Shown here: positions 1-64,000 of the stretch, piece by piece | Layout: the number at the start of each line of letters is the position of its first letter | How positions within the stretch are numbered: the first letter of the stretch is position 1 | Assembly (NCBI RefSeq): GCF_014644295.1 | Contig: NZ_BMKK01000007.1 | Coordinates: 124,001-188,000 of the forward strand | Origin: Emticicia aquatilis | GTDB lineage: Bacteria > Bacteroidota > Bacteroidia > Cytophagales > Spirosomataceae | Direction: 5' to 3' | DNA length: 64,000 nt | The notes under the pieces: model-generated | The model's input: only the letters and a program-made list of their open reading frames with translations | Told to the model about the DNA's origin: nothing | Databases searched by the model: none | Translations under genes and position numbers: made by a program

Positions 1-1168
1 TCTTGCCAAAGCCGCTGGTGATTATGGTTTGACCGATGTTTTCGTACATGCCTTTACTGATGGCCGTGACTGCGACCCAAAAAGTGGAAAAGGTTTCTTG
101 GCTGAGCTTCAAGCAACACTTGAGCAAACAGGTGGTAAATTGGCTTCGGTAACGGGCCGCTATTACGCAATGGACCGAGATAAGCGTTGGGAGCGTGTAA
201 AAATGACTTACGATGCCATGGTGAATGGTATTGCGGCAGTTGACGAAAACGTAGAGGGCTTAGAAGTAAAAATTCAGATTGAAGAATTGCCACAAGTAAT
301 TCAAGATTTCTATGACGAAGGCATTACCGATGAGTTTTTGAAACCAATCGTAATCGTAGAAGACGAAAAACCAGTTGCCGTAATCGAAGAGGGGGACGTT
401 GTGATGTGCTTCAATTTCCGTACTGACCGTGGGCGTGAAATTACGGAGGCTTTGACTCAAAAAGACTTCCCAGATTTCGGCATGAAAGCCTTGAATTTGT
501 ACTACATAACCATGACAATGTATGACGAAACATACAAAAATGTGAAGGTTATTTACGAAAAAGACAACCTAAATAATACGCTGGGTGAAGTTTTGGAGCG
601 AGCGAAGAAAAAACAAATTCGTATTGCCGAAACCGAAAAATATCCTCACGTAACATTTTTCTTCTCGGGCGGACACGAACAACCATTCGAGGGTGAAAGT
701 CGTTTAATGTGTCCATCTCCAAAAGATGTGGCTACTTATGATTTGAAACCACAAATGGCCGCTTTTGATATTGACAATGCCATTTTACCCGAACTCGAAA
801 AAGGTGAAGTAGATTTTATCTGCTTAAACTTTGCTAACCCAGATATGGTTGGTCATACGGGCGTTTTCTCGGCAGTTGTTGAGGCCGTAGAAGCAGTTGA
901 TAAATGCCTTGAGCAAGTGGTAGAAACTGGTTTGAAAAATGGTTATACATTTATTGTAATTGCCGACCACGGTAATGCTGATTATATGATTAACGATGAC
1001 AAAACGCCAAATACTCAACACTCGCTTAATCTTGTACCGTGTATTATTGTTGACAAAACTGACAATTTTGAGGTAAAAGATGGTAAATTGGGTGATATTG
1101 CCCCTACGATTCTGACATTGATGGGCGTGGAAATTCCAAAAGAAATGACTGGAAACGTTTTGATTTAA
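1..1168 (+). CDS. gpmI: 2,3-bisphosphoglycerate-independent phosphoglycerate mutase, 5' partial
   Basis: Glycolytic enzyme that interconverts 3- and 2-phosphoglycerate using two divalent metal ions and a phosphoserine intermediate. The reading frame is open from base 2, so the gene starts outside the window; about 388 of the usual 510 or so residues are present. The first in-frame TTG at base 29 is not a real start. Visible motifs are DGRD with the following GRYYAMDRD (substrate-binding Arg residues), NFRTDRGRE, the metal-binding NPDMVGHTG and ADHGNAD, and the last metal His in TQHSLN. The N-terminal phosphoserine and its neighbouring metal Asp lie off the edge. The gene converges on tig and ends in a strong hairpin region. 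Identification is secure; only the missing end is unverified. Confidence 0.96.
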   Translation, partial: LAKAAGDYGLTDVFVHAFTDGRDCDPKSGKGFLAELQATLEQTGGKLASVTGRYYAMDRDKRWERVKMTYDAMVNGIAAVDENVEGLEVKIQIEELPQVIQDFYDEGITDEFLKPIVIVEDEKPVAVIEEGDVVMCFNFRTDRGREITEALTQKDFPDFGMKALNLYYITMTMYDETYKNVKVIYEKDNLNNTLGEVLERAKKKQIRIAETEKYPHVTFFFSGGHEQPFEGESRLMCPSPKDVATYDLKPQMAAFDIDNAILPELEKGEVDFICLNFANPDMVGHTGVFSAVVEAVEAVDKCLEQVVETGLKNGYTFIVIADHGNADYMINDDKTPNTQHSLNLVPCIIVDKTDNFEVKDGKLGDIAPTILTLMGVEIPKEMTGNVLI

Positions 1169-1179
1169 AATTACCCAAA

Positions 1180-1212
1180 ACGGAAGACTTCGCTTTAAGC
1201 GAAGTCTTCCGT
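1180..1212 (+). terminator. Perfect inverted repeat downstream of gpmI
   Basis: Arms 1180-1195 and 1197-1212 are exact reverse complements of 16 bases, separated by one base, starting 12 bases after the gpmI stop. It lacks a long T-run, so it may be an mRNA 3'-end stabiliser or the first part of a double terminator with the hairpin at 1224-1265. Confidence 0.6.
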
Positions 1213-1223
1213 AAACACCAAAT

Positions 1224-1265
1224 AACAAAAATCCCCCTTGAGTTTGCTCTTGGGGGATTTTTGTT
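1224..1265. terminator. Bidirectional terminator between gpmI and tig
   Basis: The left arm AACAAAAATCCCCC (1224-1237) pairs exactly with the right arm 1252-1265. A-rich outer left and T-rich outer right flanks give a U-tract on either strand, as expected between two convergent genes. Confidence 0.8.
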
Positions 1266-1305
1266 ATATTCTGTTGACCGTCGTCAGTTGACTGTGGTCT
1301 TAAAA

Positions 1306-2649
1306 TTATGCGTAAACCGTTTCAGCAACTTTGTTGAATTCTTCAACATTTACTGATGATTTCTCAACCGTAACGTTTGCTTTCAAGAACTCACGTACTT
1401 TCTTGCCAAATGCACGGTCAGTATAACGACGAACAGCATTATCTTTGTTTTCTTTCAAAGTTTTACGAGCCATTTGGTCAATCATTTCGTCCAAACCTTC
1501 GTAAGAGTAGGCTCCGAAATAATTTCTCATTTCAGCTTTTACTTCTTCCAAAATATCAGCAAATTCTAATTTGATTTCGTTGTTTGAAGCAACTTCATTA
1601 CGAATCAAATCCATACGTAAGCCTTTAGCAAAGGCAGCGTAGTCTTTCTCGATATCTTCTTCAGTAAATTTACCTTCGTTGATATTGAACAACCATTTTT
1701 TTAAGAATTCGTCAGGAAGTTCGATTGAGATATTATCTAAAAGTGTTTTTTCAACTTCAAAATCTAATAAATATTCACTTTCACGAGCGTAGTTTTCGCC
1801 AATGATTTTCGCAATTTCAGCTCTAAATTCTTCTTCGTTGCTTACTTTACCTTGTCCAAGAGCTTTATCGAACAATTCTTGGTCGATATCTGCTGCACCA
1901 ACACGAGTAATTTTCTCAACTGTCAATTCAAACTCACCGCTCAATGCTGCCGCTTCTTCTTCAGTTTTACCAGTAGCAAAACCTAAATCTTTTGTGTTCG
2001 TGAAAATTGATTGAATATCAAATTTCACGCTACTTCCTTTTTCTAAACCTTTGAAAATGTGAGCCGATTCTTCTTTCACACGGTCAGTTGGGATAGTGGC
2101 ATCTTTTACTTCAAATTCCGAAGACTCTTGTTTCAAAGTACCAAAAATCATATCGCCAGCTTCTACTTCTTCAACCTCAGCATCTTTTCCGAAACGCTTA
2201 CGCACATCTTCGATTGCCTCATTGATTTTATCTTCCGAAACCGCAATATCATAAGTTTTGATAGCTGGAATCTTCGATAAATCTACCGTGAAGTCAGAAG
2301 CAGTACCAATTTGGTATTCAAAAGTAAAATCTTTTTGGTTGTCCCAGTCGATGTTCTGTGCAGCTTCATTATCTGGCATTGGGTCGCCAACAACACGTAA
2401 TTTGTTTGTAGAAATATAATCATTCACAGTTTTAGATACCATGTTGATTACCTCATCAACTAAGATACTTTTACCGTGTAATTTTTGGATATATTCTTTT
2501 GGCACCATGCCAGGGCGGAAGCCTTTTATTTGAGCAGTTTTGCTGTATTGTTTGATTTTTTTATCAACCTCTGGCTTGTAGTCAGCCTCTGTGAGTGTTA
2601 CTTTCAATCTGCCTTCGGTAGAAGAAATTCTATCTAATGTAGTTTCCAT
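1306..2649 (-). CDS. tig: Trigger factor, ribosome-associated chaperone
   Basis: Cytosolic chaperone that binds the large ribosomal subunit near the exit tunnel and meets nascent chains. It has 447 residues, close to the E. coli length of 432. The N-terminal ribosome-binding signature GFRPGMVPKEYIQ lies near residue 44. It is followed by the central FKBP-like region (about 155-240), which is poorly conserved as in other Bacteroidota, and by the helical C-terminal chaperone arms. The start codon at 2649 gives the expected METTLDRI opening. The gene is monocistronic: convergent with gpmI downstream, with a 240-base upstream spacer of TTAGC-type repeats before a tRNA-Leu on the same strand. Confidence 0.95.
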   Translation of the reverse strand: METTLDRISSTEGRLKVTLTEADYKPEVDKKIKQYSKTAQIKGFRPGMVPKEYIQKLHGKSILVDEVINMVSKTVNDYISTNKLRVVGDPMPDNEAAQNIDWDNQKDFTFEYQIGTASDFTVDLSKIPAIKTYDIAVSEDKINEAIEDVRKRFGKDAEVEEVEAGDMIFGTLKQESSEFEVKDATIPTDRVKEESAHIFKGLEKGSSVKFDIQSIFTNTKDLGFATGKTEEEAAALSGEFELTVEKITRVGAADIDQELFDKALGQGKVSNEEEFRAEIAKIIGENYARESEYLLDFEVEKTLLDNISIELPDEFLKKWLFNINEGKFTEEDIEKDYAAFAKGLRMDLIRNEVASNNEIKLEFADILEEVKAEMRNYFGAYSYEGLDEMIDQMARKTLKENKDNAVRRYTDRAFGKKVREFLKANVTVEKSSVNVEEFNKVAETVYA

Positions 2650-2670
2650 TGAGGATTATTTTTGATTTTG

Positions 2671-2850
2671 TAGCTCGTAGCATTTAGCTATTAGCTTTTA
2701 GCTTTGAAAAAACAAGAATTTTTACTTTGCAAGCATTTAGTGGTTAACTATTTAGTCGTTAGCTTTTTATTGAGAATCTTAAAAAGTGTTTTTAAAAAAC
2801 AAACTATAATTCTGAAGTAAGCTAATCGCTAAAAGCTAACTGCTAAAACT
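2671..2850. repeat. Degenerate TTAGC-word repeats
   Basis: Between tig and the tRNA-Leu terminator, variants of TAGCnnTTAGC recur at 2671-2706, 2732-2765 and, in inverted orientation, 2818-2850 (GCTAATCGCTAAAAGCTAACTG). There is no reading frame. The tig promoter should lie within or beside this stretch, but I could not place it. Confidence 0.6.
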
Positions 2851-2851
2851 T

Positions 2852-2890
2852 AAAAAACCCCCTAACCAAGCAAGGTTCAGAGGGTTTTTT
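2852..2890 (-). terminator. Terminator of tRNA-Leu
   Basis: On the minus strand an AAAAAACCCTC arm pairs with a later GGGGGTTTTTT arm, with an internal AACC/GGTT pairing, directly after the tRNA 3' end. The run of T after the stem fits intrinsic termination. Confidence 0.75.
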
Positions 2891-2892
2891 CG

Positions 2893-2974
2893 TACGGGCG
2901 AAGGGACTCGAACCCCCACGCCTTGCGGCACCAGATCCTAAGTCTGGCACGTCTACCAATTTCGCCACGCCCGC
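2893..2974 (-). tRNA. tRNA-Leu (anticodon UAG)
   Basis: Reads CUN leucine codons. On the minus strand the acceptor arm GCGGGCG pairs with CGCCCGT (G-T at the first pair). The anticodon stem CCAGA/TCTGG encloses the loop CTTAGGA, giving anticodon TAG. The T arm reads GGGGGTTCGAGTCCC. The long variable arm TGCCGCAAGGCG is typical of leucine tRNAs. The discriminator is A, and the 3' CCA is not encoded. No second tRNA was found nearby. Confidence 0.95.
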
Positions 2975-3220
2975 ATTTTCCAGTCTGGCAATTGTCGGAA
3001 AAACAACTTGTTTTTCGAGACGTTTCTTGTCATTTGGGCTGCAAAGGTAATGAGTTTTTTTGATTGTGTCAACCTAAAACTAAAAAATATTTTATAAATT
3101 TTATCTAAATAATCTTTGTCACGCAAAAGAAGCGTTTCGGAAGATGAATCGTAGAAAATAATTTGTTCCTAAAAACCGATTTGTTAACTTAGTGTTACGA
3201 AAATACAACAAAACAAAATA

Positions 3221-3228
3221 AAGGAGGG
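3221..3228 (+). promoter_or_regulatory. Strong Shine-Dalgarno site before rsh
   Basis: AAGGAGGG lies five bases before the GTG at 3234. Near-perfect anti-SD complementarity is uncommon in Bacteroidota, where most genes lack an SD. It favours the GTG at 3234 over the in-frame ATG at 3261 as the start. Confidence 0.65.
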
Positions 3229-3233
3229 TCGCA

Positions 3234-5504
3234 GTGATAGAGCAAGAAGGAAGCAGTATAATGGAAGTTAGTCAGCAAGGGGCAATGATTGATTTAGAAA
3301 AAGAACGCAATGAAATACTGGCAAGGTATCGACGATTATTTCGGGCAGCAAAACCAGTTTTAAAAGGTGAAGATGCCAAGCAAATAAAAAAAGCTTTTAC
3401 GATTTCGATGGAGGCTCATAAAGATATGCGACGAAAGTCGGGTGAGCCTTATATATTTCATCCGCTTGAAGTTGCCCAAATTTGTGTCGAAGAGATTGGC
3501 CTCGGTGCTACTTCTATCATTTGTGCTTTGCTGCACGATGTGGTCGAAGATACCGATATGACATTGAAAGATATTGAGCGAGAATTCGGCCCGAAAGTAG
3601 CTCGTATCATTGATGGTTTGACTAAAATTGGAGGTAATTTTGAGCAAGGTACATCGGCACAAGCCGAGAATTTTAGAAAAATGCTACTTACACTTTCGGA
3701 AGATGTAAGGGTGATTTTGATAAAACTCGCCGACCGTCTGCATAATATGCGTACGCTCGGAAGCATGGCTCGTAATTCACAGCTTAAAATTGCTCACGAA
3801 ACAATATTTATATATGCACCTTTGGCTCACCGCTTAGGTTTATATAAAATCAAGTCCGAACTCGAAGATTTGTATCTCAAATATACCGAGCCAGACATAT
3901 ATAAAGATATAGCTAATAAGCTAAAAACCACCAAAGCTACTCGTGACCGTTTCATCGAGAACTTCATAAAGCCGATTCAGAAAAAACTCAATGATGCGGG
4001 TATCAATTTCCTAATTAAGGGTCGTCCGAAGCACATTTATTCAATCTGGAATAAAGTAAAAACGCACAAAACTGCGTTTGAGGATATTTTTGATTTGTTT
4101 GCTATCCGAATTATTCTCCAAGATGTTCAGCCCGAAAAAGAAAAATCGGCGTGTTGGCAGGCATATTCTATTGTTACTGACGAGTATAAACCCAATCCTG
4201 ACCGTTTGAAAGACTGGATTTCGATTCCCAAAGCCAATGGATATGAATCGCTGCACACAACCGTAATGAGCCATACTGGCCAGTGGGTTGAGGTGCAGAT
4301 TCGTACCGAACGCATGGACGAAATTTCGGAACGTGGTTATGCCGCCCACTTTAAGTATAAAGGAAATGATACTTCGATGGATGCTCCGCTTGACCGCTGG
4401 ATAAATCAAGTGCGTGAAACATTGGAGTCGGGCGATAAATCAGCGATTGAGTTTTTGGAGGATTTTCGTGGAAATTTCTATAACGAAGAAGTATTTGTTT
4501 TTACGCCTAAAGGAGATTTGAAGGTTTTGCGTAAAGGTGCTACGATTCTGGACTTTGCCTTTGAAATTCATACTGATATTGGTAGAAAATGTACGGCAGG
4601 AAAAGTAAACGGCCAGTTAGTACCGATTAGTTATGTGATGCAAAACGGCGACCAAATCGAGATTCTGACTACTAAAAATCAGAAGCCTTCGGAAGATTGG
4701 TTGAGGTTCGTTACGACCTCTAAAGCCAAAGCACGTATCAAAGACTTACTGAAGGAAGAAAACAAAGTTTATTTCAGTGACGGAAAAGATATTATTGCAA
4801 AGAAATTTAAGATTTTAGGCATTGAAAATAACCTCGAAACGCTGAATCAGCTTCGGGCATATTTCAACAAAAAAGACTACAACGATTTATATTATAGTTT
4901 CGGTAAAGGCTATATTCAGCCCGATGAAATTAAGAAATTTAAAGCTGACCGTGATGCCCGAATCAATAAACAAGCAAAGATTGAGCTTGATAATAAAGCC
5001 TTTATTGATGCCAAGAGTTTTGAGAAAGAATTTAAGAAAGTAAAGGGAGTTGATACGCTTTTTATTGGAGATGATTTGCAAGAAATTGATTTTACATTGG
5101 CAAAGTGTTGTAGCCCGATTCCGGGTGATGATGTTTTTGGTTTTTTGACCGTCAATGAAGGTATCAAAATCCATCGAAATTCTTGTCCGAATGCTCAACA
5201 GCTGCTTTCACAATACGGCAATCGGGTTATTAAAGCACGTTGGTCGTCGCAAGTGGCTAAAGCCTTCGTTGCCAGTATTCATCTCGATGGACTTGACCGT
5301 ATGGGAATGATTCAAGATATATCTAAAGTTATCTCAAGCGAACTACATATCAATATGCGTTCTTTGGCAGTTGATACAAATGATGGTATATTTACGGGAG
5401 ATATCAAACTCTACGTACAAGATACTCGACATTTAGAAACACTTATGCAAAAACTAAATGGTATAGAAGGCATGAATAAGGTAACGAGAGTTGATGTTGA
5501 ATAA
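3234..5504 (+). CDS. Bifunctional (p)ppGpp synthase/hydrolase, RelA/SpoT (Rsh) family
   Basis: Cytosolic stringent-response enzyme that makes and degrades (p)ppGpp. It has 756 residues with the full long-Rsh architecture. The HD hydrolase domain carries H76, H101-D102 and the E105-D106 pair, so hydrolysis is probably active. The synthetase domain (about 250-400) has GRPKHIYSIWNK, DLFAIRI and ANGYESLHTTV. The TGS domain (about 416-476) begins VFVFTPKGDL, a CCSPIPGDD cysteine region lies near 624, and an ACT domain occupies the last 75 residues. GTG at 3234 is chosen because a strong SD sits just upstream; ATG at 3261 would remove only nine residues. It stands alone after the tRNA. Confidence 0.95.
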   Translation: MIEQEGSSIMEVSQQGAMIDLEKERNEILARYRRLFRAAKPVLKGEDAKQIKKAFTISMEAHKDMRRKSGEPYIFHPLEVAQICVEEIGLGATSIICALLHDVVEDTDMTLKDIEREFGPKVARIIDGLTKIGGNFEQGTSAQAENFRKMLLTLSEDVRVILIKLADRLHNMRTLGSMARNSQLKIAHETIFIYAPLAHRLGLYKIKSELEDLYLKYTEPDIYKDIANKLKTTKATRDRFIENFIKPIQKKLNDAGINFLIKGRPKHIYSIWNKVKTHKTAFEDIFDLFAIRIILQDVQPEKEKSACWQAYSIVTDEYKPNPDRLKDWISIPKANGYESLHTTVMSHTGQWVEVQIRTERMDEISERGYAAHFKYKGNDTSMDAPLDRWINQVRETLESGDKSAIEFLEDFRGNFYNEEVFVFTPKGDLKVLRKGATILDFAFEIHTDIGRKCTAGKVNGQLVPISYVMQNGDQIEILTTKNQKPSEDWLRFVTTSKAKARIKDLLKEENKVYFSDGKDIIAKKFKILGIENNLETLNQLRAYFNKKDYNDLYYSFGKGYIQPDEIKKFKADRDARINKQAKIELDNKAFIDAKSFEKEFKKVKGVDTLFIGDDLQEIDFTLAKCCSPIPGDDVFGFLTVNEGIKIHRNSCPNAQQLLSQYGNRVIKARWSSQVAKAFVASIHLDGLDRMGMIQDISKVISSELHINMRSLAVDTNDGIFTGDIKLYVQDTRHLETLMQKLNGIEGMNKVTRVDVE

Positions 5505-5561
5505 CCCCGAAAATTATAACAATGGCTTAACATTAGATTAAGCACTTTCGTATCAAGAGGT

Positions 5562-6086
5562 ATGAGAAGAAAAAACATTTTTGTCTTGATAGCCTTGTGT
5601 ATGAGTTGTATGCAGGTTTTTGCTCAAAAACAAGATACTCTTTATGCCAAAAGAGTTTTTCTTTCGACCCATATTTATGATGATAGTGTAAAATTATCTA
5701 ATCGAAAAGTGACAGAATTGTTTAAGGATACGTGGGCTCCTAAAATAAAATATAAGTGGTCAAAAGCCCTAAAACCTGTTGGAGCATTGGTGGCTATGGG
5801 AGGAATTGGACTTACAAGTTATGCTATCAAAGGAACGAGTTTTATTACAACAATTGAAGGCAAACAAATTAATTATAGAATGATAAGTTTGACTCAACTT
5901 TCGGTTGGAGTAGGTATGTTTGTGATTGGTTGCAGTGTGATAGCTTCTTCTAACCAACTTGCCCGACATTCGGTTGATATCTATAATTCGATGCTCAAAG
6001 CGAGCCAGAAAACCAATGCGATTAATAAAATCCAGTTTGGGTTAACCGAGAGTAATGCTATTGGATTTTCAGTTTTACTAAAATAA
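5562..6086 (+). CDS. Conserved Bacteroidota membrane protein of unknown function, copy A
   Basis: It has 174 residues. A signal peptide of about 21 residues ends FAQ. A TLYAKRVFLSTHIY-type motif is followed by a KLSxxKxxELF segment, two glycine-rich hydrophobic segments (about 73-92 and 109-128), and the C-terminal sequence FGLTESNAIGFSVLLK. I recognise a widespread Bacteroidota type in which a short exported protein has two hydrophobic segments and a final FGLTxNGIG-like beta strand, with no assigned function. The next gene is a tandem paralogue sharing every block. A surface or envelope location is inferred from the signal peptide. Confidence 0.85.
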   Translation: MRRKNIFVLIALCMSCMQVFAQKQDTLYAKRVFLSTHIYDDSVKLSNRKVTELFKDTWAPKIKYKWSKALKPVGALVAMGGIGLTSYAIKGTSFITTIEGKQINYRMISLTQLSVGVGMFVIGCSVIASSNQLARHSVDIYNSMLKASQKTNAINKIQFGLTESNAIGFSVLLK

Positions 6087-6181
6087 ACTATCGAAGTATT
6101 TTTCTTTGATAAAAAATATGAATGTATTGTTTTTGTAGCTTATAGAAGCAATACACACTTTCTAAATTTATTATATCTCTA

Positions 6182-6703
6182 ATGAAGTACAGCGTCTTTA
6201 TTTTATTAATTATATGTGGTAGTTTTTTTGATGGTTTTGCTCAGAAACCAGATACACTTTATGCCAAACGGGTATTTCTGGCTACACATATTTATAAAGA
6301 TGGGATAAAACTTTCGAGTGGGAAACTCACGAAAATATTTAGCAATACCGAACAGTCCAAAATTAAATATCAGTGGTCAAATATCCTAAAACCAATCGGG
6401 CCAGTAGTTGCTGTTGGAGGTGTTGGGTTAGCGTATGTAGCCCTTAAAGGCGTAGATGCCACTGCAATAGTTGATGGAGAGCCAGTAGATTATAAAATCA
6501 GAAGTTTACCTAAATTACTGATAGGTTTAAGTTTAGTCGTGGGTGGTTTGAGTATGGTTGAATCATCTAACGAACTTGCCCAACATGCCGTTGATATTTA
6601 TAACGCCAAGCTAAAGTCAAATCCAAAAACCAGCTATATAAATAAAATTCAATTCGGTTTAACCGAAACCAATGGCATTGGCTTCTCGATTTCCTTAAAA
6701 TAA
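6182..6703 (+). CDS. Conserved Bacteroidota membrane protein of unknown function, copy B
   Basis: It has 173 residues and is a paralogue of the protein encoded at 5562-6086. Shared blocks are DTLYAKRVFL near the N-terminus, a KxSxxKLTxxF segment, KIKYxWSxxLKPxG before the first hydrophobic segment, HxVDIYNxxLK after the second, and INKIQFGLTExNxIGFSxxLK at the C-terminus. A signal peptide ends near FAQ. The 95-base gap between copies is AT-rich. It is a tandem duplication that has diverged to roughly half identity by eye, so both copies have been kept for some time. Confidence 0.85.
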   Translation: MKYSVFILLIICGSFFDGFAQKPDTLYAKRVFLATHIYKDGIKLSSGKLTKIFSNTEQSKIKYQWSNILKPIGPVVAVGGVGLAYVALKGVDATAIVDGEPVDYKIRSLPKLLIGLSLVVGGLSMVESSNELAQHAVDIYNAKLKSNPKTSYINKIQFGLTETNGIGFSISLK

Positions 6704-6754
6704 CTTTACATATTCTTTAAATATAAGTTTATATATAAATTGCAATATTTTTGC

Positions 6755-6762
6755 TATTTTTG
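6755..6762 (+). promoter_or_regulatory. Candidate -7 box of the carbamoyltransferase operon
   Basis: TATTTTTG matches the Bacteroidota -7 consensus TAnnTTTG, 36 bases before the start codon at 6799. No convincing TTTG -33 box sits at the usual 19-base spacing. Confidence 0.45.
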
Positions 6763-6798
6763 CGGCCCGCTTAGACAAATTTTATGTAAACCGTTTAG

Positions 6799-8664
6799 AT
6801 GAATATTTTAGGAATTTCTGCATTTTATCATGACTCAGCCGCTGCTGTTATTCAAAATGGTGAAGTCATTGCCGCAGCACAAGAAGAAAGATTTACACGT
6901 ATCAAACACGACCCTGCATTTCCAAGCAATGCCGTAAAGTTTTGCCTTGATTACGCAGGTCTTACCCTCGATAAAATTGATGCTATTGTTTTCTACGATA
7001 AACCTCTCCTGAAATTTGAGCGTTTGCTCGAAACTTACTACGGTTTTTCGCCTAAAGGCTTAAAGTCTTTTCTAACGTCAATTCCTGTATGGTTGAAAGA
7101 GAAGATGTTTTTGAAGCGAATGCTGCACGAAGAGCTGGAAAAAATTGGTAATTACGATAAGAAAAAAGCTAAACTACTTTTCCCCGAACATCACCTTTCG
7201 CACGGAGCAAGTGCATTCTATCCGTCTCCATTTGAGGAAGCCGCCGTGCTGACTATTGATGGAGTAGGCGAGTGGGCAACCGCTTCGATTTGCTACGGAA
7301 AAGGTAAAGATATGACGATTCTAAAAGAATTGCGTTTTCCGCATTCATTGGGGCTTCTTTATTCTGCCGTAACGTATTATTGTGGTTTTAAGGTGAATTC
7401 GGGTGAGTATAAACTCATGGGTTTGGCTCCGTATGGCAGTCATGGCTCCGAGCAAGTGGCTCGTTTTGTAGATATTATCAAAAACAAACTCGTAGAAATC
7501 AAAGAGGATGGTTCAGTTTGGCTGAATCAAGAATATTTTAGCTATGCTACGGGCCTAAGAATGGTTTATGACGATAAATGGGCTGAGGTATTGGGCTTCA
7601 AACGCCGTGAATCAGAGAGTTTATTGGAGCAAATTCACTGTGATTTTGCTTTAGCAATTCAAGAGGTAACCGAAGAAGTGGTAATTAAGATGGCTCGAGA
7701 AGCCAAACGTTTGACAGGTTCTAAAAACCTTTGCTTGGCGGGTGGAGTTGCCCTAAATTGCGTAGCCAACGGCAAATTGCAAAAGACAAATATCTTTGAA
7801 AACGTATATATTCAGCCCGCAGCGGGTGACGCTGGTGGTGCTTTAGGTGCTGCACAGGCAGCGTATCATATTTATTTTGGTCAAGAGCGTAAGGTTGATA
7901 CCAGTAAACTCGATGCCATGAAAGGTTCATACTTAGGGCCTGAGTATTCTGACCTTGAAGTAGAACAAATGTCAAGAAAATACAACGCTGCTTTCGAGCG
8001 TTTTGATGATTTTGATGCTCTGGCAGCCAAAACGGCTTCATTATTGGCCGAAGGTAATGTAATTGGTTGGTTTCAAGGACGTATGGAGTTTGGCCCTCGT
8101 GCGTTGGGTGGAAGAAGTATTTTGGGTGATGCTCGCAACCCCGAAATGCAGAAAAAGTTAAACCTGAAAATCAAGTACCGTGAAGGTTTCCGTCCGTTCG
8201 CTCCATCGGTTTTGGCAGAAGATGTGCAAGATTATTTTGAGTGCGAAACGCCATCGCCATATATGCTTTTGGTGCATGGAGTGGCCGAAAAACGTCGTAC
8301 AAAGTTTCCAGCGAGTTATGAAAACTTGCCGATGATGGAAAAACTCTATTTTTTGCGGTCGGATTTGCCATCTATTACACACATTGATTATTCGGCCCGT
8401 ATTCAGACGGTTCATGCTGAAACTAATCCCCGTTATTGGACACTTATCAATGAATTTAAGAAACAAACGGGCTACGGCGTGATTGTAAACACGAGTTTCA
8501 ACGTACGTGGAGAACCAATCGTTTGTACGCCCGAAGATGCTTACAAATGCTTGATGCGTACAGAAATGGATTTCTTGGTAGTAGGAAATTATATATTCGA
8601 TAAAAACACCCAACCACAATGGACCGAGTCTGAAAAGTGGAAGGAAGAATATCAGTTAGATTAA
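6799..8664 (+). CDS. Carbamoyltransferase, NodU/CmcH/TobZ family
   Basis: It probably transfers a carbamoyl group from carbamoyl phosphate, via carbamoyl-adenylate, to a hydroxyl on a sugar or natural product. It has 621 residues, the usual family length. The N-terminal Kae1/YrdC-type part opens with GISAFYHDSAAAV. Metal-binding candidates are H131, H132 and H135 in PEHHLSHGASAF, D154 in LTIDGVGEW, and the Asp of GDAGGALGAA. The C-terminal half carries FQGRMEFGPRALGGRSIL and NTSFNVRGEPIVCTP. It is followed by DUF5989 and SxtJ-like genes, a recurrent trio. The substrate is unknown; a surface glycan is an inference, not shown here. Confidence 0.93.
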   Translation: MNILGISAFYHDSAAAVIQNGEVIAAAQEERFTRIKHDPAFPSNAVKFCLDYAGLTLDKIDAIVFYDKPLLKFERLLETYYGFSPKGLKSFLTSIPVWLKEKMFLKRMLHEELEKIGNYDKKKAKLLFPEHHLSHGASAFYPSPFEEAAVLTIDGVGEWATASICYGKGKDMTILKELRFPHSLGLLYSAVTYYCGFKVNSGEYKLMGLAPYGSHGSEQVARFVDIIKNKLVEIKEDGSVWLNQEYFSYATGLRMVYDDKWAEVLGFKRRESESLLEQIHCDFALAIQEVTEEVVIKMAREAKRLTGSKNLCLAGGVALNCVANGKLQKTNIFENVYIQPAAGDAGGALGAAQAAYHIYFGQERKVDTSKLDAMKGSYLGPEYSDLEVEQMSRKYNAAFERFDDFDALAAKTASLLAEGNVIGWFQGRMEFGPRALGGRSILGDARNPEMQKKLNLKIKYREGFRPFAPSVLAEDVQDYFECETPSPYMLLVHGVAEKRRTKFPASYENLPMMEKLYFLRSDLPSITHIDYSARIQTVHAETNPRYWTLINEFKKQTGYGVIVNTSFNVRGEPIVCTPEDAYKCLMRTEMDFLVVGNYIFDKNTQPQWTESEKWKEEYQLD

Positions 8665-8671
8665 GCCCAGC

Positions 8672-8736
8672 ACCCCCATCCCCTGAAGGGGTGCTTAAAA
8701 ACTTTAATTTTAAACCCCCCTTTAGGGGATGGGGGT
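8672..8736. repeat. G/C-rich inverted-repeat element inside the carbamoyltransferase operon
   Basis: Outer arms ACCCCCATCCCCT (8672-8684) and AGGGGATGGGGGT (8724-8736) are perfect complements. Two small hairpins sit within: CCCC-TGAA-GGGG at 8680-8691 and CCCC-CCTTTA-GGGG near 8715-8728. A related CCCCAAAGGGG core followed by AGTTTAAA occurs at 33242-33257. This looks like a dispersed intergenic repeat and may modulate readthrough into the two downstream genes. Confidence 0.7.
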
Positions 8737-8743
8737 CTTATCT

Positions 8744-8893
8744 ATGGAATTTTTATCAGACCTTTTAAAATTCTTGAAAGAACGCAAAAAATGGTGGTTG
8801 ATGCCCATGATTGTAGTTCTATTATTGATTGGTGTATTAATCGTAATCGGAGGTGGTTCGGCTATTGCTCCATTTATTTACACGTTGTTCTAA
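8744..8893 (+). CDS. DUF5989 family small membrane protein
   Basis: It has 49 residues. A basic amphipathic N-terminus (FLKERKKWW) is followed by one transmembrane segment rich in V, L and I (about 23-35), then a GGGSAIAPFIYTLF tail. The family is known almost only as the middle member of carbamoyltransferase / DUF5989 / SxtJ gene sets. The start ATG lies 79 bases after the carbamoyltransferase stop, and the stop codon abuts the ATG of the next gene directly (TAA then ATG). The size and context make the call firm although the function is unknown. Confidence 0.88.
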   Translation: MEFLSDLLKFLKERKKWWLMPMIVVLLLIGVLIVIGGGSAIAPFIYTLF

Positions 8894-9256
8894 ATGAAAA
8901 AACAAAATAATAAAGAAATCATCCTCACGATTGTCGTGGGTTTGTTGGTGTTTTATTTCTTTCTACAATCAAAGTGGTTATTGAATACCGCTCTTATTTT
9001 AGGCATTTTGGGCGTATTTTCTGACTTTGTGGCAGAGAAAATCGCTTGGGTTTGGCTCAAAATTGCTGAGATTTTGGGACGAGTAAATTCTACTATTTTA
9101 TTGAGTCTTATTTTCTTTATTTTCTTGACTCCGTTGGCTTTATTGATGCGAGTTTTCAAGAAAACTGATTCTTTGAAGCTAAAAAAACTTTCGGGTAGTG
9201 CTTATGATGAGCGTAATCATACTTACACTGCTAAAGACTTAGAAAATACTTGGTAA
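8894..9256 (+). CDS. SxtJ-like membrane protein
   Basis: It has 120 residues. It contains three hydrophobic segments: two close together (about 9-41) and one near 70-88. They are followed by a polar tail with an SGSAYDERNHTY motif typical of the SxtJ family. The name comes from the saxitoxin cluster, but the family is widespread beside NodU-type carbamoyltransferases and does not imply toxin synthesis. It is translated directly after the DUF5989 gene with no gap, so the three genes very likely form one operon. It may anchor or scaffold the carbamoyltransferase at the membrane, which is inference. Confidence 0.85.
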   Translation: MKKQNNKEIILTIVVGLLVFYFFLQSKWLLNTALILGILGVFSDFVAEKIAWVWLKIAEILGRVNSTILLSLIFFIFLTPLALLMRVFKKTDSLKLKKLSGSAYDERNHTYTAKDLENTW

Positions 9257-9274
9257 GGATTTATACTCAAATCC

Positions 9275-9308
9275 AACGTCGGCATGGTTCACAATCCATG
9301 CCGACGTT
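9275..9308 (+). terminator. GTCGGCATGG palindrome, copy 1, terminator-like
   Basis: Arms AACGTCGGCATGG (9275-9287) and CCATGCCGACGTT (9296-9308) enclose an 8-base loop and run into TTTTT, 19 bases after the SxtJ-like stop. The same stem recurs at 14452-14484. Confidence 0.75.
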
Positions 9309-9452
9309 TTTGTTAGTATGCTATTTTGGTATTTATTTAAGAATTGATTGAAATAAACGTAGCTAATTGAGGCAATAAGTTTTTAAATGATGGAAGTTCT
9401 GTATTTTATTAGTAATTTTATCCTAAAATCATAGTCAAACTCATTTAATAAA

Positions 9453-9920
9453 ATGGTTTCTAATCCTTCAAATTTTGAATCAGCAAAAAGTATTTTTACG
9501 GCTTATTTGGAGACAAAATTGCTCCGTAAGACGCCCGAAAGATACGCAATTTTGGAAGAGATTTACTCAAGAAATGACCATTTCGAGGTAGAAGATTTGT
9601 ATATTTCTATGAAAAATAAGAAATATCAAGTAAGCCGTGCCACGGTTTATAATACCCTCGATTTGTTGGTTGAGTGCGACTTAGTGAAAAAACATCAGTT
9701 TGGCAAAAACTTAGCTCAATACGAAAAGGCTTATGGCTCTAAGCAGCACGACCACCTCATTTGTGTTGACTGCCACAAGGTAATGGAGTTTTGCGACCCA
9801 CGTGTACAGAATATCCAAAACATGGTTGGCGATATGCTAAAGTTTAAAGTGATGCACCATTCGCTGATTTTTTATGGTAATTGTGAACGAGAAAATTGTG
9901 AGAATAAAGCAGCTTCTTGA
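9453..9920 (+). CDS. Fur-family metalloregulator
   Basis: DNA-binding, metal-responsive repressor with 155 residues. The winged helix occupies about 20-85, including the recognition region [15 protein letters not shown]. The dimerisation domain holds the metal-sensing HDHLICVDC. Four cysteines (C104, C107, C144, C149) match the CxxC...CxxxxC structural zinc site. The first residues are longer than in E. coli Fur. Whether it senses iron (Fur), zinc (Zur) or peroxide (PerR) cannot be decided from sequence alone. It precedes purA by 115 bases. Confidence 0.9.
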
Positions 9921-10035
9921 AGCTGAGGTTTAGAATTTTGATTTTTCGAGTAAAAAATAAAGGTTTTAGTAGTAGAATATGGTCATTCTACATTCTCAAT
10001 TCTAATCAGACGGGTGTCTCCGTCTTAATTCAAAA

Positions 10036-11301
10036 ATGGTTGATATTCTTTTAGGCTTACAGTGGGGCGATGAAGGCAAAGGCAAAATTGTTGATGTACT
10101 TGCTCCTGATTATCAAGTAGTTGCACGTTTTCAAGGTGGCCCAAATGCTGGTCATACGCTCGAATTCAACGGCAATAAACACGTATTACACCAAATTCCA
10201 TCGGGTGTTTTCCGCACCGATTGCTTAAATATTATCGGAAATGGTGTGGTGCTTGACCCAATTATCTTCAAGAAAGAGATTGATGGTTTAGGAAAATATA
10301 ACCTTGATTTGAAGAAAAACTTAGTTATTTCTAAGAAAACTGCCATAATCATTCCAACTCACCGTTTGCTTGATGCCGCTTACGAAAAAGCCAAAGGTGA
10401 TGCCAAAATTGGCTCAACTTTGAAAGGTATCGGCCCAGCATACTCTGATAAAGTTGCTCGCCAAGGTTTGCGTTTAGGTGATATTATTTCGCCAAACTTC
10501 ACCGAAAGATATAAAGCCTTAGTAGCGAAACATACACAAATCTTAGATTTCCATAACTTTGAGTATGACCTAACTGAAGCTGAAAAAGAATTTTTCGCTG
10601 CTCTTGAGTTTTTGAAAGAATTTAATCTTCAAGATACCGAATACGTTGTCAATCAATCGTTGAAAGACGGACAAAAAGTATTGGCCGAAGGTGCTCAAGG
10701 TTCATTGCTTGATATTGATTTTGGTTCGTATCCGTTCGTTACAAGTTCAAACACAACTGCTGCTGGTGTATGCTCAGGTTTGGGCGTTGCACCAAACACA
10801 GTAGGAGAGGTTTACGGAATTTTCAAGGCATATTGCACACGTGTAGGAAGTGGCCCATTCCCGACCGAATTAGATAACGAACTCGGAGAGAAAATCCGCC
10901 AAGAAGGACGTGAGTTTGGAGCAACTACTGGCCGAGCTCGTCGTACGGGTTGGTTAGATTTGCCAGCACTCAAATACAGTATCATGCTCAATGGCGTAAC
11001 GCAATTGATTATGATGAAAGTTGACGTACTGAATTTCTTAGATGAAGTAAACGTTTGTACGCACTACCGCTTGCCAGATGGTACTGTCACCGAGCAAATG
11101 CCGTTTGATTTGACTGATACTGATGTAGAACCAATCTACAAAACATTCAAAGGTTGGGCTTGCTCGCTTGAGGGAATGCGTAAATTCGACCAAATTCCTG
11201 CTGAATTAGCTGATTACGTAACTTACTTAGAAACTGAGCTTCAAGTACCGATTAGCTTTATTTCAACGGGCCCAGACCGTGAAGAAATCATTTTGCGTTA
11301 A
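10036..11301 (+). CDS. purA: Adenylosuccinate synthetase
   Basis: Catalyses IMP + aspartate + GTP to adenylosuccinate, the first committed step to AMP. It has 421 residues, the standard length. The N-terminal glycine-rich loop GLQWGDEGKGK carries the catalytic Asp. FQGGPNAGHT supplies the catalytic His. STLKGIGPAYSDK, EGAQGSLLDIDFG, TTGRARRTGW and the C-terminal STGPDREE (GTP site) are all present. It is followed by a hairpin and then the psi-like gene. Identification is secure. Confidence 0.97.
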   Translation: MVDILLGLQWGDEGKGKIVDVLAPDYQVVARFQGGPNAGHTLEFNGNKHVLHQIPSGVFRTDCLNIIGNGVVLDPIIFKKEIDGLGKYNLDLKKNLVISKKTAIIIPTHRLLDAAYEKAKGDAKIGSTLKGIGPAYSDKVARQGLRLGDIISPNFTERYKALVAKHTQILDFHNFEYDLTEAEKEFFAALEFLKEFNLQDTEYVVNQSLKDGQKVLAEGAQGSLLDIDFGSYPFVTSSNTTAAGVCSGLGVAPNTVGEVYGIFKAYCTRVGSGPFPTELDNELGEKIRQEGREFGATTGRARRTGWLDLPALKYSIMLNGVTQLIMMKVDVLNFLDEVNVCTHYRLPDGTVTEQMPFDLTDTDVEPIYKTFKGWACSLEGMRKFDQIPAELADYVTYLETELQVPISFISTGPDREEIILR

Positions 11302-11324
11302 GCAATATAATTCATATTGATTTT

Positions 11325-11357
11325 AAATGTGCCATGTCTGAAAAGTGTGGCACATTT
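11325..11357 (+). terminator. Terminator downstream of purA
   Basis: AAATGTGCCA (11325-11334) pairs with TGGCACATTT (11348-11357), followed by ATTTTGT. It starts 23 bases after the purA stop. Confidence 0.7.
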
Positions 11358-11434
11358 ATTTTGTAACACAGGTTTTCAACTTGTGAGTAGCGAACAGGAA
11401 CAAGTCGTAGACTTGTTTTATAAGTTTTAAGAAG

Positions 11435-11971
11435 ATGACTTCAAATCTTGCCAATTATCTTTTTAGTACCGAAACACTCTACAAAAATGTAGTTTCCGAA
11501 AGCCCCAAAGTTGTGGAAGCCAAACCTGTTGTTGAGCAAAAAGCAGTTGTGCAAGAACCAGTTCCTGCCCCAATTCCGCCACGAGAGGTGGCCAAGCCAG
11601 TTATTCCGACTTTCAAATTCCAAAATCAAGTTTTGATTTTGACCGACACGATTTCAGAGTCCGAAAAAGCACTTTTAGTGAAAATTCTCGGAGCAATCGG
11701 CCTTACTCTCGAACAAGTTGATTTAGTAGAATTGAGCAAAGTTCAAACGCTTGATTATCAGTCGTTTTTATCACAGAATGTTACGAAGAAATTTGTGAGT
11801 TTTGGTGTAGGTCTCGGTAAAATAAACTGGAATATTCTACTTAATATCTATCAACCTAAAAATGTTGCTGGGGTTGATTTTTTACTATCAGACGAACTTC
11901 GTGTGCTTGATACTAACCTCGATTTGAAAAAGACCCTTTGGGGAGCCTTGAAGGCGATGTTTGGAAATTGA
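11435..11971 (+). CDS. Small protein resembling DNA polymerase III psi subunit (HolD-like candidate)
   Basis: It has 178 residues: a short conserved-looking N-terminal peptide (1-20, SNLANYLFSTETLYKN), a Val/Pro/Glu/Lys-rich linker (about 22-58), then a compact domain (62-178). The domain opens with hydrophobic strand QVLILTD, a helix ending LLVKILGAIGL, then LEQVDLVEL, and closes with LRVLDTNLDLKKTLW. By eye this follows the order of E. coli HolD (recalled from memory), including the spacing L-x2-L-x2-N-x3-[KR]-x2-L-W at the C-terminus (L155, L158, N161, K165, L168, W169) and the LxA...QV stretch. dnaX, encoding the clamp-loader partner of psi, lies two genes downstream. The assignment is an inference; an unrelated Rossmann-like protein is possible. 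Confidence 0.5.
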   Translation: MTSNLANYLFSTETLYKNVVSESPKVVEAKPVVEQKAVVQEPVPAPIPPREVAKPVIPTFKFQNQVLILTDTISESEKALLVKILGAIGLTLEQVDLVELSKVQTLDYQSFLSQNVTKKFVSFGVGLGKINWNILLNIYQPKNVAGVDFLLSDELRVLDTNLDLKKTLWGALKAMFGN

Positions 11972-11992
11972 TTCAAGTTACTGCCAATACAA

Positions 11993-12146
11993 AAAGTGCG
12001 TAGCACTAAAATATTTGTAGAAATTAGCAAAATAATCGTGATTGTAAGGTGCATCGCACCGAGATATTACTGGAACTATTTCACAGTGCGATGCACCTTG
12101 TTTCATTAAAAACTTTATTTCTACAAATATTGGGCGGCTCTGCCGC
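11993..12146. repeat. Nested inverted-repeat element with ATATTTGTAGAAAT arms
   Basis: Outer arms AATATTTGTAGAAAT (12010-12024 and 12117-12131) and inner arms AAGGTGCATCGCAC (12046-12059 and 12086-12099) are both perfect. Each outer arm is flanked by its own small palindrome, AGTGC-GTA-GCACT at 11995-12007 and GCGGC-TCT-GCCGC at 12135-12147. It contains no reading frame. The layout resembles several copies of one unit, a variable stem followed by an ATATTTGTAGAAA tail, in opposite orientations. It fills most of the gap between the psi-like gene and the VOC gene. Confidence 0.75.
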
Positions 12147-12168
12147 AAGATATAGAGGTTTGAATTAA

Positions 12169-12543
12169 TCAAATCTGACACAGTTCAATAAAATTCCCAT
12201 CAGGGTCGGTCAGGAATAACTGCAAAATTCCATCGGGGCGAGATTTAATGGGTAAACAATTCGCTCCATTTTCTTTCAGAATTTTCTCTGCCAAATATAT
12301 ATCGCTTACTTCAAGTGCAAAATGGTTACTTCTTATGGGAGTAAATGGAGTTTCGGGTTTTCTACCAATCAGATGTATTTCTCGGCCGTTTCCTAAGCTA
12401 AACCAAACAACTGGATAATCAAAAGCTGGGGCAGGAATTTCCTCTAAACCAAGTATTTCTGAGTAAAAAACTCGACTTTTTTCAATATCAGATATTTGTA
12501 AAGCTACGTGGTTGAATGCCTTTATTGTCAGTTTGTTAGTCAT
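12169..12543 (-). CDS. VOC-family protein (glyoxalase/dioxygenase-like)
   Basis: It has 124 residues, a single-domain vicinal-oxygen-chelate fold with two beta-alpha-beta-beta-beta modules. Candidate metal ligands are the His in FNHVALQI (near residue 12), the His in REIHLIG, the His in SNHFALEV, and the Glu in NFIELCQI at the C-terminus. DPDGN before the last strand is characteristic. The substrate cannot be inferred; family members isomerise, cleave or bind small molecules, including antibiotics. It is divergent from dnaX, with a 94-base shared upstream region holding a TACTTTTG box on the minus strand. Confidence 0.85.
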   Translation of the reverse strand: MTNKLTIKAFNHVALQISDIEKSRVFYSEILGLEEIPAPAFDYPVVWFSLGNGREIHLIGRKPETPFTPIRSNHFALEVSDIYLAEKILKENGANCLPIKSRPDGILQLFLTDPDGNFIELCQI

Positions 12544-12565
12544 TTTGTCGGTTGGTTTTTCGCCA

Positions 12566-12573
12566 CAAAAGTA
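12566..12573 (-). promoter_or_regulatory. Candidate -7 box for the VOC gene
   Basis: On the minus strand TACTTTTG matches TAnnTTTG, 22 bases upstream of the VOC start codon. No -33 box was found at standard spacing. Confidence 0.4.
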
Positions 12574-12637
12574 AATAAATCATACGATTCTGTGCGTGAA
12601 TATCTCTTAAAATTCCATTTTTTTTGTAACTTGCGTC

Positions 12638-14440
12638 ATGGAAAAATTTGTTGTTTCGGCCCGAAAATACCGCCCTATCACTTTCGATACAGTTGTAGGT
12701 CAGTCGCACATCACAACTACTTTGCAAAATGCCATTCGCACGAATCATTTAGCACAGGCGTTTTTGTTTTGCGGCCCTCGTGGTGTAGGTAAAACAACTT
12801 GTGCCAGAATTTTGGCCAAAACCATCAACTGCCAAAATCTCACCGAAGATATTTCTCCATGCAACGAGTGCGAGTCATGCAAGAGTTTCAATAATAATGC
12901 TTCTTTCAATATTCACGAACTCGATGCGGCCTCTAATAACTCGGTTGAAGATATTAGAAATCTGACCGACCAAGTGCGTTTTCCTCCGCAGTCGGGTAAG
13001 TATAAGATTTATATCATTGATGAGGTTCACATGCTTTCGCAGGCAGCTTTCAATGCTTTCTTAAAAACCCTCGAAGAGCCACCGAGCTACGCCATTTTTA
13101 TCTTAGCAACCACCGAAAAACACAAAATCTTACCAACGATTCTGAGTCGTTGTCAGATTTTTGATTTTAACCGTATTCAGATAAAAGATATTGCTGAACA
13201 TTTGGCCAGTGTTGCCACCAAAGAAAATGTAAAAGCTGATTATCAAGCACTTGAACTTATTGCTCAAAAGGCTGATGGAGGTTTACGTGATGCCCTTTCG
13301 ATGTTTGATTTGAACGTAACGTTTTCTTCGGGTAATGGACTTACCTATCAGGCTGTCTTAGAAAATTTACATATTCTCGATTATGATTATTACTTCCGAA
13401 TGACCGATGCCTTATCGGCAGGAAATGTATCGGAAGCGTTTTTAATATATAACGAGATTTTGGAAAAAGGCTTTGATGGACACCAATTTGTGGTTGGTTT
13501 GAATGAGCATTTCCGAAACATCATGGTAAGTAAAGACCCGCAAACGGTGAAACTTTTGCAGGTAGCCGAATCTATTCAGCAGCGATACGTTGAGCAGTCG
13601 GCAAAGTTATCGTTGGGTTATATTTTTTCTTCATTAAGTATTGGTAGTCAGCTTGATATCAATTATAAATCGGCCAAAAATCAGCGTTTACACGTTGAAA
13701 TTGGTTTGATGAAACTCTCACAGATTAATCAAGTTTTGAATTTGAGTGAGCTACCCAACAACGGGGACGAAAAAAAAAATAGCAATTCAGTAGTTTCGTC
13801 AACGCCCGTGAGGGCTGAGAGTTCGGAACAAAAATCGGTTGTGGCTGCGGCTACACCAACTACCACCTCACAGGCACAACCAAGTTATGTACAGTCGATT
13901 CCTGCTATGCCCGCAAGGCCAGTTACTCCGACTGTGCCAAGTCCCGCACCGAGCGTACAGCCTACTGCTCGTCCTTCGATGGCTTCTTCAAAGTTGCGTT
14001 CTACGGTTGATATCGAAACATCGGTTTTTAATCCAAAAACTGATGTGCAAAGTGTTGATAATGAGCCAGCTTTGCCAAATTATAGTGATGCTTTTACGTA
14101 TGAAGCTGCACAACAAGCCTTGTTTGCATTTGCCAACGAAAGTGACTTAGAAACCCTAAGGGTAATGCTCAAACGAGAGTTTATCTTAGAAGGAACAACC
14201 TTTAAGTTGCAGTTAGATAACCAAATTCAGATGGATACGCTCACGCAAATGAAGCAAGATTTAGCCACATTTTTGCGTCAGCGATTAAGAAATGCTTCGA
14301 TTCAGATAGTAGCCGAAATTGTTGAGACCACCACCGAACGTAGGCCATATACAGCCCAAGAAAAATTTGAATATTTAGCCAATAAAAACCCAGCTTTATT
14401 GGAATTGAGAGATAAATTGGGGCTGGAATTGGTGTTCTGA
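12638..14440 (+). CDS. dnaX: DNA polymerase III subunit tau/gamma
   Basis: ATPase of the replicative clamp loader. It has 600 residues. AAA+ domain I carries Walker A GPRGVGKT (46-53), a zinc module with C65, C75, C78 and C81, Walker B IYIIDEVHML and the sensor-1/arginine-finger region ILSRCQIF. The collar domain III runs to about residue 370. A Pro/Ser/Thr-rich linker (about 385-465) leads to the tau-specific C-terminal domain (about 480-600). An A10 run at 13770-13779 falls exactly at the end of domain III, and both shifted frames stop within 24 bases, so a gamma-type short product of about 381 residues is plausible. It converges on an M28 peptidase gene across a palindrome. Confidence 0.96.
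   Translation: MEKFVVSARKYRPITFDTVVGQSHITTTLQNAIRTNHLAQAFLFCGPRGVGKTTCARILAKTINCQNLTEDISPCNECESCKSFNNNASFNIHELDAASNNSVEDIRNLTDQVRFPPQSGKYKIYIIDEVHMLSQAAFNAFLKTLEEPPSYAIFILATTEKHKILPTILSRCQIFDFNRIQIKDIAEHLASVATKENVKADYQALELIAQKADGGLRDALSMFDLNVTFSSGNGLTYQAVLENLHILDYDYYFRMTDALSAGNVSEAFLIYNEILEKGFDGHQFVVGLNEHFRNIMVSKDPQTVKLLQVAESIQQRYVEQSAKLSLGYIFSSLSIGSQLDINYKSAKNQRLHVEIGLMKLSQINQVLNLSELPNNGDEKKNSNSVVSSTPVRAESSEQKSVVAAATPTTTSQAQPSYVQSIPAMPARPVTPTVPSPAPSVQPTARPSMASSKLRSTVDIETSVFNPKTDVQSVDNEPALPNYSDAFTYEAAQQALFAFANESDLETLRVMLKREFILEGTTFKLQLDNQIQMDTLTQMKQDLATFLRQRLRNASIQIVAEIVETTTERRPYTAQEKFEYLANKNPALLELRDKLGLELVF
13770..13779 (+). promoter_or_regulatory. A10 slippery run in dnaX, candidate programmed frameshift or transcriptional slippage site
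   Basis: Zero frame reads GAA AAA AAA AAT AGC (E378, K379, K380, N381, S382). Minus-1 ribosomal slippage or insertion of one A gives AAA AAA AAA TAG, stopping at 13780-13782. Loss of one A stops at the TAG at 13791-13793. A short GCCC-GTGA-GGGC hairpin lies at 13804-13815. In E. coli and Thermus, A-rich slip sites at the same boundary produce gamma. Confidence 0.6.
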
Positions 14441-14451
14441 TAAAATCTTTT

Positions 14452-14484
14452 AACGTCGGCATGGTTCAAAACCATGCCGACGTT
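14452..14484. terminator. GTCGGCATGG palindrome, copy 2, between dnaX and the M28 gene
   Basis: Arms 14452-14466 and 14470-14484 are perfect 15-base complements (AACGTCGGCATGGTT) around a 3-base loop. It lies between two convergent genes and matches the palindrome at 9275-9308 apart from the loop. Confidence 0.75.
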
Positions 14485-14493
14485 AATTAAGTT

Positions 14494-15723
14494 TCAAAAA
14501 GTAATCTTCAAAATCAGCTTTTCTGCTCCTCGTTTCACTTCGGCATCAATTGTTTGGCCTTTTTCAAATTTTCCGAGTGCTTTCATGTATTCTTGTACAT
14601 CAGTGGTTGCGTTATCTCCGAGTTTCATAATAACATCACCCGCTTGGATACCTGCTATTTCGGCTGGGCGGCCTTTGGTCACTCCATCAATTCTTACGCC
14701 TACTTTGTCATAAGCATAGTCTGGAATAATTCCCATTGTTACCTTAAAACTACTGCGGGCATTTCCTGCATGTGGGTTATTGGCCACTTGTATAAAATCA
14801 AGTTTCGGAGATTCTTCTATTTTCTCAATAATACTTTTTGCTAAATCTAAAACTTTTACTTCGCCTTCGGCATTAATCAGATTCGCATCATCGCTTGGTT
14901 TGTGGTATTCCTGGTGAGCTCCAGTAAAGAAAAACAGCACTGGAAGGTTTTTGAGATAGAAAGAAGTATGGTCAGATGGACCAACTCCTGCTGAGTCGAC
15001 ATTATATTTAACTCCCTGATTCATAGCCAGTTGTGGGATATTCTTTCCCCAAAAACTACTCGTTCCCCAACCACCAATTGTTAAGCCTTTATCTTCACGA
15101 TAACGCCCAATCATATCCATATTTACCATACAATTAACTGATTTTAAGTCGATTGTTGCATTATCTGCGTAATATTTTGAGCCAATCAGACCCAATTCTT
15201 CGCCCGAAAAACCAATGAATAAGAAATTATGTTTTTCCTTGATTTTGTTTTTAGCGTAAAACTTAGCCATTTCTATCAAACCAGCCGTTCCAGAGGCATT
15301 ATCATCGGCTCCGTTGTGGATGCTCCCAACCGAATTTGCTTCGAGCGAACTCCCTTGGTCGCCTTTGCCGAGATGGTCGTAATGAGCTCCAATGATGATG
15401 GTTTTTTCCGAACCATTATCCAAAAAACCGACAACATTGGTCGCTTGCACGTAGCTAACATTAGGTGGTAAACCCTTTTTTGCAGGAAATTCTTGTAGGT
15501 AAGTCCCTTTATCGCCGTAGGGTTTCAAGCCAATCTTTTTGAATTGTTTTTCTAAATATTTAGCGGCTGTTTTTCCTCCTTCTGTCCCTGTTCCACGTCC
15601 TTCAAGTTTATCGGATGCTAAATAATTAATATGTTTTTGAATACTGCTCGGTGTTTGTGCGAAAGCCCTTCCCGCGTCTGTTAGAGCTGCGATTAGAACG
15701 AATGATAAAAATATTTTTTTCAT
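14494..15723 (-). CDS. Secreted M28-family zinc aminopeptidase with C-terminal PDZ domain
   Basis: Exported peptidase of 409 residues from the ATG at 15723; an upstream in-frame codon would add 11 residues without a signal, so it is rejected. A signal peptide ends near FAQ. The M28 metal site is complete: His in GAHYDHLG, Asp in GADDNASG, catalytic Glu in FSGEELGL, Asp in VNMDMIG and His in SDHTSFY. A PDZ domain follows (about 320-409) with KGRPAEIAGIQAGDVIMKLG. The family removes N-terminal residues from peptides, here presumably in the periplasm or outside the cell. It is monocistronic. Confidence 0.92.
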   Translation of the reverse strand: MKKIFLSFVLIAALTDAGRAFAQTPSSIQKHINYLASDKLEGRGTGTEGGKTAAKYLEKQFKKIGLKPYGDKGTYLQEFPAKKGLPPNVSYVQATNVVGFLDNGSEKTIIIGAHYDHLGKGDQGSSLEANSVGSIHNGADDNASGTAGLIEMAKFYAKNKIKEKHNFLFIGFSGEELGLIGSKYYADNATIDLKSVNCMVNMDMIGRYREDKGLTIGGWGTSSFWGKNIPQLAMNQGVKYNVDSAGVGPSDHTSFYLKNLPVLFFFTGAHQEYHKPSDDANLINAEGEVKVLDLAKSIIEKIEESPKLDFIQVANNPHAGNARSSFKVTMGIIPDYAYDKVGVRIDGVTKGRPAEIAGIQAGDVIMKLGDNATTDVQEYMKALGKFEKGQTIDAEVKRGAEKLILKITF

Positions 15724-15851
15724 TGATTGATATTTTGTTGATAAACTGAAAATCAAATATACTCACAAATTAGTTCTACTAATAAAAAACTAAAAACTCA
15801 TTTTCTCAAACCAAACTTTTAGTAAATTAGTGACTTAACTCATCAATAAAC

Positions 15852-17501
15852 ATGAAAAAACTTATCCTTCCTATTGCCTGTGTGTTATCGCTTGGCCTTG
15901 GTGCATTTATCACAAAAGTTGTCGAAAATCCGCCTTTGACAGTTGATGTAATTAACCAAGCTGAAAAAATCTTGGGATTCGATTTTACCGATGCCGAGGC
16001 TGACTCGATGCTCAATGATTTGCGAGATAATCAGAAAGATTTTGAAGCTATGCGAAAAGTGCCACTTGACAATAGCGTTTCGCCAGCTCTATATTTCAAT
16101 CCACTTCCTGTGGGTTTTGAGTTTGAAAAGAACTATTTGCCATTCAAGGCTTCGCAGATTTCTGCTGTAAAGTTACCTGCGAATCGTGAAGATTTAGCGT
16201 TTTATTCGGTTCGAGAATTGGGTGAGTTGCTCAAAACCAAACAAATCACTTCGGTAGAATTAACAAAGTTTTTTCTGGAAAGATTAAAAAAATATGATAC
16301 TCAACTGCATTGCGTAGTTACGCTTACCGAAGATTTGGCACTCAAACAAGCCGCTCAAGCCGATGCCGAGATTAAGGCAGGAAAATACCGTGGATTTCTG
16401 CACGGAATTCCGTACGGTGCGAAAGATTTGTTGGCGGTAAAAGGTTATAAAACTACTTGGGGTTCGGTACCGTATAAAGACCAAATGATTGATAAAGACG
16501 CCACGGTGATTCAGCGTTTGGAACAAGCAGGAGCGGTGCTTTGTGCGAAATTAACGTTGGGAGAATTGGCCATGGGTGATGTTTGGTTTGGTGGAAAAAC
16601 CCTTAATCCGTGGGATTTGAAGCGTGGTTCGAGTGGCTCGTCTGCAGGTTCGGCATCTTCGGTCTCGGCTGGACTGTTACCTTTTGCTATTGGTAGCGAA
16701 ACACTGGGTTCGATAGTATCGCCTTCTACTGAGTGCGGAACTACGGGTTTACGTCCAACTTTCGGACGTGTACCTCGCACGGGTGCAATGGCTTTGAGTT
16801 GGAGTATGGATAAGTTGGGGCCAATTTGCCGAACTGTTGAAGATTGTGCAATCGTACAAAACGTAATTCAAGGAGTTGATAATCAGGATTTTACTTGTAT
16901 GAAAGCTCCGTTTAACTATGACGGAACGAAAGGTATCAAAGGCATGAAAATAGCGTACGTAAAAAGTGATTTTGAGCGACGATACCCCAACAAAACAACT
17001 GATTCGCTTACTTTAGTTACGCTCAAAAAACTCGGTGCTGAGTTGGTTCCGATTGAATTACCTACTTTGCCATCAAACGAAATTAGCTTTTTGCTGGGTG
17101 TAGAGGCTGCTGCTGCTTTTGATGATTTGACTCGCTCAGGCAAAGATGATTTGATGGTCAGACAAAACAAAAATGCTTGGCCAAATGCTTTCCGTTCGGC
17201 TCGATTTGTGCCTGCGGTTGAGTATTTACAGGCCAATCGCCACCGTACCTTGTTGATTCAAGAATTAGATAAAACCTTGAAAGGATTTGATGTGTACGTC
17301 ACGCCATCGTTTAGCAAAAACCTAACTATGACAAATCTAACTGGGCATCCGTGTGTGGTTTTACCGAATGGTTTCCGTGCGGAAGGTCGTCCTTTGAGTA
17401 TTACATTTATGGGTAAATTATTTGGCGAAGCGAAGCTTTTGCAAGTTGCCAAAGCTTACCAAGATGCAACAGATTTCCATAAAAGACATCCAAAATTGTA
17501 A
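15852..17501 (+). CDS. Exported amidase-signature family amidase
   Basis: It has 549 residues with an N-terminal signal or anchor segment (about 4-20) followed by a 100-residue lead region and the amidase-signature domain. The Ser-cisSer-Lys triad is visible as the Lys in YGAKDLLAVKG, the Ser pair in KRGSSGSSAGSAS and the nucleophile region GSETLGSIVSPS. TTGLRPTFGRVPRTG follows. Similarity to GatA is expected for this family, but a signal segment and the absence of gatB/gatC argue against tRNA amidotransferase. The substrate is not predictable. A hairpin terminator follows. Confidence 0.9.
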   Translation: MKKLILPIACVLSLGLGAFITKVVENPPLTVDVINQAEKILGFDFTDAEADSMLNDLRDNQKDFEAMRKVPLDNSVSPALYFNPLPVGFEFEKNYLPFKASQISAVKLPANREDLAFYSVRELGELLKTKQITSVELTKFFLERLKKYDTQLHCVVTLTEDLALKQAAQADAEIKAGKYRGFLHGIPYGAKDLLAVKGYKTTWGSVPYKDQMIDKDATVIQRLEQAGAVLCAKLTLGELAMGDVWFGGKTLNPWDLKRGSSGSSAGSASSVSAGLLPFAIGSETLGSIVSPSTECGTTGLRPTFGRVPRTGAMALSWSMDKLGPICRTVEDCAIVQNVIQGVDNQDFTCMKAPFNYDGTKGIKGMKIAYVKSDFERRYPNKTTDSLTLVTLKKLGAELVPIELPTLPSNEISFLLGVEAAAAFDDLTRSGKDDLMVRQNKNAWPNAFRSARFVPAVEYLQANRHRTLLIQELDKTLKGFDVYVTPSFSKNLTMTNLTGHPCVVLPNGFRAEGRPLSITFMGKLFGEAKLLQVAKAYQDATDFHKRHPKL

Positions 17502-17529
17502 AACAATTCTCCGTATTATTACTTACTAA

Positions 17530-17563
17530 AAATGAGCCACTTCTTTTTTGAGGTGGCTCATTT
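17530..17563. terminator. Bidirectional terminator between amidase and thioesterase
   Basis: AAATGAGCCAC (17530-17540) pairs with GTGGCTCATTT (17553-17563); the loop is T-rich. The genes on both sides converge here. Confidence 0.75.
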
Positions 17564-17588
17564 GTTTTACGCAATTTAGAAAATTGCT

Positions 17589-17996
17589 CTACTGGAAAAA
17601 AGGTAGTAATCTATCCGTAATTTCCTTTGGACAAGTGGCAATTCGATTATTGGATGTTCTTACAAAGACCAATGTGGTTTCGCCAGTGTGTAAGAGCGTT
17701 TGCTGCTCGTCGTAGATTTCGTAATTAAATACTATTCTTACCTTCGGTAACTCTTTAATAATCACTCGAATAGTTACTAAATCATCGTATTTGGCTGGAG
17801 AAATAAAGCGAGATTTGTTTTCGTAAACAGGCATAATGATTCCTGTTTCTTCCAAGTCTCGGTAACGCAAACCCAACGAACGTAGGGCTTCTACACGGCC
17901 AATTTCGTAGAGTTTGGCGTAGTTTCCGTAATACATATAGCCCATTTGGTCGATGTCGGCGTAGCGGACTCGGTAATTATAATCGAATGAATACAT
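17589..17996 (-). CDS. Acyl-CoA thioesterase, 4HBT hotdog family
   Basis: It has 135 residues with a single hotdog fold. The N-terminal motif RVRYADIDQMGYMYYGNY matches the YbgC/FadM-type catalytic region, where the Asp of ADIDQMG is the catalytic residue. It probably hydrolyses acyl-CoA thioesters in the cytosol. Neighbouring genes give no pathway link: an M61 peptidase lies 52 bases upstream on the same strand, across a short AT-rich repeat. Chain-length preference cannot be deduced. Confidence 0.88.
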   Translation of the reverse strand: MYSFDYNYRVRYADIDQMGYMYYGNYAKLYEIGRVEALRSLGLRYRDLEETGIIMPVYENKSRFISPAKYDDLVTIRVIIKELPKVRIVFNYEIYDEQQTLLHTGETTLVFVRTSNNRIATCPKEITDRLLPFFQ

Positions 17997-18000
17997 TTAT

Positions 18001-18045
18001 TTTAATTGATAATGAATAATGTAGAATTGAGAATGTTTTGGGTAA
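18001..18045. repeat. AATGAATAATGTAGAATTGAGAATG-type spacer repeat
   Basis: Degenerate words of AATTGATAATGAATAATG followed by AGAATTGAGAATG. A related segment lies in reverse orientation at about 9975-10008 before purA (TAGAATATGG...CATTCTCAATTCTAATC). Confidence 0.5.
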
Positions 18046-18048
18046 TGT

Positions 18049-19497
18049 TTAGCTTAGGATTTCTAATTGTACTAAGTTCTCTTCGTTTCGAGTAATATGT
18101 AAATCAATGTCTTTCAGATAATGATTTATTAAATCAAAAAGAGATTCGGTGCCGAGAATACACTTTTCAAAATACCAGTCGAGTGATTCTTCGGCTACTT
18201 CCTCACAAATATCTTTGTAATCTTGCATGGTGTAGCCTTTCAATGGCGTGCCGTTTTCTGAAGCTCCGAAACGTTTCCACAAGATTTGCATCACATTATC
18301 AATCGAGCGAGTTTTGTGCGATACTCGTTGGATATGTAAATCTAAAATCTGAGCGGCTATCGCTCCCTTATGATACACCGAAACTTTGCGGTCGGGAATG
18401 CTTTGGCTGTAACCATCAAGCCACAAATCCCACGAAGATTCGACGAGCGATTGTGAGGCACGGTCAGCGTGGTCGAAGTGGCGTTTGTAATAAGTTTCGA
18501 GTTCTTTGAGGTACTGAGTTTGGTTGAAAACGCCCGAACGGTAGAGCATCAAATCTCCGTAATAGGTTGTTACGCCTTCGGCCACAAAGCAAGTCGGGAA
18601 ATAATTTTCTTTCGTATAATCGTAGGGAAGAAGCTCTGTTGGGCGAAGTTTACAGATATTCCAAGTATGGAAAAGTTCGTGCGAAGCCAAACCGAGTAAA
18701 TCAATGTAAAGTTCTTCGGGCGGCGAACCGTCAAAGTCTTGGCTATCTGGACCCAAAACTTGCATGGTAGAACTCCGATGCTCTACACCGTGATAGTAGG
18801 GTACGGGCAAAATCCAAGTGATGAAGTGATATTCTTTTTCGGGAAACTCGCCAAAAAGTTTGATTTGCTCTTCGGTAAACTTCTTGAAATCAGTTCTGAT
18901 TCTACCCAAATTTTCTCTTGAAAAATTCCCTTCAAACCAAATATTGAATTTTATTTTTCCGACCTCATAAAAGTCATGTTTCAGATTTGAGCTGACAATA
19001 AACGGAGAGTCGGCCAAATGATAAAAATCATTGAAAGCTATGCTTACTCGGTTATTATCCAATTTTTGTTGGTTATTTAATCCTGCAATTTTCTGATTCT
19101 CAGCTTTGTGTAGCTCTAAGGTACATGGTTCGTTGATGTGGCCTTCGGCATAGATACACAAGTTTACGGGGTTTACGTACAAAATGTTTTCATCAACAAA
19201 ACTGCTTCCTGCATTCACTAAATTAGCGTAGTAATTATATTTTGCTGTGATATTTCTCGTTCCGTTGGTTTGTACTTTCCAGCGGTCTTTGGTTATTTTT
19301 GATGTCGGTAATTTTTGGCCTTTTTCATCAAAAACTTCAAAAATCTGAATGTTTTTGGCAAAATTTTGGAGTTCATAGCGGCCAGGTCGCCATGCGGGTA
19401 ATTGAAGCTCAATTTCATCAGTTTGAATGTTTTCGACGCTACATTCGATATCAATGAAGTGAGAAACCTTATTTTTTGAATATATTTTGTAGTTCAT
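18049..19497 (-). CDS. M61-family peptidase (glycyl-aminopeptidase-like), short form
   Basis: It has 482 residues. The zinc motif is HELFHTWN in the HExxH position, followed by LRPTEL, and the downstream Glu ligand sits in FVAEGVTTYYGD, as in M61. Most M61 proteins are near 600 residues and carry a C-terminal PDZ domain; this one stops after the catalytic domain, with no PDZ. No signal peptide is apparent at the N-terminus (MNYKIYSKNK), so a cytosolic location is likely. Family known activity: removal of N-terminal Gly or Ala. The 18.0-kb spacer and the thioesterase follow. Confidence 0.88.
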   Translation of the reverse strand: MNYKIYSKNKVSHFIDIECSVENIQTDEIELQLPAWRPGRYELQNFAKNIQIFEVFDEKGQKLPTSKITKDRWKVQTNGTRNITAKYNYYANLVNAGSSFVDENILYVNPVNLCIYAEGHINEPCTLELHKAENQKIAGLNNQQKLDNNRVSIAFNDFYHLADSPFIVSSNLKHDFYEVGKIKFNIWFEGNFSRENLGRIRTDFKKFTEEQIKLFGEFPEKEYHFITWILPVPYYHGVEHRSSTMQVLGPDSQDFDGSPPEELYIDLLGLASHELFHTWNICKLRPTELLPYDYTKENYFPTCFVAEGVTTYYGDLMLYRSGVFNQTQYLKELETYYKRHFDHADRASQSLVESSWDLWLDGYSQSIPDRKVSVYHKGAIAAQILDLHIQRVSHKTRSIDNVMQILWKRFGASENGTPLKGYTMQDYKDICEEVAEESLDWYFEKCILGTESLFDLINHYLKDIDLHITRNEENLVQLEILS

Positions 19498-19518
19498 ACA
19501 GTTTTTTTTCGTAAGGAT

Positions 19519-19549
19519 TTTGTGGTTTTAAAAAATAGTAGTACTTTTG
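19519..19549 (+). promoter_or_regulatory. Bacteroidota promoter of rpmH-rnpA
   Basis: TTTG (19519-19522), a 19-base spacer and TACTTTTG (19542-19549) give an exact match to the TTTG-N19-TAnnTTTG consensus, 45 bases before the rpmH ATG. It is the clearest promoter in the window. Confidence 0.8.
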
Positions 19550-19594
19550 CACTCCCGAATTTAAGATTCCAAGAACAAAAATAACAAAAATATA

Positions 19595-19750
19595 ATGAAA
19601 AGGACATTCCAACCATCAAATAGAAAGCGTCGTAACAAACACGGATTCCGTGAGCGTATGGAAACTGCTAATGGAAGAAGAGTATTGGCAGCACGCCGTG
19701 CAAGAGGCAGAAAAAGATTAACTGTATCTGACGAGAAAAAACACAAATAA
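19595..19750 (+). CDS. rpmH: 50S ribosomal protein L34
   Basis: Its 51 residues are highly basic, opening [21 protein letters not shown], the universal L34 motif, with [21 protein letters not shown] in the middle. Structural protein of the large ribosomal subunit near the exit region. It has its own consensus promoter and lies upstream of rnpA, the conserved bacterial gene pair. A hairpin at 19804-19829 separates the two and may reduce readthrough into rnpA. The gene is short but unmistakable. Confidence 0.98.
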
Positions 19751-19803
19751 GATTTTTTCTTGAAATAGAAATTTTATCAATCTATTTGATAATAAAGATA
19801 TTT

Positions 19804-19829
19804 GAGCCGCCTTATTGGTGGCTTTTTTT
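19804..19829 (+). terminator. Attenuator-like hairpin between rpmH and rnpA
   Basis: GAGCCGCC and GGTGGCTTT pair (with one wobble) around TTATT, followed by seven T residues. A partial terminator here would give more L34 than RNase P protein. Confidence 0.65.
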
Positions 19830-19897
19830 ATTTTGGAGTGAAGTTGTGCTTCGTAAATTACTAAAATTCATAAATGCGAACTGGAAGTTCGCTCCAC

Positions 19898-20287
19898 ATG
19901 AAAAAAACATTTAAAAAAGACGAGCGTCTTTGCAGTGTGAAGGTAATCGAAAACCTTTTTGACAGAAAGAATTCTGCCAATGGAGGTGTATTTTCGTACC
20001 CGATGCGTGTGGTTTTTCAGCCTCAGCCATCAGTCGAGATTGATGGTGTGATTTCTTCTCAAACTTCTACCCAAGTTTTATTCTCCGTTCCGAAGCGGCA
20101 GTTTAAGCACGCCGTTGACCGTAACCTCATTCGTCGCCGAATGCGTGAGGCCTATCGCCTTCATAAACAACTACTTACAGGAAATTTCAATATTGCATTT
20201 ATCTACATCGGTAAAGGAATCGAAGATTATAAAGCCATCGAAAAAGGTATGAAAAGTGCCTTGAAGAAGATGGGTACCGTTAAGTAA
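19898..20287 (+). CDS. rnpA: Ribonuclease P protein component
   Basis: Protein subunit of RNase P, which matures tRNA 5' ends together with the RNA subunit (not in this window). It has 129 residues from the ATG at 19898. An upstream in-frame start at 19874 would add eight residues within a palindromic spacer and is less likely. The RNR signature reads RNLIRRRMREAYR, preceded by a basic F-x-V-PKRxFKHAV segment. It lies downstream of rpmH as usual; the normal third gene (yidD) does not follow. Confidence 0.93.
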   Translation: MKKTFKKDERLCSVKVIENLFDRKNSANGGVFSYPMRVVFQPQPSVEIDGVISSQTSTQVLFSVPKRQFKHAVDRNLIRRRMREAYRLHKQLLTGNFNIAFIYIGKGIEDYKAIEKGMKSALKKMGTVK

Positions 20288-20364
20288 AAATTGGGCGAAT
20301 GTTACTTAAAAAGCCAAAAGTCTTTTTATCTTTGATAGAAATAAACCCCCAAACACATTTTTTT

Positions 20365-22791
20365 ATGAAAAGACTTCTCCTTATGGGTATCTGTATGGTT
20401 ATCCCCCAGATTTTATTGGCTCAAGTCGAAGATGAAGATTCTCCAGAAGAACGGATGAGACATGAGACTAATATGACACTCGACCCCGCCTTAGGTCGTG
20501 TTCCGTTTGAAAGACTTGTACAAGAACGTGAAAAGTTACGTAAGGGGCTACAAGATAAAACAATAAAAACTGCCATCTCTGGTTTAAATTGGTACGAGCG
20601 TGGTCCTAATAATATCGGTGGTCGAACGAGAGCATTGATGTTTGACCCTAATGATGCTACTAAAAAAAGAGTTTTTGCGGGTGGAGTTGGTGGAGGATTA
20701 TGGTATAACAATGATATAACTTCGGCCGTAAGCTCTTGGACAAAAATTGATGATTTTTGGGCGAACATAGCGGTAAGTTGTATAGCTTTTGACCCCTCAA
20801 ATACACAAATAATGTATGTGGGTACTGGCGAGGGATGGAACAGTTCTGATGTTATACAAGGGGCTGGTCTTTACAAAACTACTAATGGTGGTACAACTTG
20901 GGCTTTATTGGCCTCTACCACAGGCGTCGCAACCTACGCTAATAATTTTAAAAATACCCAAAAAATTGTCGTCAATAGCTTCGGTGAAGTTTTTGCTGGT
21001 ACTCAGACGGGAGTATTAAAATCAACCGATGGAGGTGCTACATGGAGTGTATCGCAGGCTGGGACAAGCTTTGTCTCAGATTTAGAAATTGGAACTGATG
21101 GTGTAATTTACGCAGCTTTTGGAAGAGGCACTTTTTCAAGCAAAATCTATAAATCAACAGATAGAGGAGTATCTTGGACTGATATTTCTCCCGACAACAA
21201 TAGAAAAAGAGTTGAAATCGCACTTGCACCATCTACATCGGGTGCTTCACAAATAATTTATGCAATGGCAGATGCAAATACAAGTGCAAATTCACCAGCT
21301 TGGATAAAAAAATCAACTGATGCGGGAGCTACGTGGACTGATGTAACTAATACGAGTATTCTGGGTACACAGGGCTGGTATGATATGATTTTGGCGGTAC
21401 ATCCTACAAACCCTAATCTCGTTATTGCAGGTGGAAACGTAATAGGTAGAACAATAGATGGTGGTACTACATGGACTTTGCAGTCTTATGGTACACCACA
21501 CCCTGACCAACATGCAGTGATGTTTAGGCAAAATGGGAATAGTTATAATGAAGTAGTTATCGGTAATGATGGAGGGGTAATTTATTCTCCTGATTATGGT
21601 GATGCAGCAGATGCCTTCCCTTCTTTTTCGACACGTAATACAGGTTATAATGTTACGCAGTTTTATGGAATTTCTATGAAAAACGTAGCAGGCGATGGTT
21701 ATGTTGTGGGTGGTACACAAGATAATAATACACTGAGAATTAATTCTGCTGAAAATGTAATAGGGGATGGTACTAATGTAAATGGAGGCGATGGAATCAC
21801 CTCTTTTGTAGACCAAGATGACCCAACAATTGCTCTTATTTCGGCTCAATTTGGAGGCTATAGAAAGATGAATACCACAACAAGTACCTCAACGAGTTTA
21901 GGTATAAGCAGTGCTCAATTTATTACGACTGCCGATTATGATAGCCAAAATAATATTTTCTATTCAGATAATACTAACGGAACATCTATTTGGAAAGTAA
22001 GAAGTGTTAACACAACGCCTGTTGCTACTTCATACACCACGGGTATTCCTGCTGGAACGTCGTTTATTCGTGTGGGGCTTACTCAACATACTTTATTTGT
22101 AGGAACTGGAGCAATTACTTGGCCATTTGGAAGTGGAGGGAAGGTGTATAAGATTGTTAATTTTGGTGAAGCAGGTCAAACAACAACGCTTATTGGTACT
22201 TTAGGTACCGGTTCTGTTTCTTCGATTGCAGTTGGAGCTACTGAGAATGAATTATTGGTAACACTTTCAAATTATGGGATAAAGTCCGTTTATTATACCA
22301 ATGATGGCGGTGCAAATTGGGTAAGTAAAGATGAGGCAGCTCATGGCCTTCCAGATGTACCAATTAGGTATGGAATTTTTAACCCACTTGACCGAAAACA
22401 AGTACTTTTAGCAACAGAATTGGGGGTTTGGTCATCGACAGATATAACAGCCTCCAACCCAGGCTGGGGTGTAACTAATACAGGCTTGGCGAATGTGAGT
22501 TGTCACCAATTATATTACCGTTCTGCTGATAATACTGTGGCTGTTGCAACGCACGGTCGAGGAATCTTCACTACTAAATTGCCAGTTTGCCCCACTAATG
22601 TAGTTAAAACAGGCAATATGTCGGGAACAGAGACTGTTTTGTCAGGTACCTATATCAATGGAAATACCGCAAATGTTATTCAGACTGGAGCTAATACTAC
22701 ATATAGTGCCAAAAACTATGTATTGCTCGAACCTAAGTTTGAAACCCAAAGTGGAGCTATTTTCAAGGCTCTGATTGGAGGGTGTAATTAG
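20365..22791 (+). CDS. Secreted beta-propeller (BNR/sortilin-like) protein with C-terminal coathanger-stack domain
   Basis: It has 808 residues from the ATG at 20365, with a signal peptide ending near LLAQ. The body repeats blades containing SxDGGxTW-type motifs (TTNGGTTWA, STDGGATWS, STDRGVSWT, STDAGATWT, TIDGGTTWT, TNDGGANWV), typical of VPS10/sortilin or BNR propellers. The last 65 residues (NVVKTGNMSGTE... to AIFKALIGGCN) match the 3-coathanger-stack domain that ends many Bacteroidota secreted proteins. It is probably a surface protein; ligand or enzymatic activity cannot be seen. Confidence 0.87.
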   Translation: MKRLLLMGICMVIPQILLAQVEDEDSPEERMRHETNMTLDPALGRVPFERLVQEREKLRKGLQDKTIKTAISGLNWYERGPNNIGGRTRALMFDPNDATKKRVFAGGVGGGLWYNNDITSAVSSWTKIDDFWANIAVSCIAFDPSNTQIMYVGTGEGWNSSDVIQGAGLYKTTNGGTTWALLASTTGVATYANNFKNTQKIVVNSFGEVFAGTQTGVLKSTDGGATWSVSQAGTSFVSDLEIGTDGVIYAAFGRGTFSSKIYKSTDRGVSWTDISPDNNRKRVEIALAPSTSGASQIIYAMADANTSANSPAWIKKSTDAGATWTDVTNTSILGTQGWYDMILAVHPTNPNLVIAGGNVIGRTIDGGTTWTLQSYGTPHPDQHAVMFRQNGNSYNEVVIGNDGGVIYSPDYGDAADAFPSFSTRNTGYNVTQFYGISMKNVAGDGYVVGGTQDNNTLRINSAENVIGDGTNVNGGDGITSFVDQDDPTIALISAQFGGYRKMNTTTSTSTSLGISSAQFITTADYDSQNNIFYSDNTNGTSIWKVRSVNTTPVATSYTTGIPAGTSFIRVGLTQHTLFVGTGAITWPFGSGGKVYKIVNFGEAGQTTTLIGTLGTGSVSSIAVGATENELLVTLSNYGIKSVYYTNDGGANWVSKDEAAHGLPDVPIRYGIFNPLDRKQVLLATELGVWSSTDITASNPGWGVTNTGLANVSCHQLYYRSADNTVAVATHGRGIFTTKLPVCPTNVVKTGNMSGTETVLSGTYINGNTANVIQTGANTTYSAKNYVLLEPKFETQSGAIFKALIGGCN

Positions 22792-22802
22792 AGACCTTCT
22801 AA

Positions 22803-22852
22803 ATACAACAATGATTCCAACCATTTCGTAAGTATTGGAATCATTGTTGTAT
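22803..22852 (+). terminator. Terminator after the propeller gene
   Basis: ATACAACAATGATTCCAA (22803-22820) and its complement (22835-22852) form an 18-base perfect stem with a 14-base loop, 12 bases after the stop codon. Confidence 0.75.
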
Positions 22853-22880
22853 ATGAAAGCTTTTAAAACTAATTACTAAA

Positions 22881-23306
22881 ATGAAAAATATAATGTTAGC
22901 ATTGGTTGCGTTCTTATTTTTGTTTAGCTGCGAAAGCGTAGCCGTTGAAGCAGGGATAGTAGAAGGAAAAGTAACGATTGGGCCACTTTGTGGTAATATG
23001 CCAGCAGGAACGACTGGTACTAACCCGTGTGGATTTACTGATGCACAAATGGACCAAGTTTATTCAAAATACAAAGTGGCTATTTATAGTGAAAGTAACC
23101 CAAAGACTGCATTGAAAGAGGTGGTATTGAATAGAACAGGAGCGTTTTCGTTTGAAGTTCCGACTGGGGGATATTCAGTTGAGGTTGTATTACCGCAAGG
23201 AAGTGTTGCTTCAACTCAATTGGGTAGCGAATTGAAAAAAACGGTTAGTGTTACAAAAAGTATTGTGACAACCATTAGCTTGAATGTGAACACGGGAATT
23301 CAATAA
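22881..23306 (+). CDS. Small lipoprotein with prealbumin-like fold, tandem copy A
   Basis: It has 141 residues. The lipoprotein signal ends in FLFSC (lipidated Cys near residue 17). The mature part opens with a KVTIGPLCxxxP block and a PCGFT region with VYSKYKVAIYSE, and a GxFSFEVPTGxYxVEVV strand follows. This order resembles small transthyretin- or CarboxypepD_reg-like lipoproteins that begin xTIGPLCP. Eight bases separate it from its paralogue at 23314. Function is unknown; its membrane anchoring is well supported. Confidence 0.8.
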   Translation: MKNIMLALVAFLFLFSCESVAVEAGIVEGKVTIGPLCGNMPAGTTGTNPCGFTDAQMDQVYSKYKVAIYSESNPKTALKEVVLNRTGAFSFEVPTGGYSVEVVLPQGSVASTQLGSELKKTVSVTKSIVTTISLNVNTGIQ

Positions 23307-23313
23307 TAAAAAC

Positions 23314-23715
23314 ATGAAAAACCTCATAATATTGTCGATGATGTTAGTGACATTGCTTGCTTGCTCATCGCAGACGATTACTCCCGATGTTGGTTCGCTT
23401 GATTTAAAAGTGACAATTGGGCCACTTTGCCCTGTTGAACCTTGTAATAAAACTACCGATGACATTAGAAAAGTTTATGAAGCCTACACTTTTACGGTGA
23501 AGGAGGCAAAAACTGGAAAAGTGGTTTTAGAAAAAACTTTGGCTTATAATGGCACAAATGGCGTTCTAAAAAGCACTGATATGTCAGTAGGAGAGTATGA
23601 ACTTGATTTTACTCCGAAGAGCTTTTTTACTAAGCAAGGTTTTCCGAGACCTTTCACTATCGAAAAAAATAAAACAACTCAACTGGAGATTGCAATTGAT
23701 ACGGGTATTCGATGA
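23314..23715 (+). CDS. Small lipoprotein with prealbumin-like fold, tandem copy B
   Basis: It has 133 residues. The lipobox is LLACS. It shares the KVTIGPLC block, a PC pair (GPLCPVEPC), a VYxxYxxxV region and the C-terminal xIxTGIR with the preceding gene, with weaker similarity elsewhere. The pair is separated by eight bases and must be cotranscribed. The shared Cys pair in GPLCxxEPC/GNMPxxxxxxxxPCG may form a disulfide. Possible role: surface-exposed binding or structural lipoprotein. Confidence 0.8.
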   Translation: MKNLIILSMMLVTLLACSSQTITPDVGSLDLKVTIGPLCPVEPCNKTTDDIRKVYEAYTFTVKEAKTGKVVLEKTLAYNGTNGVLKSTDMSVGEYELDFTPKSFFTKQGFPRPFTIEKNKTTQLEIAIDTGIR

Positions 23716-23734
23716 GATATTTTTAGATTATTAA

Positions 23735-23764
23735 GACGCCAGTCATAACGATTGGCGTTTTTTT
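23735..23764 (+). terminator. Terminator after the lipoprotein pair
   Basis: ACGCCAGTC (23735-23743) pairs with GATTGGCGT (23750-23758, with a G-T pair) and is followed by seven T residues. Confidence 0.8.
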
Positions 23765-23812
23765 GTTCCTCTTTTTTATATAATTTTATCAGCTCAAACA
23801 AAACAAGCACCA

Positions 23813-24382
23813 ATGACTGCTCTCGAAAAATACATTCAGTCTTATTTCGGAATTCCGATTGACGATTTGCAGGAAATTAGTTCGTTTTTTGAATTAGTAA
23901 GACTAAAAAAGGGCGATTACTTTCTGAAATCAGGTAGAGTCTCTGACCGACTTGGCTTTGTGCAATCGGGTATTGTCCGAGAATTTGTCTATGCCGATGG
24001 TAAAGAAATTACGAAATGGATTTCGACCGAAGGCTATTTTACGGTTGATTTATCAAGTTTTGTATTCCAGCAGCCTTCTCGATGGAATATTCATGCTCTA
24101 ACAGATGCCGATGTTTATGTAATTAAATACGCTGATTATAAGCAGATTGGACAAATAATTCCTCGTTGGCAAGAGTTAGAAAAACTTTTTATTACTCGTT
24201 GTTTTAGTATTCTCGAAGAACGAATCATGACTCACCTTTCAATGACTGCCGAAGAGCGGTATCAGCATTTTTTTGATTTCAACCCCGCACTTTTCAATCA
24301 AGTACCACTGCAATATTTAGCCTCAATGCTCGGTATGACTCCCGAAACATTTAGTCGAATCAGAAAAAAGACGATGCACTGA
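23813..24382 (+). CDS. Crp/Fnr-type transcriptional regulator
   Basis: It has 189 residues. A cyclic-nucleotide-binding-like beta-roll (about 10-120) contains LKKGDYFLKSGRVSDRLGFVQSGIVRE and a later FTVDLSSFVFQQPS region. A short C-terminal helix-turn-helix (PLQYLASMLGMTPETFSRIRK) ends the protein. This is the common Bacteroidota type that lacks the E. coli CRP effector residues, so cAMP binding is not predicted. The SRPBCC gene starts 78 bases downstream and may be its target or partner. Confidence 0.88.
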   Translation: MTALEKYIQSYFGIPIDDLQEISSFFELVRLKKGDYFLKSGRVSDRLGFVQSGIVREFVYADGKEITKWISTEGYFTVDLSSFVFQQPSRWNIHALTDADVYVIKYADYKQIGQIIPRWQELEKLFITRCFSILEERIMTHLSMTAEERYQHFFDFNPALFNQVPLQYLASMLGMTPETFSRIRKKTMH

Positions 24383-24460
24383 AATTCTTGATTTTTATCA
24401 AGAGAAGCCTGCTTTTTTTGCCTGACCTTTGTGTTATCAAACTTTTAAACACAAAAAATC

Positions 24461-24898
24461 ATGGCGAAAGAACTTATCACCGAAATAAAAATTAAAGCAA
24501 ATCCTGCACAAGTATGGGCAGTTTTAACCGACTTCAGTAGTTATCCTGCATGGAATCCATTAATTAAATCGCTGACTGGCGATGTGAAAGTTGGTAATAC
24601 AATTATTGCAAGATTAGAACCACCCAAAGCCAGCGGTATGACTTTCAAGCCCAAAGTTTTGGTATTTGAAGCCAACAAAAAGTTTGTATGGCTCGGTCAT
24701 TTATTCATCAAGGGTTTATTTGATGGAGAACATTCTTTTGAACTGATTGATAATCTTGATGGAACAACGACATTTATTCAAAGCGAAAAATTTGAAGGAA
24801 TTCTTATTCCACTTTTTAAGAAAATGCTTGATGTAAATACCAAAGAAGGTTTTGAGTCAATGAATAAGGCATTGAAGGAAAGAGTTGAAAACTTGTAG
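24461..24898 (+). CDS. SRPBCC/START-like domain protein
   Basis: It has 145 residues. The polyketide-cyclase/START-like fold opens with a TEIKIKANPAQVWAVLTDFSSYPAWNPLI motif. FVWLGHLFIKGLFDGEHSFELI and a C-terminal helix (KKMLDVNTKEGFESMNKALKERVE) complete it. Members bind hydrophobic small molecules; some act as activators of Hsp90-type or aromatic-ring enzymes. No signal peptide. The likely operon partner is the Crp-like regulator. Confidence 0.87.
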   Translation: MAKELITEIKIKANPAQVWAVLTDFSSYPAWNPLIKSLTGDVKVGNTIIARLEPPKASGMTFKPKVLVFEANKKFVWLGHLFIKGLFDGEHSFELIDNLDGTTTFIQSEKFEGILIPLFKKMLDVNTKEGFESMNKALKERVENL

Positions 24899-24996
24899 CA
24901 TCAATTTATTCTCAAATATTATCTGATAGTAAGCAATTTAGCCAAAATTTTCATTTATTTTAGAGGTACAATTCAACCTCATTCCTCTAAAACCAA

Positions 24997-25629
24997 ATGA
25001 AAACATTCTCGTATGCTTTCGTATTACTTGCTTGCGTACTTTCTGCATTCAATTCTACCCAAAAAAGTGTCCGACTTTTTGATGGAAAAACCTTTAAAGG
25101 CTGGGAAGGAGATACCCTAAACACTTGGCGTATAGAAAATGGTGCTTTAGTCGGTGGTTTTTTAGATAAAGACGTACCACACAATGATTTTATATGTACT
25201 ACTCGCAGCTACGCTAATTTTATACTAAAACTCAAAGTAAAACTGACTGGGAATAAGGGTTTTATCAATTCGGGCATTCAGTTTCGTAGCCAACGCTTGA
25301 AAGACCCTGCTCACGAAATGACCGGCTATCAGGCAGATTATGGAGAAAATTATTGGGGAACACTCTACGATGAATCTCGAAGAAACAAAACGATTGCTGG
25401 GCAAGATGCAAAAATTACTCAGCAATTGATTAAACTAAACGATTGGAACGACTACGAACTACGAGCTGAAAATCGACGAATTCGCATCTACATCAACGGA
25501 AAACAAACAACCGATTATACCGAACCTGACCTAACAATTCCACAATCAGGACTCATTGGTCTACAAATTCACGGAGGTGGAGCTGCCCAAGTTGCTTTCA
25601 AAGATATTTATATGCAAGAATTACCTTAA
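24997..25629 (+). CDS. DUF1080 (3-keto-disaccharide hydrolase-like) secreted protein
   Basis: It has 210 residues with a short signal peptide (to about residue 20). The concanavalin-like DUF1080 domain shows FDGKTFKGWEGD, INSGIQFRSQR, MTGYQADYGENYWGTLYDESRR, and DWNDYELRAENRRIRIYINGKQTTDY, all standard for the family. Related proteins hydrolyse 3-keto-glycosides or bind polysaccharides. It sits at the head of a set with a PVC dehydrogenase-cupredoxin and a VCBS-repeat protein, pointing to periplasmic sugar turnover. Confidence 0.88.
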   Translation: MKTFSYAFVLLACVLSAFNSTQKSVRLFDGKTFKGWEGDTLNTWRIENGALVGGFLDKDVPHNDFICTTRSYANFILKLKVKLTGNKGFINSGIQFRSQRLKDPAHEMTGYQADYGENYWGTLYDESRRNKTIAGQDAKITQQLIKLNDWNDYELRAENRRIRIYINGKQTTDYTEPDLTIPQSGLIGLQIHGGGAAQVAFKDIYMQELP

Positions 25630-25719
25630 TCATAGATGCTTGAGCGATTTCGTTGCCTTCGACTTCGCTCAGGCATCGAAAAAATTACGACAAAACTATT
25701 CAACCTTAAAATCAAGACT

Positions 25720-28479
25720 ATGTACAAATCACGTTTCCTTTTGCTCCTGCTTTTGGGGGTGACTATTCTCCCCTCTGTCTATTCCCAAGACACAACAAAA
25801 ATCGACAAAGAATTTACGCTTGAAACTACCATGTTGGGCTATTTCTTCAAGAATGGTACAAGAAATCCTACTTTAAAAGTAAAAAAAGGGAGTAGAGTAA
25901 GAATTAATATCATCAACGGAGAGGTAATGACCCACGATATTGCTTTAGAGAAATTGGGCATTAAAAGCGGGACCGTTTCTGAAAAAGGCTCAAAGTCGAG
26001 TATCACTTTTGTGGCTGATAAAAACGATACTTATTATTGTACTGTTCCTGGTCATCGTGCCGCTGGTATGGTTGGTAAATTGGAAGTTGTAGAAGGAGAA
26101 ATAATTGAAAAAATTGTAGTGGGTAAATTACCCATGAAGAATGGTAAACCACTCAATCTTAACTTTGAAACAGGAGATTTACGTGATTGGACTGCCACTG
26201 GCGATGCCTTTGCAAGTCCTTTGATTAATGCTGACCCATCGCCCATTCATGATAAAGATATGACGATTGGTTTTGAAGGCAAAAACTTCCTTAGTTCTGG
26301 CGGTACAGTCAATTATAAACTAACAGGAACACTAACTTCTGTTCCTTTTGCCGTAACTCAGCCTTATGCTTCGTTTATGGTATCGGGTGGGGCTTTGCAA
26401 GATACTCGTGTAGAAATTGTTTTAGCAGATACCAAAAAAGTAATTTTTCAATCAACAGGGCAGGGGAGAGCTAATCTTCAGCCAGTAGTGGTTGATTTAA
26501 GAAAATACCTCAATAAAAATATCTTTGTCAGAATTATAGATAAAGAAACTGGTATTTCGCAAATACCTTACATTCCTAACGATAAATTGGCTCATATCAA
26601 TTTTGATAATTTCTTATTTTATCCTTCACGACCAGATTTTCAAAACGAATTATTTCAAAAAGATATTATTGTTTTACCACCACTCGACCCCATTATCAAT
26701 GCTGGACTTTCAGGAGTTGAGGCCGCAAAAGCCATGACCCCACCTAAAGGTTTCAAGATTACGTTGGCCGCTGCCGAACCAGATATTGTAAGACCGATTG
26801 CCTTTACGATTGATTGGCGTGGAAGACTTTGGGTGGTAGAGGGGCATACTTACCCTGTACCCGCTCCCGAAGGTCAAGGACGTGATAGAATCTTGATTTT
26901 TGAAGATACAAACGGCGATGGAACACTCGATAGTCGTAAGGTTTTCATAGAAAATCTGAATCTTGTTAGTGGTATAGAAGTGGGCATGGGTGGTGTTTGG
27001 GTTGGAGCTGCTCCTTATTTATTGTTTATTCCGACCGATTTTACTACTGATAAGCCAACGGGTGAGCCACAAAAACTATTAGATGGCTGGGGAACACAAG
27101 ATACGCACGAAACCCTCAATAGCCTAAGATGGGGGCCTGATGGCTGGCTTTATGGTACACATGGAGTTTTTACACACTCAAAAGTTGGCAAACCAGGAAC
27201 ACCCGACGACCAACGCACCAAACTTAATGCAGGTATTTGGCGATACCACCCAACGAAGCACATTTTTGAGTTATTTGCCGAAGGCACGAGCAATCCGTGG
27301 GGTTTAGATTTCAATAATTATGGACATGCTTTTATCACGGCTTGCGTGATTCCGCATTTATACCACATGATTCAAGGTGGGCGTTATGTACGTCAAGGTG
27401 GCAAGCATTTCAATCCATATATCTATGATGATATTAAAACCATTGCCGACCATGCCCATTATTTGGGCGACCGTGGGCCTCATGCCGGAAATTTCCGCTC
27501 GGCAGCCGCAGGTGGCGGACACGCCCACGCAGGTGCAATGATATATTTGGGTGGAAATAATTGGCCGAAAGAATACCGCAATAATATTTTCATGAATAAT
27601 ATTAATGGTGCAAGATTGAACATTGATGAGCTGACGCGTGAAGGTTCAGGCTATGTAGGTAAACACAAAAAAGATTTTATGCCAATGAATGATAGCTGGT
27701 CGCAGTGGCTCAATTTCAAATACGACCCAAGTGGGTCAGTTTTTGCGATTGACTGGTATGATAAAAACCAATGCCATAGTCCAAATCCCGATGTGCATGA
27801 CAAAACAATGGGGCGAATTTTTAAGATTAGCTACGAAACTGATAAATGGGTACAAGCAGATTTACGCAAAGCAACTGACTTAGAATTGGTTAATTATCAG
27901 TTAAATCCGAATGAATGGTATGTGCGTCAGGCAAGAACAATTTTGCAAGAAAGAGGAGGAAATAAGCAAGTGTACGATGCCCTAAAAGTTATTCTGAATA
28001 CAAATCCAGATATTAGTCGGAAATTGAGGGCTTTGTGGACACTTTATGTAACTAACGGCCTTTCGGAGAAAGAATTGATAGATTTGCTTTCAAACCAAAG
28101 TGAATACATCAGAAGTTGGTCGATTCAGTTTTTGGCTGAAAATAACATCGTTTCATCAGATGCTTTAAAACAATTTGGTGTAATGGCTAAAACTGACAAA
28201 TCTGCTTTGGTGAGGCTTTATTTGGCGTCGGCTATGCAAAGAATCGAGCCAAACAAACGTTGGGAAGTAGTGGAGGCTCTCGCTCAAAAAACTGAAGATA
28301 TTACCGACCATAATTTACCGTTGATGATTTGGTATGCTGCCGAGCCTTTGGCCGATGTTGATGCCAAAAGAGCGATTCAGATGGCAGAAAAAAGTCCTAT
28401 TCCTAAGTTTTTGGAATACATGAAAAAAAGAACGAATAACTCAACTACGGATAGCGGAAACCACAACCATACTCATTAA
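25720..28479 (+). CDS. Cupredoxin-PVC-type dehydrogenase fusion protein
   Basis: It has 919 residues from the ATG at 25720; a longer frame from 25636 is rejected because a signal peptide starts at MYKSRFLLLL and cleaves near YSQ. An N-terminal type-1 copper domain (about 30-125) has ligands H72, C107, H112 and M117 in the order CTVPGHRAAGM. An approximately 190-residue beta-sandwich follows. The membrane-bound dehydrogenase (PVC-type, beta-propeller) domain starts near residue 340 at PPKGFKITLAAAEPDIVRP and runs through WGPDGWLYGTHGV. HEAT-like repeats (about 730-890) end the protein, with an HNHTH tail. No CxxCH haem motif is present, so the copper domain may replace the usual cytochrome domain. 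Confidence 0.85.
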   Translation: MYKSRFLLLLLLGVTILPSVYSQDTTKIDKEFTLETTMLGYFFKNGTRNPTLKVKKGSRVRINIINGEVMTHDIALEKLGIKSGTVSEKGSKSSITFVADKNDTYYCTVPGHRAAGMVGKLEVVEGEIIEKIVVGKLPMKNGKPLNLNFETGDLRDWTATGDAFASPLINADPSPIHDKDMTIGFEGKNFLSSGGTVNYKLTGTLTSVPFAVTQPYASFMVSGGALQDTRVEIVLADTKKVIFQSTGQGRANLQPVVVDLRKYLNKNIFVRIIDKETGISQIPYIPNDKLAHINFDNFLFYPSRPDFQNELFQKDIIVLPPLDPIINAGLSGVEAAKAMTPPKGFKITLAAAEPDIVRPIAFTIDWRGRLWVVEGHTYPVPAPEGQGRDRILIFEDTNGDGTLDSRKVFIENLNLVSGIEVGMGGVWVGAAPYLLFIPTDFTTDKPTGEPQKLLDGWGTQDTHETLNSLRWGPDGWLYGTHGVFTHSKVGKPGTPDDQRTKLNAGIWRYHPTKHIFELFAEGTSNPWGLDFNNYGHAFITACVIPHLYHMIQGGRYVRQGGKHFNPYIYDDIKTIADHAHYLGDRGPHAGNFRSAAAGGGHAHAGAMIYLGGNNWPKEYRNNIFMNNINGARLNIDELTREGSGYVGKHKKDFMPMNDSWSQWLNFKYDPSGSVFAIDWYDKNQCHSPNPDVHDKTMGRIFKISYETDKWVQADLRKATDLELVNYQLNPNEWYVRQARTILQERGGNKQVYDALKVILNTNPDISRKLRALWTLYVTNGLSEKELIDLLSNQSEYIRSWSIQFLAENNIVSSDALKQFGVMAKTDKSALVRLYLASAMQRIEPNKRWEVVEALAQKTEDITDHNLPLMIWYAAEPLADVDAKRAIQMAEKSPIPKFLEYMKKRTNNSTTDSGNHNHTH

Positions 28480-28505
28480 TCCAAAATTTTAGACTGAAAA
28501 TCAAT

Positions 28506-29693
28506 ATGAAAAAATATTTCAAAATATTCCTACAATATAGCCTTTGCGGTAGTTTGTTGGGCGTAATATCGCTTCCTGCTTTTGCCCAAGATTTCAAAAA
28601 AACAACACTTTCGAGAGAGTTTTTATCGGAGGGTGGAGCTGTGGCTGATTTGAACAAAGATGGCAAACTTGATATTGTAGCGGGCTACTATTGGTTTGAA
28701 GCACCCAACTGGACTCGTCACGAAATGGCTCCTTCAAGGGTATTTAAACCTCGTGAAGAATACAGCAATTCATTTCTTAATTTCGGAATGGACGTAAATT
28801 TGGATGGCTGGGACGACGTAGTGATTATTGATTATCCAGGGAAACCCGCTTTTTGGTTTGAAAACCCCAAAAAACAGCAAGTAAGCGAATGGAAAAAGCA
28901 CATCATCGCCGATTCGGTGGGAATAGCCAACGAATCTCCCAATTTTGTGGATATTGATGGCGATGGAAGACTGGATATTTTGTGCGGAGATAAAGCCAAA
29001 AAACAAATTGTTTGGCTAAAATCACCGAGTAAAAAAGGAGAAACTACGTGGAAAAGATTTAATTTGACAAAAGAAAAGGTAGCTGGTACAGAGATGTTTT
29101 CGCACGGAATTGGCTATGGCGATATTAATAACGATGGAATAAAAGACGTAGTGATTCGTGAAGGTTGGTATCAAGGTACAAAAGACCTCAATGGGGGAAA
29201 TTGGGAGTTTCACCCAGCAAATTTGGGCGAGCCGTGCTCTCACATGCAAGTTTTTGACGTAAACGGTGATGGCAAAAACGATGTCGTGGCGGCATCGGCT
29301 CACGCTTTGGGGGTTTGGTATTATGAGCAAATCAATGAAAACGGGAAAATAGACTTCAAAACCCACACGATTAGCACAACTACTGCCCAAACTCACTCAT
29401 CAATTATGGCCGATTTGAATGGCGATGGAAAGAAAGAATACATAACAGGTAAACGTTATTTGGCACATAATGGCAGAGATGCTGGCGATGCCGATGCTCC
29501 GATTTTGATGTATTTCGAGTTTGATTCTAAAAAACAACCTTATTGGACCGAGCACATCATTGATAATGATTCAGGCTCGGGACTCAACGTAACGGTTGCT
29601 GATATGAATAAAGATGGCAAACTCGACATTATTATTGTGAATAAAAATGGCGTGTTTTTATTAGAAAATAATTTGAAGAAAAAAGGGAAATAG
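28506..29693 (+). CDS. Secreted FG-GAP/VCBS-repeat protein
   Basis: It has 395 residues with a signal peptide ending FAQ. About six FG-GAP blades carry calcium loops of the type DLNKDGKLDIV, DVNLDGWDDVV, DIDGDGRLDIL, DINNDGIKDVV, DVNGDGKNDVV and DLNGDGKKEYI. The fold is a seven-bladed propeller like integrin alpha subunits; many such Bacteroidota proteins accompany the PVC dehydrogenase and DUF1080 in sugar catabolic loci. It lies 26 bases downstream of the fusion protein and is probably in one operon. Confidence 0.9.
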   Translation: MKKYFKIFLQYSLCGSLLGVISLPAFAQDFKKTTLSREFLSEGGAVADLNKDGKLDIVAGYYWFEAPNWTRHEMAPSRVFKPREEYSNSFLNFGMDVNLDGWDDVVIIDYPGKPAFWFENPKKQQVSEWKKHIIADSVGIANESPNFVDIDGDGRLDILCGDKAKKQIVWLKSPSKKGETTWKRFNLTKEKVAGTEMFSHGIGYGDINNDGIKDVVIREGWYQGTKDLNGGNWEFHPANLGEPCSHMQVFDVNGDGKNDVVAASAHALGVWYYEQINENGKIDFKTHTISTTTAQTHSSIMADLNGDGKKEYITGKRYLAHNGRDAGDADAPILMYFEFDSKKQPYWTEHIIDNDSGSGLNVTVADMNKDGKLDIIIVNKNGVFLLENNLKKKGK

Positions 29694-29698
29694 ATTAA

Positions 29699-30064
29699 AT
29701 GGAGATAAAAGTACATCAGTATGATAAACAAATAATTGCCGAAGTAATCTCTGATTCATTGGTTATTGCTAATCTTGAAGACGGTATTGACTTAGTTGGA
29801 AATCTATATTATCAAGGTTTTGATAAAGTAATGATTGAAAAAGATATTATTACTGAGCAATTTTTCGATTTAAAAACTAAATTAGCTGGCGAAATCCTTC
29901 AAAAATTTTCTAACTACAAAATAAAATTAGCTATTGTTGGAGACTTTAGTAAGTATGAAAGCAGTAGCCTTAAAGATTTTATTTTTGAGAGTAATAAACA
30001 CGGTCATATTTTCTTTGTAGATTCAAAGCCAGAAGCCATTGAACGATTTTTAAAGTATAATTGA
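29699..30064 (+). CDS. DUF4180 protein
   Basis: It has 121 residues. The sequence reads IAEVISDSLVIANLEDGIDLVGNLYYQGFDKVMIEKDIITEQFFDLKTKLAGEILQKF, the diagnostic DUF4180 order (STAS-like alpha/beta fold). No signal peptide. It lies five bases after the VCBS stop codon but is unlike its neighbours in function, so it may simply be trailing in the transcript. Related proteins are encoded beside varied regulators; role unknown. Confidence 0.82.
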   Translation: MEIKVHQYDKQIIAEVISDSLVIANLEDGIDLVGNLYYQGFDKVMIEKDIITEQFFDLKTKLAGEILQKFSNYKIKLAIVGDFSKYESSSLKDFIFESNKHGHIFFVDSKPEAIERFLKYN

Positions 30065-30082
30065 TTTAAATATAGTTGATAA

Positions 30083-30403
30083 ATGATAGCGAATACACCA
30101 AAACCGCCTTATTATGCCGTAATTTTTACATCTTACAGGACTGATATTGATAACGGCTATGGCGAGATGGCCGATAGAATGGTTGAGTTGGGTAGTCAAA
30201 TGAAAGGTTTTCTTGGTATAGAATCGGCTCGAAACGAAATCGGGATTACGGTTTCGTATTGGGAATCATTAGAAGATATTAGAAACTGGAAACAAAATGC
30301 CGAGCATCAGATTGCTCAACAAACAGGTCGAAAAGAATGGTATAAAGCCTACAAAACCCGAATCTGTAAAGTAGAAAGAGACTATGGATTTGAACAAGAA
30401 TAA
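30083..30403 (+). CDS. Antibiotic biosynthesis monooxygenase-like (ABM) domain protein
   Basis: It has 106 residues with a single ferredoxin-like ABM domain. YYAVIFTSYRTDIDNGYGEMADRMVELGSQMKGFLGIESARNEIGITVSYWESLEDIRNWKQNAEH is the family sequence order. Members degrade haem, oxidise quinols or bind small aromatic compounds. It converges with the LytTR regulator gene, with three bases between the stop codons. Substrate unknown. Confidence 0.87.
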   Translation: MIANTPKPPYYAVIFTSYRTDIDNGYGEMADRMVELGSQMKGFLGIESARNEIGITVSYWESLEDIRNWKQNAEHQIAQQTGRKEWYKAYKTRICKVERDYGFEQE

Positions 30404-30406
30404 ACT

Positions 30407-31099
30407 CTAAAGCCTCAATCGTTCCCGAATCTCGCTGAGCTTATCTTCATACGAAGCCCCAACCGAAATTTCTTCACCCGTCACCCATACCGATTGGCGG
30501 GTAATTTTTTGTATTTTATTCACTGCCACAATATACGAGCGATGTATTCTGATAAATTGATTAGTAGGCAGTTGGGCCATACATTCGCCAATGTTTTGTC
30601 GGCATAAAAGCTTTTTATTCGGCAGTACATAAGCCATATAATTTCCTTCAGCTTCTACATAAAGTATGTCATCGAGCAATACTTTTTCTTCTTCGTAGCC
30701 AGTTTTCAGAAACAGAAAATTGGGTGCAGTATCGGTTCGAGAAAGCTTCATTTCGAGGGCTTTATTACAAGCTTTCGTAAACCTTACTAACGAAAATGGT
30801 TTTAAAAGATAGTCAACAGCATCGAGTTCAAATCCTTTCACTGCATATTCTGAATAGGCCGTTGTGAAGATAATCATGGGCGTTTTTTGAAGAATATGCA
30901 CAAACTCAATGCCCGAAATATCAGGCATTTTTATATCCAAAAAAATCAAATCAACTTTGTTTTGCTGCAAATATGGAATTGCCTCAAAAGCATCGGTAAA
31001 AGTTGCTTTTAGTTCAAGAAATGGCACTTTTTGTGCATGAATTTCTATTACTTCTAAAGCTCTTGGTTCGTCGTCGATGGCAATGGCGTTTATTGTCAT
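30407..31099 (-). CDS. LytTR-family response regulator
   Basis: It has 230 residues from the ATG at 31099; an upstream in-frame start would add ten residues before the receiver fold and is less likely. The receiver domain opens INAIAIDDEPRALEVIEIHA with the acidic pair DD and phosphoacceptor Asp in IFLDIKMPDISG, followed by T/S and K in FTTAYSEYAVKGFELDAVDYLLKPF. A LytTR DNA-binding domain (about 130-230) includes the EAEGNYMAYV and FIRIHRSYIVAVNKI motifs. Partner of the adjacent sensor kinase. Confidence 0.92.
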   Translation of the reverse strand: MTINAIAIDDEPRALEVIEIHAQKVPFLELKATFTDAFEAIPYLQQNKVDLIFLDIKMPDISGIEFVHILQKTPMIIFTTAYSEYAVKGFELDAVDYLLKPFSLVRFTKACNKALEMKLSRTDTAPNFLFLKTGYEEEKVLLDDILYVEAEGNYMAYVLPNKKLLCRQNIGECMAQLPTNQFIRIHRSYIVAVNKIQKITRQSVWVTGEEISVGASYEDKLSEIRERLRL

Positions 31100-31136
31100 A
31101 TTTGCTTGATGGTCAGACCTTCGGTGCAAACCTTTT

Positions 31137-32714
31137 TTAGTAAATTCCGATAATCAAAGATACAAAATAATCGTTGTCTGATACTTGAATATCAAGTGTA
31201 TGGCGGTTCGGATAAATTAATTCAAGGCGTTTTTTTACATTCTCTAATCCAATGCCATTATTTGCTTGTTCGGGCGAATTCTCTTGTTTTGGGTGCAGGC
31301 TATTATGTACTTTAAAATAAAGTTTCTGGGCATCGTGCGTAAGTGTAATGTATATCCACGAAGGGCTTCTGAAACTTATACCATGTTTAAAGGCATTCTC
31401 AACAAATGGATTAAGCAACATCGGTGAAATAAAAATCTCTCGCTCGCTATTTTGTATATTTACCTTGATTTCAATGTTATGATTTTCATCAATTCTCATG
31501 CGTTGAATATCAATATAGTTATGCAAATACTCAATTTCTTTACTCAATGGAATGCGGTCTTGGTGGTTTTCATTCAGCATAAAACGCATCATATCTCCCA
31601 GTTTTTGAATACCATCAGAGGTTTTTTCGGCATTTTCTTTCAATGAAACCGAATAAAGTGTGTTCAGTGCATTGAATAAAAAATGTGGGTTTATCTGAGA
31701 GCGAAGGTTCAACAATTCCGCCGATTTTGATACAATTTGTGTTTTAAGCTCGATTTTTTCTTTGAAAATGACTTTTCTTAAAAAGGCAATAACAATAGAA
31801 ACAAAGGTAAATATCAAGAATAATTGAAAAATCCATTCAGCATGAAAACCTAAATAAACATGGGAGTAAGTTAACCAACTTATATATTGGATAAAATATC
31901 CACCAATTGCCCCCAAAAGATTGATAAATAGAAAATAAATCGCTCCGTTCTGAAATGACTTCGATTTTATAGAAGAAAAATAGGGGAGAACTTTCTTATA
32001 AAATGCCTCTTGAGCAAAGTAAATAGTAGTGGCACCAATGGCCATTAAAGATAGCTCTCTGACTGCTCCATACCAATAGTCTTTGCGTGGAAGGTTGGCC
32101 GTTATAGCTACCAACATCATAAAACCAGCGATTGAAATATTCAGGAAATATATCAAATACTGAAAATTCTCTTCTTTTTCTTCATTCAATTTCTGATTTA
32201 GGAAATAATATAACTGGGCAAAACCTTCATAGAACAAAATAATAACTATTGCTGCCAAAGAATTTGTAAAGAAAAAGAGCTTTCGGAAAAGAGAATAGAC
32301 TTTTATACCTATTACTTGTTCTTGATTATCTACTCTATGCCGAATGTATAATTTAAGAAAATCAAACAAAAATACACCTGTAACCACAAAGCAAATACTC
32401 ATAAAAAAAAGTATAAATAGCTGGTAGTCAATCTTTTTTTCTTTGAATCGAGGATAGATATAGTAATGAAAAATAAACCAACCGCCTAAGAAAAATACTG
32501 CTCCCGTAATGATTGGAAATATCGTATTTGAGAAGTGATTATAGCTTCTGAGTGGTCCCCAAATAAGTTCGTGCGGCACTCTATTCAGTTCCGCAATCGT
32601 GACTGTTTGGTCAAAGCTGCTTGCTTCTTGAAACAACCTTCGGGTGACATAAATGATTGTCGAAATAAAAACAAGGAAGAACTCGTATCGTCTGATTTTT
32701 TGTAATGATTGCAT
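31137..32714 (-). CDS. Sensor histidine kinase, LytS-like (His_kinase family)
   Basis: It has 525 residues from the ATG at 32714. Eight or so transmembrane segments fill the first 300 residues (a 7TM-type or membrane sensor), then a cytosolic kinase core. The phosphoacceptor region reads INPHFLFNALNTLYSVSL, the N box NPFVENAFKHGIS, and the G box NGIGLENVKKRLELIYP. It lies 37 bases upstream of its LytTR regulator in the same operon. Signal and target genes are unknown. Confidence 0.9.
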   Translation of the reverse strand: MQSLQKIRRYEFFLVFISTIIYVTRRLFQEASSFDQTVTIAELNRVPHELIWGPLRSYNHFSNTIFPIITGAVFFLGGWFIFHYYIYPRFKEKKIDYQLFILFFMSICFVVTGVFLFDFLKLYIRHRVDNQEQVIGIKVYSLFRKLFFFTNSLAAIVIILFYEGFAQLYYFLNQKLNEEKEENFQYLIYFLNISIAGFMMLVAITANLPRKDYWYGAVRELSLMAIGATTIYFAQEAFYKKVLPYFSSIKSKSFQNGAIYFLFINLLGAIGGYFIQYISWLTYSHVYLGFHAEWIFQLFLIFTFVSIVIAFLRKVIFKEKIELKTQIVSKSAELLNLRSQINPHFLFNALNTLYSVSLKENAEKTSDGIQKLGDMMRFMLNENHQDRIPLSKEIEYLHNYIDIQRMRIDENHNIEIKVNIQNSEREIFISPMLLNPFVENAFKHGISFRSPSWIYITLTHDAQKLYFKVHNSLHPKQENSPEQANNGIGLENVKKRLELIYPNRHTLDIQVSDNDYFVSLIIGIY

Positions 32715-32838
32715 AGCCTTTTCATAATTTTTCAACAAAACTATGCTCCGAAATTACACAAAACTCAAAAATGTTTTAGAAGTACAGGAAAATGTGATGA
32801 AATTGTAGTACAAGTTTCCAATTTGTGTTACAACACAC

Positions 32839-33213
32839 TCAAAACCCAATTTTTCTACGTTCGGGTTCTTCCGTAATTATTCTCATGACGTTTCCTGTAA
32901 AACGATTTTCGTATTTTTCGTGCCAGTATGCCGCCGCCATTTGCCATTTTTCTACTTCGGCTTTTAGTTTTTCATTTTCGAGTTGGAGTTTTTCCATCGA
33001 AAAATCAACAGGATGAAGTTCAATATCCATTAAGTCAACAATACCAACGCTCAAAACTTTGGCAATTTCGGTAGCTCTCGAAATCGTCAATTCGGTTTTA
33101 TTGCGTTCAATATCACCGTAGGCCGTAGTCGAGATTCCCAACATATCGGCCATGTTTTCTTGCGAATAACCCTTTTGTAAGCGTATATTTCTAATTTTAT
33201 CACCTGTGTTCAT
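32839..33213 (-). CDS. XRE-family transcriptional regulator with C-terminal coiled coil
   Basis: It has 124 residues. The HTH_XRE domain (1-60) has KIRNIRLQKGYSQENMADMLGISTTAYGDIERNKTELTI. A hydrophobic link SVGIVDLMDIELHP follows, and then a heptad-rich helix (VDFSMEKLQLENEKLKAEVEKWQ) suitable for dimerisation. Preceded and followed by regulators or spacers; a CCCC-AAAGGGG repeat lies just upstream. Target unknown. Such short XRE regulators are common in Bacteroidota. Confidence 0.85.
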   Translation of the reverse strand: MNTGDKIRNIRLQKGYSQENMADMLGISTTAYGDIERNKTELTISRATEIAKVLSVGIVDLMDIELHPVDFSMEKLQLENEKLKAEVEKWQMAAAYWHEKYENRFTGNVMRIITEEPERRKIGF

Positions 33214-33463
33214 AGCCCCCAGCCGAATCGTCGGCCCGTCCCCAAAGGGGAGTTTAAATTTGATTGTAAAAGCTGAAATCAGTTTTTCTGAGAAAATATC
33301 TGAAATTCTGACTACAAATTTCTAAAAGAATTAACATCTTTGTATCGAACAATTCGGCAACTTAGAAAGTTCTGTTTTGAACTTAGATAGATAACGTTAC
33401 GTTTTGTTAGATAGCATACAGTTTTTAATATTACTGATAACAAATAACTAATTACAGAAAAAT

Positions 33464-34138
33464 ATGCATTTTGGAGAAGAATTTCGTAAGTATGCCGTAC
33501 ATCACATGGGCATGAGCGGTTTAGGGATTGATGATTATATGAAGCACAACGTTCAGAATATGACTCCAAATATCATCGAAGAGCGTCCGATGCGTTTTGC
33601 CGCTATCGACGTGTTCTCTCGTTTGATTATGGACCGTATCATTTTCTTAGGAACAGGCGTTGACGATTACGTAGCAAACGTAGTAGTAGCACAATTGCTT
33701 TTCTTAGAGTCAGTTGATGCTAAAAAAGACGTTTTGATGTACATCAATAGCCCAGGTGGGTCGGTTTATGCAGGTTTGGGTATGTACGATACCATGCAGT
33801 ATGTTCGCCCTGACGTAGCTACAATCTGTACTTCATTAGCAGCTTCAATGGGAGCGGTATTGTTGGCAGGTGGTGCAGCAGGTAAGCGTTCGGCATTGCC
33901 ACACGCACGTGTGATGATTCACCAACCAAGTGGTGGTGCTCAAGGACAATCACGTGATATGGAGATTACAGTGAAGGAAATCATTAAATTACGTCACGAA
34001 TTATATGAAATCTTAGCAAATCATACAGGAAAAACAATCGAGCAGGTAGAACAAGACTCTGACCGTGACTACTGGATGAAAGCTGAAGAAGCAAAAACTT
34101 ATGGTTTGATTGACGAGGTTTTGTATCGTGATAAATAA
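33464..34138 (+). CDS. clpP: ATP-dependent Clp protease proteolytic subunit
   Basis: Serine protease chamber of the ClpXP/ClpAP proteases in the cytosol. It has 224 residues with the usual ClpP core from about residue 35. Catalytic Ser lies in [10 protein letters not shown], His in [12 protein letters not shown] and Asp in the DSDRDYW region. A leader of some 35 residues ([15 protein letters not shown]...) precedes [10 protein letters not shown] and may be processed, as in many Bacteroidota. clpX is not adjacent. rpe follows after a hairpin region. Confidence 0.96.
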
Positions 34139-34144
34139 TCGTAA

Positions 34145-34163
34145 CACAATTTTCTAAATTGTG
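34145..34163 (+). terminator. Hairpin downstream of clpP
   Basis: CACAATT (34145-34151) pairs with AATTGTG (34157-34163) six bases after the stop. A longer imperfect stem (34164-34211) ending in TTTATTTTTTG follows and probably supplies the actual termination. Confidence 0.5.
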
Positions 34164-34243
34164 CTAAATGTGCTGCAATTTGTTATTTCTGATAGCAAGT
34201 TGTGGCATATTTATTTTTTGAATATTAGCTTTTGCAGTTATTT

Positions 34244-34264
34244 GAACGAAATAAAATTTCGTTC
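34244..34264. repeat. GAACGAAAT palindrome before rpe
   Basis: Arms GAACGAAAT (34244-34252) and ATTTCGTTC (34256-34264) followed by CACAG; the same layout with a different stem is present at 19870-19896 (GCGAACTGGAAGTTCGCTCCACA). Belongs to a family of intergenic palindromes with a shared CCACA tail. Confidence 0.55.
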
Positions 34265-34279
34265 CACAGTTTTAAGCCC

Positions 34280-34287
34280 TAACTTTG
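34280..34287 (+). promoter_or_regulatory. Candidate -7 box for rpe
   Basis: TAACTTTG matches the TAnnTTTG consensus, 22 bases before the rpe ATG. A TTTC, one base from the TTTG -33 consensus, sits at 19-base spacing. Confidence 0.55.
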
Positions 34288-34309
34288 CAAAAAAATATTC
34301 AGAAAAAGT

Positions 34310-34963
34310 ATGAGTTCTCTTCCAAGTGGAGCAATTATCGCTCCTTCTGTTTTAGCAGCCGATTTTGCGAATCTCCAACGTGACTGCGAAATGCTCAATG
34401 TATCACAAGCTGATTGGTTTCATATCGACATCATGGACGGTGTTTTTGTGCCAAATATTTCGTTTGGAATGCCAGTTTTGGAGGCAATCCAACGCCATGC
34501 TAAAAAGCCATTGGATGTACATTTGATGATTGTTCAACCAGAGCGTTATTTAGAAACTTTCAAGAAATTGGGTGCTGAAATTATTACGGTTCATTACGAG
34601 GCTTGCCCACACTTGCACCGCACAATTCAGCAAATTAAAGACTTAGGTTGTAAGGCAGGTGTTGCACTCAATCCGCACACGCCAGTAAACGTGCTTGAAG
34701 ATATTATTCATGACATCGATATGGTACTGGTGATGTCAGTAAACCCAGGTTTTGGTGGACAGAGGTTTATAGAACATACTTACGAAAAAGTACGTAAAGT
34801 GCGTCAGATGTCAGATACCGTAATGATTGAAATTGATGGAGGCGTAACTTCTAAAAATGCTAAACAACTCGTTGATGCAGGTGCAAAGGCTCTCGTTGCA
34901 GGTAGTTTTGTGTTTAGTTCAGAAAATCCAATTCAGACGATTGCAGATTTAAAAAATATCTAA
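34310..34963 (+). CDS. rpe: Ribulose-phosphate 3-epimerase
   Basis: Interconverts ribulose 5-phosphate and xylulose 5-phosphate in the pentose phosphate pathway. It has 217 residues with a TIM-barrel fold. Visible are IIAPSVLAADFANL, HIDIMDGVFVPNISFG (catalytic Asp and metal ligands), LDVHLMIVQPE, MSVNPGFGGQRF and EIDGGVTSKNA. The following glycosyltransferase gene starts three bases after its stop, so they are probably cotranscribed. Confidence 0.96.
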   Translation: MSSLPSGAIIAPSVLAADFANLQRDCEMLNVSQADWFHIDIMDGVFVPNISFGMPVLEAIQRHAKKPLDVHLMIVQPERYLETFKKLGAEIITVHYEACPHLHRTIQQIKDLGCKAGVALNPHTPVNVLEDIIHDIDMVLVMSVNPGFGGQRFIEHTYEKVRKVRQMSDTVMIEIDGGVTSKNAKQLVDAGAKALVAGSFVFSSENPIQTIADLKNI

Positions 34964-34966
34964 TTG

Positions 34967-36586
34967 ATGCAAATACAGCAATTTCTTAAACAGAATACAA
35001 ACTTTGTCCTAATCGGGATTGTAGTCTTAGCATTTGGTTTGAGATATTACAAAATAGGTGAACATGGACTGGCTGGCGATGAGAAATATTCATTATTTGT
35101 AAGCCAGTTTGTGACCTATGAAGGCAATAATCAACACGATTCGGTCAGAAAACCTAACGATAAGTATTTTACACCGAAAGAATTTTGGTCAGAAAAATCA
35201 TTGCCAGATTTTTTCGATTCGATAGCACGTTTAGATACGGGCAATGGGGCTTTATATACCTATTCTTTGCATTATTGGACAAATGTGTTTGGGGTTTCGG
35301 ACAAAAGTATGCGGATGCCTTCATTGATTTTTAACCTTTTTACTATTGTTTTATTATTTGTTTTCGTAAAAGAACATTTTCGCTCGCAGAATTTAGCCTT
35401 GTTGGCAGCATTTCTCGCTGCCGTTTCACCGTTCTACATTAATTACTCGCAAGTAGCACGCAATTATAGCATTAATATGTTTTTTGCGTTACTGGCCACA
35501 CACCTATTATTAAAAATTATTCAAGAAGAAGAAAGTAGCCAAAAGCCTGTTTGGAAATATGTTTTCTATGGTTGCTGTGCCTTAGCTTGTGAACTTTGTC
35601 ATTTTGCGACTTTTCCTTTATTCTTAATACATGCTTTATTTGTTGTCATTTTCTTTAGACAAAAAAGGGGCTATATCGGATTTACATTGGCTGCAATCAT
35701 ACCTTTAGTAGGGGCATTAGCATGGTTAAATTGTGATGGGGGAAGATGGTTGTTTGATTATGTGGCAAATAGCGTAAAAACGTACAATCAAATGGCTCTC
35801 GAAACACCAGATGATTATCTAAATGTAGCTAATTTAAAGAATATCCTAAAGCAGCTAAGGCATGTTATTTCTGCCATGTTCTTGCTGATTGATGGCTATC
35901 CTTCACAGACTGTTTTCTACAAGAAAATATATCTTCTCATTATTCTATCAGCACTTTTAGGATTTTTTGTTTTTGTACAAAAGTCACTAAAAACCTCAGA
36001 CAAACAACAATTTCGGCTAAGAGTTTTTATCGTTTTATTATCATTTATTCCATTATTGACCTTAATTGTTTTTGCTTATCAAGATGGTAATACATTCCGA
36101 ATAATGCCACGTTATTTGGCTTATTCGTATTGCTTCTCTTTAGTTTTGATTTCACTGATTATCAAAGACTTGTGGAATAAAAAGTCGATTGTCAAATTCC
36201 CTATTTATGCAGTTTTTGCCGTACAATTCTTCATGGTTCTACATCTGATAAATACGATTTGGGATGATAATGCACCACGTTATTTTATGTATTTCTCAGA
36301 ACCTCGTCAAGCAAATACATACGAGTTTTCAGCAAAGGCAATTCAGCGAGTATATGCAAAAGGCGATACTGTTTTGTATCCTTCAGTTTTCATTGAGAAG
36401 AGAGGTGGTGTAGGTATGCCTTCTTATTCTGTTTCCGATGCACAGCTAACAAACTTTTATCTACCCAAAGATTCCGAAATTATTCAACGAGTTGACTTCA
36501 ATGAAGAGAATAAAATCATTATTAAAAAAGCTAATGGAAGTGAAAAGCTAATTTTTGATTTTAAAGGAGCAAAATATAGGTATTAG
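34967..36586 (+). CDS. Membrane glycosyltransferase, family 39/ArnT-like
   Basis: It has 539 residues, starting at ATG 34967 (the TTG at 34964 is ignored). Eleven or more hydrophobic segments; the first periplasmic loop has LAGDEKYSLF, the acidic Asp-Glu pair typical of ArnT/PMT-type lipid-linked sugar transferases, followed later by RMPSLIFN. Such enzymes move sugars from polyprenyl donors onto lipid or protein acceptors at the outer face of the inner membrane. It is probably cotranscribed with rpe, with no lipid-linked sugar pathway genes nearby. Acceptor unknown. Confidence 0.87.
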   Translation: MQIQQFLKQNTNFVLIGIVVLAFGLRYYKIGEHGLAGDEKYSLFVSQFVTYEGNNQHDSVRKPNDKYFTPKEFWSEKSLPDFFDSIARLDTGNGALYTYSLHYWTNVFGVSDKSMRMPSLIFNLFTIVLLFVFVKEHFRSQNLALLAAFLAAVSPFYINYSQVARNYSINMFFALLATHLLLKIIQEEESSQKPVWKYVFYGCCALACELCHFATFPLFLIHALFVVIFFRQKRGYIGFTLAAIIPLVGALAWLNCDGGRWLFDYVANSVKTYNQMALETPDDYLNVANLKNILKQLRHVISAMFLLIDGYPSQTVFYKKIYLLIILSALLGFFVFVQKSLKTSDKQQFRLRVFIVLLSFIPLLTLIVFAYQDGNTFRIMPRYLAYSYCFSLVLISLIIKDLWNKKSIVKFPIYAVFAVQFFMVLHLINTIWDDNAPRYFMYFSEPRQANTYEFSAKAIQRVYAKGDTVLYPSVFIEKRGGVGMPSYSVSDAQLTNFYLPKDSEIIQRVDFNEENKIIIKKANGSEKLIFDFKGAKYRY

Positions 36587-36890
36587 TATCTTATAATTTA
36601 AAATGAGTTTGGTATTAAATCGTGTCAAATTTGCCCCAAAATAGGTGAATAAACTAAATTCAGTGTCCTTTAAACTCAAATTCCATAGGGGGGAAGCAAG
36701 AAGAATATATTTTCTGCCAATATTTAATTCTTAAGAAACACCTTCTTATTTTATAGAATATCTCAATGCTTAAACTTTGTATTTAGAATCATAACATAAA
36801 TTCTTAGGGAGATAAATCATTATTTTATATCTTGAGAAACTACCATCAAATTTATAATAAAGGCACTATTAACTATCTAATAAGCAACAA
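36587..36890. other. AT-rich intergenic region without a gene
   Basis: About 300 bases between the glycosyltransferase stop and the terminator of the FN3 gene. No open frame longer than some 20 codons, no hairpin of note and no repeated words. A GGGGGGAAGC stretch at about 36687-36697 is the only G-rich spot. Confidence 0.6.
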
Positions 36891-36923
36891 AAAAGAGGCG
36901 TCGCAATTTGCAACGCCTCTTTT
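36891..36923. terminator. Terminator between GT39-like gene and FN3 gene
   Basis: AAAAGAGGCGT (36891-36901) pairs with ACGCCTCTTTT (36913-36923), A-rich on the left and T-rich on the right, so it can serve both convergent genes. Confidence 0.8.
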
Positions 36924-36943
36924 GTATTTACCCAATATTGAAA

Positions 36944-39151
36944 TTAGAATTTGTACACACGCTTTGTAATTTGTTGCGTTTCTGTACGAAGACTAATAGT
37001 ATATGTTCCTTCTGAGTAGTTGCTCAAGTCAAGACGGTATTCTGATTGATTTGGAGTCAAAATCGTTTTAGAAATTACTCTGTTTGATTTATCAGTAATA
37101 ATAATCATACCTGACTCTTTCAACATATTTTCCGAAACTGAAACTTTAACGGCATCAGCTGTTGGGTTAGGATATACCTTAAACACTTCTTCAGCTACAA
37201 GGTCAATTGATGCAGAAACTTTTGCTGGAGTTGTTATTTGTAATACATTAGTGTAATCAGAATTTCCTTTTACGTTAGTAGCTCTTACACGATAGAAATA
37301 TTTAGTTTTCTCAGCTACAGTTTTATCAACATAACTAACTTCATTGCGGCCAGTTGATGCTAATTTCGTAAATGTTGTTCCATCAGTAGAACGCTCTACA
37401 TCAAAACCTGCTTCTTTGTTTGAATCATCACCCCATTTCAATGAAACTTCAGTAGCAGTTGCAGTTCCTTTAAGGTCATAAGGAGCATTTGGAGCAGCAG
37501 TTACTACAATATCAAGTTTAGTTGTTGGAGAGTATTTAGAACTACCATATTTGTTTGATGCACTTACTCTGAAATAATAAGTTACACCTTCTTCAATTGG
37601 AATACTCGTTGCTGCAACTGTATTTGAATCAAGGTCTGCTCTAACAACACCTTTTGTGAAAGTACTGTCAGTTGCTCTTTCAAGTGCAAAGCCCCACTCA
37701 TCATCTGAGTTATCTTTCCATCCTGTTTTGATAATAGTATTACCCAAAGCATCATTAGCCAAAACTGCTGTTAAATTTGAAGGAGCAAATGGAGGCCCTA
37801 AAGTAGTAGCAGTAGCTACATTTGAGAACGGTGATTCTCCTTGATAGTTTGCAGTAACAATTTTATACCAATATTTAGTTTTTGGAGATGCAGATTTATC
37901 AGAATAAGTTGATTCATAATCTCCAATAGTTGCGATTTGAGTAAACCCATCAGTGGCACTTATAGATGAACGAAATACTCCCTGTGCTACACGATTGTTA
38001 GTTACACCATCTTGTGTGCCTAAGTTCCAAGCTAAATCAATTTGAGTAGTTGAAATTGTCTTCGCAGTCAAGTTAAATGCTGGATTTGGAGCAATACGTT
38101 TCAACGTAGTTACTGGTAAAACCCCTGAAGGTGCACTATTACCACCTGTATTGAAAGCTATTACTCTAAAGAAATATCTCTGTCCTTCATTTAAGTTTTG
38201 CACTACAAAGCCATTATTATTTGGTGGATTAGTTCCCACAGTTACCCAACTATTATTGTCAACTGATTGTTGGATTGCAAAACCGGTTGCATTGTTTGCA
38301 CCATTTATCCAAAATAAACCAACTGAGTTCAAACCTATACTAAAAGTGCCTAAACTATTTGGAGAAACAGGAGGGTCTGGCAATGTTGTGAAAAACGAAG
38401 TCCGTGATTCTGGAAGTGCAACACCGCTTCCATTACGAGCAGATATACGGTAAGAGTATGTTGAATTCGGTTGAGTAGTGTTATCAACATAAGAGCGTTG
38501 CCCCGTTCCTGCAATGCCAGGTATTGTGGCAATTACACTATAATCTCCGCCTGTTGAACGCTCAATAATAAAGTTCGACTCGTTAGTTGAGTTATCGTTG
38601 AAATAAACTGTATTAGTGCGTTGAGAATAAGGCGTTCCTACAAATGCACCAGTAACAGGTGCAGGAATATTATCGTTTGTTGAAACAACAATTCCATTAC
38701 TCCAACATGACGCACTCCTTCCTGCAGGAGCAGGGTCAGAAGGCATGTTTGTTTGCGGAGAACAAGTTGGTGCAACTTCCACACTGTTTTTAATTGCTCT
38801 TACCCAAATATAATAAGTTGTATTTGGTTGTAAATTAGTAAGTGTGTAACCTCCGACAGAGATACTATTTGCTGTACCTGTAAGAATAGAAGAGTAACCT
38901 GTTGGTAATACAGAATAAGCAATTTGGAATTCCGCTTCGTCTATAGAATTATCATTCCATGTTAGATTGATTCTTGTGCCAGTTCCGCCAACTGCTGAAC
39001 CTGAAAGGCCAGAAGGTGCGTTGGGAGCAGCAAACATTGTTGTGTTGGTAGAGCTACCATTTGCATTTGTTGATTTACTTGCATCTGATGCTTGCACGTG
39101 CCAAAATGCCGTAATCAACAAAAAAAGGGATAGAAAATAATTTTTTCTCAT
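36944..39151 (-). CDS. Secreted fibronectin type III protein with T9SS sorting domain
   Basis: It has 735 residues. A signal peptide (ending near VQA) leads into about six fibronectin type III repeats of 90-100 residues with APxxLxxxxxxxxxIxLxWxDxSxxExxFxIxRS-like cores (APSGLSG..., APVTGAFVG..., PPVSPNSLG..., APNPAFNLT..., APSNLTAVL..., APYDLKGTA...). The last 75 residues (VYPNPTADAVKVSV... to KRVYKF) are a type A T9SS C-terminal sorting domain. It is probably exported across the outer membrane and attached to the cell surface, possibly as an adhesin. Confidence 0.92.
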   Translation of the reverse strand: MRKNYFLSLFLLITAFWHVQASDASKSTNANGSSTNTTMFAAPNAPSGLSGSAVGGTGTRINLTWNDNSIDEAEFQIAYSVLPTGYSSILTGTANSISVGGYTLTNLQPNTTYYIWVRAIKNSVEVAPTCSPQTNMPSDPAPAGRSASCWSNGIVVSTNDNIPAPVTGAFVGTPYSQRTNTVYFNDNSTNESNFIIERSTGGDYSVIATIPGIAGTGQRSYVDNTTQPNSTYSYRISARNGSGVALPESRTSFFTTLPDPPVSPNSLGTFSIGLNSVGLFWINGANNATGFAIQQSVDNNSWVTVGTNPPNNNGFVVQNLNEGQRYFFRVIAFNTGGNSAPSGVLPVTTLKRIAPNPAFNLTAKTISTTQIDLAWNLGTQDGVTNNRVAQGVFRSSISATDGFTQIATIGDYESTYSDKSASPKTKYWYKIVTANYQGESPFSNVATATTLGPPFAPSNLTAVLANDALGNTIIKTGWKDNSDDEWGFALERATDSTFTKGVVRADLDSNTVAATSIPIEEGVTYYFRVSASNKYGSSKYSPTTKLDIVVTAAPNAPYDLKGTATATEVSLKWGDDSNKEAGFDVERSTDGTTFTKLASTGRNEVSYVDKTVAEKTKYFYRVRATNVKGNSDYTNVLQITTPAKVSASIDLVAEEVFKVYPNPTADAVKVSVSENMLKESGMIIITDKSNRVISKTILTPNQSEYRLDLSNYSEGTYTISLRTETQQITKRVYKF

Positions 39152-39351
39152 AGCTAAACTATCAGTTTTAGTTATTAATATTGGGAGGGAACTTTTGTTT
39201 TTTGTAAATATAAATGTTTTTATTCATTATTGACCCATTCTGACACACGAAAATTATTTTACGGTAAACTTTATTTCTTTAAATTAGATTTAATTGTAAA
39301 ATAAGTAGTTGATAGTCAATAAACTGGCCTTGTACTTGTGTTGAAAGCACT

Positions 39352-39717
39352 TTATTGGACTGCAATAACTGATATTTCAACGTTTACATCTTTTGGTAGT
39401 TTGGCTACTTGCACTGTTTCACGAGCAGGAGGCATTGATGTAAAATAGCTGCCATATACTTCGTTCACAAGACCGAAGTCGTCCATGTTCTTTAAAAATA
39501 TGCTCGATTTAACAATGTTTTCGTAATTCATACCCGCTTCTGCTAAGATATTACCGATGTTTTCCATTACTTTTTGAGCTTCGGCTTTTAGGTCGCCCGA
39601 TGTTGATAATTCGAATGCAATTTGACCCGAAACGTACAGCGTATTACCTGCCAAAACCGCTTGACTGTAAGGTCCAATCGGAGCGGGTGCTTTTTCGGTA
39701 TAAATGATTTGTTTCAT
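39352..39717 (-). CDS. RidA family reactive intermediate deaminase
   Basis: It has 121 residues, the canonical size. PIGPYSQAVLAGNTLYVSGQ and the conserved Arg in MPPARETVQVAKLPKDVNVEISVIAVQ are visible, the Arg being the one that binds the substrate carboxylate. These proteins hydrolyse reactive 2-aminoacrylate and imines from PLP enzymes. It is monocistronic, with a 200-base upstream gap to the FN3 gene. Confidence 0.92.
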   Translation of the reverse strand: MKQIIYTEKAPAPIGPYSQAVLAGNTLYVSGQIAFELSTSGDLKAEAQKVMENIGNILAEAGMNYENIVKSSIFLKNMDDFGLVNEVYGSYFTSMPPARETVQVAKLPKDVNVEISVIAVQ

Positions 39718-39864
39718 GTATGAATTTTTGTTGAAGATAATGTTTGTTTTTATGAGTGTCTATTTTCTTTAAACCATTCTACGTTTAATTTCGTAAATTT
39801 GAAAAACAAAAATCAGAATAAAACTGACAATAAACAATTTTCGTCGCATAATTATTAACAATAA

Positions 39865-40551
39865 ATGAGCAGCTCGACTGGTACACAAACTTCAGAAAAT
39901 CAAAATCTTTTAAAAAAGGATGCCATCATAATTTTCATAAAAAATCCACAATTGGGTAAAGTAAAGACACGTTTAGCCGCAACCGTTGGCAATGAGCGAG
40001 CTTTAGAGATTTATCATCTTTTGATGCAACACACAAAGGCAATCACTAAGCCTTTAATAGATATTGATAAATATTTGTTTTATTCTGATTTTGTAGATGA
40101 AAAAGATATTTGGGGGAATACGGAATACCATAAGTCCGTTCAGTTTGCTGGGCAAGATTTAGGTCTAAAAATGGCTGAGGCATTCGTTGAAACGTACCAC
40201 CAAAAACACGCTAAAGCCTTGATAATTGGAAGTGACTGCCTGGAACTAAATCAAGATATAATTACTGATGCTTATCGACAACTATCTACTAATGAGGTAG
40301 TTATAGGGCCGGCTTTTGATGGTGGATATTATTTGATAGGTTTTAATTTTGAGTTAATTGGCGAAGCAAGTGAGGAAGTGTTAAGGCAAATATTTTGGAA
40401 TAAAGAATGGAGCCATGAAAGGGTAGGGCAAGAGGCAATAGAAACGTGTAAAGAAATGAATTTAAGGTATTTTCTTTTACCAACTTTAACTGATGTTGAT
40501 GAAGAAAAAGATTACTTAAAGACACAACATTTGGCTCTAAAAGCCAACTAA
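39865..40551 (+). CDS. DUF2064/TIGR04282 family glycosyltransferase-like protein
   Basis: It has 228 residues. The GT-A-like fold opens with IIFIKNPQLGKVKTRLAATVG, and later shows KALIIGSDCLELNQDII and GPAFDGGYYLIGF. Members are similar to nucleotidyl or glycosyl transferases, sometimes linked to arsenosugar or cofactor pathways. The last 15 bases overlap the end of coaE on the other strand. Confidence 0.87.
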   Translation: MSSSTGTQTSENQNLLKKDAIIIFIKNPQLGKVKTRLAATVGNERALEIYHLLMQHTKAITKPLIDIDKYLFYSDFVDEKDIWGNTEYHKSVQFAGQDLGLKMAEAFVETYHQKHAKALIIGSDCLELNQDIITDAYRQLSTNEVVIGPAFDGGYYLIGFNFELIGEASEEVLRQIFWNKEWSHERVGQEAIETCKEMNLRYFLLPTLTDVDEEKDYLKTQHLALKAN

Positions 40552-41130
40552 TAATTTTTGATGAAGGCTTAAAATTTGAGGTAAAATAAGCTGGCTATCA
40601 TCGTTAATAATTTGATAGTCAGCAATATTTAAAAATTCTTCTTCTGATTTCTGTCGAGCAATAATCGAATGTATTTGCTCTATACTACGCTGAGGGTCAC
40701 GCTGCTGAATTCGTTTAATTCTGATTTCAATCGGACAACTTACTACAATTACTTTGTTTAAATCATTGCCTTTTCCTGCTGCATTGCTGATGGCCGCTTC
40801 GCGTAAAACATAAGCTTGGTTTTGATGCAGTTCGAGCCAATGTTGAGTGTCTTTAAAAACTCTCGGATGAATCAACATATTAAGCATTTGAAGTAATTGA
40901 GGATTTTCAAAAACCTGATTCGCTATCCATTTTCTATTATATTGACCGTTTTCGTCGTATGCTTGTCGGCCAAATAATTCTTTGATTTCTTTTCGTAGCT
41001 GTAAATCATTATTAGTAAGCCAATTTGCTCGTAAATCGGCATAGTAAACAGGAATGCCCAGTAATTCAAAAACTTTGCAAACAATGCTTTTCCCAGAGCC
41101 TATTCCTCCTGTTATGCCAATTACTTTCAT
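40537..41130 (-). CDS. coaE: Dephospho-CoA kinase
   Basis: Last step of CoA synthesis, ATP-dependent phosphorylation of dephospho-CoA. It has 197 residues from the ATG at 41130; an upstream frame extension is excluded because the P-loop must lie near the N-terminus. Walker A GGIGSGKSIV, the YADLRANWLTNN region and RIQQRDPQRS lid are visible. Its start overlaps the GT2 stop by four bases (ATGA), and its 3' end overlaps the convergent DUF2064 gene by 15 bases. Confidence 0.95.
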   Translation of the reverse strand: MKVIGITGGIGSGKSIVCKVFELLGIPVYYADLRANWLTNNDLQLRKEIKELFGRQAYDENGQYNRKWIANQVFENPQLLQMLNMLIHPRVFKDTQHWLELHQNQAYVLREAAISNAAGKGNDLNKVIVVSCPIEIRIKRIQQRDPQRSIEQIHSIIARQKSEEEFLNIADYQIINDDSQLILPQILSLHQKLLVGF

Positions 41131-42107
41131 ATTATTGGTTTTTGTTTCTTCACAAAATACTCCCAAACGATGCTTTTCTGATAAATATGATTTACCTGCT
41201 TAGGAGCTTTTCTCTCCAGTTTCGGAATCATTGCATAAAATGCAAAGTGTGCTTTGATAACAGCCAAGAAATCAGAAAATGAGCCATCTGCCAATAGTTT
41301 AATTCCCGAAATTCCATCCAGAATGAGTCTTAGCAGAATCGTTGAAAATAGCTTATTGCTTGGTAAATTTTTATAAAGCATTGCAAGACCATTGCGGTAA
41401 TTCAGAAATGTCTTGCGTGGATTTGACTTGTGCAAAGTCCCGCCACCAACATGATAGACAGTTGAAGCTGATGAATAAATGATGCGATTTCCTTGATTTT
41501 TCATTCGCCAACATAGGTCAATTTCTTCCATGTGAGCAAAGAATTGAGCATCGAATCCATTTAGTTGGTGGAAAACTTCTGCCCGAACAAACATACATGC
41601 ACCCGTAGCCCAAAAAATTTCTTTGGTATCGTTATACTGCCCTGTATCTTCTTCGTAACTATCAAAGATTCTTCCTCTACAAAAAGGATAACCTAACCAA
41701 TCAATATAGCCACCTGCTGCTCCTGCGTATTCAAAGTGCGTTTTTTGCTGATAACTCAAGATTTTTGGTTGACATGCTGCAATTGACTTATCCTTATCCA
41801 TTAAATCAATGATTGGTTTTGTCCAATTCGGACTTACTTCAACATCTGAGTTGAGCAAAACATAATATTCTGCCTCAATTTCTTTCAGTGCATTATTATA
41901 TCCGCCCGCAAAACCATCATTATTGGCAAGCTGAATAATTTTAATATCAGCAAAATTGCTTTTAAGAAAGTTTACAGAGTTATCAGTTGAGGCATTATCT
42001 GCCACAATAATTTCATACCCATCATTATGATTAATTACAGATGGTAAGAAGGTCGCTAAAAACTTTTGTCCGTTATAGTTTAAAATTACTACGGCAACTT
42101 TGGTCAT
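41127..42107 (-). CDS. Glycosyltransferase family 2
   Basis: It has 326 residues. GT-A fold with VAVVILNYNGQKFLATFLPSV, the UDP-sugar-binding DNASTDNSVNF, FAGGYNNAL, and the DxD-equivalent LLNSDVEVSPNW. WATGACMFVRAEVF and the acidic HMEEIDLCWRMKNQG (likely catalytic ED) follow. Similar to rhamnosyl/galactofuranosyl transferases. It lies seven bases after ybaB and overlaps coaE, making a three-gene operon. Confidence 0.93.
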   Translation of the reverse strand: MTKVAVVILNYNGQKFLATFLPSVINHNDGYEIIVADNASTDNSVNFLKSNFADIKIIQLANNDGFAGGYNNALKEIEAEYYVLLNSDVEVSPNWTKPIIDLMDKDKSIAACQPKILSYQQKTHFEYAGAAGGYIDWLGYPFCRGRIFDSYEEDTGQYNDTKEIFWATGACMFVRAEVFHQLNGFDAQFFAHMEEIDLCWRMKNQGNRIIYSSASTVYHVGGGTLHKSNPRKTFLNYRNGLAMLYKNLPSNKLFSTILLRLILDGISGIKLLADGSFSDFLAVIKAHFAFYAMIPKLERKAPKQVNHIYQKSIVWEYFVKKQKPII

Positions 42108-42113
42108 AGTATT

Positions 42114-42455
42114 TTATTTGAAAAGTTTATCCAAATCCATTCCAGGGATATTCGGCATCAATCCTTCAGTCGATTTTTGTAATTCTTCTTTGGCTTTTAC
42201 TTCTACTTTTTCGAGAGCTTTATTAGTGGCTGCCACAATCAAATCTTGCAAGATTTCACGGTCGCTGGCTTTCATTAAATCTTCGTCGATTTCTATGCGT
42301 ACTAATTGTTTTTTACCATTGGCAGTGGCTTTTACCATTCCAGCTCCTGCTTCACCTACTTCGGTTATTTTTGTCAAATTCTCTTGTGCTTCTTGCATTC
42401 GGGCTTGCATTTCTTTCATTTTGCTTGCCATCCCGAAAAGGTCTCCCATGTTCAT
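42114..42455 (-). CDS. YbaB/EbfC family nucleoid-associated protein
   Basis: It has 113 residues. The family signature occupies residues 7-100: MASKMKEMQARMQEAQENLTKI, KATANGKKQLVRIEID, DREILQDLIVAATNKALEK. Forms a dimeric DNA-binding tweezers. The ATG at 42455 starts MNMGDLFG; the second Met two residues later is also possible. In many bacteria ybaB is next to dnaX and recR; here it is 30 kb from dnaX, first in an operon with a GT2 gene and coaE. Confidence 0.9.
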   Translation of the reverse strand: MNMGDLFGMASKMKEMQARMQEAQENLTKITEVGEAGAGMVKATANGKKQLVRIEIDEDLMKASDREILQDLIVAATNKALEKVEVKAKEELQKSTEGLMPNIPGMDLDKLFK

Positions 42456-42490
42456 ATCCGTATGAGTTTAATTGTAATGCAAATATACAA

Positions 42491-42519
42491 AAAAAGGCAG
42501 TCGGTTAAGAACTGCCTTT
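42491..42519 (-). terminator. Terminator of the CHU_C gene
   Basis: On the minus strand AAAGGCAGT pairs with ACTGCCTTT and runs into a stretch of T residues, 35 bases after the CHU_C stop codon. Confidence 0.75.
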
Positions 42520-42553
42520 GGTTAAAATAACACGCCTAAATATTATGAGTTGA

Positions 42554-44635
42554 TTATCTGATAAGTGTCACTGAGCCGACTTTCTCAAATTTCTGTCCTG
42601 CGGGGTCTAAACCAAATACTTTAAAGCCATAATTACCTGCTGGTGCAGGCGTAACGCCATCGCTGGCAGTGCCTTTCCATCCATCATCTAATCTTTTACT
42701 TTCAAAAATTATATTTCCCCAACGGTCATAGACTTCTAAGTTAAATTCTGCAATAAATCTGCCTTTTATCTCAAATACTTCATTGAAGCCGTCAGCATTA
42801 GGCGAAAATGCCGTAGGAACATACAATTGGGCAGGGGTAATAAATATATATTCGTTGGAATATACCTCAAATGGAAAGTCGATTATTGTTCCACCTCCGA
42901 TATCAATTTTTACTTTTTGAACTCCCCTTATTCTAAACTTTGCCTCCCCATTGGTAGTTGGAGATTCTAAAAGTTTTTCGATTTGTATTTTTACACCTAA
43001 TTCGGTATCACCAGTAGAGTTAACCGTATTGATGTTGCCACTTTCATCTATTGTTTCTACGTAATAATCTACTGGGAAAGTTCCAGGAGCAGGAATTACA
43101 TATTGCGTCCAATTGAGTGTATTTGGGCGAGTAGAAGTAAGAAAAATACTGCAAAACGCAGGTGATGGTTCAGAAGTATTGCCACATTCATCTTGATATT
43201 CTACTTTATAACAATATTGTTGTTTAGCTGGCTCAACACTTTTATCATCATAGAAATTTTCGGTTGACTGCTTTATTTGTACAAAATTATTTGGGCCACC
43301 TTCCGAACGATAAAAAATATAGTTATCGGCCTTATTTCCAGCTTCATAAATACTAAACTTAATCGTACTACTATTAAGAACTGATACAGTACCGATAGTT
43401 TTAGCTGCTAATTTTGCCGAAACTGCTGGGTCAACCAAAATAGTTGGAGATTTGATTACGACTTGATTAGGAGTAGTACCGACAAATCCAGTTACTTTGA
43501 AATCATATTTTTTCTTGCAGTCAAGTGCATTAAATAGATAGGTTGTACCTGTTGGAGTTACTGGGGCTCCAGTATTTGGATTTGCCCCTGTTGGCGATTC
43601 GCTATAACCAACCGAGTAACGAGTTACAGTTGGGTCGGGTGAATTCCAATCAATTTTTACTTCTTTAGGGCTGGTTACGGTTGCTTTTGGAATAATCGTA
43701 CATACTTCGTTAGATAAAATTGCATTATTACATCCATCAGTAGTTTTTAATCTAAAGCAATATTCGGTTGTAGCGTTGAAGCCAGTAAGAGTTGTGGTTT
43801 TAAATGTTTCGCCAATATTACGGGTTAATTTCATACCTGTATCATTCCAGTTACCATTTTTAGGCTTTTGTTCGATAGTGTAAGCTTTACCATCTGACCC
43901 TTCAATCATTGTAATTTTATTACTTGTTCCACCAGTTAATCCCTCTAATTCGCTGATTTTAGGTTTATTATTTACATTAAACTGGAACGGAAGCGGCGTG
44001 CTTTCACAACCTTTAGCGTAGCGTCCGACAATTAGTGGTTGACCTGATGGAGTTCCTGAATAAGTATGCGTTTTAGTAAATGGGAAATTATTTGGAGTGA
44101 TGCCAGAAAGAAATTCTTGAGAACCGTCACCCCAAAGAATTCTATAACCACTATGCTTATCATTAGCCGCCGACTTTTTGAATGTCAAGGTTATTTCATT
44201 GGTGCCGCAAGAGCTTACATCAAGGTCAGGTACTTCTGTTTGTACTAATTCAAATGAATTACAAGTAATATAGGCAGCACCATTTATATTCATACCTTGT
44301 AAAATCCAATAAGTGCCAGGTTGTGTAAAAGTTTTAGATGTTTCTAAAGTAGGTTGGAAAATGATATTATCGCCATCTTTAAAATTAAAAATGTATCCTA
44401 AATCTTTAAAATTAGTGCCACCAGTTAAGTCTTTAGCATTTGCAACTATCGCAGTGCCTGAATTTGTTTGGAAATTTAAGCAACCAACTCCAGGCGAGAC
44501 ATCAAAAAAACCGCCAACTAATATACCTCCTCCAGGATTTGTACACTTTGCTGGCTTCGTATCTTGCTGGCCAAAAGAAAGGTTAGTAATGCAAAAAGCA
44601 CATAACCATAATAAAATAAATTTAATACGGGACAT
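42554..44635 (-). CDS. Secreted protein with gliding-type CHU_C (T9SS type B) C-terminal domain
   Basis: It has 693 residues. A signal peptide ends in SFGQ. Residues about 30-130 and 230-590 are beta-rich, with PKD/FN3-like strands (VTSPKEVKIDWNSPD, and a 'YKVEYQDECGNTSEPSPAFC' type block). The last 90 residues begin YVPTAFSPNADGFNEVFEIKG and continue EVYDRWGNIIFESKRLDDGWKGT, the gliding motility-associated C-terminal domain (CHU_C) that is exported by T9SS. No gliding gene (gldJ, gldK, sprA) is next to it. Probably a surface adhesin. Confidence 0.92.
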   Translation of the reverse strand: MSRIKFILLWLCAFCITNLSFGQQDTKPAKCTNPGGGILVGGFFDVSPGVGCLNFQTNSGTAIVANAKDLTGGTNFKDLGYIFNFKDGDNIIFQPTLETSKTFTQPGTYWILQGMNINGAAYITCNSFELVQTEVPDLDVSSCGTNEITLTFKKSAANDKHSGYRILWGDGSQEFLSGITPNNFPFTKTHTYSGTPSGQPLIVGRYAKGCESTPLPFQFNVNNKPKISELEGLTGGTSNKITMIEGSDGKAYTIEQKPKNGNWNDTGMKLTRNIGETFKTTTLTGFNATTEYCFRLKTTDGCNNAILSNEVCTIIPKATVTSPKEVKIDWNSPDPTVTRYSVGYSESPTGANPNTGAPVTPTGTTYLFNALDCKKKYDFKVTGFVGTTPNQVVIKSPTILVDPAVSAKLAAKTIGTVSVLNSSTIKFSIYEAGNKADNYIFYRSEGGPNNFVQIKQSTENFYDDKSVEPAKQQYCYKVEYQDECGNTSEPSPAFCSIFLTSTRPNTLNWTQYVIPAPGTFPVDYYVETIDESGNINTVNSTGDTELGVKIQIEKLLESPTTNGEAKFRIRGVQKVKIDIGGGTIIDFPFEVYSNEYIFITPAQLYVPTAFSPNADGFNEVFEIKGRFIAEFNLEVYDRWGNIIFESKRLDDGWKGTASDGVTPAPAGNYGFKVFGLDPAGQKFEKVGSVTLIR

Positions 44636-44865
44636 AGTTAAAATCTTTTCATGTGTTCACTCACTCAATAGTTTTTTTAAGCAAAAATCATGCCCGTTAG
44701 TAGCGGAATCTGTTAGATAACGAATCTGTGGAGGGAAATATTCAGTAAAATTTAAAAAATATAGTGAGAAATGCAAATGAAGGATAATAAAAATGTGTAT
44801 TATCTTGCTGATAGTCAGTTGTTTAATGTGTTTTGACTCAAAAAGGTGGTTTGGCGTGATATTTG
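44636..44865. other. Intergenic region upstream of the CHU_C gene
   Basis: 230 bases containing the likely promoter of the CHU_C gene and the 3' flank of the CrtA-like gene. AT-rich; I see no structured repeat. Confidence 0.5.
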
Positions 44866-45576
44866 TTAAGCCTGATTTTGTAGTTCGATTGTAAATGGAT
44901 TGATTCCCTTGATAGTACCGAAGGTTTCTACGGGTATGAATCTCGCAAAAAGTTCTTCCGAATACCAACCTTCTGCGTGTGTTTTCTTGATGACTTCGGC
45001 GTGTTCTCTCTGCCTATACGCAAACTTTTTCACATCTTCTAAACTATCCCAAACTGAGAATGTGGCTTGTCGCACAAAAGGCATTTCACCAATCCCAACC
45101 GAAGTGATAAACCCTTGGGCGTGCGTCATTGATGCCGCAATGGTTGGTACATTTTTCCAAAAACCAGATAATTTTGATAATCGAATTGTTGCACGGGTCA
45201 GTACTGCAATTGGGCCAGTATAGTTTCTGTTAGGTGTAGGTTGTCCAAATGGTTCTTTATCGTCCCATTTGCCGTGCGATTCGTAAGGAATACAGCCGAT
45301 TGTCCATTGTTCATTGGTTAGTAATCGCCACCATGCCCAAACAAATGATTTATTCTTGAAATTATCAAAGTCATTTTTCTCTTTCCAAACTGCCATCAAA
45401 CCCCATTGTTGATAATCGGGATGAATATCAAAAGTGCCATTTTTACCACAGCCCAATAGCTTCCAAAATGTAATTCCTTTGGTAAAAAACAACGGTATAT
45501 GCAGAATTGCCATCGAAATAAACGCCAGAGGAATCAAATATTTTGGGTAACGAACAATGGTTAGGCTGACAAACAT
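44866..45576 (-). CDS. Spheroidene monooxygenase-like (CrtA-like) protein
   Basis: It has 236 residues from the ATG at 45576. Hydrophobic N-terminus (LTIVRYPKYLIPLAFISMAILHIPLFF) then the CrtA-type sequence: YQQWGLMAVWKEKNDFDNF, PFGQPTPNRNYTGPIAVLTRATIRLSKL, FITSVGIGEMPFVRQATFSVWDSLEDVKKFAY and HAEVIKKTHAEGWYSEELFARF. CrtA oxidises carotenoids, but no other carotenoid gene is nearby, so the substrate remains open. It is on the same strand as, and downstream of, a type III polyketide synthase and a methyltransferase. Confidence 0.75.
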   Translation of the reverse strand: MFVSLTIVRYPKYLIPLAFISMAILHIPLFFTKGITFWKLLGCGKNGTFDIHPDYQQWGLMAVWKEKNDFDNFKNKSFVWAWWRLLTNEQWTIGCIPYESHGKWDDKEPFGQPTPNRNYTGPIAVLTRATIRLSKLSGFWKNVPTIAASMTHAQGFITSVGIGEMPFVRQATFSVWDSLEDVKKFAYRQREHAEVIKKTHAEGWYSEELFARFIPVETFGTIKGINPFTIELQNQA

Positions 45577-45698
45577 TTTTTTGATGAGTACGAAGTTGAT
45601 GATTAAAGTATAAACATCGGAAACCACAATAAGTTATAAAATTGTAGGACAAGTTTTCAAATGTCGATAGCGAAGATAAGGAAAGTTTGGTGTATGAT

Positions 45699-46544
45699 TT
45701 AATTTTCTACCAAAATCAACCATCTAAATGCCCATTTCCACTTGATTTTATAGTTTTTGATGCCAGCTTTTTCAAGCAGAATTACCCATTCTTTTCTCGA
45801 AAAACCTCTTAAAACGGAAAGAGGAGCATCGTTTTTGACCAAATAAGATTTTGAAAATATAGCAGTAAGCCATTTGATTGAATAATAAGCCAATGGGTGT
45901 CGGTGCAAATCGGCAATAACAAAACCAACTTGTGCATTTTTTTGCATCCATTGTAGCATTTTTACTAAATCTTCATCTTTGAAATGATGGCAAAACAACG
46001 AATTGAAGATTATATGTGGCTTCCCATCTGGGAATGTGGCCAGTTGATAATCGGCTATTTCATAGTTGATTGTTGTATTTTGCGTTTCAAAATTTTCAGC
46101 AAATCTTACACAATCTTCTTTCAAATCAACGCCACCGAGCGAATGTGATATACTTTTTTGACTTAGAAATCGACTAATAGCTCTTAAATTATCACCACCA
46201 CCACTACCAATTTCACATATTTTTAATTTTTCAGAAATATTTGAAAATATATTATTAACTGGAATGATTGAATTTTTTGATTGATTTGTATTAATTGTTT
46301 TTTGTGTAAATTCTGAATTTATATTTTTATTGGAATTTATCGAATTGTTTAATTGAATTGTATTATCTGTATATTTATTATGTATTGAATTAATAAAATG
46401 TCTAATTCCATCTAAAACTACTGAATGTCCGCCGAGATAACTATTGATAAAGTCAAGCTCTCGAAGATTTTGGTAAAGGTCTTCGGTCGGAATTTCGTCG
46501 TTATCGAGTAATTCGGGTTGGTAGGAGCGAGTTTTGAAATTCAT
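45699..46544 (-). CDS. Class I SAM-dependent methyltransferase with Asn-rich insert
   Basis: It has 281 residues. The N-terminal region (MNFKTRSYQPELLDNDEIP) and the SAM-binding motif ICEIGSGGGDNLRAI (about 109-123) are separated by a low-complexity Asn/Ser/Ile-rich stretch at about residues 51-107 (for example QLNNSINSNKNINSEFTQK). IADYQLATFPDGKPHIIFNSLFCHHF completes the fold. It overlaps the type III polyketide synthase stop by four bases (ATGA), so it likely modifies the polyketide product. Known family pairing: type III PKS and methyltransferase for alkylresorcinol or alkylpyrone ethers. Confidence 0.85.
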   Translation of the reverse strand: MNFKTRSYQPELLDNDEIPTEDLYQNLRELDFINSYLGGHSVVLDGIRHFINSIHNKYTDNTIQLNNSINSNKNINSEFTQKTINTNQSKNSIIPVNNIFSNISEKLKICEIGSGGGDNLRAISRFLSQKSISHSLGGVDLKEDCVRFAENFETQNTTINYEIADYQLATFPDGKPHIIFNSLFCHHFKDEDLVKMLQWMQKNAQVGFVIADLHRHPLAYYSIKWLTAIFSKSYLVKNDAPLSVLRGFSRKEWVILLEKAGIKNYKIKWKWAFRWLILVEN

Positions 46545-47620
46545 CGTTCTAAAATTACGCTTTCCATCGTGATACCTGGTCCGAAAGCTATTGCAAAAAT
46601 ATTGCCTTTTTTGTTGGAGTCTTCCATCATTTTTTTCAAAACGAATAAGATTGTCGGTGACGACATATTTCCGTAGTTCTTTAATACATCATAAGATTCG
46701 GCTAAGGCATCAGGAGCTAATTCGAGCGAAGATTCAACGGCCTCTAATATATTTTTTCCCCCAGGATGTATGGCCCAATCGGTAATACTTTCGGTTTCTA
46801 TGCCCAGTTTTTGTAGTGAATTTTCAAGCAGATGCTTTATTTCATGCTTTATCAACTTCGGAACGTGATTGGTAAGCGTCATCAGAAAACCTGTACTCGA
46901 TAGTTGCCAAGCCATATCTGCTTGTCCACTCAAGGCAATTTGTGAATAAAATTGCTTGATTTCTAAGCCTTTAGCACTCTTATCGCCACTGATGATACAA
47001 GCCGCCGAGCCATCGGCAAAGAGCGTGGATGAAAGAATGGCGTCAACATCGTTAGATTTTTGGAAATGAAGCGTACAGAGTTCAGTACAAACAACCAATA
47101 CTTTAGCCGAAGCGTCGGCTCTACAAAAAGCATCTGCTATCTTGAGGGCATGAAGTGCGGCATAGCAACCCATAAAATTGACCGAAGTACGGACAATATT
47201 GGGCGAAAGATTGAGGGCTTGTACGAGTTGTATATCTAATCCTGGGGCTGTAATTCCTGTACAAGTAACCGTAATTAGGTGCGTGATTTCTTGAATGTCA
47301 GTGGGTTTCTCAATAGAATTTAGGCAGTCTTCAATGGCTGAAACTGATAATTTTACAGCTTCTTGATTATAGAAAGTCATACGTTTTTCGAGCGATGGCA
47401 TGGTGCAGTTATCACCAAAAAAAGCCCATTGTCCACGAGCAAGCGAGAAATCAGAAAATACGGAGTAACGTGTATCAATGCCGCTTCTATGGTATAAAAT
47501 CGGAAGAAGTTTTCTGTTTTTTTCGTCAGGATTATTGGCATCGAGCATAAATTGCATGATGTCGTTTTGTTGATGACGATGAGCCGGATTGGCAGTGCCG
47601 ATGGCTAATATTTTTGACAT
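46541..47620 (-). CDS. Type III polyketide synthase (chalcone/stilbene synthase family)
   Basis: Homodimeric iterative ketosynthase that condenses a CoA starter with malonyl-CoA. It has 359 residues. Catalytic triad is C152 (VNFMGCYAALHAL), H285 (DWAIHPGGKN) and N318 (NYGNMSSPTI). The N-terminal ILAIGTANP and TGITAPGLDIQLV also fit. Bacterial relatives make alkylresorcinols, alkylpyrones or phloroglucinols from long-chain acyl starters. The starter cannot be inferred. Translationally coupled to the methyltransferase; the CrtA-like gene follows. Confidence 0.93.
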   Translation of the reverse strand: MSKILAIGTANPAHRHQQNDIMQFMLDANNPDEKNRKLLPILYHRSGIDTRYSVFSDFSLARGQWAFFGDNCTMPSLEKRMTFYNQEAVKLSVSAIEDCLNSIEKPTDIQEITHLITVTCTGITAPGLDIQLVQALNLSPNIVRTSVNFMGCYAALHALKIADAFCRADASAKVLVVCTELCTLHFQKSNDVDAILSSTLFADGSAACIISGDKSAKGLEIKQFYSQIALSGQADMAWQLSSTGFLMTLTNHVPKLIKHEIKHLLENSLQKLGIETESITDWAIHPGGKNILEAVESSLELAPDALAESYDVLKNYGNMSSPTILFVLKKMMEDSNKKGNIFAIAFGPGITMESVILER

Positions 47621-47727
47621 GAAAGAGAATTAAAGTCAATTGTCCATCGACAATAGTCGATAGTTTTCAAAGTAAACTTAACTCAGAACGTACTTTTGTG
47701 AGAATCAGTATCTTGTAGTGTTGATTT

Positions 47728-48453
47728 TCAAACATATTCTGTGAATACTCTATATACGAAATCTTTCTCTTTTTGGAGGTCTTGGTATCTTACCAGAAAA
47801 TTTTCGTTACTAATACTAAACTGTGTAACACTCAAAGTTTTCAATTTGTTTTCACGATTCATCTTTATGTTGTTTCGTACATCGCCATTTCCTCCGAAAT
47901 GATGAAAGTTTAGTACATCTTCTTCCGTGCAGTTGGGGTTTTTCTCCAGAAAATCAAGAAACCATTCTTCTCGTTCTTGAATGATGTGAGGAGTATAGAG
48001 CGTAACCGACGACCAAATATGTGGTTTTTGTGCATCAATTTGTTTGATACTTATTTGGCTGCCCGTCCATCTTAATTCATTGATTATGAAAGAGTTTTCT
48101 CGGTCAATGATAATTAACGTAAACGGTTCAATTCCTTCAAATTGGTAGTTTTTGTAGAAAGAATCAATGTTTTGGAATTGATAAAAATCTAAGATGATTC
48201 GCCCACGACTTTGGCGATATGGCGGCGAAGGTAGGTGTTTTTCAATACCCCCGTTTAGCAAACAAAGTGTAAATCTATCGCAGCCTGCAATCCATGTTCC
48301 GCCACCCACAGGGTCTTTCGGAAAGAAAACATATCGACCTCCGAGCCCATATTTTCGTGGCGGTAATGCCGCTTCACGCAAAACACTTTCATCTCGATTA
48401 GAAGTGAATAGATAACCGCCAGATTTGATTGGTATGTAGGTCAGAACGCACAT
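47728..48453 (-). CDS. NRDE (TANGO2-like) protein
   Basis: It has 241 residues. The N-terminus MCVLTYIP has the Cys in position 2, as in Ntn-type enzymes, and the NRDE motif is at residues 19-22 (TSNRDES). GGRYVFFPKDPVGGGTWIA and LCLLNGGIEKH follow. Eukaryotic TANGO2 is linked to haem and lipid homeostasis; the bacterial function is unknown. It lies 107 bases upstream of the PKS on the same strand, after a repeat-filled gap of 145 bases from DinB. Confidence 0.88.
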   Translation of the reverse strand: MCVLTYIPIKSGGYLFTSNRDESVLREAALPPRKYGLGGRYVFFPKDPVGGGTWIAGCDRFTLCLLNGGIEKHLPSPPYRQSRGRIILDFYQFQNIDSFYKNYQFEGIEPFTLIIIDRENSFIINELRWTGSQISIKQIDAQKPHIWSSVTLYTPHIIQEREEWFLDFLEKNPNCTEEDVLNFHHFGGNGDVRNNIKMNRENKLKTLSVTQFSISNENFLVRYQDLQKEKDFVYRVFTEYV

Positions 48454-48598
48454 TTTTGTTATTGGTCGATTTGTTATTGGTTTATTGGGAAACTGGTTAT
48501 TGGTGTATTGTTAATTGAGAATTAGTTATTGTTATACTCTTGGCTGATAATTAATGACTAATCCACCAGTAAAGTTTCCCAATAACAAATCACCAAAC
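48454..48598. repeat. TTATTGG-word repeats with an inverted pair
   Basis: The segment 48463-48535 consists of degenerate TTATTGGT words. The stretch near 48464-48493 (GATTTGTTATTGG...TTATTGGGAAACTGG) is an imperfect inverted repeat of 48570-48592 (AAGTTTCCCAATAACAAATC). No reading frame; it separates NRDE from DinB. Confidence 0.6.
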
Positions 48599-49099
48599 CT
48601 ACGCACTCATTTCGTGGTGACGAACGGTTGAATAGGCTACTCCAAAGTTTTTTGGAATATAGATGTTTGAAAAATTTTCTTGTAAACCAATACGAATGAG
48701 TGCGTAATGGTGAATTGAATGCTCAACGAGATAAACCATTTCTCTCATAAAATTGGTTTCGATATAGTCTTGATTATCTGGACTATAACTGACTGCCAAT
48801 AAGATTGACTCATTAGGTTTTTTGATAGAAATTATCTGTTTTTGGATATTTTCTAAGGTTTCGACCGTGAAATATAGGTCGTTTTCGAGCAGGAAGTTTC
48901 GCTCACGGGCATCATAATCTATGATTCCCCCAGCCACACCTTTGAGTAAGCACTGATAAAATTCAATAACGTGCCGAGTGTGTTGACCGATACTACTGCC
49001 ATTCAAAACACAAAGTGACTGGGTGTATTTTTCGGGAGTTAGTTGCTTGAGTAAATCGGTGAGTTGTTTGATTACTTCTATATAAACCGTATTTTTCAT
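48599..49099 (-). CDS. DinB-family protein
   Basis: It has 166 residues and is a four-helix DinB-like bundle. Metal-binding His are likely in IGQHTRHVIEFYQCL and EHSIHHYALIRIGL. In other organisms DinB proteins act as thiol-dependent transferases (bacillithiol or mycothiol) but cannot be assigned here. Its start overlaps the YceI stop by four bases (ATGA), so the two are translationally coupled. Stress response is a possible role for the group. Confidence 0.87.
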   Translation of the reverse strand: MKNTVYIEVIKQLTDLLKQLTPEKYTQSLCVLNGSSIGQHTRHVIEFYQCLLKGVAGGIIDYDARERNFLLENDLYFTVETLENIQKQIISIKKPNESILLAVSYSPDNQDYIETNFMREMVYLVEHSIHHYALIRIGLQENFSNIYIPKNFGVAYSTVRHHEMSA

Positions 49100-49647
49100 T
49101 GTTGCGTATTGATAGTTATAAAAATGGTGGCAGTATCACCCAATAAGGCACTCTTTTCTCCGACTCCATATTCAGTTCGATTGACTGAAAAACTGGCTTT
49201 AAACACCCCTTGTGCATTATTCTGAGTAAAAGTAAATGGAATTTTGACATTTTTTGTTACGTTTTTTATCGTAAGATTAAAATAGCCAATAAACTCATTT
49301 TCTTTGATGGCTTTCTCTATTTTGGTCGAAACCATCGAAATTCTTGGATATTTTTCTGCACCAAAATAATCATTACTTCGCATGGTATTATCTCGGAGAT
49401 TGATGCCCGTATCAATGGTTTTTACATCAATGGTTGCTTTTATAGATGCTGTTGCCAAATTCATCGGGTCGAAATTTATCGAACCCGCAAAACCTTTGAA
49501 TGAACCTTCGGCAGTTGCACCTAATGAGTGTTTGATTTTGAAAGTAATGGCTGCTGTTACTGGTTTCCAACTTTGAGCTTTGGTCTCGATATAATAGCTT
49601 AAAGTGCTTATTATGAGAGAAATATAGAGAATTATTTTTCGATTCAT
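49096..49647 (-). CDS. YceI-family periplasmic lipid-binding protein
   Basis: It has 183 residues with a signal peptide (to about residue 24). The lipocalin-like YceI barrel begins WKPVTAAITFKIKHSLGATAEGSFKGFAGSINFD and includes DTGINLRDNTMRSNDYFGAEKYPRISMVST. Homologues bind polyisoprenoids or amides. It is encoded between the outer-membrane barrel and DinB genes; the spacing to the barrel gene is 12 bases. Regulated together with its neighbours is likely. Confidence 0.92.
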   Translation of the reverse strand: MNRKIILYISLIISTLSYYIETKAQSWKPVTAAITFKIKHSLGATAEGSFKGFAGSINFDPMNLATASIKATIDVKTIDTGINLRDNTMRSNDYFGAEKYPRISMVSTKIEKAIKENEFIGYFNLTIKNVTKNVKIPFTFTQNNAQGVFKASFSVNRTEYGVGEKSALLGDTATIFITINTQQ

Positions 49648-49659
49648 GAATATTGTAGG

Positions 49660-50370
49660 TTAGAATTTGTAAGAAATAGCCACCATTGGTAGCAAACTTT
49701 TGGTACGGAAACGGTCATTTTCAAAAGTAAGGATTTTATCGGTTGTATATTCTACAAACTGAAAACTCAAACCTGCTCTTATTCCTATTTTATCATTAAC
49801 CCAATAGCGGGCGTAAAGTTCTGAATTGAGACTGCCCAAATCATTATCGCTCACTAAGAGCAGATTAAATGTGGTGGGCTTAGCTGTTTGGGTAGTTTTA
49901 TTCAAACTTCGTGAGTCGCTTGCATAGAAAGTGCCACTTTGTTTGCTACCAAAACTTAGACCAACAGCATCTATATTAAAACCAATCTCAAATTTTTGAT
50001 TAAAACTATACTGCAAATGAATCGGAATATTGATATAGCCAGCACCGATTTTTGATACTTTGAGCGTATCAAAATTGCTCAAGATATTTTCTGTAAAAAG
50101 TACCTGTGGGCCTTTTTCTCCCGATGTGAGTGATGCTGGAGCAGTAATTAAATCGGTCTTGCCTTTAGAAAAGTATGTAAAACGAATGCCTGTGCCAATC
50201 TTGAATTTCCCTCTTTTGCCCAATCCCCAGTTATAGTTATAAGATAATGCTGGCGAAAACCCACCAACGGCTGCGATGGATAAATCGGCATAGCGTTGGT
50301 TTTTAGTTTGTGAAAATGATAAATGGCTGATAAACAGCATAATTACTAATAAAATTGTTACTTTATTCAT
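49660..50370 (-). CDS. Outer membrane beta-barrel protein
   Basis: It has 236 residues with a signal peptide ending LSFSQ. Alternating hydrophobic strands (for example KFKIGTGIRFTYFSKG, YINIPIHLQYSFNQKFEIGFNIDAVGLSFGSK, KIGIRAGLSFQFVEYTTD) and the C-terminal LLPMVAISYKF, ending in Phe, fit an 8- to 10-strand outer-membrane barrel. Substrate unknown. It is between DM13 and YceI, with 24 bases to the DM13 gene. Confidence 0.85.
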   Translation of the reverse strand: MNKVTILLVIMLFISHLSFSQTKNQRYADLSIAAVGGFSPALSYNYNWGLGKRGKFKIGTGIRFTYFSKGKTDLITAPASLTSGEKGPQVLFTENILSNFDTLKVSKIGAGYINIPIHLQYSFNQKFEIGFNIDAVGLSFGSKQSGTFYASDSRSLNKTTQTAKPTTFNLLLVSDNDLGSLNSELYARYWVNDKIGIRAGLSFQFVEYTTDKILTFENDRFRTKSLLPMVAISYKF

Positions 50371-50394
50371 GTTATTTGGGTGGTTGATGAAATA

Positions 50395-50877
50395 TTATTT
50401 TAGACTTGCACTACCAAACAATACCGAAAAGGCCTTACACCAAATCACGACAGTTGTTTGTTTTTTTAGGTCAACAGAAGCAGGAATAGGCAAAATATAA
50501 CTACCGTTGGTATTCACTTTATCAGTGATTTGAGTGAAGTTGGTCAGTACCTTATCTTCCGCCAAATAGATTCTCAGGTCGGGGCCAGCATCAGTTTTGA
50601 AGTTTTCAAAAACCAAACTGTAATTTTTGTTTTTGTCTTCGTAGATAAATACTTTTCCGCTCGTGGTATGTACGCCAGAAGTAAAAGTGCCTTGTAGAAT
50701 AATAGTTTGATTTTGAAGGTCGGTCATGCTGACTACTTGCGAAGTCGGAGCAGACGATTCTTTCGGTTCGGTGGTTTCCTGCATAGGCATATTCATAACT
50801 ACCGAATCTATGACACTATCTTTTCGACAAGCCAAAGTGCATATTAATAAAGCGGAGATGCAGATGATGTTTTTCAT
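50395..50877 (-). CDS. DM13-domain lipoprotein
   Basis: It has 160 residues. Lipobox LLICTLACRKD (Cys near residue 17). A DM13 domain (about 55-160) has GTFTSGVHTTSGKVFIYEDKNKNYSLVFENFKTDAGPDLRIYLAEDK and a late IWCKAFSVLFGSASL, the Cys of which is the predicted redox residue. DM13 is proposed to act in electron transfer. It heads the DM13-barrel-YceI-DinB series and is 153 bases downstream of the Crp/Fnr gene. Confidence 0.9.
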   Translation of the reverse strand: MKNIICISALLICTLACRKDSVIDSVVMNMPMQETTEPKESSAPTSQVVSMTDLQNQTIILQGTFTSGVHTTSGKVFIYEDKNKNYSLVFENFKTDAGPDLRIYLAEDKVLTNFTQITDKVNTNGSYILPIPASVDLKKQTTVVIWCKAFSVLFGSASLK

Positions 50878-50967
50878 ATTGCTTTCTTATTTTGTTGATA
50901 CAAATGTAGAAAGCCTTGAAAAGAGTAAATGTCGGCTGGATGACCAAAACCGAAAAGAAGGTATTTG

Positions 50968-51013
50968 ATTTCTCCATAGAATCGGGTTTGCAAACCCGAT
51001 TCTATGGAGAAAT
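50968..51013. terminator. 46-base perfect palindrome between the Crp/Fnr gene and the DM13 gene
   Basis: The halves 50968-50990 and 50991-51013 are exact complements with no loop, centred on GGTTTG-CAAACC. It lies 18 bases after the Crp/Fnr stop codon on the minus strand. It is consistent with a terminator hairpin, but is unusually long and perfect, and a dimeric protein-binding site is an alternative. Confidence 0.7.
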
Positions 51014-51030
51014 ATTTATGTAAGAGGTTA

Positions 51031-51711
51031 TTATAGTGCTAAGAGAGCATTATTTTTGATGATGATTTCGGTGCGAGTATAGTCTAAAACGCCCTTTTCT
51101 TTAAGGTCGTTGAAGAGCGATGTAACTGTTTGACGAGTGCTACAAATCAGACTGGCGATGTCTTGGTGTGTAAGATAATTTTTTAAGATGATTTCGTCTT
51201 GTGTGTTTGTGCCTTCTTTTGACGCCCAATCTTTCAGAAATTCGATGAGGCGGGTACGAACATCTTTAAAAACTAAGTTGGCATAACGGTTTTCGAGACG
51301 TTTGAGCCTAAAACCCATCCATTTGGTGTAGCGAAGTGCCAAAGCGGGGTTTCGCTCAATGATTTTTTCAAAATCATCCATTCGGAAACTACAACAAGTT
51401 ACGTAGTCAGAAACGGCAATGGCATATTCGTCAAGCGTTTGGTCGGTTAGTGTAAACTGCCCGAATAAATCGCCTTCTTGCAAAATATCTTTTACGATTT
51501 CGTTGCCTTTGGCATCAATTTCTACAATTTTTATAGTACCACGTTTCAATGTGTAAACCCGACTTGACTCATCATGCGAAAAGTAGATGATTTCGCCCTT
51601 TTTTGCAGTTTTGAAGTTAGTTATGAGGCAAATTTCTTTTAGTTCAGCCGAACTCAAAACATTCATCAACTTATGATTGTGCAAATGCCAATATTTAGTT
51701 TCGAGATTCAT
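51031..51711 (-). CDS. Crp/Fnr-family transcriptional regulator
   Basis: It has 226 residues with the complete Crp architecture: cNMP-like beta roll (GEIIYFSHDESSRVYTLKRGTIKIVEIDAKGNEIV, LQEGDLFGQFTLT), a dimerisation helix, and a C-terminal winged helix with YLTHQDIASLICSTRQTVTSLFNDLKEKG. No Fnr-type Cys cluster. The HTH region is canonical. It sits upstream of DM13-barrel-YceI-DinB on the same strand and may control that group. Confidence 0.92.
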   Translation of the reverse strand: MNLETKYWHLHNHKLMNVLSSAELKEICLITNFKTAKKGEIIYFSHDESSRVYTLKRGTIKIVEIDAKGNEIVKDILQEGDLFGQFTLTDQTLDEYAIAVSDYVTCCSFRMDDFEKIIERNPALALRYTKWMGFRLKRLENRYANLVFKDVRTRLIEFLKDWASKEGTNTQDEIILKNYLTHQDIASLICSTRQTVTSLFNDLKEKGVLDYTRTEIIIKNNALLAL

Positions 51712-51821
51712 AGTAGTGTATCTTAGTGTTGGTTAGTTTTTATAAAAGATACGAAAAAAGCGAGAGAACAATTCAGAACGAAGTTAGAAAATATCTAATT
51801 ACTTCAAAAATAGGCAGTAAA

Positions 51822-52913
51822 TTATAAATTTTGAATCAAACTTAAATCCCAATCAATGTTGGATTGGTAATGCAGCTTACCATTTTCGACCAAAAGAGGG
51901 CTGGCAATATTATTATGATACAAAGACCCCGTACCTAAACCTTGTGGCAACTGATTTTTGTATTCGGCCGTAAATTGAGCAATGGCATTTAGCCCAATAT
52001 TCGACTCGAGTGCCGAGGTCATCCACCAACCAATGTGCAGGCGAGATGCAATCTCAATCCATTCTCGGCAGTGTTGCAAACCACCCAAAAGCGTGGGTTT
52101 CAGAATGATGTAAGTCGGTTTAAGTTTTTTGAGCAATTGCATTTTCTGCACGTAATCGCTTACACCAATCAATTCTTCGTCGAGAGCAATGGGTACTGGG
52201 CTATTTTGGCACAGCTCGGCCATTGCTTCTGCTTGCTTTTGTTTGATAGGTTGTTCAATGCTATGTATTTGATAGTTACCGAGTTGCGAGAGTTTTTCAG
52301 AAGCTTCTTCAGGCGAAAACGCTCCATTGGCATCTACTCTAAGTGTGATTTGTTCGGCCGAAAATTGTTGACGAATGCTCGCTAAAATTTCTAATTCTTC
52401 CGTAAAATTTATCGCCCCAACTTTCATTTTGATGGTATCGAAGCCTGCCGCCAGTTTTTCATCGACTTGGGTAGTCATAAACTCTTTACTTCCCATCCAA
52501 ACCAAACCATTGATATTGATTGCTTTCTGACTTTTTGAGAAATCATTATCGAAAATGACCCTTCGTCCACCGTTCATTACATCGAGTAGGGCGGTTTCAA
52601 AACCAAATTTGATTGAAGGGAAGCGGTCGTCGATGAGTTGAGAAAGAATAATATTGATATTCCATTCAAAAACTTCAAGGTCGAGGCTATTGAAGGTATC
52701 GCAGATTTCTTGCAGAATTTCCTCGAAGTTGGGCAAATCATCAATACTCAAACCTTTCAATGGGGCAGCTTCTCCCAAGCCAAAAACCGATGGGTTTTCA
52801 GAATCGAAGATTTTCAAGAAAAAAGTATCTTTCTCGGTATAGACACCACGTGAAGTTCCAGCCTCAAACTTGAACTTTAAAGTGTGCTTCAACCATTTGA
52901 CTTTCAGACCCAT
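51822..52913 (-). CDS. menC: o-Succinylbenzoate synthase, enolase superfamily
   Basis: Dehydrates SHCHC to o-succinylbenzoate in menaquinone synthesis. It has 363 residues. Catalytic residues: K162 and K164 (IKMKVGA), metal ligands D194 (RVDANGAF), E220 (SIEQPI) and D245 (ALDEELIG), and K272 (ILKPTLLGG). Closely related dipeptide epimerases share this layout, but TSALESNIGLNAIAQF and the overall sequence suit OSBS. No other men gene is in the window. Divergent from lpxK. Confidence 0.85.
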   Translation of the reverse strand: MGLKVKWLKHTLKFKFEAGTSRGVYTEKDTFFLKIFDSENPSVFGLGEAAPLKGLSIDDLPNFEEILQEICDTFNSLDLEVFEWNINIILSQLIDDRFPSIKFGFETALLDVMNGGRRVIFDNDFSKSQKAININGLVWMGSKEFMTTQVDEKLAAGFDTIKMKVGAINFTEELEILASIRQQFSAEQITLRVDANGAFSPEEASEKLSQLGNYQIHSIEQPIKQKQAEAMAELCQNSPVPIALDEELIGVSDYVQKMQLLKKLKPTYIILKPTLLGGLQHCREWIEIASRLHIGWWMTSALESNIGLNAIAQFTAEYKNQLPQGLGTGSLYHNNIASPLLVENGKLHYQSNIDWDLSLIQNL

Positions 52914-52933
52914 TGAAAAATGCTTAATTTTGG

Positions 52934-52941
52934 CAAAAGTA
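52934..52941 (-). promoter_or_regulatory. Candidate -7 box for menC
   Basis: On the minus strand TACTTTTG matches TAnnTTTG, 20 bases upstream of the menC start; no -33 box with standard spacing was found. Confidence 0.4.
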
Positions 52942-53039
52942 CAGAAACTTTTGTTTTTTATGACACAAATCGGCGATTTATATGCTTTTCGAGCAGTTTG
53001 CTTTTGAAAGAACCAATAAATCTACAAAAATCGAACCAA

Positions 53040-54101
53040 ATGAAGGTTATTTTCTTGTTGCTAAAAATAATACTTTTTCCGTTATATGGGCTTTATTATG
53101 CCGTGATTTTCTTGCGGAATTGGTTGTTTGATGTTGGTATAATGAAGTCGGTTTCGCCTAAAGTGCTGACAATCAATGTCGGAAATCTGAGTTTGGGCGG
53201 AACTGGCAAAACCCCACATGTAGAATATTTAGTCAGACTTTTGAGCGATAAGTATAAAGTTAGCACGCTTAGCAGAGGTTACGGCCGCAAAACAAAAGGT
53301 TTTATAGTGGCCGATAACCAAGCAAGTGCCGAAACTATTGGCGATGAACCGATGCAATATTATTTGAAGTTTAAGAATAAAATCAATGTTACGGTTTGTG
53401 AAAATAGGGTAGAAGGAGTTGAGGAAATTGGGAGGAAATTGGGAGATAATCAGTTAATTATCCTCGATGATGCCTTTCAGCATCGCAAGATTGCTCCGTA
53501 CTTCAATTTACTACTTTCAGATTATAATAAACCTTTTTATGAAGACAGTTTAGTGCCTTTCGGGCGATTGCGAGATATTAGAAACAGTGCCAAACGTGCC
53601 GATGCAGTGATTATTACCAAATGTCCAAGTTTGCTTACTAAACAAGAAAAAGCAACGATTCGGAATGCAGTTTTGGCTTACACAAAAGCCGATATTCCTG
53701 TATTTTTCTCAAAAATCCATTATCAAGAAATTACTGGATATACTACTAAAAATGTATTTGAAACTACAAAAAACATTGGTGTTTTGACCGCTATTGCCAA
53801 ACCCGAAGTTTTCGTAAAATATCTTTCAGAAAAAAACTTGTCAATAGGAAAAATCTTTGATTTTCCTGACCATTACGCTTTTACGAGAAAAGATATTGAT
53901 AAAGTTTTGGGAGAAAGCCACGAAAGCTTACAACTTATTACGACCGAAAAAGACATGGTAAAGTTAAAACCACAACTTTCGGAGAACGAGATAAAACGTT
54001 TTTTTTATGTGCCTATTGAAATCGAGATTGAAAATAAAACTACATTTGATACGTTAATCAATTCCAAAATACATTCATTTTACCAAAAAATTAGCCATTA
54101 A
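53040..54101 (+). CDS. lpxK: Tetraacyldisaccharide 4'-kinase
   Basis: Phosphorylates the 4' position of the lipid A precursor at the inner membrane. It has 353 residues from the ATG at 53040; an earlier in-frame start at 52920 would add 40 residues with no similarity. An N-terminal hydrophobic helix leads into INVGNLSLGGTGKTPHVEYLV, the Walker A loop. LSRGYGRKTKGF, GDEPMQYYLKFKNKINVTVCENR, IILDDAFQHRKI (with Walker B Asp) and FPDHYAFTRKDI follow. Its stop overlaps the caspase gene start by one base (TAATG). Confidence 0.93.
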   Translation: MKVIFLLLKIILFPLYGLYYAVIFLRNWLFDVGIMKSVSPKVLTINVGNLSLGGTGKTPHVEYLVRLLSDKYKVSTLSRGYGRKTKGFIVADNQASAETIGDEPMQYYLKFKNKINVTVCENRVEGVEEIGRKLGDNQLIILDDAFQHRKIAPYFNLLLSDYNKPFYEDSLVPFGRLRDIRNSAKRADAVIITKCPSLLTKQEKATIRNAVLAYTKADIPVFFSKIHYQEITGYTTKNVFETTKNIGVLTAIAKPEVFVKYLSEKNLSIGKIFDFPDHYAFTRKDIDKVLGESHESLQLITTEKDMVKLKPQLSENEIKRFFYVPIEIEIENKTTFDTLINSKIHSFYQKISH

Positions 54102-55186
54102 TGAAAAAAATATTTCTATTATTTACACTTACGATATTGAGCTTAAAAGGTATTGGTCAAGAAAAATTGGATTACGGACGAACTTGGGTTTTTATGGTTG
54201 GGGTTTTGGAATGGGCCGATGCTAATACTTTTGCGTCGTTCGATAAAAAGGGAAGAGTTGATGCCAAAATCATGAAGTTTTTTGAAAAACAAGGTGTACC
54301 AGCCAATCAGATGCTTTATATAAAAGACCAAAAGGCCTCAACAAGTGCTGTGAGAGAGGCTTTTGTGCCATTCTTGAAACAAGCCAAGAAAGGTGATATT
54401 TTGTTTTTTTATTACTGCGGACACGGCTATAAAAATGATGGTGGAAAGGTATGTTTTGCCAATTATAAAGGTGCAGATTGGACTGCCGAAGAAATTGTAA
54501 AGACCGTAAACGATAATTTTGCAGGAAATACCGCATTATTTACTGCCGATTGTTGTAATTCGGGTGGGCTGGCTATGGAAGTGCAGAAATACAAAACTCG
54601 AAATTATGCCGCACTCAATTCGGTTGTGCCAACCAATGTTTCGACTGGAAACTGGACTTTCTCAAATGCCCTGCTTTACGCACTCGAAGGCCGAAATTTT
54701 GTTGATACTGATAATAATGGAGCTGTGCAGTTGGCAGAATTGGCGAGTTATATTGATACCGAAATGGCCTTGGTAGAAGGTCAAAAAGCGTCATATTTTG
54801 TGCCAGCAAGTATGAAAAATTGGACTTTGAGTAGTGGTATTCCTGCCAAGAAAAATAGCAGAATTGGCGAGCGAGTAATGGTAGATTATGACGGAACCGA
54901 TTGGCTCGGATTTATCGAAGGCGTTGAAGTAGATAAAAAACTGAAAGTCAGGTTTTATAGCTACACCAATAATGAAGTTGATATCGTTGAGCCTTCGAGG
55001 GTGAAACCTTTTAAGTGTGCCAGTGATTTTCCGATTGGTACAAGCGTAAAAGTATATTCAACGAGTGACGAAAAATGGTATCCAGCAAAGGTTTTGAAGA
55101 AGTTTTCGTGCTTACACTATATTCACTACACCGAATATGATAGTGAATATGACGAGTGGGTTTCGCCAGAGAATATCAAAAAATAG
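54101..55186 (+). CDS. Secreted caspase-family (C14) peptidase with EF-hand-like loop and two C-terminal Tudor-like repeats
   Basis: It has 361 residues. A signal peptide (MKKIFLLFTL... cleaved near GIGQ) is followed by a caspase p20-like domain. The catalytic His is H108 (YCGHGY) and the catalytic Cys C152 (DCCNSGG), in the canonical order. An EF-hand-like loop occupies D202-E213 (DTDNNGAVQLAE). Two repeats of about 50 residues end the protein: 255-304 (IGERVMVDYDGTDWLGFIEGV...) and 312-360 (IGTSVKVYSTSDEKWYPAKVL...), resembling Tudor/agenet knots. Translationally coupled to lpxK. Substrate and purpose unknown. Confidence 0.85.
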   Translation: MKKIFLLFTLTILSLKGIGQEKLDYGRTWVFMVGVLEWADANTFASFDKKGRVDAKIMKFFEKQGVPANQMLYIKDQKASTSAVREAFVPFLKQAKKGDILFFYYCGHGYKNDGGKVCFANYKGADWTAEEIVKTVNDNFAGNTALFTADCCNSGGLAMEVQKYKTRNYAALNSVVPTNVSTGNWTFSNALLYALEGRNFVDTDNNGAVQLAELASYIDTEMALVEGQKASYFVPASMKNWTLSSGIPAKKNSRIGERVMVDYDGTDWLGFIEGVEVDKKLKVRFYSYTNNEVDIVEPSRVKPFKCASDFPIGTSVKVYSTSDEKWYPAKVLKKFSCLHYIHYTEYDSEYDEWVSPENIKK

Positions 55187-55189
55187 AGA

Positions 55190-55227
55190 ATAAAGGGAGA
55201 ATGTTTATAAAGGACTTCTCCCTTTAT
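55190..55227 (+). terminator. Terminator after the caspase gene
   Basis: ATAAAGGGAGAA (55190-55201) pairs with TTCTCCCTTTAT (55216-55227), followed by TTT; it begins just after the stop. Confidence 0.8.
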
Positions 55228-55235
55228 TTTTAGGT

Positions 55236-56591
55236 CTAATTAAAACCCAAATCTTTTCTTGATTGCGTATCATTATTCGGAAATGCCAAACCAGATGGGA
55301 TTTGTTTCGGTGTATATCGTTGCAAATTTTTGTCGTGAAGCCCGTTTTTGATAAACTCTGTTAGCTGGGCAAGCTCAGCTGTAGTCAGATTTAATGGCTT
55401 AAATTCAGCAGCAAGTTGAGTAGTAGGCACTTTCGCATTTTGAGGTTTTGCTGTGTTTTTATAGCTAATTACATCTTCAAGTTTAGTAAAAGAAGCTCCA
55501 TGCCCATAGAATGGTGAGTCTTTGAGGTTATACAACTGCGGGACTTTAAATTTATACATATCTTCGGCTTTGCCCGTAAATCCACCACGACCTTTGTGTT
55601 CAGCTTTTGAATCAGTAATGCCAAAAACGGTATTTATTCCGTAATTACCGTTCTGTAAATCGTTCATTCCCAAAGCGTAGAAATTCATCGCAGCCAACGA
55701 AGGCCCATTGTGACAGCTTGTACAATTAGCTTTACCGAAAAACAATTTTGCACCCAATTTTTGGTCATCAGTCATAGCATAGTAATTACCCTTCAACCAT
55801 TGCTGAAATGGAGCTTCGGTGGCCAAAAGTGTACGTTCGTATGCTGCAATAGCCAAACCTGCATTGATTTTTAGTTGAAAATTATCATTCAAATCCATCG
55901 TTGGGTAAGCCTTCTTGAACATATCTTTATAAGCTGGAATTTGCTCTAAGAAAGTTTTGCTAATAAATAATCGGTGAACATCCTGCCCCGCAATAGCTTG
56001 CGTTTCGGTGCCTTGAAATCCTAAATTGTTCTTTTCTTTTGGAGTGCCTGCCGTCCAGCTACTTTGAGTATTTTGGTTGAGATGGGTTGCTCCAAATTGA
56101 CCATTCCACAAAATATTGGTTTGATAAGCAATATTTAGTGCCGAAGGTGTACGAATCGGCTGAATATCAATTTCCTCGGCTTTATAGAGAGTACTTTTGG
56201 CACGTTTTTCTCCTTGAACGCCAAATCCAACACCGCCGTCGCCAATACCTTGAGGCATACATGCCTGAAAACCAGCCTTTACGTGGTGGCAACTTGCACA
56301 CGAATACGTTTGAAGACTCGCATCTTTGAGCGGGTTGCGTCCAAGGGCGGTTTCATGAAAAAGCATTTGACCGAGTTCGACTTTTTCGGGAGTAATTACA
56401 TTCTTTGGGTCTTGTGGAATTTTTGAAAATTCGGTACTTTCAGGGAGCAAAAAACTACTTTTTCCCTTGCCTTTGGCGGCAGTCGAAATGATTGTTTCAA
56501 GTTCGGTGTCGATGGATGAAGCCGTAAGTATTGTCTCTTTCTGACTACAAGCGAAAACTAAAAAAAGAGGAAGATATAGTAATTTTTTCAT
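55236..56591 (-). CDS. Di-haem cytochrome c peroxidase (MauG/CcpA family) lipoprotein
   Basis: It has 451 residues. Lipobox FLVFACSQKE (Cys near residue 15). Two haem c sites: CASCHH in the first third and CTSCHN near the middle. HVKAGFQACMPQGIGDGGVG, QMLFHETALGRNPL and a C-terminal YGHGASFTKLEDVISY are family features. It reduces hydrogen peroxide in the periplasm using cytochrome c electrons, or oxidises other substrates as in MauG. It is monocistronic and convergent with the caspase gene. Confidence 0.92.
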   Translation of the reverse strand: MKKLLYLPLFLVFACSQKETILTASSIDTELETIISTAAKGKGKSSFLLPESTEFSKIPQDPKNVITPEKVELGQMLFHETALGRNPLKDASLQTYSCASCHHVKAGFQACMPQGIGDGGVGFGVQGEKRAKSTLYKAEEIDIQPIRTPSALNIAYQTNILWNGQFGATHLNQNTQSSWTAGTPKEKNNLGFQGTETQAIAGQDVHRLFISKTFLEQIPAYKDMFKKAYPTMDLNDNFQLKINAGLAIAAYERTLLATEAPFQQWLKGNYYAMTDDQKLGAKLFFGKANCTSCHNGPSLAAMNFYALGMNDLQNGNYGINTVFGITDSKAEHKGRGGFTGKAEDMYKFKVPQLYNLKDSPFYGHGASFTKLEDVISYKNTAKPQNAKVPTTQLAAEFKPLNLTTAELAQLTEFIKNGLHDKNLQRYTPKQIPSGLAFPNNDTQSRKDLGFN

Positions 56592-56756
56592 TGAAAAGCA
56601 TGATTTTATAGACTATACGTAAACAATTTTAGTGCCACTGCCTTCCGTAATTTTATGAGTATTATCAGTTTTTGGATTCTACTTTTTAAGCGGTAGCATT
56701 TCTAAATACTAATCAGAAAAAGAATTTAGACTTTAATTTCTGCACAAAAAAATGAT

Positions 56757-56764
56757 TATATTTG
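56757..56764 (+). promoter_or_regulatory. Candidate -7 box for vapBC-queG
   Basis: TATATTTG matches TAnnTTTG, 18 bases before the vapB ATG; T-rich -33 region without a strict TTTG at the 19-base spacing. Confidence 0.45.
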
Positions 56765-56782
56765 TGTGTAAAAATTATACTT

Positions 56783-56974
56783 ATGGCTACAAATATTGAT
56801 ATTGACCAAGAAAAATTAGCACAAATAATGTCAATGAAGCAGTTTAAAACTAAAAAAGAAGCTGTAAATGAGGCACTGAACGAGTATTTAAAAAATCTTT
56901 TACGTCAACAAGTTTTAACTTGGAAAGGCTCAAACGCTTGGGAAGGAGATTTAGAACAAATGCGTTTAGACTAA
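56783..56974 (+). CDS. vapB: VapB-family antitoxin (type II toxin-antitoxin)
   Basis: It has 63 residues from the ATG at 56783; the upstream in-frame start adds seven residues and is unlikely. A ribbon-helix-helix segment (NIDIDQEKLAQIMSMKQFKTKKEAVNEALNEYLKNLL) forms the DNA-binding half, and the C-terminal tail EGDLEQMRLD is the VapC-binding tail. It represses its own promoter and neutralises the adjacent PIN toxin. Overlaps vapC by one base (TAATG). Confidence 0.87.
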   Translation: MATNIDIDQEKLAQIMSMKQFKTKKEAVNEALNEYLKNLLRQQVLTWKGSNAWEGDLEQMRLD

Positions 56975-57384
56975 TGGAAAAAGCAATTTTTGATACCTCC
57001 GTTTGGATTGATTTGTTTAAAAATACAAAAAGTAAACAATCAATACTTTTAGAAGAATATGTCGAATACGCTTCTCAAAATCTTTTATTAACCCCAACGA
57101 TTATTCAAGAAATTTTACAAGGAGTTAAGACTGAAAAAGACTTTATTCAAAAAAAGTTGGTATTGGAAAGTTTTAATATTCTGAAACCCGACTGGGAAAA
57201 AACTTCCATTGCTGCGGCTAAACTTTATTTCGATTTAAGAAAAAAGGGTGTCACAATTAGAAAAAGTACAGATTGTTTGATTGCCCAAGTAGCTATCGAA
57301 AACAACGTTTTACTCGTCCATAATGATACCGATTTTGAATTAATTGCTCAAAATTCGACTCTCCGAACTTTCTACAAAAATTGA
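56974..57384 (+). CDS. vapC: VapC-family PIN-domain toxin
   Basis: It has 136 residues from the ATG at 56974 overlapping the vapB stop. The PIN-domain acidic quartet is visible: [10 protein letters not shown], a Glu in TIIQEILQG, Asp in [11 protein letters not shown] and Asp in [11 protein letters not shown]. It is a ribonuclease toxin (RNA target unknown). The end of the gene overlaps queG by four bases. Confidence 0.88.
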
Positions 57385-58319
57385 TAGATTTCCTGCAAAT
57401 AAAACGTTCCGAACTCATCAAAGCAAAAGCTACTGAATTGGGCTTTGATGCCTGCGGTATATCAAAAGCTGAATTTTTGGAAGAAGAAGCTCCACGTTTA
57501 GAAAAATGGCTCAACTTGAATTATCACGGAAAAATGGCCTACATGGCCAATCATTTCGATAAACGCCTTGACCCACGTAAATTAGTTGATGGAGCAAAAT
57601 CGGTTATTACGGTCATTCTGAACTATTTTCCTGAACAAACTTTACCCGAAAACGATGAATCTTACAAAATCTCGAAATACGCTTACGGCACAGATTATCA
57701 TTTTGTGCTGAAAGATAAACTCAAAGATTTGATGACTTATATTTCGGAAGAAATTGGCGAAGTAAACGGACGAGTTTTTGTAGATTCTGCTCCTGTGATG
57801 GATAAAGTTTGGGCAAAAAAAAGTGGAATTGGTTGGGTCGGAAAACACACAAATTTGATAACGAGAGAAATTGGAAGTTTTTTCTTTATAGGCGAAATCA
57901 TTTGTGATTTAGAGCTTCAAGCCGATACTGCCATGAAAGATTATTGTGGTACTTGCACCCGATGCGTAGATGCTTGCCCCACTGATGCCATTACGCAACC
58001 GTATGTAGTTGATGGCTCGAAGTGTATTTCTTACTTTACGATTGAGCTAAAAGAAGCAATTCCCGATGAAGTGAAGGGTAAATTTGAAAATTGGATTTTT
58101 GGTTGTGATATTTGTCAAGATGTTTGTCCGTGGAATCGTTTTTCTCGACCAACTCAAACCTCAGACTTTAAGCAACACGCTGATTTACAGCAATTTACAA
58201 GAACTGACTGGGAAGAGATTTCGCACGAAGTTTTTCAAGAAATTTTCCGAAGAAGTGCCGTAAAACGCACAAAATTGGAAGGATTAAAGCGAAATATTGA
58301 ATTTGTGAAGCCTAAGTAG
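57381..58319 (+). CDS. queG: Epoxyqueuosine reductase
   Basis: Final step of queuosine tRNA modification, a cobalamin and iron-sulfur enzyme. It has 312 residues. The start is TTG at 57381, overlapping the vapC stop (TTGA); no in-frame ATG exists before residue 50 and the N-terminal [15 protein letters not shown] is conserved, so TTG is supported. Two 4Fe-4S clusters are seen: [13 protein letters not shown] with the Cys of SKCISYFT, and [33 protein letters not shown] also fits. Downstream of vapBC in one coupled operon. Confidence 0.93.
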
Positions 58320-58422
58320 TTCATTGTCAATGGTCGACAAGTCCACAGAAAGTTAATGGGCTTGTATATAATTATTTTGCTGTTACAGACACATCTTATT
58401 GCCTAACTAAACTTTATAAAAA

Positions 58423-58896
58423 ATGATGGATGACGATAATTTTGAAGATTTTTTTGATGAAGATTATGACTCGGAAGAACTAAAAAGAGAGATGGAGGAG
58501 GAGAATAAGCGAGTAGATAATTTACCGATTCTGAAAAAAGCGTACGAAATTTATGAAACCACCAATGCTATTGTAGGCACAATCAACGAGGAAGATGATA
58601 TGCTCGAAATGAGGCATCTGATGTTAGAAAATGCCATGATTATTCCCGCAAAAATTCGTAGAGCCGAAGCAGGGAGTTTATATACATTGCGTATGGAAAG
58701 TGCGGTGATTATTAAAATTCATGCTCGTGAATTACTTGCACAAACGTCTTTTTGTAAACATGAAAACCTTTCGAGTAGTGATTATTTAGATTTACTTCGC
58801 TCGGAAATAGAAGAGTTCAGAGTTTTATTTGTTGAATGGGTCAATTGCTTTGATAAATCAGATGACATTCCTGATAATTGGGGACTTTTTTACTGA
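58423..58896 (+). CDS. Conserved hypothetical protein (acidic N-terminus)
   Basis: It has 157 residues. Residues 1-26 are very acidic (DDDNFEDFFDEDYD). The rest is helical with NAIVGTINEEDDMLEMRHLMLENAMIIPAKIRRAEAGSLYTLRMESAVIIKIHARELL, a pattern suggesting a four-helix bundle. It ends DDIPDNWGLFY. I recognise it as a protein type recurring in Cytophagales with no known function. Cytosolic, no signal peptide. Confidence 0.75.
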   Translation: MMDDDNFEDFFDEDYDSEELKREMEEENKRVDNLPILKKAYEIYETTNAIVGTINEEDDMLEMRHLMLENAMIIPAKIRRAEAGSLYTLRMESAVIIKIHARELLAQTSFCKHENLSSSDYLDLLRSEIEEFRVLFVEWVNCFDKSDDIPDNWGLFY

Positions 58897-58899
58897 AAA

Positions 58900-59502
58900 T
58901 TAAACACCTAAAGTATCAACTCCTTCATCATCAAGTAATTGTTGAAGATTAAGAGTTATTCCTTCCATGACAGCTATATCGTTATTCCAATCGAAGACTT
59001 GTGTAGGGGTATTTTTTGAGAAAACCATTATTTTTCTGTGTTTTGTTATCACCCACAGTATTTTCTGAGTACCAAAATTCATCATTTCCTCTGACTTTGA
59101 AAATACATAATCTAAGTCTTCTGTATCAATTTTTACATCAACTTCTATCGCAACTTCGGGTGCGACTTCAAAGTAATTATCGCTCAAAATGACTTTTTCC
59201 TTTAAAAATATTCCTATATCTGTCGAAAGATTGTTTTTATGGCCTAAATGAAGACCTGTTTCGTTTGTTGTGATAGTATAATTTTTTCTATTTATTTTTG
59301 AAAAAAGGATTCCATAAATGAGCCCCACTAAATATGATTGCAACGAACTACTCCCCATGATTTCTTCAATTTGTTTAGAGCCATTTAATACGCTTTTATA
59401 ACCTTTGTAATAATAAGGCTTGCCATTGACAATCTCACGAATATACTTTTCTGGAATTTTACGAGTACGGCTTTTAATTTTCTCTGCTACAGGCTTTACC
59501 AT
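58900..59502 (-). CDS. Uma2-family restriction-endonuclease-like protein
   Basis: It has 200 residues. PD-(D/E)XK-like core: GLHLGHKNNLSTDIGIFLKEK has the catalytic Asp, and EVAIEVDVKIDTED contains the E-x-D-x-K-like block. Uma2 (DUF820) proteins are expanded in cyanobacteria and Bacteroidota and their targets are unknown. It converges with the acidic hypothetical gene, with three bases between the ends. Confidence 0.83.
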   Translation of the reverse strand: MVKPVAEKIKSRTRKIPEKYIREIVNGKPYYYKGYKSVLNGSKQIEEIMGSSSLQSYLVGLIYGILFSKINRKNYTITTNETGLHLGHKNNLSTDIGIFLKEKVILSDNYFEVAPEVAIEVDVKIDTEDLDYVFSKSEEMMNFGTQKILWVITKHRKIMVFSKNTPTQVFDWNNDIAVMEGITLNLQQLLDDEGVDTLGV

Positions 59503-59570
59503 ATTCTTGTTTTTTTACGAAAGTAAAACAATTTATGAATAATTTGCAATACAATTTAAAGTGAAAGATA

Positions 59571-60302
59571 ATGGCAAAAGATAATTTTTCTAATCAAGCA
59601 AGCATTTATGCACAGTTTCGCCCAACGTACCCAAAGGCGGTTTTTGACTACCTGAATAAGGTCGTAAAAAACAAAAAAACTGTCTGGGATTGTGCCACTG
59701 GCAACGGGCAAATGGCAAGAGAATTATCAAAAACTTTTGATATGGTGTATGCAACTGACATTAGCCAAAAACAACTGGATAATGCTTTTCAAGCTGAAAA
59801 CATAGCGTATTCGATAGCAAAAGCAGAAGAAACTCATTTTCCTGACCATACTTTTGATTTGATTACGGTTGCTCAAGCCATTCATTGGTTTGATTTTGAG
59901 AAATTTTATGCCGAAGTAAACCGAGTAGCGAAATCGGGAGCGATTTTGTTTGTAATTGGTTATTCGATGCCTCGTTTTGAGGGAAAAATTGACGAAATCT
60001 TGCAGGATTTTTATTGGAATATCACAGGGCCATATTGGGATGCTGAGCGAAAGCACATTGATAATCAGTATGATTCGATTCCTTTTCCTTTTGAGAGAAT
60101 GGAATGTCCTATTTTTAAAAATGAATATCTTTGGACACTCGAAATGGCAGAGGGGTACTTTAATTCGTGGTCATCAATTCAAAACTATATCAAGAAAAAT
60201 GGCAAAAATCCTGTCAATGAAGTGATTGATAAACTGCGAGAATATTGGCAAGGGGAACAACGAGTAGAATTTCCCTTGTTTACGAAAGTTGGGAGAATTT
60301 AA
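59571..60302 (+). CDS. Class I SAM-dependent methyltransferase
   Basis: It has 243 residues. NQASIYAQFRPTYPKAVFDYL opens the protein, followed by the SAM motif VWDCATGNGQMARELS and DFDLITVAQAIHWFDFEKFYAEVNRV. The layout matches the trans-aconitate/Methyltransf_11-type enzymes. Substrate is unknown. It is monocistronic and converges on the ABC ATPase gene. Confidence 0.87.
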   Translation: MAKDNFSNQASIYAQFRPTYPKAVFDYLNKVVKNKKTVWDCATGNGQMARELSKTFDMVYATDISQKQLDNAFQAENIAYSIAKAEETHFPDHTFDLITVAQAIHWFDFEKFYAEVNRVAKSGAILFVIGYSMPRFEGKIDEILQDFYWNITGPYWDAERKHIDNQYDSIPFPFERMECPIFKNEYLWTLEMAEGYFNSWSSIQNYIKKNGKNPVNEVIDKLREYWQGEQRVEFPLFTKVGRI

Positions 60303-60357
60303 GTGAATATGATTAAGGTAACTGAATTTCTGTTGACCTTCTTTTATCGACCATGGA

Positions 60358-60975
60358 CTACTTATAATCTCTAATATCAACGATGTTTTTGCAGAAAGTA
60401 TATTCATTTGGTTGATTTGAGCAGATAATTAGCAGTCGGTCGGGTGTATGTTTTTCGATTTGCTCGAGATACCATGCCGTTCCTTGTGCATCAAGATTTG
60501 AAGTTGGTTCGTCGAGTAAAATGATGGGAGCTTCCGAATAAAATGCCAAACCGAGTTTAAGACGTTGTTTCATTCCAGACGAAAAATTCTTGACAGTTTT
60601 ATCTTTATGTGGTGCAAGCTGTATTTTTTCGATAAGTTCGTTTGCCGAAATATTATCTTTGAAAGGTTTAAATTTTTGGTGAAATTCGACCGATTCGAGC
60701 AATGTAAATTCCTCAACTAATTCGAGATAAGGAGCTGCGATTACGATTTTTTTATAAATATCATCAACCGAAACTTCTTGGTTATTACTACTGTACGAAA
60801 CTTTGCCTTCGGTGTGTGGCATCACGCCAATCAAAACCTGCAAAAGAGTAGATTTTCCGCTGCCATTTGGCCCGACGAAGGTATAATTTTTACCTGCCTC
60901 GAAACTTAAATTGACATTTCGGAAAATCCATTCTTTACGAAATTTCTTACCAAGATTTTCTAATTGAATATTCAT
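60358..60975 (-). CDS. ABC transporter ATP-binding protein
   Basis: It has 205 residues, the compact ATPase subunit. Walker A is GPNGSGKSTLLQ, the signature SSGMKQRLKLG, Walker B PIILLDEPTSNLD and a His-loop position is occupied by an unusual CSNQP segment (LIICSNQPNEY). No permease gene accompanies it in the window, so the transported substrate cannot be inferred. The H-loop His appears replaced by Asn, worth checking. Confidence 0.9.
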   Translation of the reverse strand: MNIQLENLGKKFRKEWIFRNVNLSFEAGKNYTFVGPNGSGKSTLLQVLIGVMPHTEGKVSYSSNNQEVSVDDIYKKIVIAAPYLELVEEFTLLESVEFHQKFKPFKDNISANELIEKIQLAPHKDKTVKNFSSGMKQRLKLGLAFYSEAPIILLDEPTSNLDAQGTAWYLEQIEKHTPDRLLIICSNQPNEYTFCKNIVDIRDYK

Positions 60976-61108
60976 GTGATGAGTTCACAGTCCGCTGACC
61001 ACAGTCAACTGAGATTTAGGAAAATAAAAGCAACAGTTTTGGCTTTAATGAATAATAATCTTTTTCACTATATACTATTGCCTGTTGACTATTGTCAGTT
61101 GACTTATT
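60976..61108. repeat. GTTGAC-word repeat region
   Basis: Stretches of TCCGCTGACCACAGTCAACTGAG (about 60990-61012) and CTGTTGACTATTGTCAGTTGACT (61082-61104). Related words occur at 1271-1299, 47638-47665, 58321-58346 and 60331-60356. Between lpxA and the ABC ATPase gene. Confidence 0.55.
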
Positions 61109-61903
61109 TTATTCTTCCGCTCCTTTTTTAACTGGACTTTTGATGATTCCTCGCTCCGAATTTGAGATAAAATTCAAAATATCATCACGCTCAGGAGTAG
61201 CTGGAAACTCCAACTCAACTTGTGTGATAGCATCGGTATTATTCAATCCACGAAGATAAATATAGCGGTAAATACCTTGAATTTCGGCGATTTTCTCGTC
61301 AGAATAACCTCTTCTGCGTAAGCCAACCGAGTTGATACCTGCGTAAGAAAGTGGCTCACGAGCTGCCTTAATAAACGGAGGTACATCTTTACGGATTTGC
61401 GAGCAACCGCCGATATACGTATGCTTACCGATTTTGACAAATTGCTGTACGGCTGACATTCCTCCAATATTAGCAAAATCACCCACTGTGATGTGTCCTG
61501 CAAGCTGCACACAGTTGGCCAAAATTACATTGTCGCCAACAATACAATCGTGGGCAATGTGAGCGTAGGCCATAATGAGGCAGTTTGCACCAATTTCGGT
61601 ACGGTGCTTATCAACAGTACCACGATTGACCGTCACACACTCACGAATGGTTGTGTTATCACCAATAATTGTAACAGTGTTTTCACCTTTAAATTTTAAG
61701 TCTTGTGGAACAGCAGAGATAACCGCACCAGGGAAAATTTTACAGTTTTTACCAATTCTGGCACCTTCCATGATGATGGCGTGCGAACCTATCCAAGTTC
61801 CTTCGCCTATTTCTACGTCTTTGTGGATTACAGCAAACGGCTCGATTACTACGTTTTGTGCAACCTTTGCATCGGGGTGTATGTACGCCAATGGTTGATT
61901 CAT
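61109..61903 (-). CDS. lpxA: UDP-N-acetylglucosamine O-acyltransferase
   Basis: First committed acylation of lipid A. It has 264 residues, the normal length. Left-handed beta helix built from hexapeptide repeats, with the catalytic His in AYAHIAHDCIVGDN and GGMSAVQQFVKIGKHTYIGGCSQ. The C-terminal helices (GIYRYIYLRGLNNT) complete it. Directly downstream of lpxC/fabZ with 76 bases between. Same-strand block of lipid A synthesis. Confidence 0.97.
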   Translation of the reverse strand: MNQPLAYIHPDAKVAQNVVIEPFAVIHKDVEIGEGTWIGSHAIIMEGARIGKNCKIFPGAVISAVPQDLKFKGENTVTIIGDNTTIRECVTVNRGTVDKHRTEIGANCLIMAYAHIAHDCIVGDNVILANCVQLAGHITVGDFANIGGMSAVQQFVKIGKHTYIGGCSQIRKDVPPFIKAAREPLSYAGINSVGLRRRGYSDEKIAEIQGIYRYIYLRGLNNTDAITQVELEFPATPERDDILNFISNSERGIIKSPVKKGAEE

Positions 61904-61979
61904 TTTTGAGATTTGTTTCGTAAACAGACAAGAGCCAATGACGGAGATTAGCTTTGTCTAAATCTGATAGATTAGATTT

Positions 61980-63371
61980 TTATTTCGCTTTTTTTACTAA
62001 TCGGGCTGTCATGTCAACATCACATACGAGGGTTTTGCCAACCCATGCTTCTCCGTGCATTTTTGCGACACCGAGACGAATAGGGGCAAGAAGTGAGCAT
62101 CTGATAATTAACGTATCGCCAGGTAAAACATTGCGATAGAATCGGCAATTGTCGATTCCAACTAAATATGGCCAGTAAGCTTCTGGGTCACCAGTGGTAG
62201 TGAGTACCAAAACTCCGCCAGTTTGTGCAATTGCCTCAATTTGTAAAACGCCTGGCATTACAGGATTTTCGGGGAAGTGCCCCGTAAACTGAGGTTCATT
62301 CATTGTAATATTTTTGATACCCACAACGGTTTGGCCATCGAGATAAACAATCTTATCTACGAGAGCAAATGGATAACGGTGGGGTAGGAGTCGTGCAATT
62401 TCACTAACATTAAATACAGGAGGTGTATTTGGGTCGTATTGAGGTGTGCTTTTTGCCGAATCGGTGATGTGTTTCTTGATTTTCTTGGCCAAAGCCACAT
62501 TAGGCGTATGCCCAGGACGTGCAGCCAAAATATGTGCTTTTAGTGGGCGTCCAACTAATGCTAAATCACCCATTACATCAAGTAATTTGTGGCGAGCAGG
62601 CTCATTAGCAAAACGCAAAGGCATGTCATTCAGAATACCAGTTTTACCAACCTGAATTTTTTCTTTATTGAGTAAAGTAGCTAAATTCTCAACTTCTTCT
62701 TCCGAAATTTCACGGTCAACAATTACAACTGCATTATCAATATTGCCACCTTTGATTAGGCCTGCCTTGAAAAGTGCTTCTAATTCATGCAAGAAAACAA
62801 AAGTGCGGCAAGGAGCAATTTCTTGTTTGAATAGATTAATATCGTGTAATTGGGCGTGTTGGCTATGCAAAACGGTTGAATTATAATCAACCATTACCGT
62901 TAGGCGATAGTCATTAAGTGGCAATGCCGCTAATTCAATACTTTGGTCGTCGTTGCGGAAATGTATCGCTTCTTCGATTTCGTAATAATTACGCAATGCT
63001 CCTTGTTCTTCAACACCTGCTTCTTCGATTAATTCGACGAATTTTATTGCACTTCCATCAACAATCGGAATTTCTGGGCCATCAAGTTGAATCAAAACAT
63101 TATCAATTTGAAGACCTACTAAAGCTGATAAAATATGCTCAGTTGTATGTATTCTTACACCCTCTTTTTCTAAGACAGTACCTCTCGAAGTATCTACCAC
63201 ATAATCAACATCAGCTTCTACAATAGGTTTGTTTGGCAAGTCGATTCTTTGGAATTTATATCCGTGATTGACTGCTGCAGGTTGTAAAAGCATGGTTACT
63301 TTCTCTCCAGTATGTAAGCCTACACCTGTGATTGACACTACTTTTTTGAGGGTTTGTTGTTTAACATTCAT
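61980..63371 (-). CDS. lpxC/fabZ: Bifunctional LpxC/FabZ: UDP-3-O-acyl-GlcNAc deacetylase and 3-hydroxyacyl-ACP dehydratase
   Basis: It has 463 residues, a natural fusion typical of Bacteroidota. The N-terminal LpxC part (1-310) has zinc ligands in HTTEHILSAL and HKLLDVMGDLAL, plus GHTPNVAL. The C-terminal FabZ part (about 315-463) carries LLPHRYPFALVDKI and GHFPENPVMPGVLQIEAIAQ with catalytic His and Glu. LpxC is the committed deacetylation step of lipid A. It lies 72 bases after lpxD on the same strand. Confidence 0.97.
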   Translation of the reverse strand: MNVKQQTLKKVVSITGVGLHTGEKVTMLLQPAAVNHGYKFQRIDLPNKPIVEADVDYVVDTSRGTVLEKEGVRIHTTEHILSALVGLQIDNVLIQLDGPEIPIVDGSAIKFVELIEEAGVEEQGALRNYYEIEEAIHFRNDDQSIELAALPLNDYRLTVMVDYNSTVLHSQHAQLHDINLFKQEIAPCRTFVFLHELEALFKAGLIKGGNIDNAVVIVDREISEEEVENLATLLNKEKIQVGKTGILNDMPLRFANEPARHKLLDVMGDLALVGRPLKAHILAARPGHTPNVALAKKIKKHITDSAKSTPQYDPNTPPVFNVSEIARLLPHRYPFALVDKIVYLDGQTVVGIKNITMNEPQFTGHFPENPVMPGVLQIEAIAQTGGVLVLTTTGDPEAYWPYLVGIDNCRFYRNVLPGDTLIIRCSLLAPIRLGVAKMHGEAWVGKTLVCDVDMTARLVKKAK

Positions 63372-63443
63372 TGTAAATTCTACTTATTTTCTTAGGCAAA
63401 TGTAATTGTTATTTTGAATAGAGGAATTGCTTATATAATGATT

Positions 63444-64000
63444 TTATGCCAAAACTCCTTGTTGGTTCAACTCCAAAAGTTGTTCTTCAAGTGCTTTTAC
63501 TTGTTTTTCAAGAGCAGGAAGTTTGCGTAAAACTGCCATAGAACGCAAATATTCGGTTGCATCGAAGGCTGGATTGCCGTTAAGTGCCGTTCCTGCTTTT
63601 CTCACACTTTTGGTGATTCCTGCTTTGCCTCCTGCTTTTGTTCCATCGGCGATGGTAATATGTCCATTGACACCTACTTGGCCTCCTAACACACAATTTT
63701 TGCCAATTTTAGTTGAGCCAGCTACGCCAGTTTGAGCGGCGATTACGGTGTTTTCTCCAATCTCAACATTATGGGCAATTTGTACTAAATTATCAATTTT
63801 TACTCCTTTACGAAGAATCGTTGAACCCATTGTGGCACAGTCAATGGTTGAGTTTGAGCCGATGCTTACGTTATCTTCAAGTATTACGTTACCCAACTGA
63901 GGAATTGTTTTGTAAGTTCCATCAGCTTGTGGAGCGAAACCGAAGCCATCGCTGCCAATTACTGCCCCTGAGTGAACTACGCAGTCGTTACCGATTACAC
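63444..64000 (-). CDS. lpxD: UDP-3-O-acylglucosamine N-acyltransferase, 5' partial
   Basis: Third acylation step of lipid A. The frame is open to the window edge, so the N-terminus and start are missing; the 185 residues seen are the C-terminal part. Left-handed beta-helix repeats are visible ([18 protein letters not shown] at the edge, [47 protein letters not shown]), with the catalytic His in IAHNV. It ends with the trimer helix [14 protein letters not shown]. The Met at 63896 is internal. Confidence 0.95.

Follow-up and report, generated by a model that had tools for sequence, protein, structure and literature searches.

The chi protein (HolC) of Escherichia coli binds the acidic tail of the single-stranded DNA-binding protein, SSB. 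The available part of a 2026 preprint (PMC12871192) describes chi-psi as binding the DnaX collar through psi (HolD). Psi is restricted to gamma-proteobacteria according to the accessible text of Robinson et al. 2012 (PMC3290774), with the proviso that homologues elsewhere may be diverged past detection, while a clamp-loader review of 2012 (PMC3331839), also accessible in part, states more loosely that chi and psi are often present in bacterial clamp loaders. Psi was reported to be highly divergent and not findable in several chi-bearing genomes in the portion available of a study of Pseudomonas aeruginosa psi (PMC3197488), and nothing on evolution or distribution was found in the portion available of a 2026 paper on a psi-chi fusion (PMC13213242). 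Among the papers listed in a literature search that lay mostly outside subscription journals, none reported psi from Bacteroidota, and none was found that linked psi with uracil-DNA glycosylase (UDG).

A gene whose product is very probably homologous to psi was noted in a 64,000-nucleotide stretch (the window) of the 6.7 Mb genome of Emticicia aquatilis, a member of the Bacteroidota (Table 1). The elements listed in a preliminary description of this open reading frame, i.e., an N-terminal peptide, a linker, a QVLILTD strand, a KILGAIGL helix, EQV and a C-terminal LKKTLW, were all found in the translation, and dnaX was, as described, two genes downstream.

Table 1. Coordinates of the psi-like gene, its parts and its neighbors in the window
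Feature	Position	Strand	Remarks
psi (HolD)-like gene	11435..11971	+	ATG start, 178 aa; PF03603 match; family alignment n=52
N-terminal peptide, codons 1-20	11435..11494	+	LFxxExLY motif; candidate DnaX-collar-binding peptide (putative)
Linker, codons 21-60	11495..11614	+	Disordered, evolves faster; pLDDT and dN/dS
Psi-like domain, codons 61-178	11615..11968	+	Alpha/beta fold common to UDGs; pLDDT, 1em8_B/3sxu_B, PF03603
C-terminal helix, codons 162-176	11918..11962	+	K165 and W169 (K-x2-[LIF]-W); predicted model and 52 members
purA	10036-11301	+	Upstream neighbor of psi-like gene
Glyoxalase-like gene	12169-12543	-	Convergent downstream neighbor of psi-like gene
dnaX	12638-14440	+	Beyond glyoxalase-like gene

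The psi-like identity proposed in the preliminary description was supported by a PF03603 match over the cut-off, by comparison with HolD in hhalign and by a psi-type fold match. In Pfam, PF03603 (psi) matched residues 65-112 (3.2e-6; 27.8 bits, with the cut-off at 22.2), a score far below those of the same model for HolD of E. coli (158.5 bits), Klebsiella (153.6 bits) and Proteus (127.1 bits). The only NCBIfam models matched by the window protein at E<=10 were two psi models, both far under their cut-offs (16.5/201 and 14.1/189 bits). Among the 52 members of the family, the five commonest NCBIfam models were all psi models (8, 7, 6, 3 and 2 members) and each of the remaining 15 models was matched by a single member. 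PF03603 was matched at E<=1 by 30 members and no other family by more than two (25 of 26 families listed). When 20 members other than the window protein were scored against PF03603, three were over the cut-off (L007, L032 and L039), seven were under it and ten had no match at E<=0.1; the finding would provide a working name for a family that, with these 3 of 20 passing in Pfam, falls mostly under curated psi cut-offs.

As an independent test, comparison of Bacteroidota-only sequences with three HolDs (A3) in hhalign gave a score of 27.9 (P 5e-4, probability 31%). Shuffling the columns of A3 1000 times never reached this score (top score 21.9), and reversed A3 scored 11.2. The stretch scored without realignment was 23 columns that corresponded to HolD residues 103-125, i.e., the C-terminal helix with LW, and the stretch after realignment was 89 columns (HolD 38-126). 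The Pfam match of the window protein falls in the other half of the domain from the hhalign match, so that the tests are complementary. When E. coli HolD was used alone, its match to the family was at noise level only, which is a real limit, and searches of PDB sequences with the single protein and with profile A1 returned chance-level matches that did not include HolD. A PF03603 search of 395 phylum genomes returned two matches; the window gene was not among them, presumably owing to a loose first pass.

The fold match to 1EM8 chain B anticipated in the preliminary description was found with a predicted model in which block means of pLDDT for the psi-like domain were 75-92. Coverage of the psi chains was 98/102 for 1em8_B and 102/110 for 3sxu_B, as compared with 123/194 for the UDG 4zby, and structural alignments to E. 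coli psi showed 13-16% identity. The LW motif expected in orthologues was also seen, the positions of K165 and W169 being conserved in 52/52 members and the residue before the conserved W being L in 50, I in one and F in one.

A rival reading is a catalytically dead UDG-fold protein with a function unrelated to psi, e.g., a DNA- or nucleotide-binding accessory factor. UDGs were recovered in this fold search, and E. coli psi itself turned up alongside them. Family 4 UDGs have Fe-S cysteines and a motif B histidine. Both features are absent from the window protein, whose 178 residues include no Cys and no His and which differs from the family 4 enzymes 4zby and 1ui0 also in its shorter domain and in having no PF03167 match at E<=10, and PF03167 was absent from the 25 of 26 families listed for the 52 members. 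Comparison of the family with UDG open reading frames of kin genomes gave a P of 0.69, against the far lower P with HolD, a value that tests family 4 poorly since the UDG set (20 entries, including an empty one, one of 14 aa, one truncated at 150 aa and an overlong one) was mostly of UNG type by reading. A dead glycosylase unrelated in function to psi is, on these results, unlikely.

Likeness of the window protein to E. coli HolD (NC_000913.3 b4372, PDB 1EM8/3SXU) extends to the fold of the C-terminal domain, the C-terminal helix with LW and the presence of an N-terminal peptide before the domain. Differences from HolD are a linker of about 40 residues, the lack of an LGIxQW peptide, the lack of a detected chi in the genome and a gene that adjoins purA whereas E. 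coli holD adjoins rimI. By description in the available part of PMC3197488, P. aeruginosa psi is similar in that its extreme N-terminus is conserved, a long stretch of its N-terminal part is disordered and the psi core is C-terminal; that protein pairs with chi and binds single-stranded DNA through its N-terminus.

An LFxxExLY-type pattern, drawn after the sequences were viewed, occurred in 34 of the 52 members compared with 2.8% of shuffled N-termini, and many of the 18 pattern-negative members had, by eye, shorter or shifted versions of the motif. The predicted model placed a helix at residues 3-11 with low confidence (pLDDT block means 61-65). The N-termini of three enterobacterial psi proteins have L-G-I-x-Q-W-x-L-R in common. 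As judged from sequence, the N-terminal position and overall plan appear to agree with enterobacterial psi, while agreement between the motifs is not demonstrable; a likeness to E. coli QLGITQWSL was a loose resemblance by eye from which no claim is drawn. The linker had pLDDT values below 50 at residues 21-48 and 50-57, and 78% of residues 21-60 were Pro, Glu, Val, Ala or Lys. Two members of 129 residues (L048 and L051) lacked a linker, the N-terminal peptide being joined directly to the first strand. In same-genus comparisons, dN/dS was 0.04-0.09 for the domain (residues 61-178; five pairs, dS being saturated in a sixth), 0.05-0.12 for the peptide (residues 1-20; four pairs, two others having no amino-acid change) and 0.12-0.56 for the linker (residues 21-60; six pairs). 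The protein thus consists of a conserved peptide of few residues, a linker that is free to vary and a domain under constraint.

A single-sequence search detected relatives of the psi-like protein in 26 of 38 kin genomes, and profile A2 (52 sequences), which includes many of these same proteins, detected them in 31 of 37. The occurrence of relatives across kin genomes by sequence and by profile indicates that the open reading frame is a conserved gene rather than a chance one. Of 395 phylum genomes, 36 were matched by profile A1 (25 sequences) and 43 by A2, which contains many of those 36. The 43 genomes belonged to numbered families f1 (4), f12 (3), f16 (8), f17 (10), f18 (13) and f21 (5), and the 20 that were listed among the 352 without an A2 match were all in f19, f20, f22 and f23. 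A probable psi homologue in a second phylum points to an earlier origin of psi or else to its transfer between phyla. One family match (G214:C2:526908-527225) lay inside an open frame of 568 residues, which may be a fusion or only an overlong frame.

The neighborhood of dnaX, advanced in the preliminary description as support for psi function, was dropped as evidence. The dnaX gene was near the psi-like gene at 7 of 26 kin loci (L001-L007, which represent 7 of the genus's 11 genomes; most flanks were 1.5 kb) and at all five loci from close relatives that carry a name, which are Emticicia or Cytophagaceae MAGs with 77-95% identity. Among 20 regions taken with wider flanks, in most cases of 5-6 kb, it was near in one (L095, same genus). 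Since this linkage is local, it provides no argument for function. Neighbor families were assigned by Pfam on query proteins. The purA gene was present at 16 of the 26 loci L001-L026. At 31 other phylum loci (L032-L062, from 29 genomes, two of which overlap the first set), genes of three kinds were adjacent or near, namely a Ham1/RdgB-type gene (15 loci), one for an IlvE-like class IV aminotransferase (14 loci) and one for a 4HBT thioesterase (11 loci). The most that can be read from the rdgB linkage is a mild hint of DNA metabolism. The psi-like gene was upstream of the Ham1/RdgB-type gene at L110, L113, L114 and other phylum loci, and divergent from the IlvE-like gene at L110 and L113.

The local nature of dnaX linkage, together with an N-terminal peptide unlike the enterobacterial one, would suit a psi-fold protein independent of DnaX, in which the peptide has another target, e.g., primase, the clamp or a repair factor. 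Such independence is quite improbable given the sequence match to psi and the same plan of peptide, linker and domain. The gene product is probably a divergent homologue of psi of DNA polymerase III, i.e., a clamp-loader accessory, a reading that draws on the profile match, the psi/UDG-like fold, the N-terminal peptide, the free linker, the C-terminal signature and the occurrence in several Bacteroidota families. By analogy with the N-terminus of E. coli psi, residues 1-20 would bind the collar of DnaX (domain III) and stabilize the clamp loader, and the flexible linker may allow the psi domain to reach a partner located at the fork.

A search for holC, also suggested in the preliminary description, returned no PF04364 (chi) match in the host genome and none over the cut-off in 198 phylum genomes, although in a set of 14 controls the model detected E. 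coli and Caulobacter. Matches under the cut-off were noted in 4 of the 198; the one inspected (L064) was helicase-like by reading and was rejected. The host genome has three SSB matches, two of which end in DDLPF or GDLPF, so that an acidic tail of the kind bound by E. coli chi is present. The third SSB-like match (G000:C5:140891-141193) lacks the acidic tail. Because chi is not detectable, the partner of the psi-like protein may be a chi too diverged for detection, some different protein or, directly, the acidic tail of SSB. The first of these, with a full chi-psi bridge to SSB in Bacteroidota, fits the retained SSB tails, and chi could have diverged as psi reportedly has, possibly past detection elsewhere (PMC3290774 and PMC3197488, each in the part available). 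It is nevertheless unlikely in view of the PF04364 results, and it is probable that chi is truly absent. Psi without detectable chi is the reverse of the pattern described in the available part of PMC3197488, and with such a homologue in Bacteroidota families the tie between clamp loader and SSB becomes testable in tractable organisms. A further possibility, put forward tentatively, is that psi is not a gamma-proteobacterial invention and that in several families of Bacteroidota a psi without chi, equipped with an N-terminal peptide and a linker of its own, is the only accessory subunit of the clamp loader, its psi domain being a dead fold of the glycosylase type in direct contact with SSB or DNA.

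Other features of the window were also noted. A palindrome of 29-30 nt (CGTCGGCATGGTT...CCATGCCGACG) occurs in two intergenic copies (9277-9306 and 14454-14482), which in an exact-pattern search of the whole genome were its only sites, 5.2 kb apart and flanking the fur-purA-psi-dnaX stretch. Tandem paralogues of 174 aa (5562-6086) and 173 aa (6182-6703) are also present, single relatives of which occur near fur in L095 and L096.
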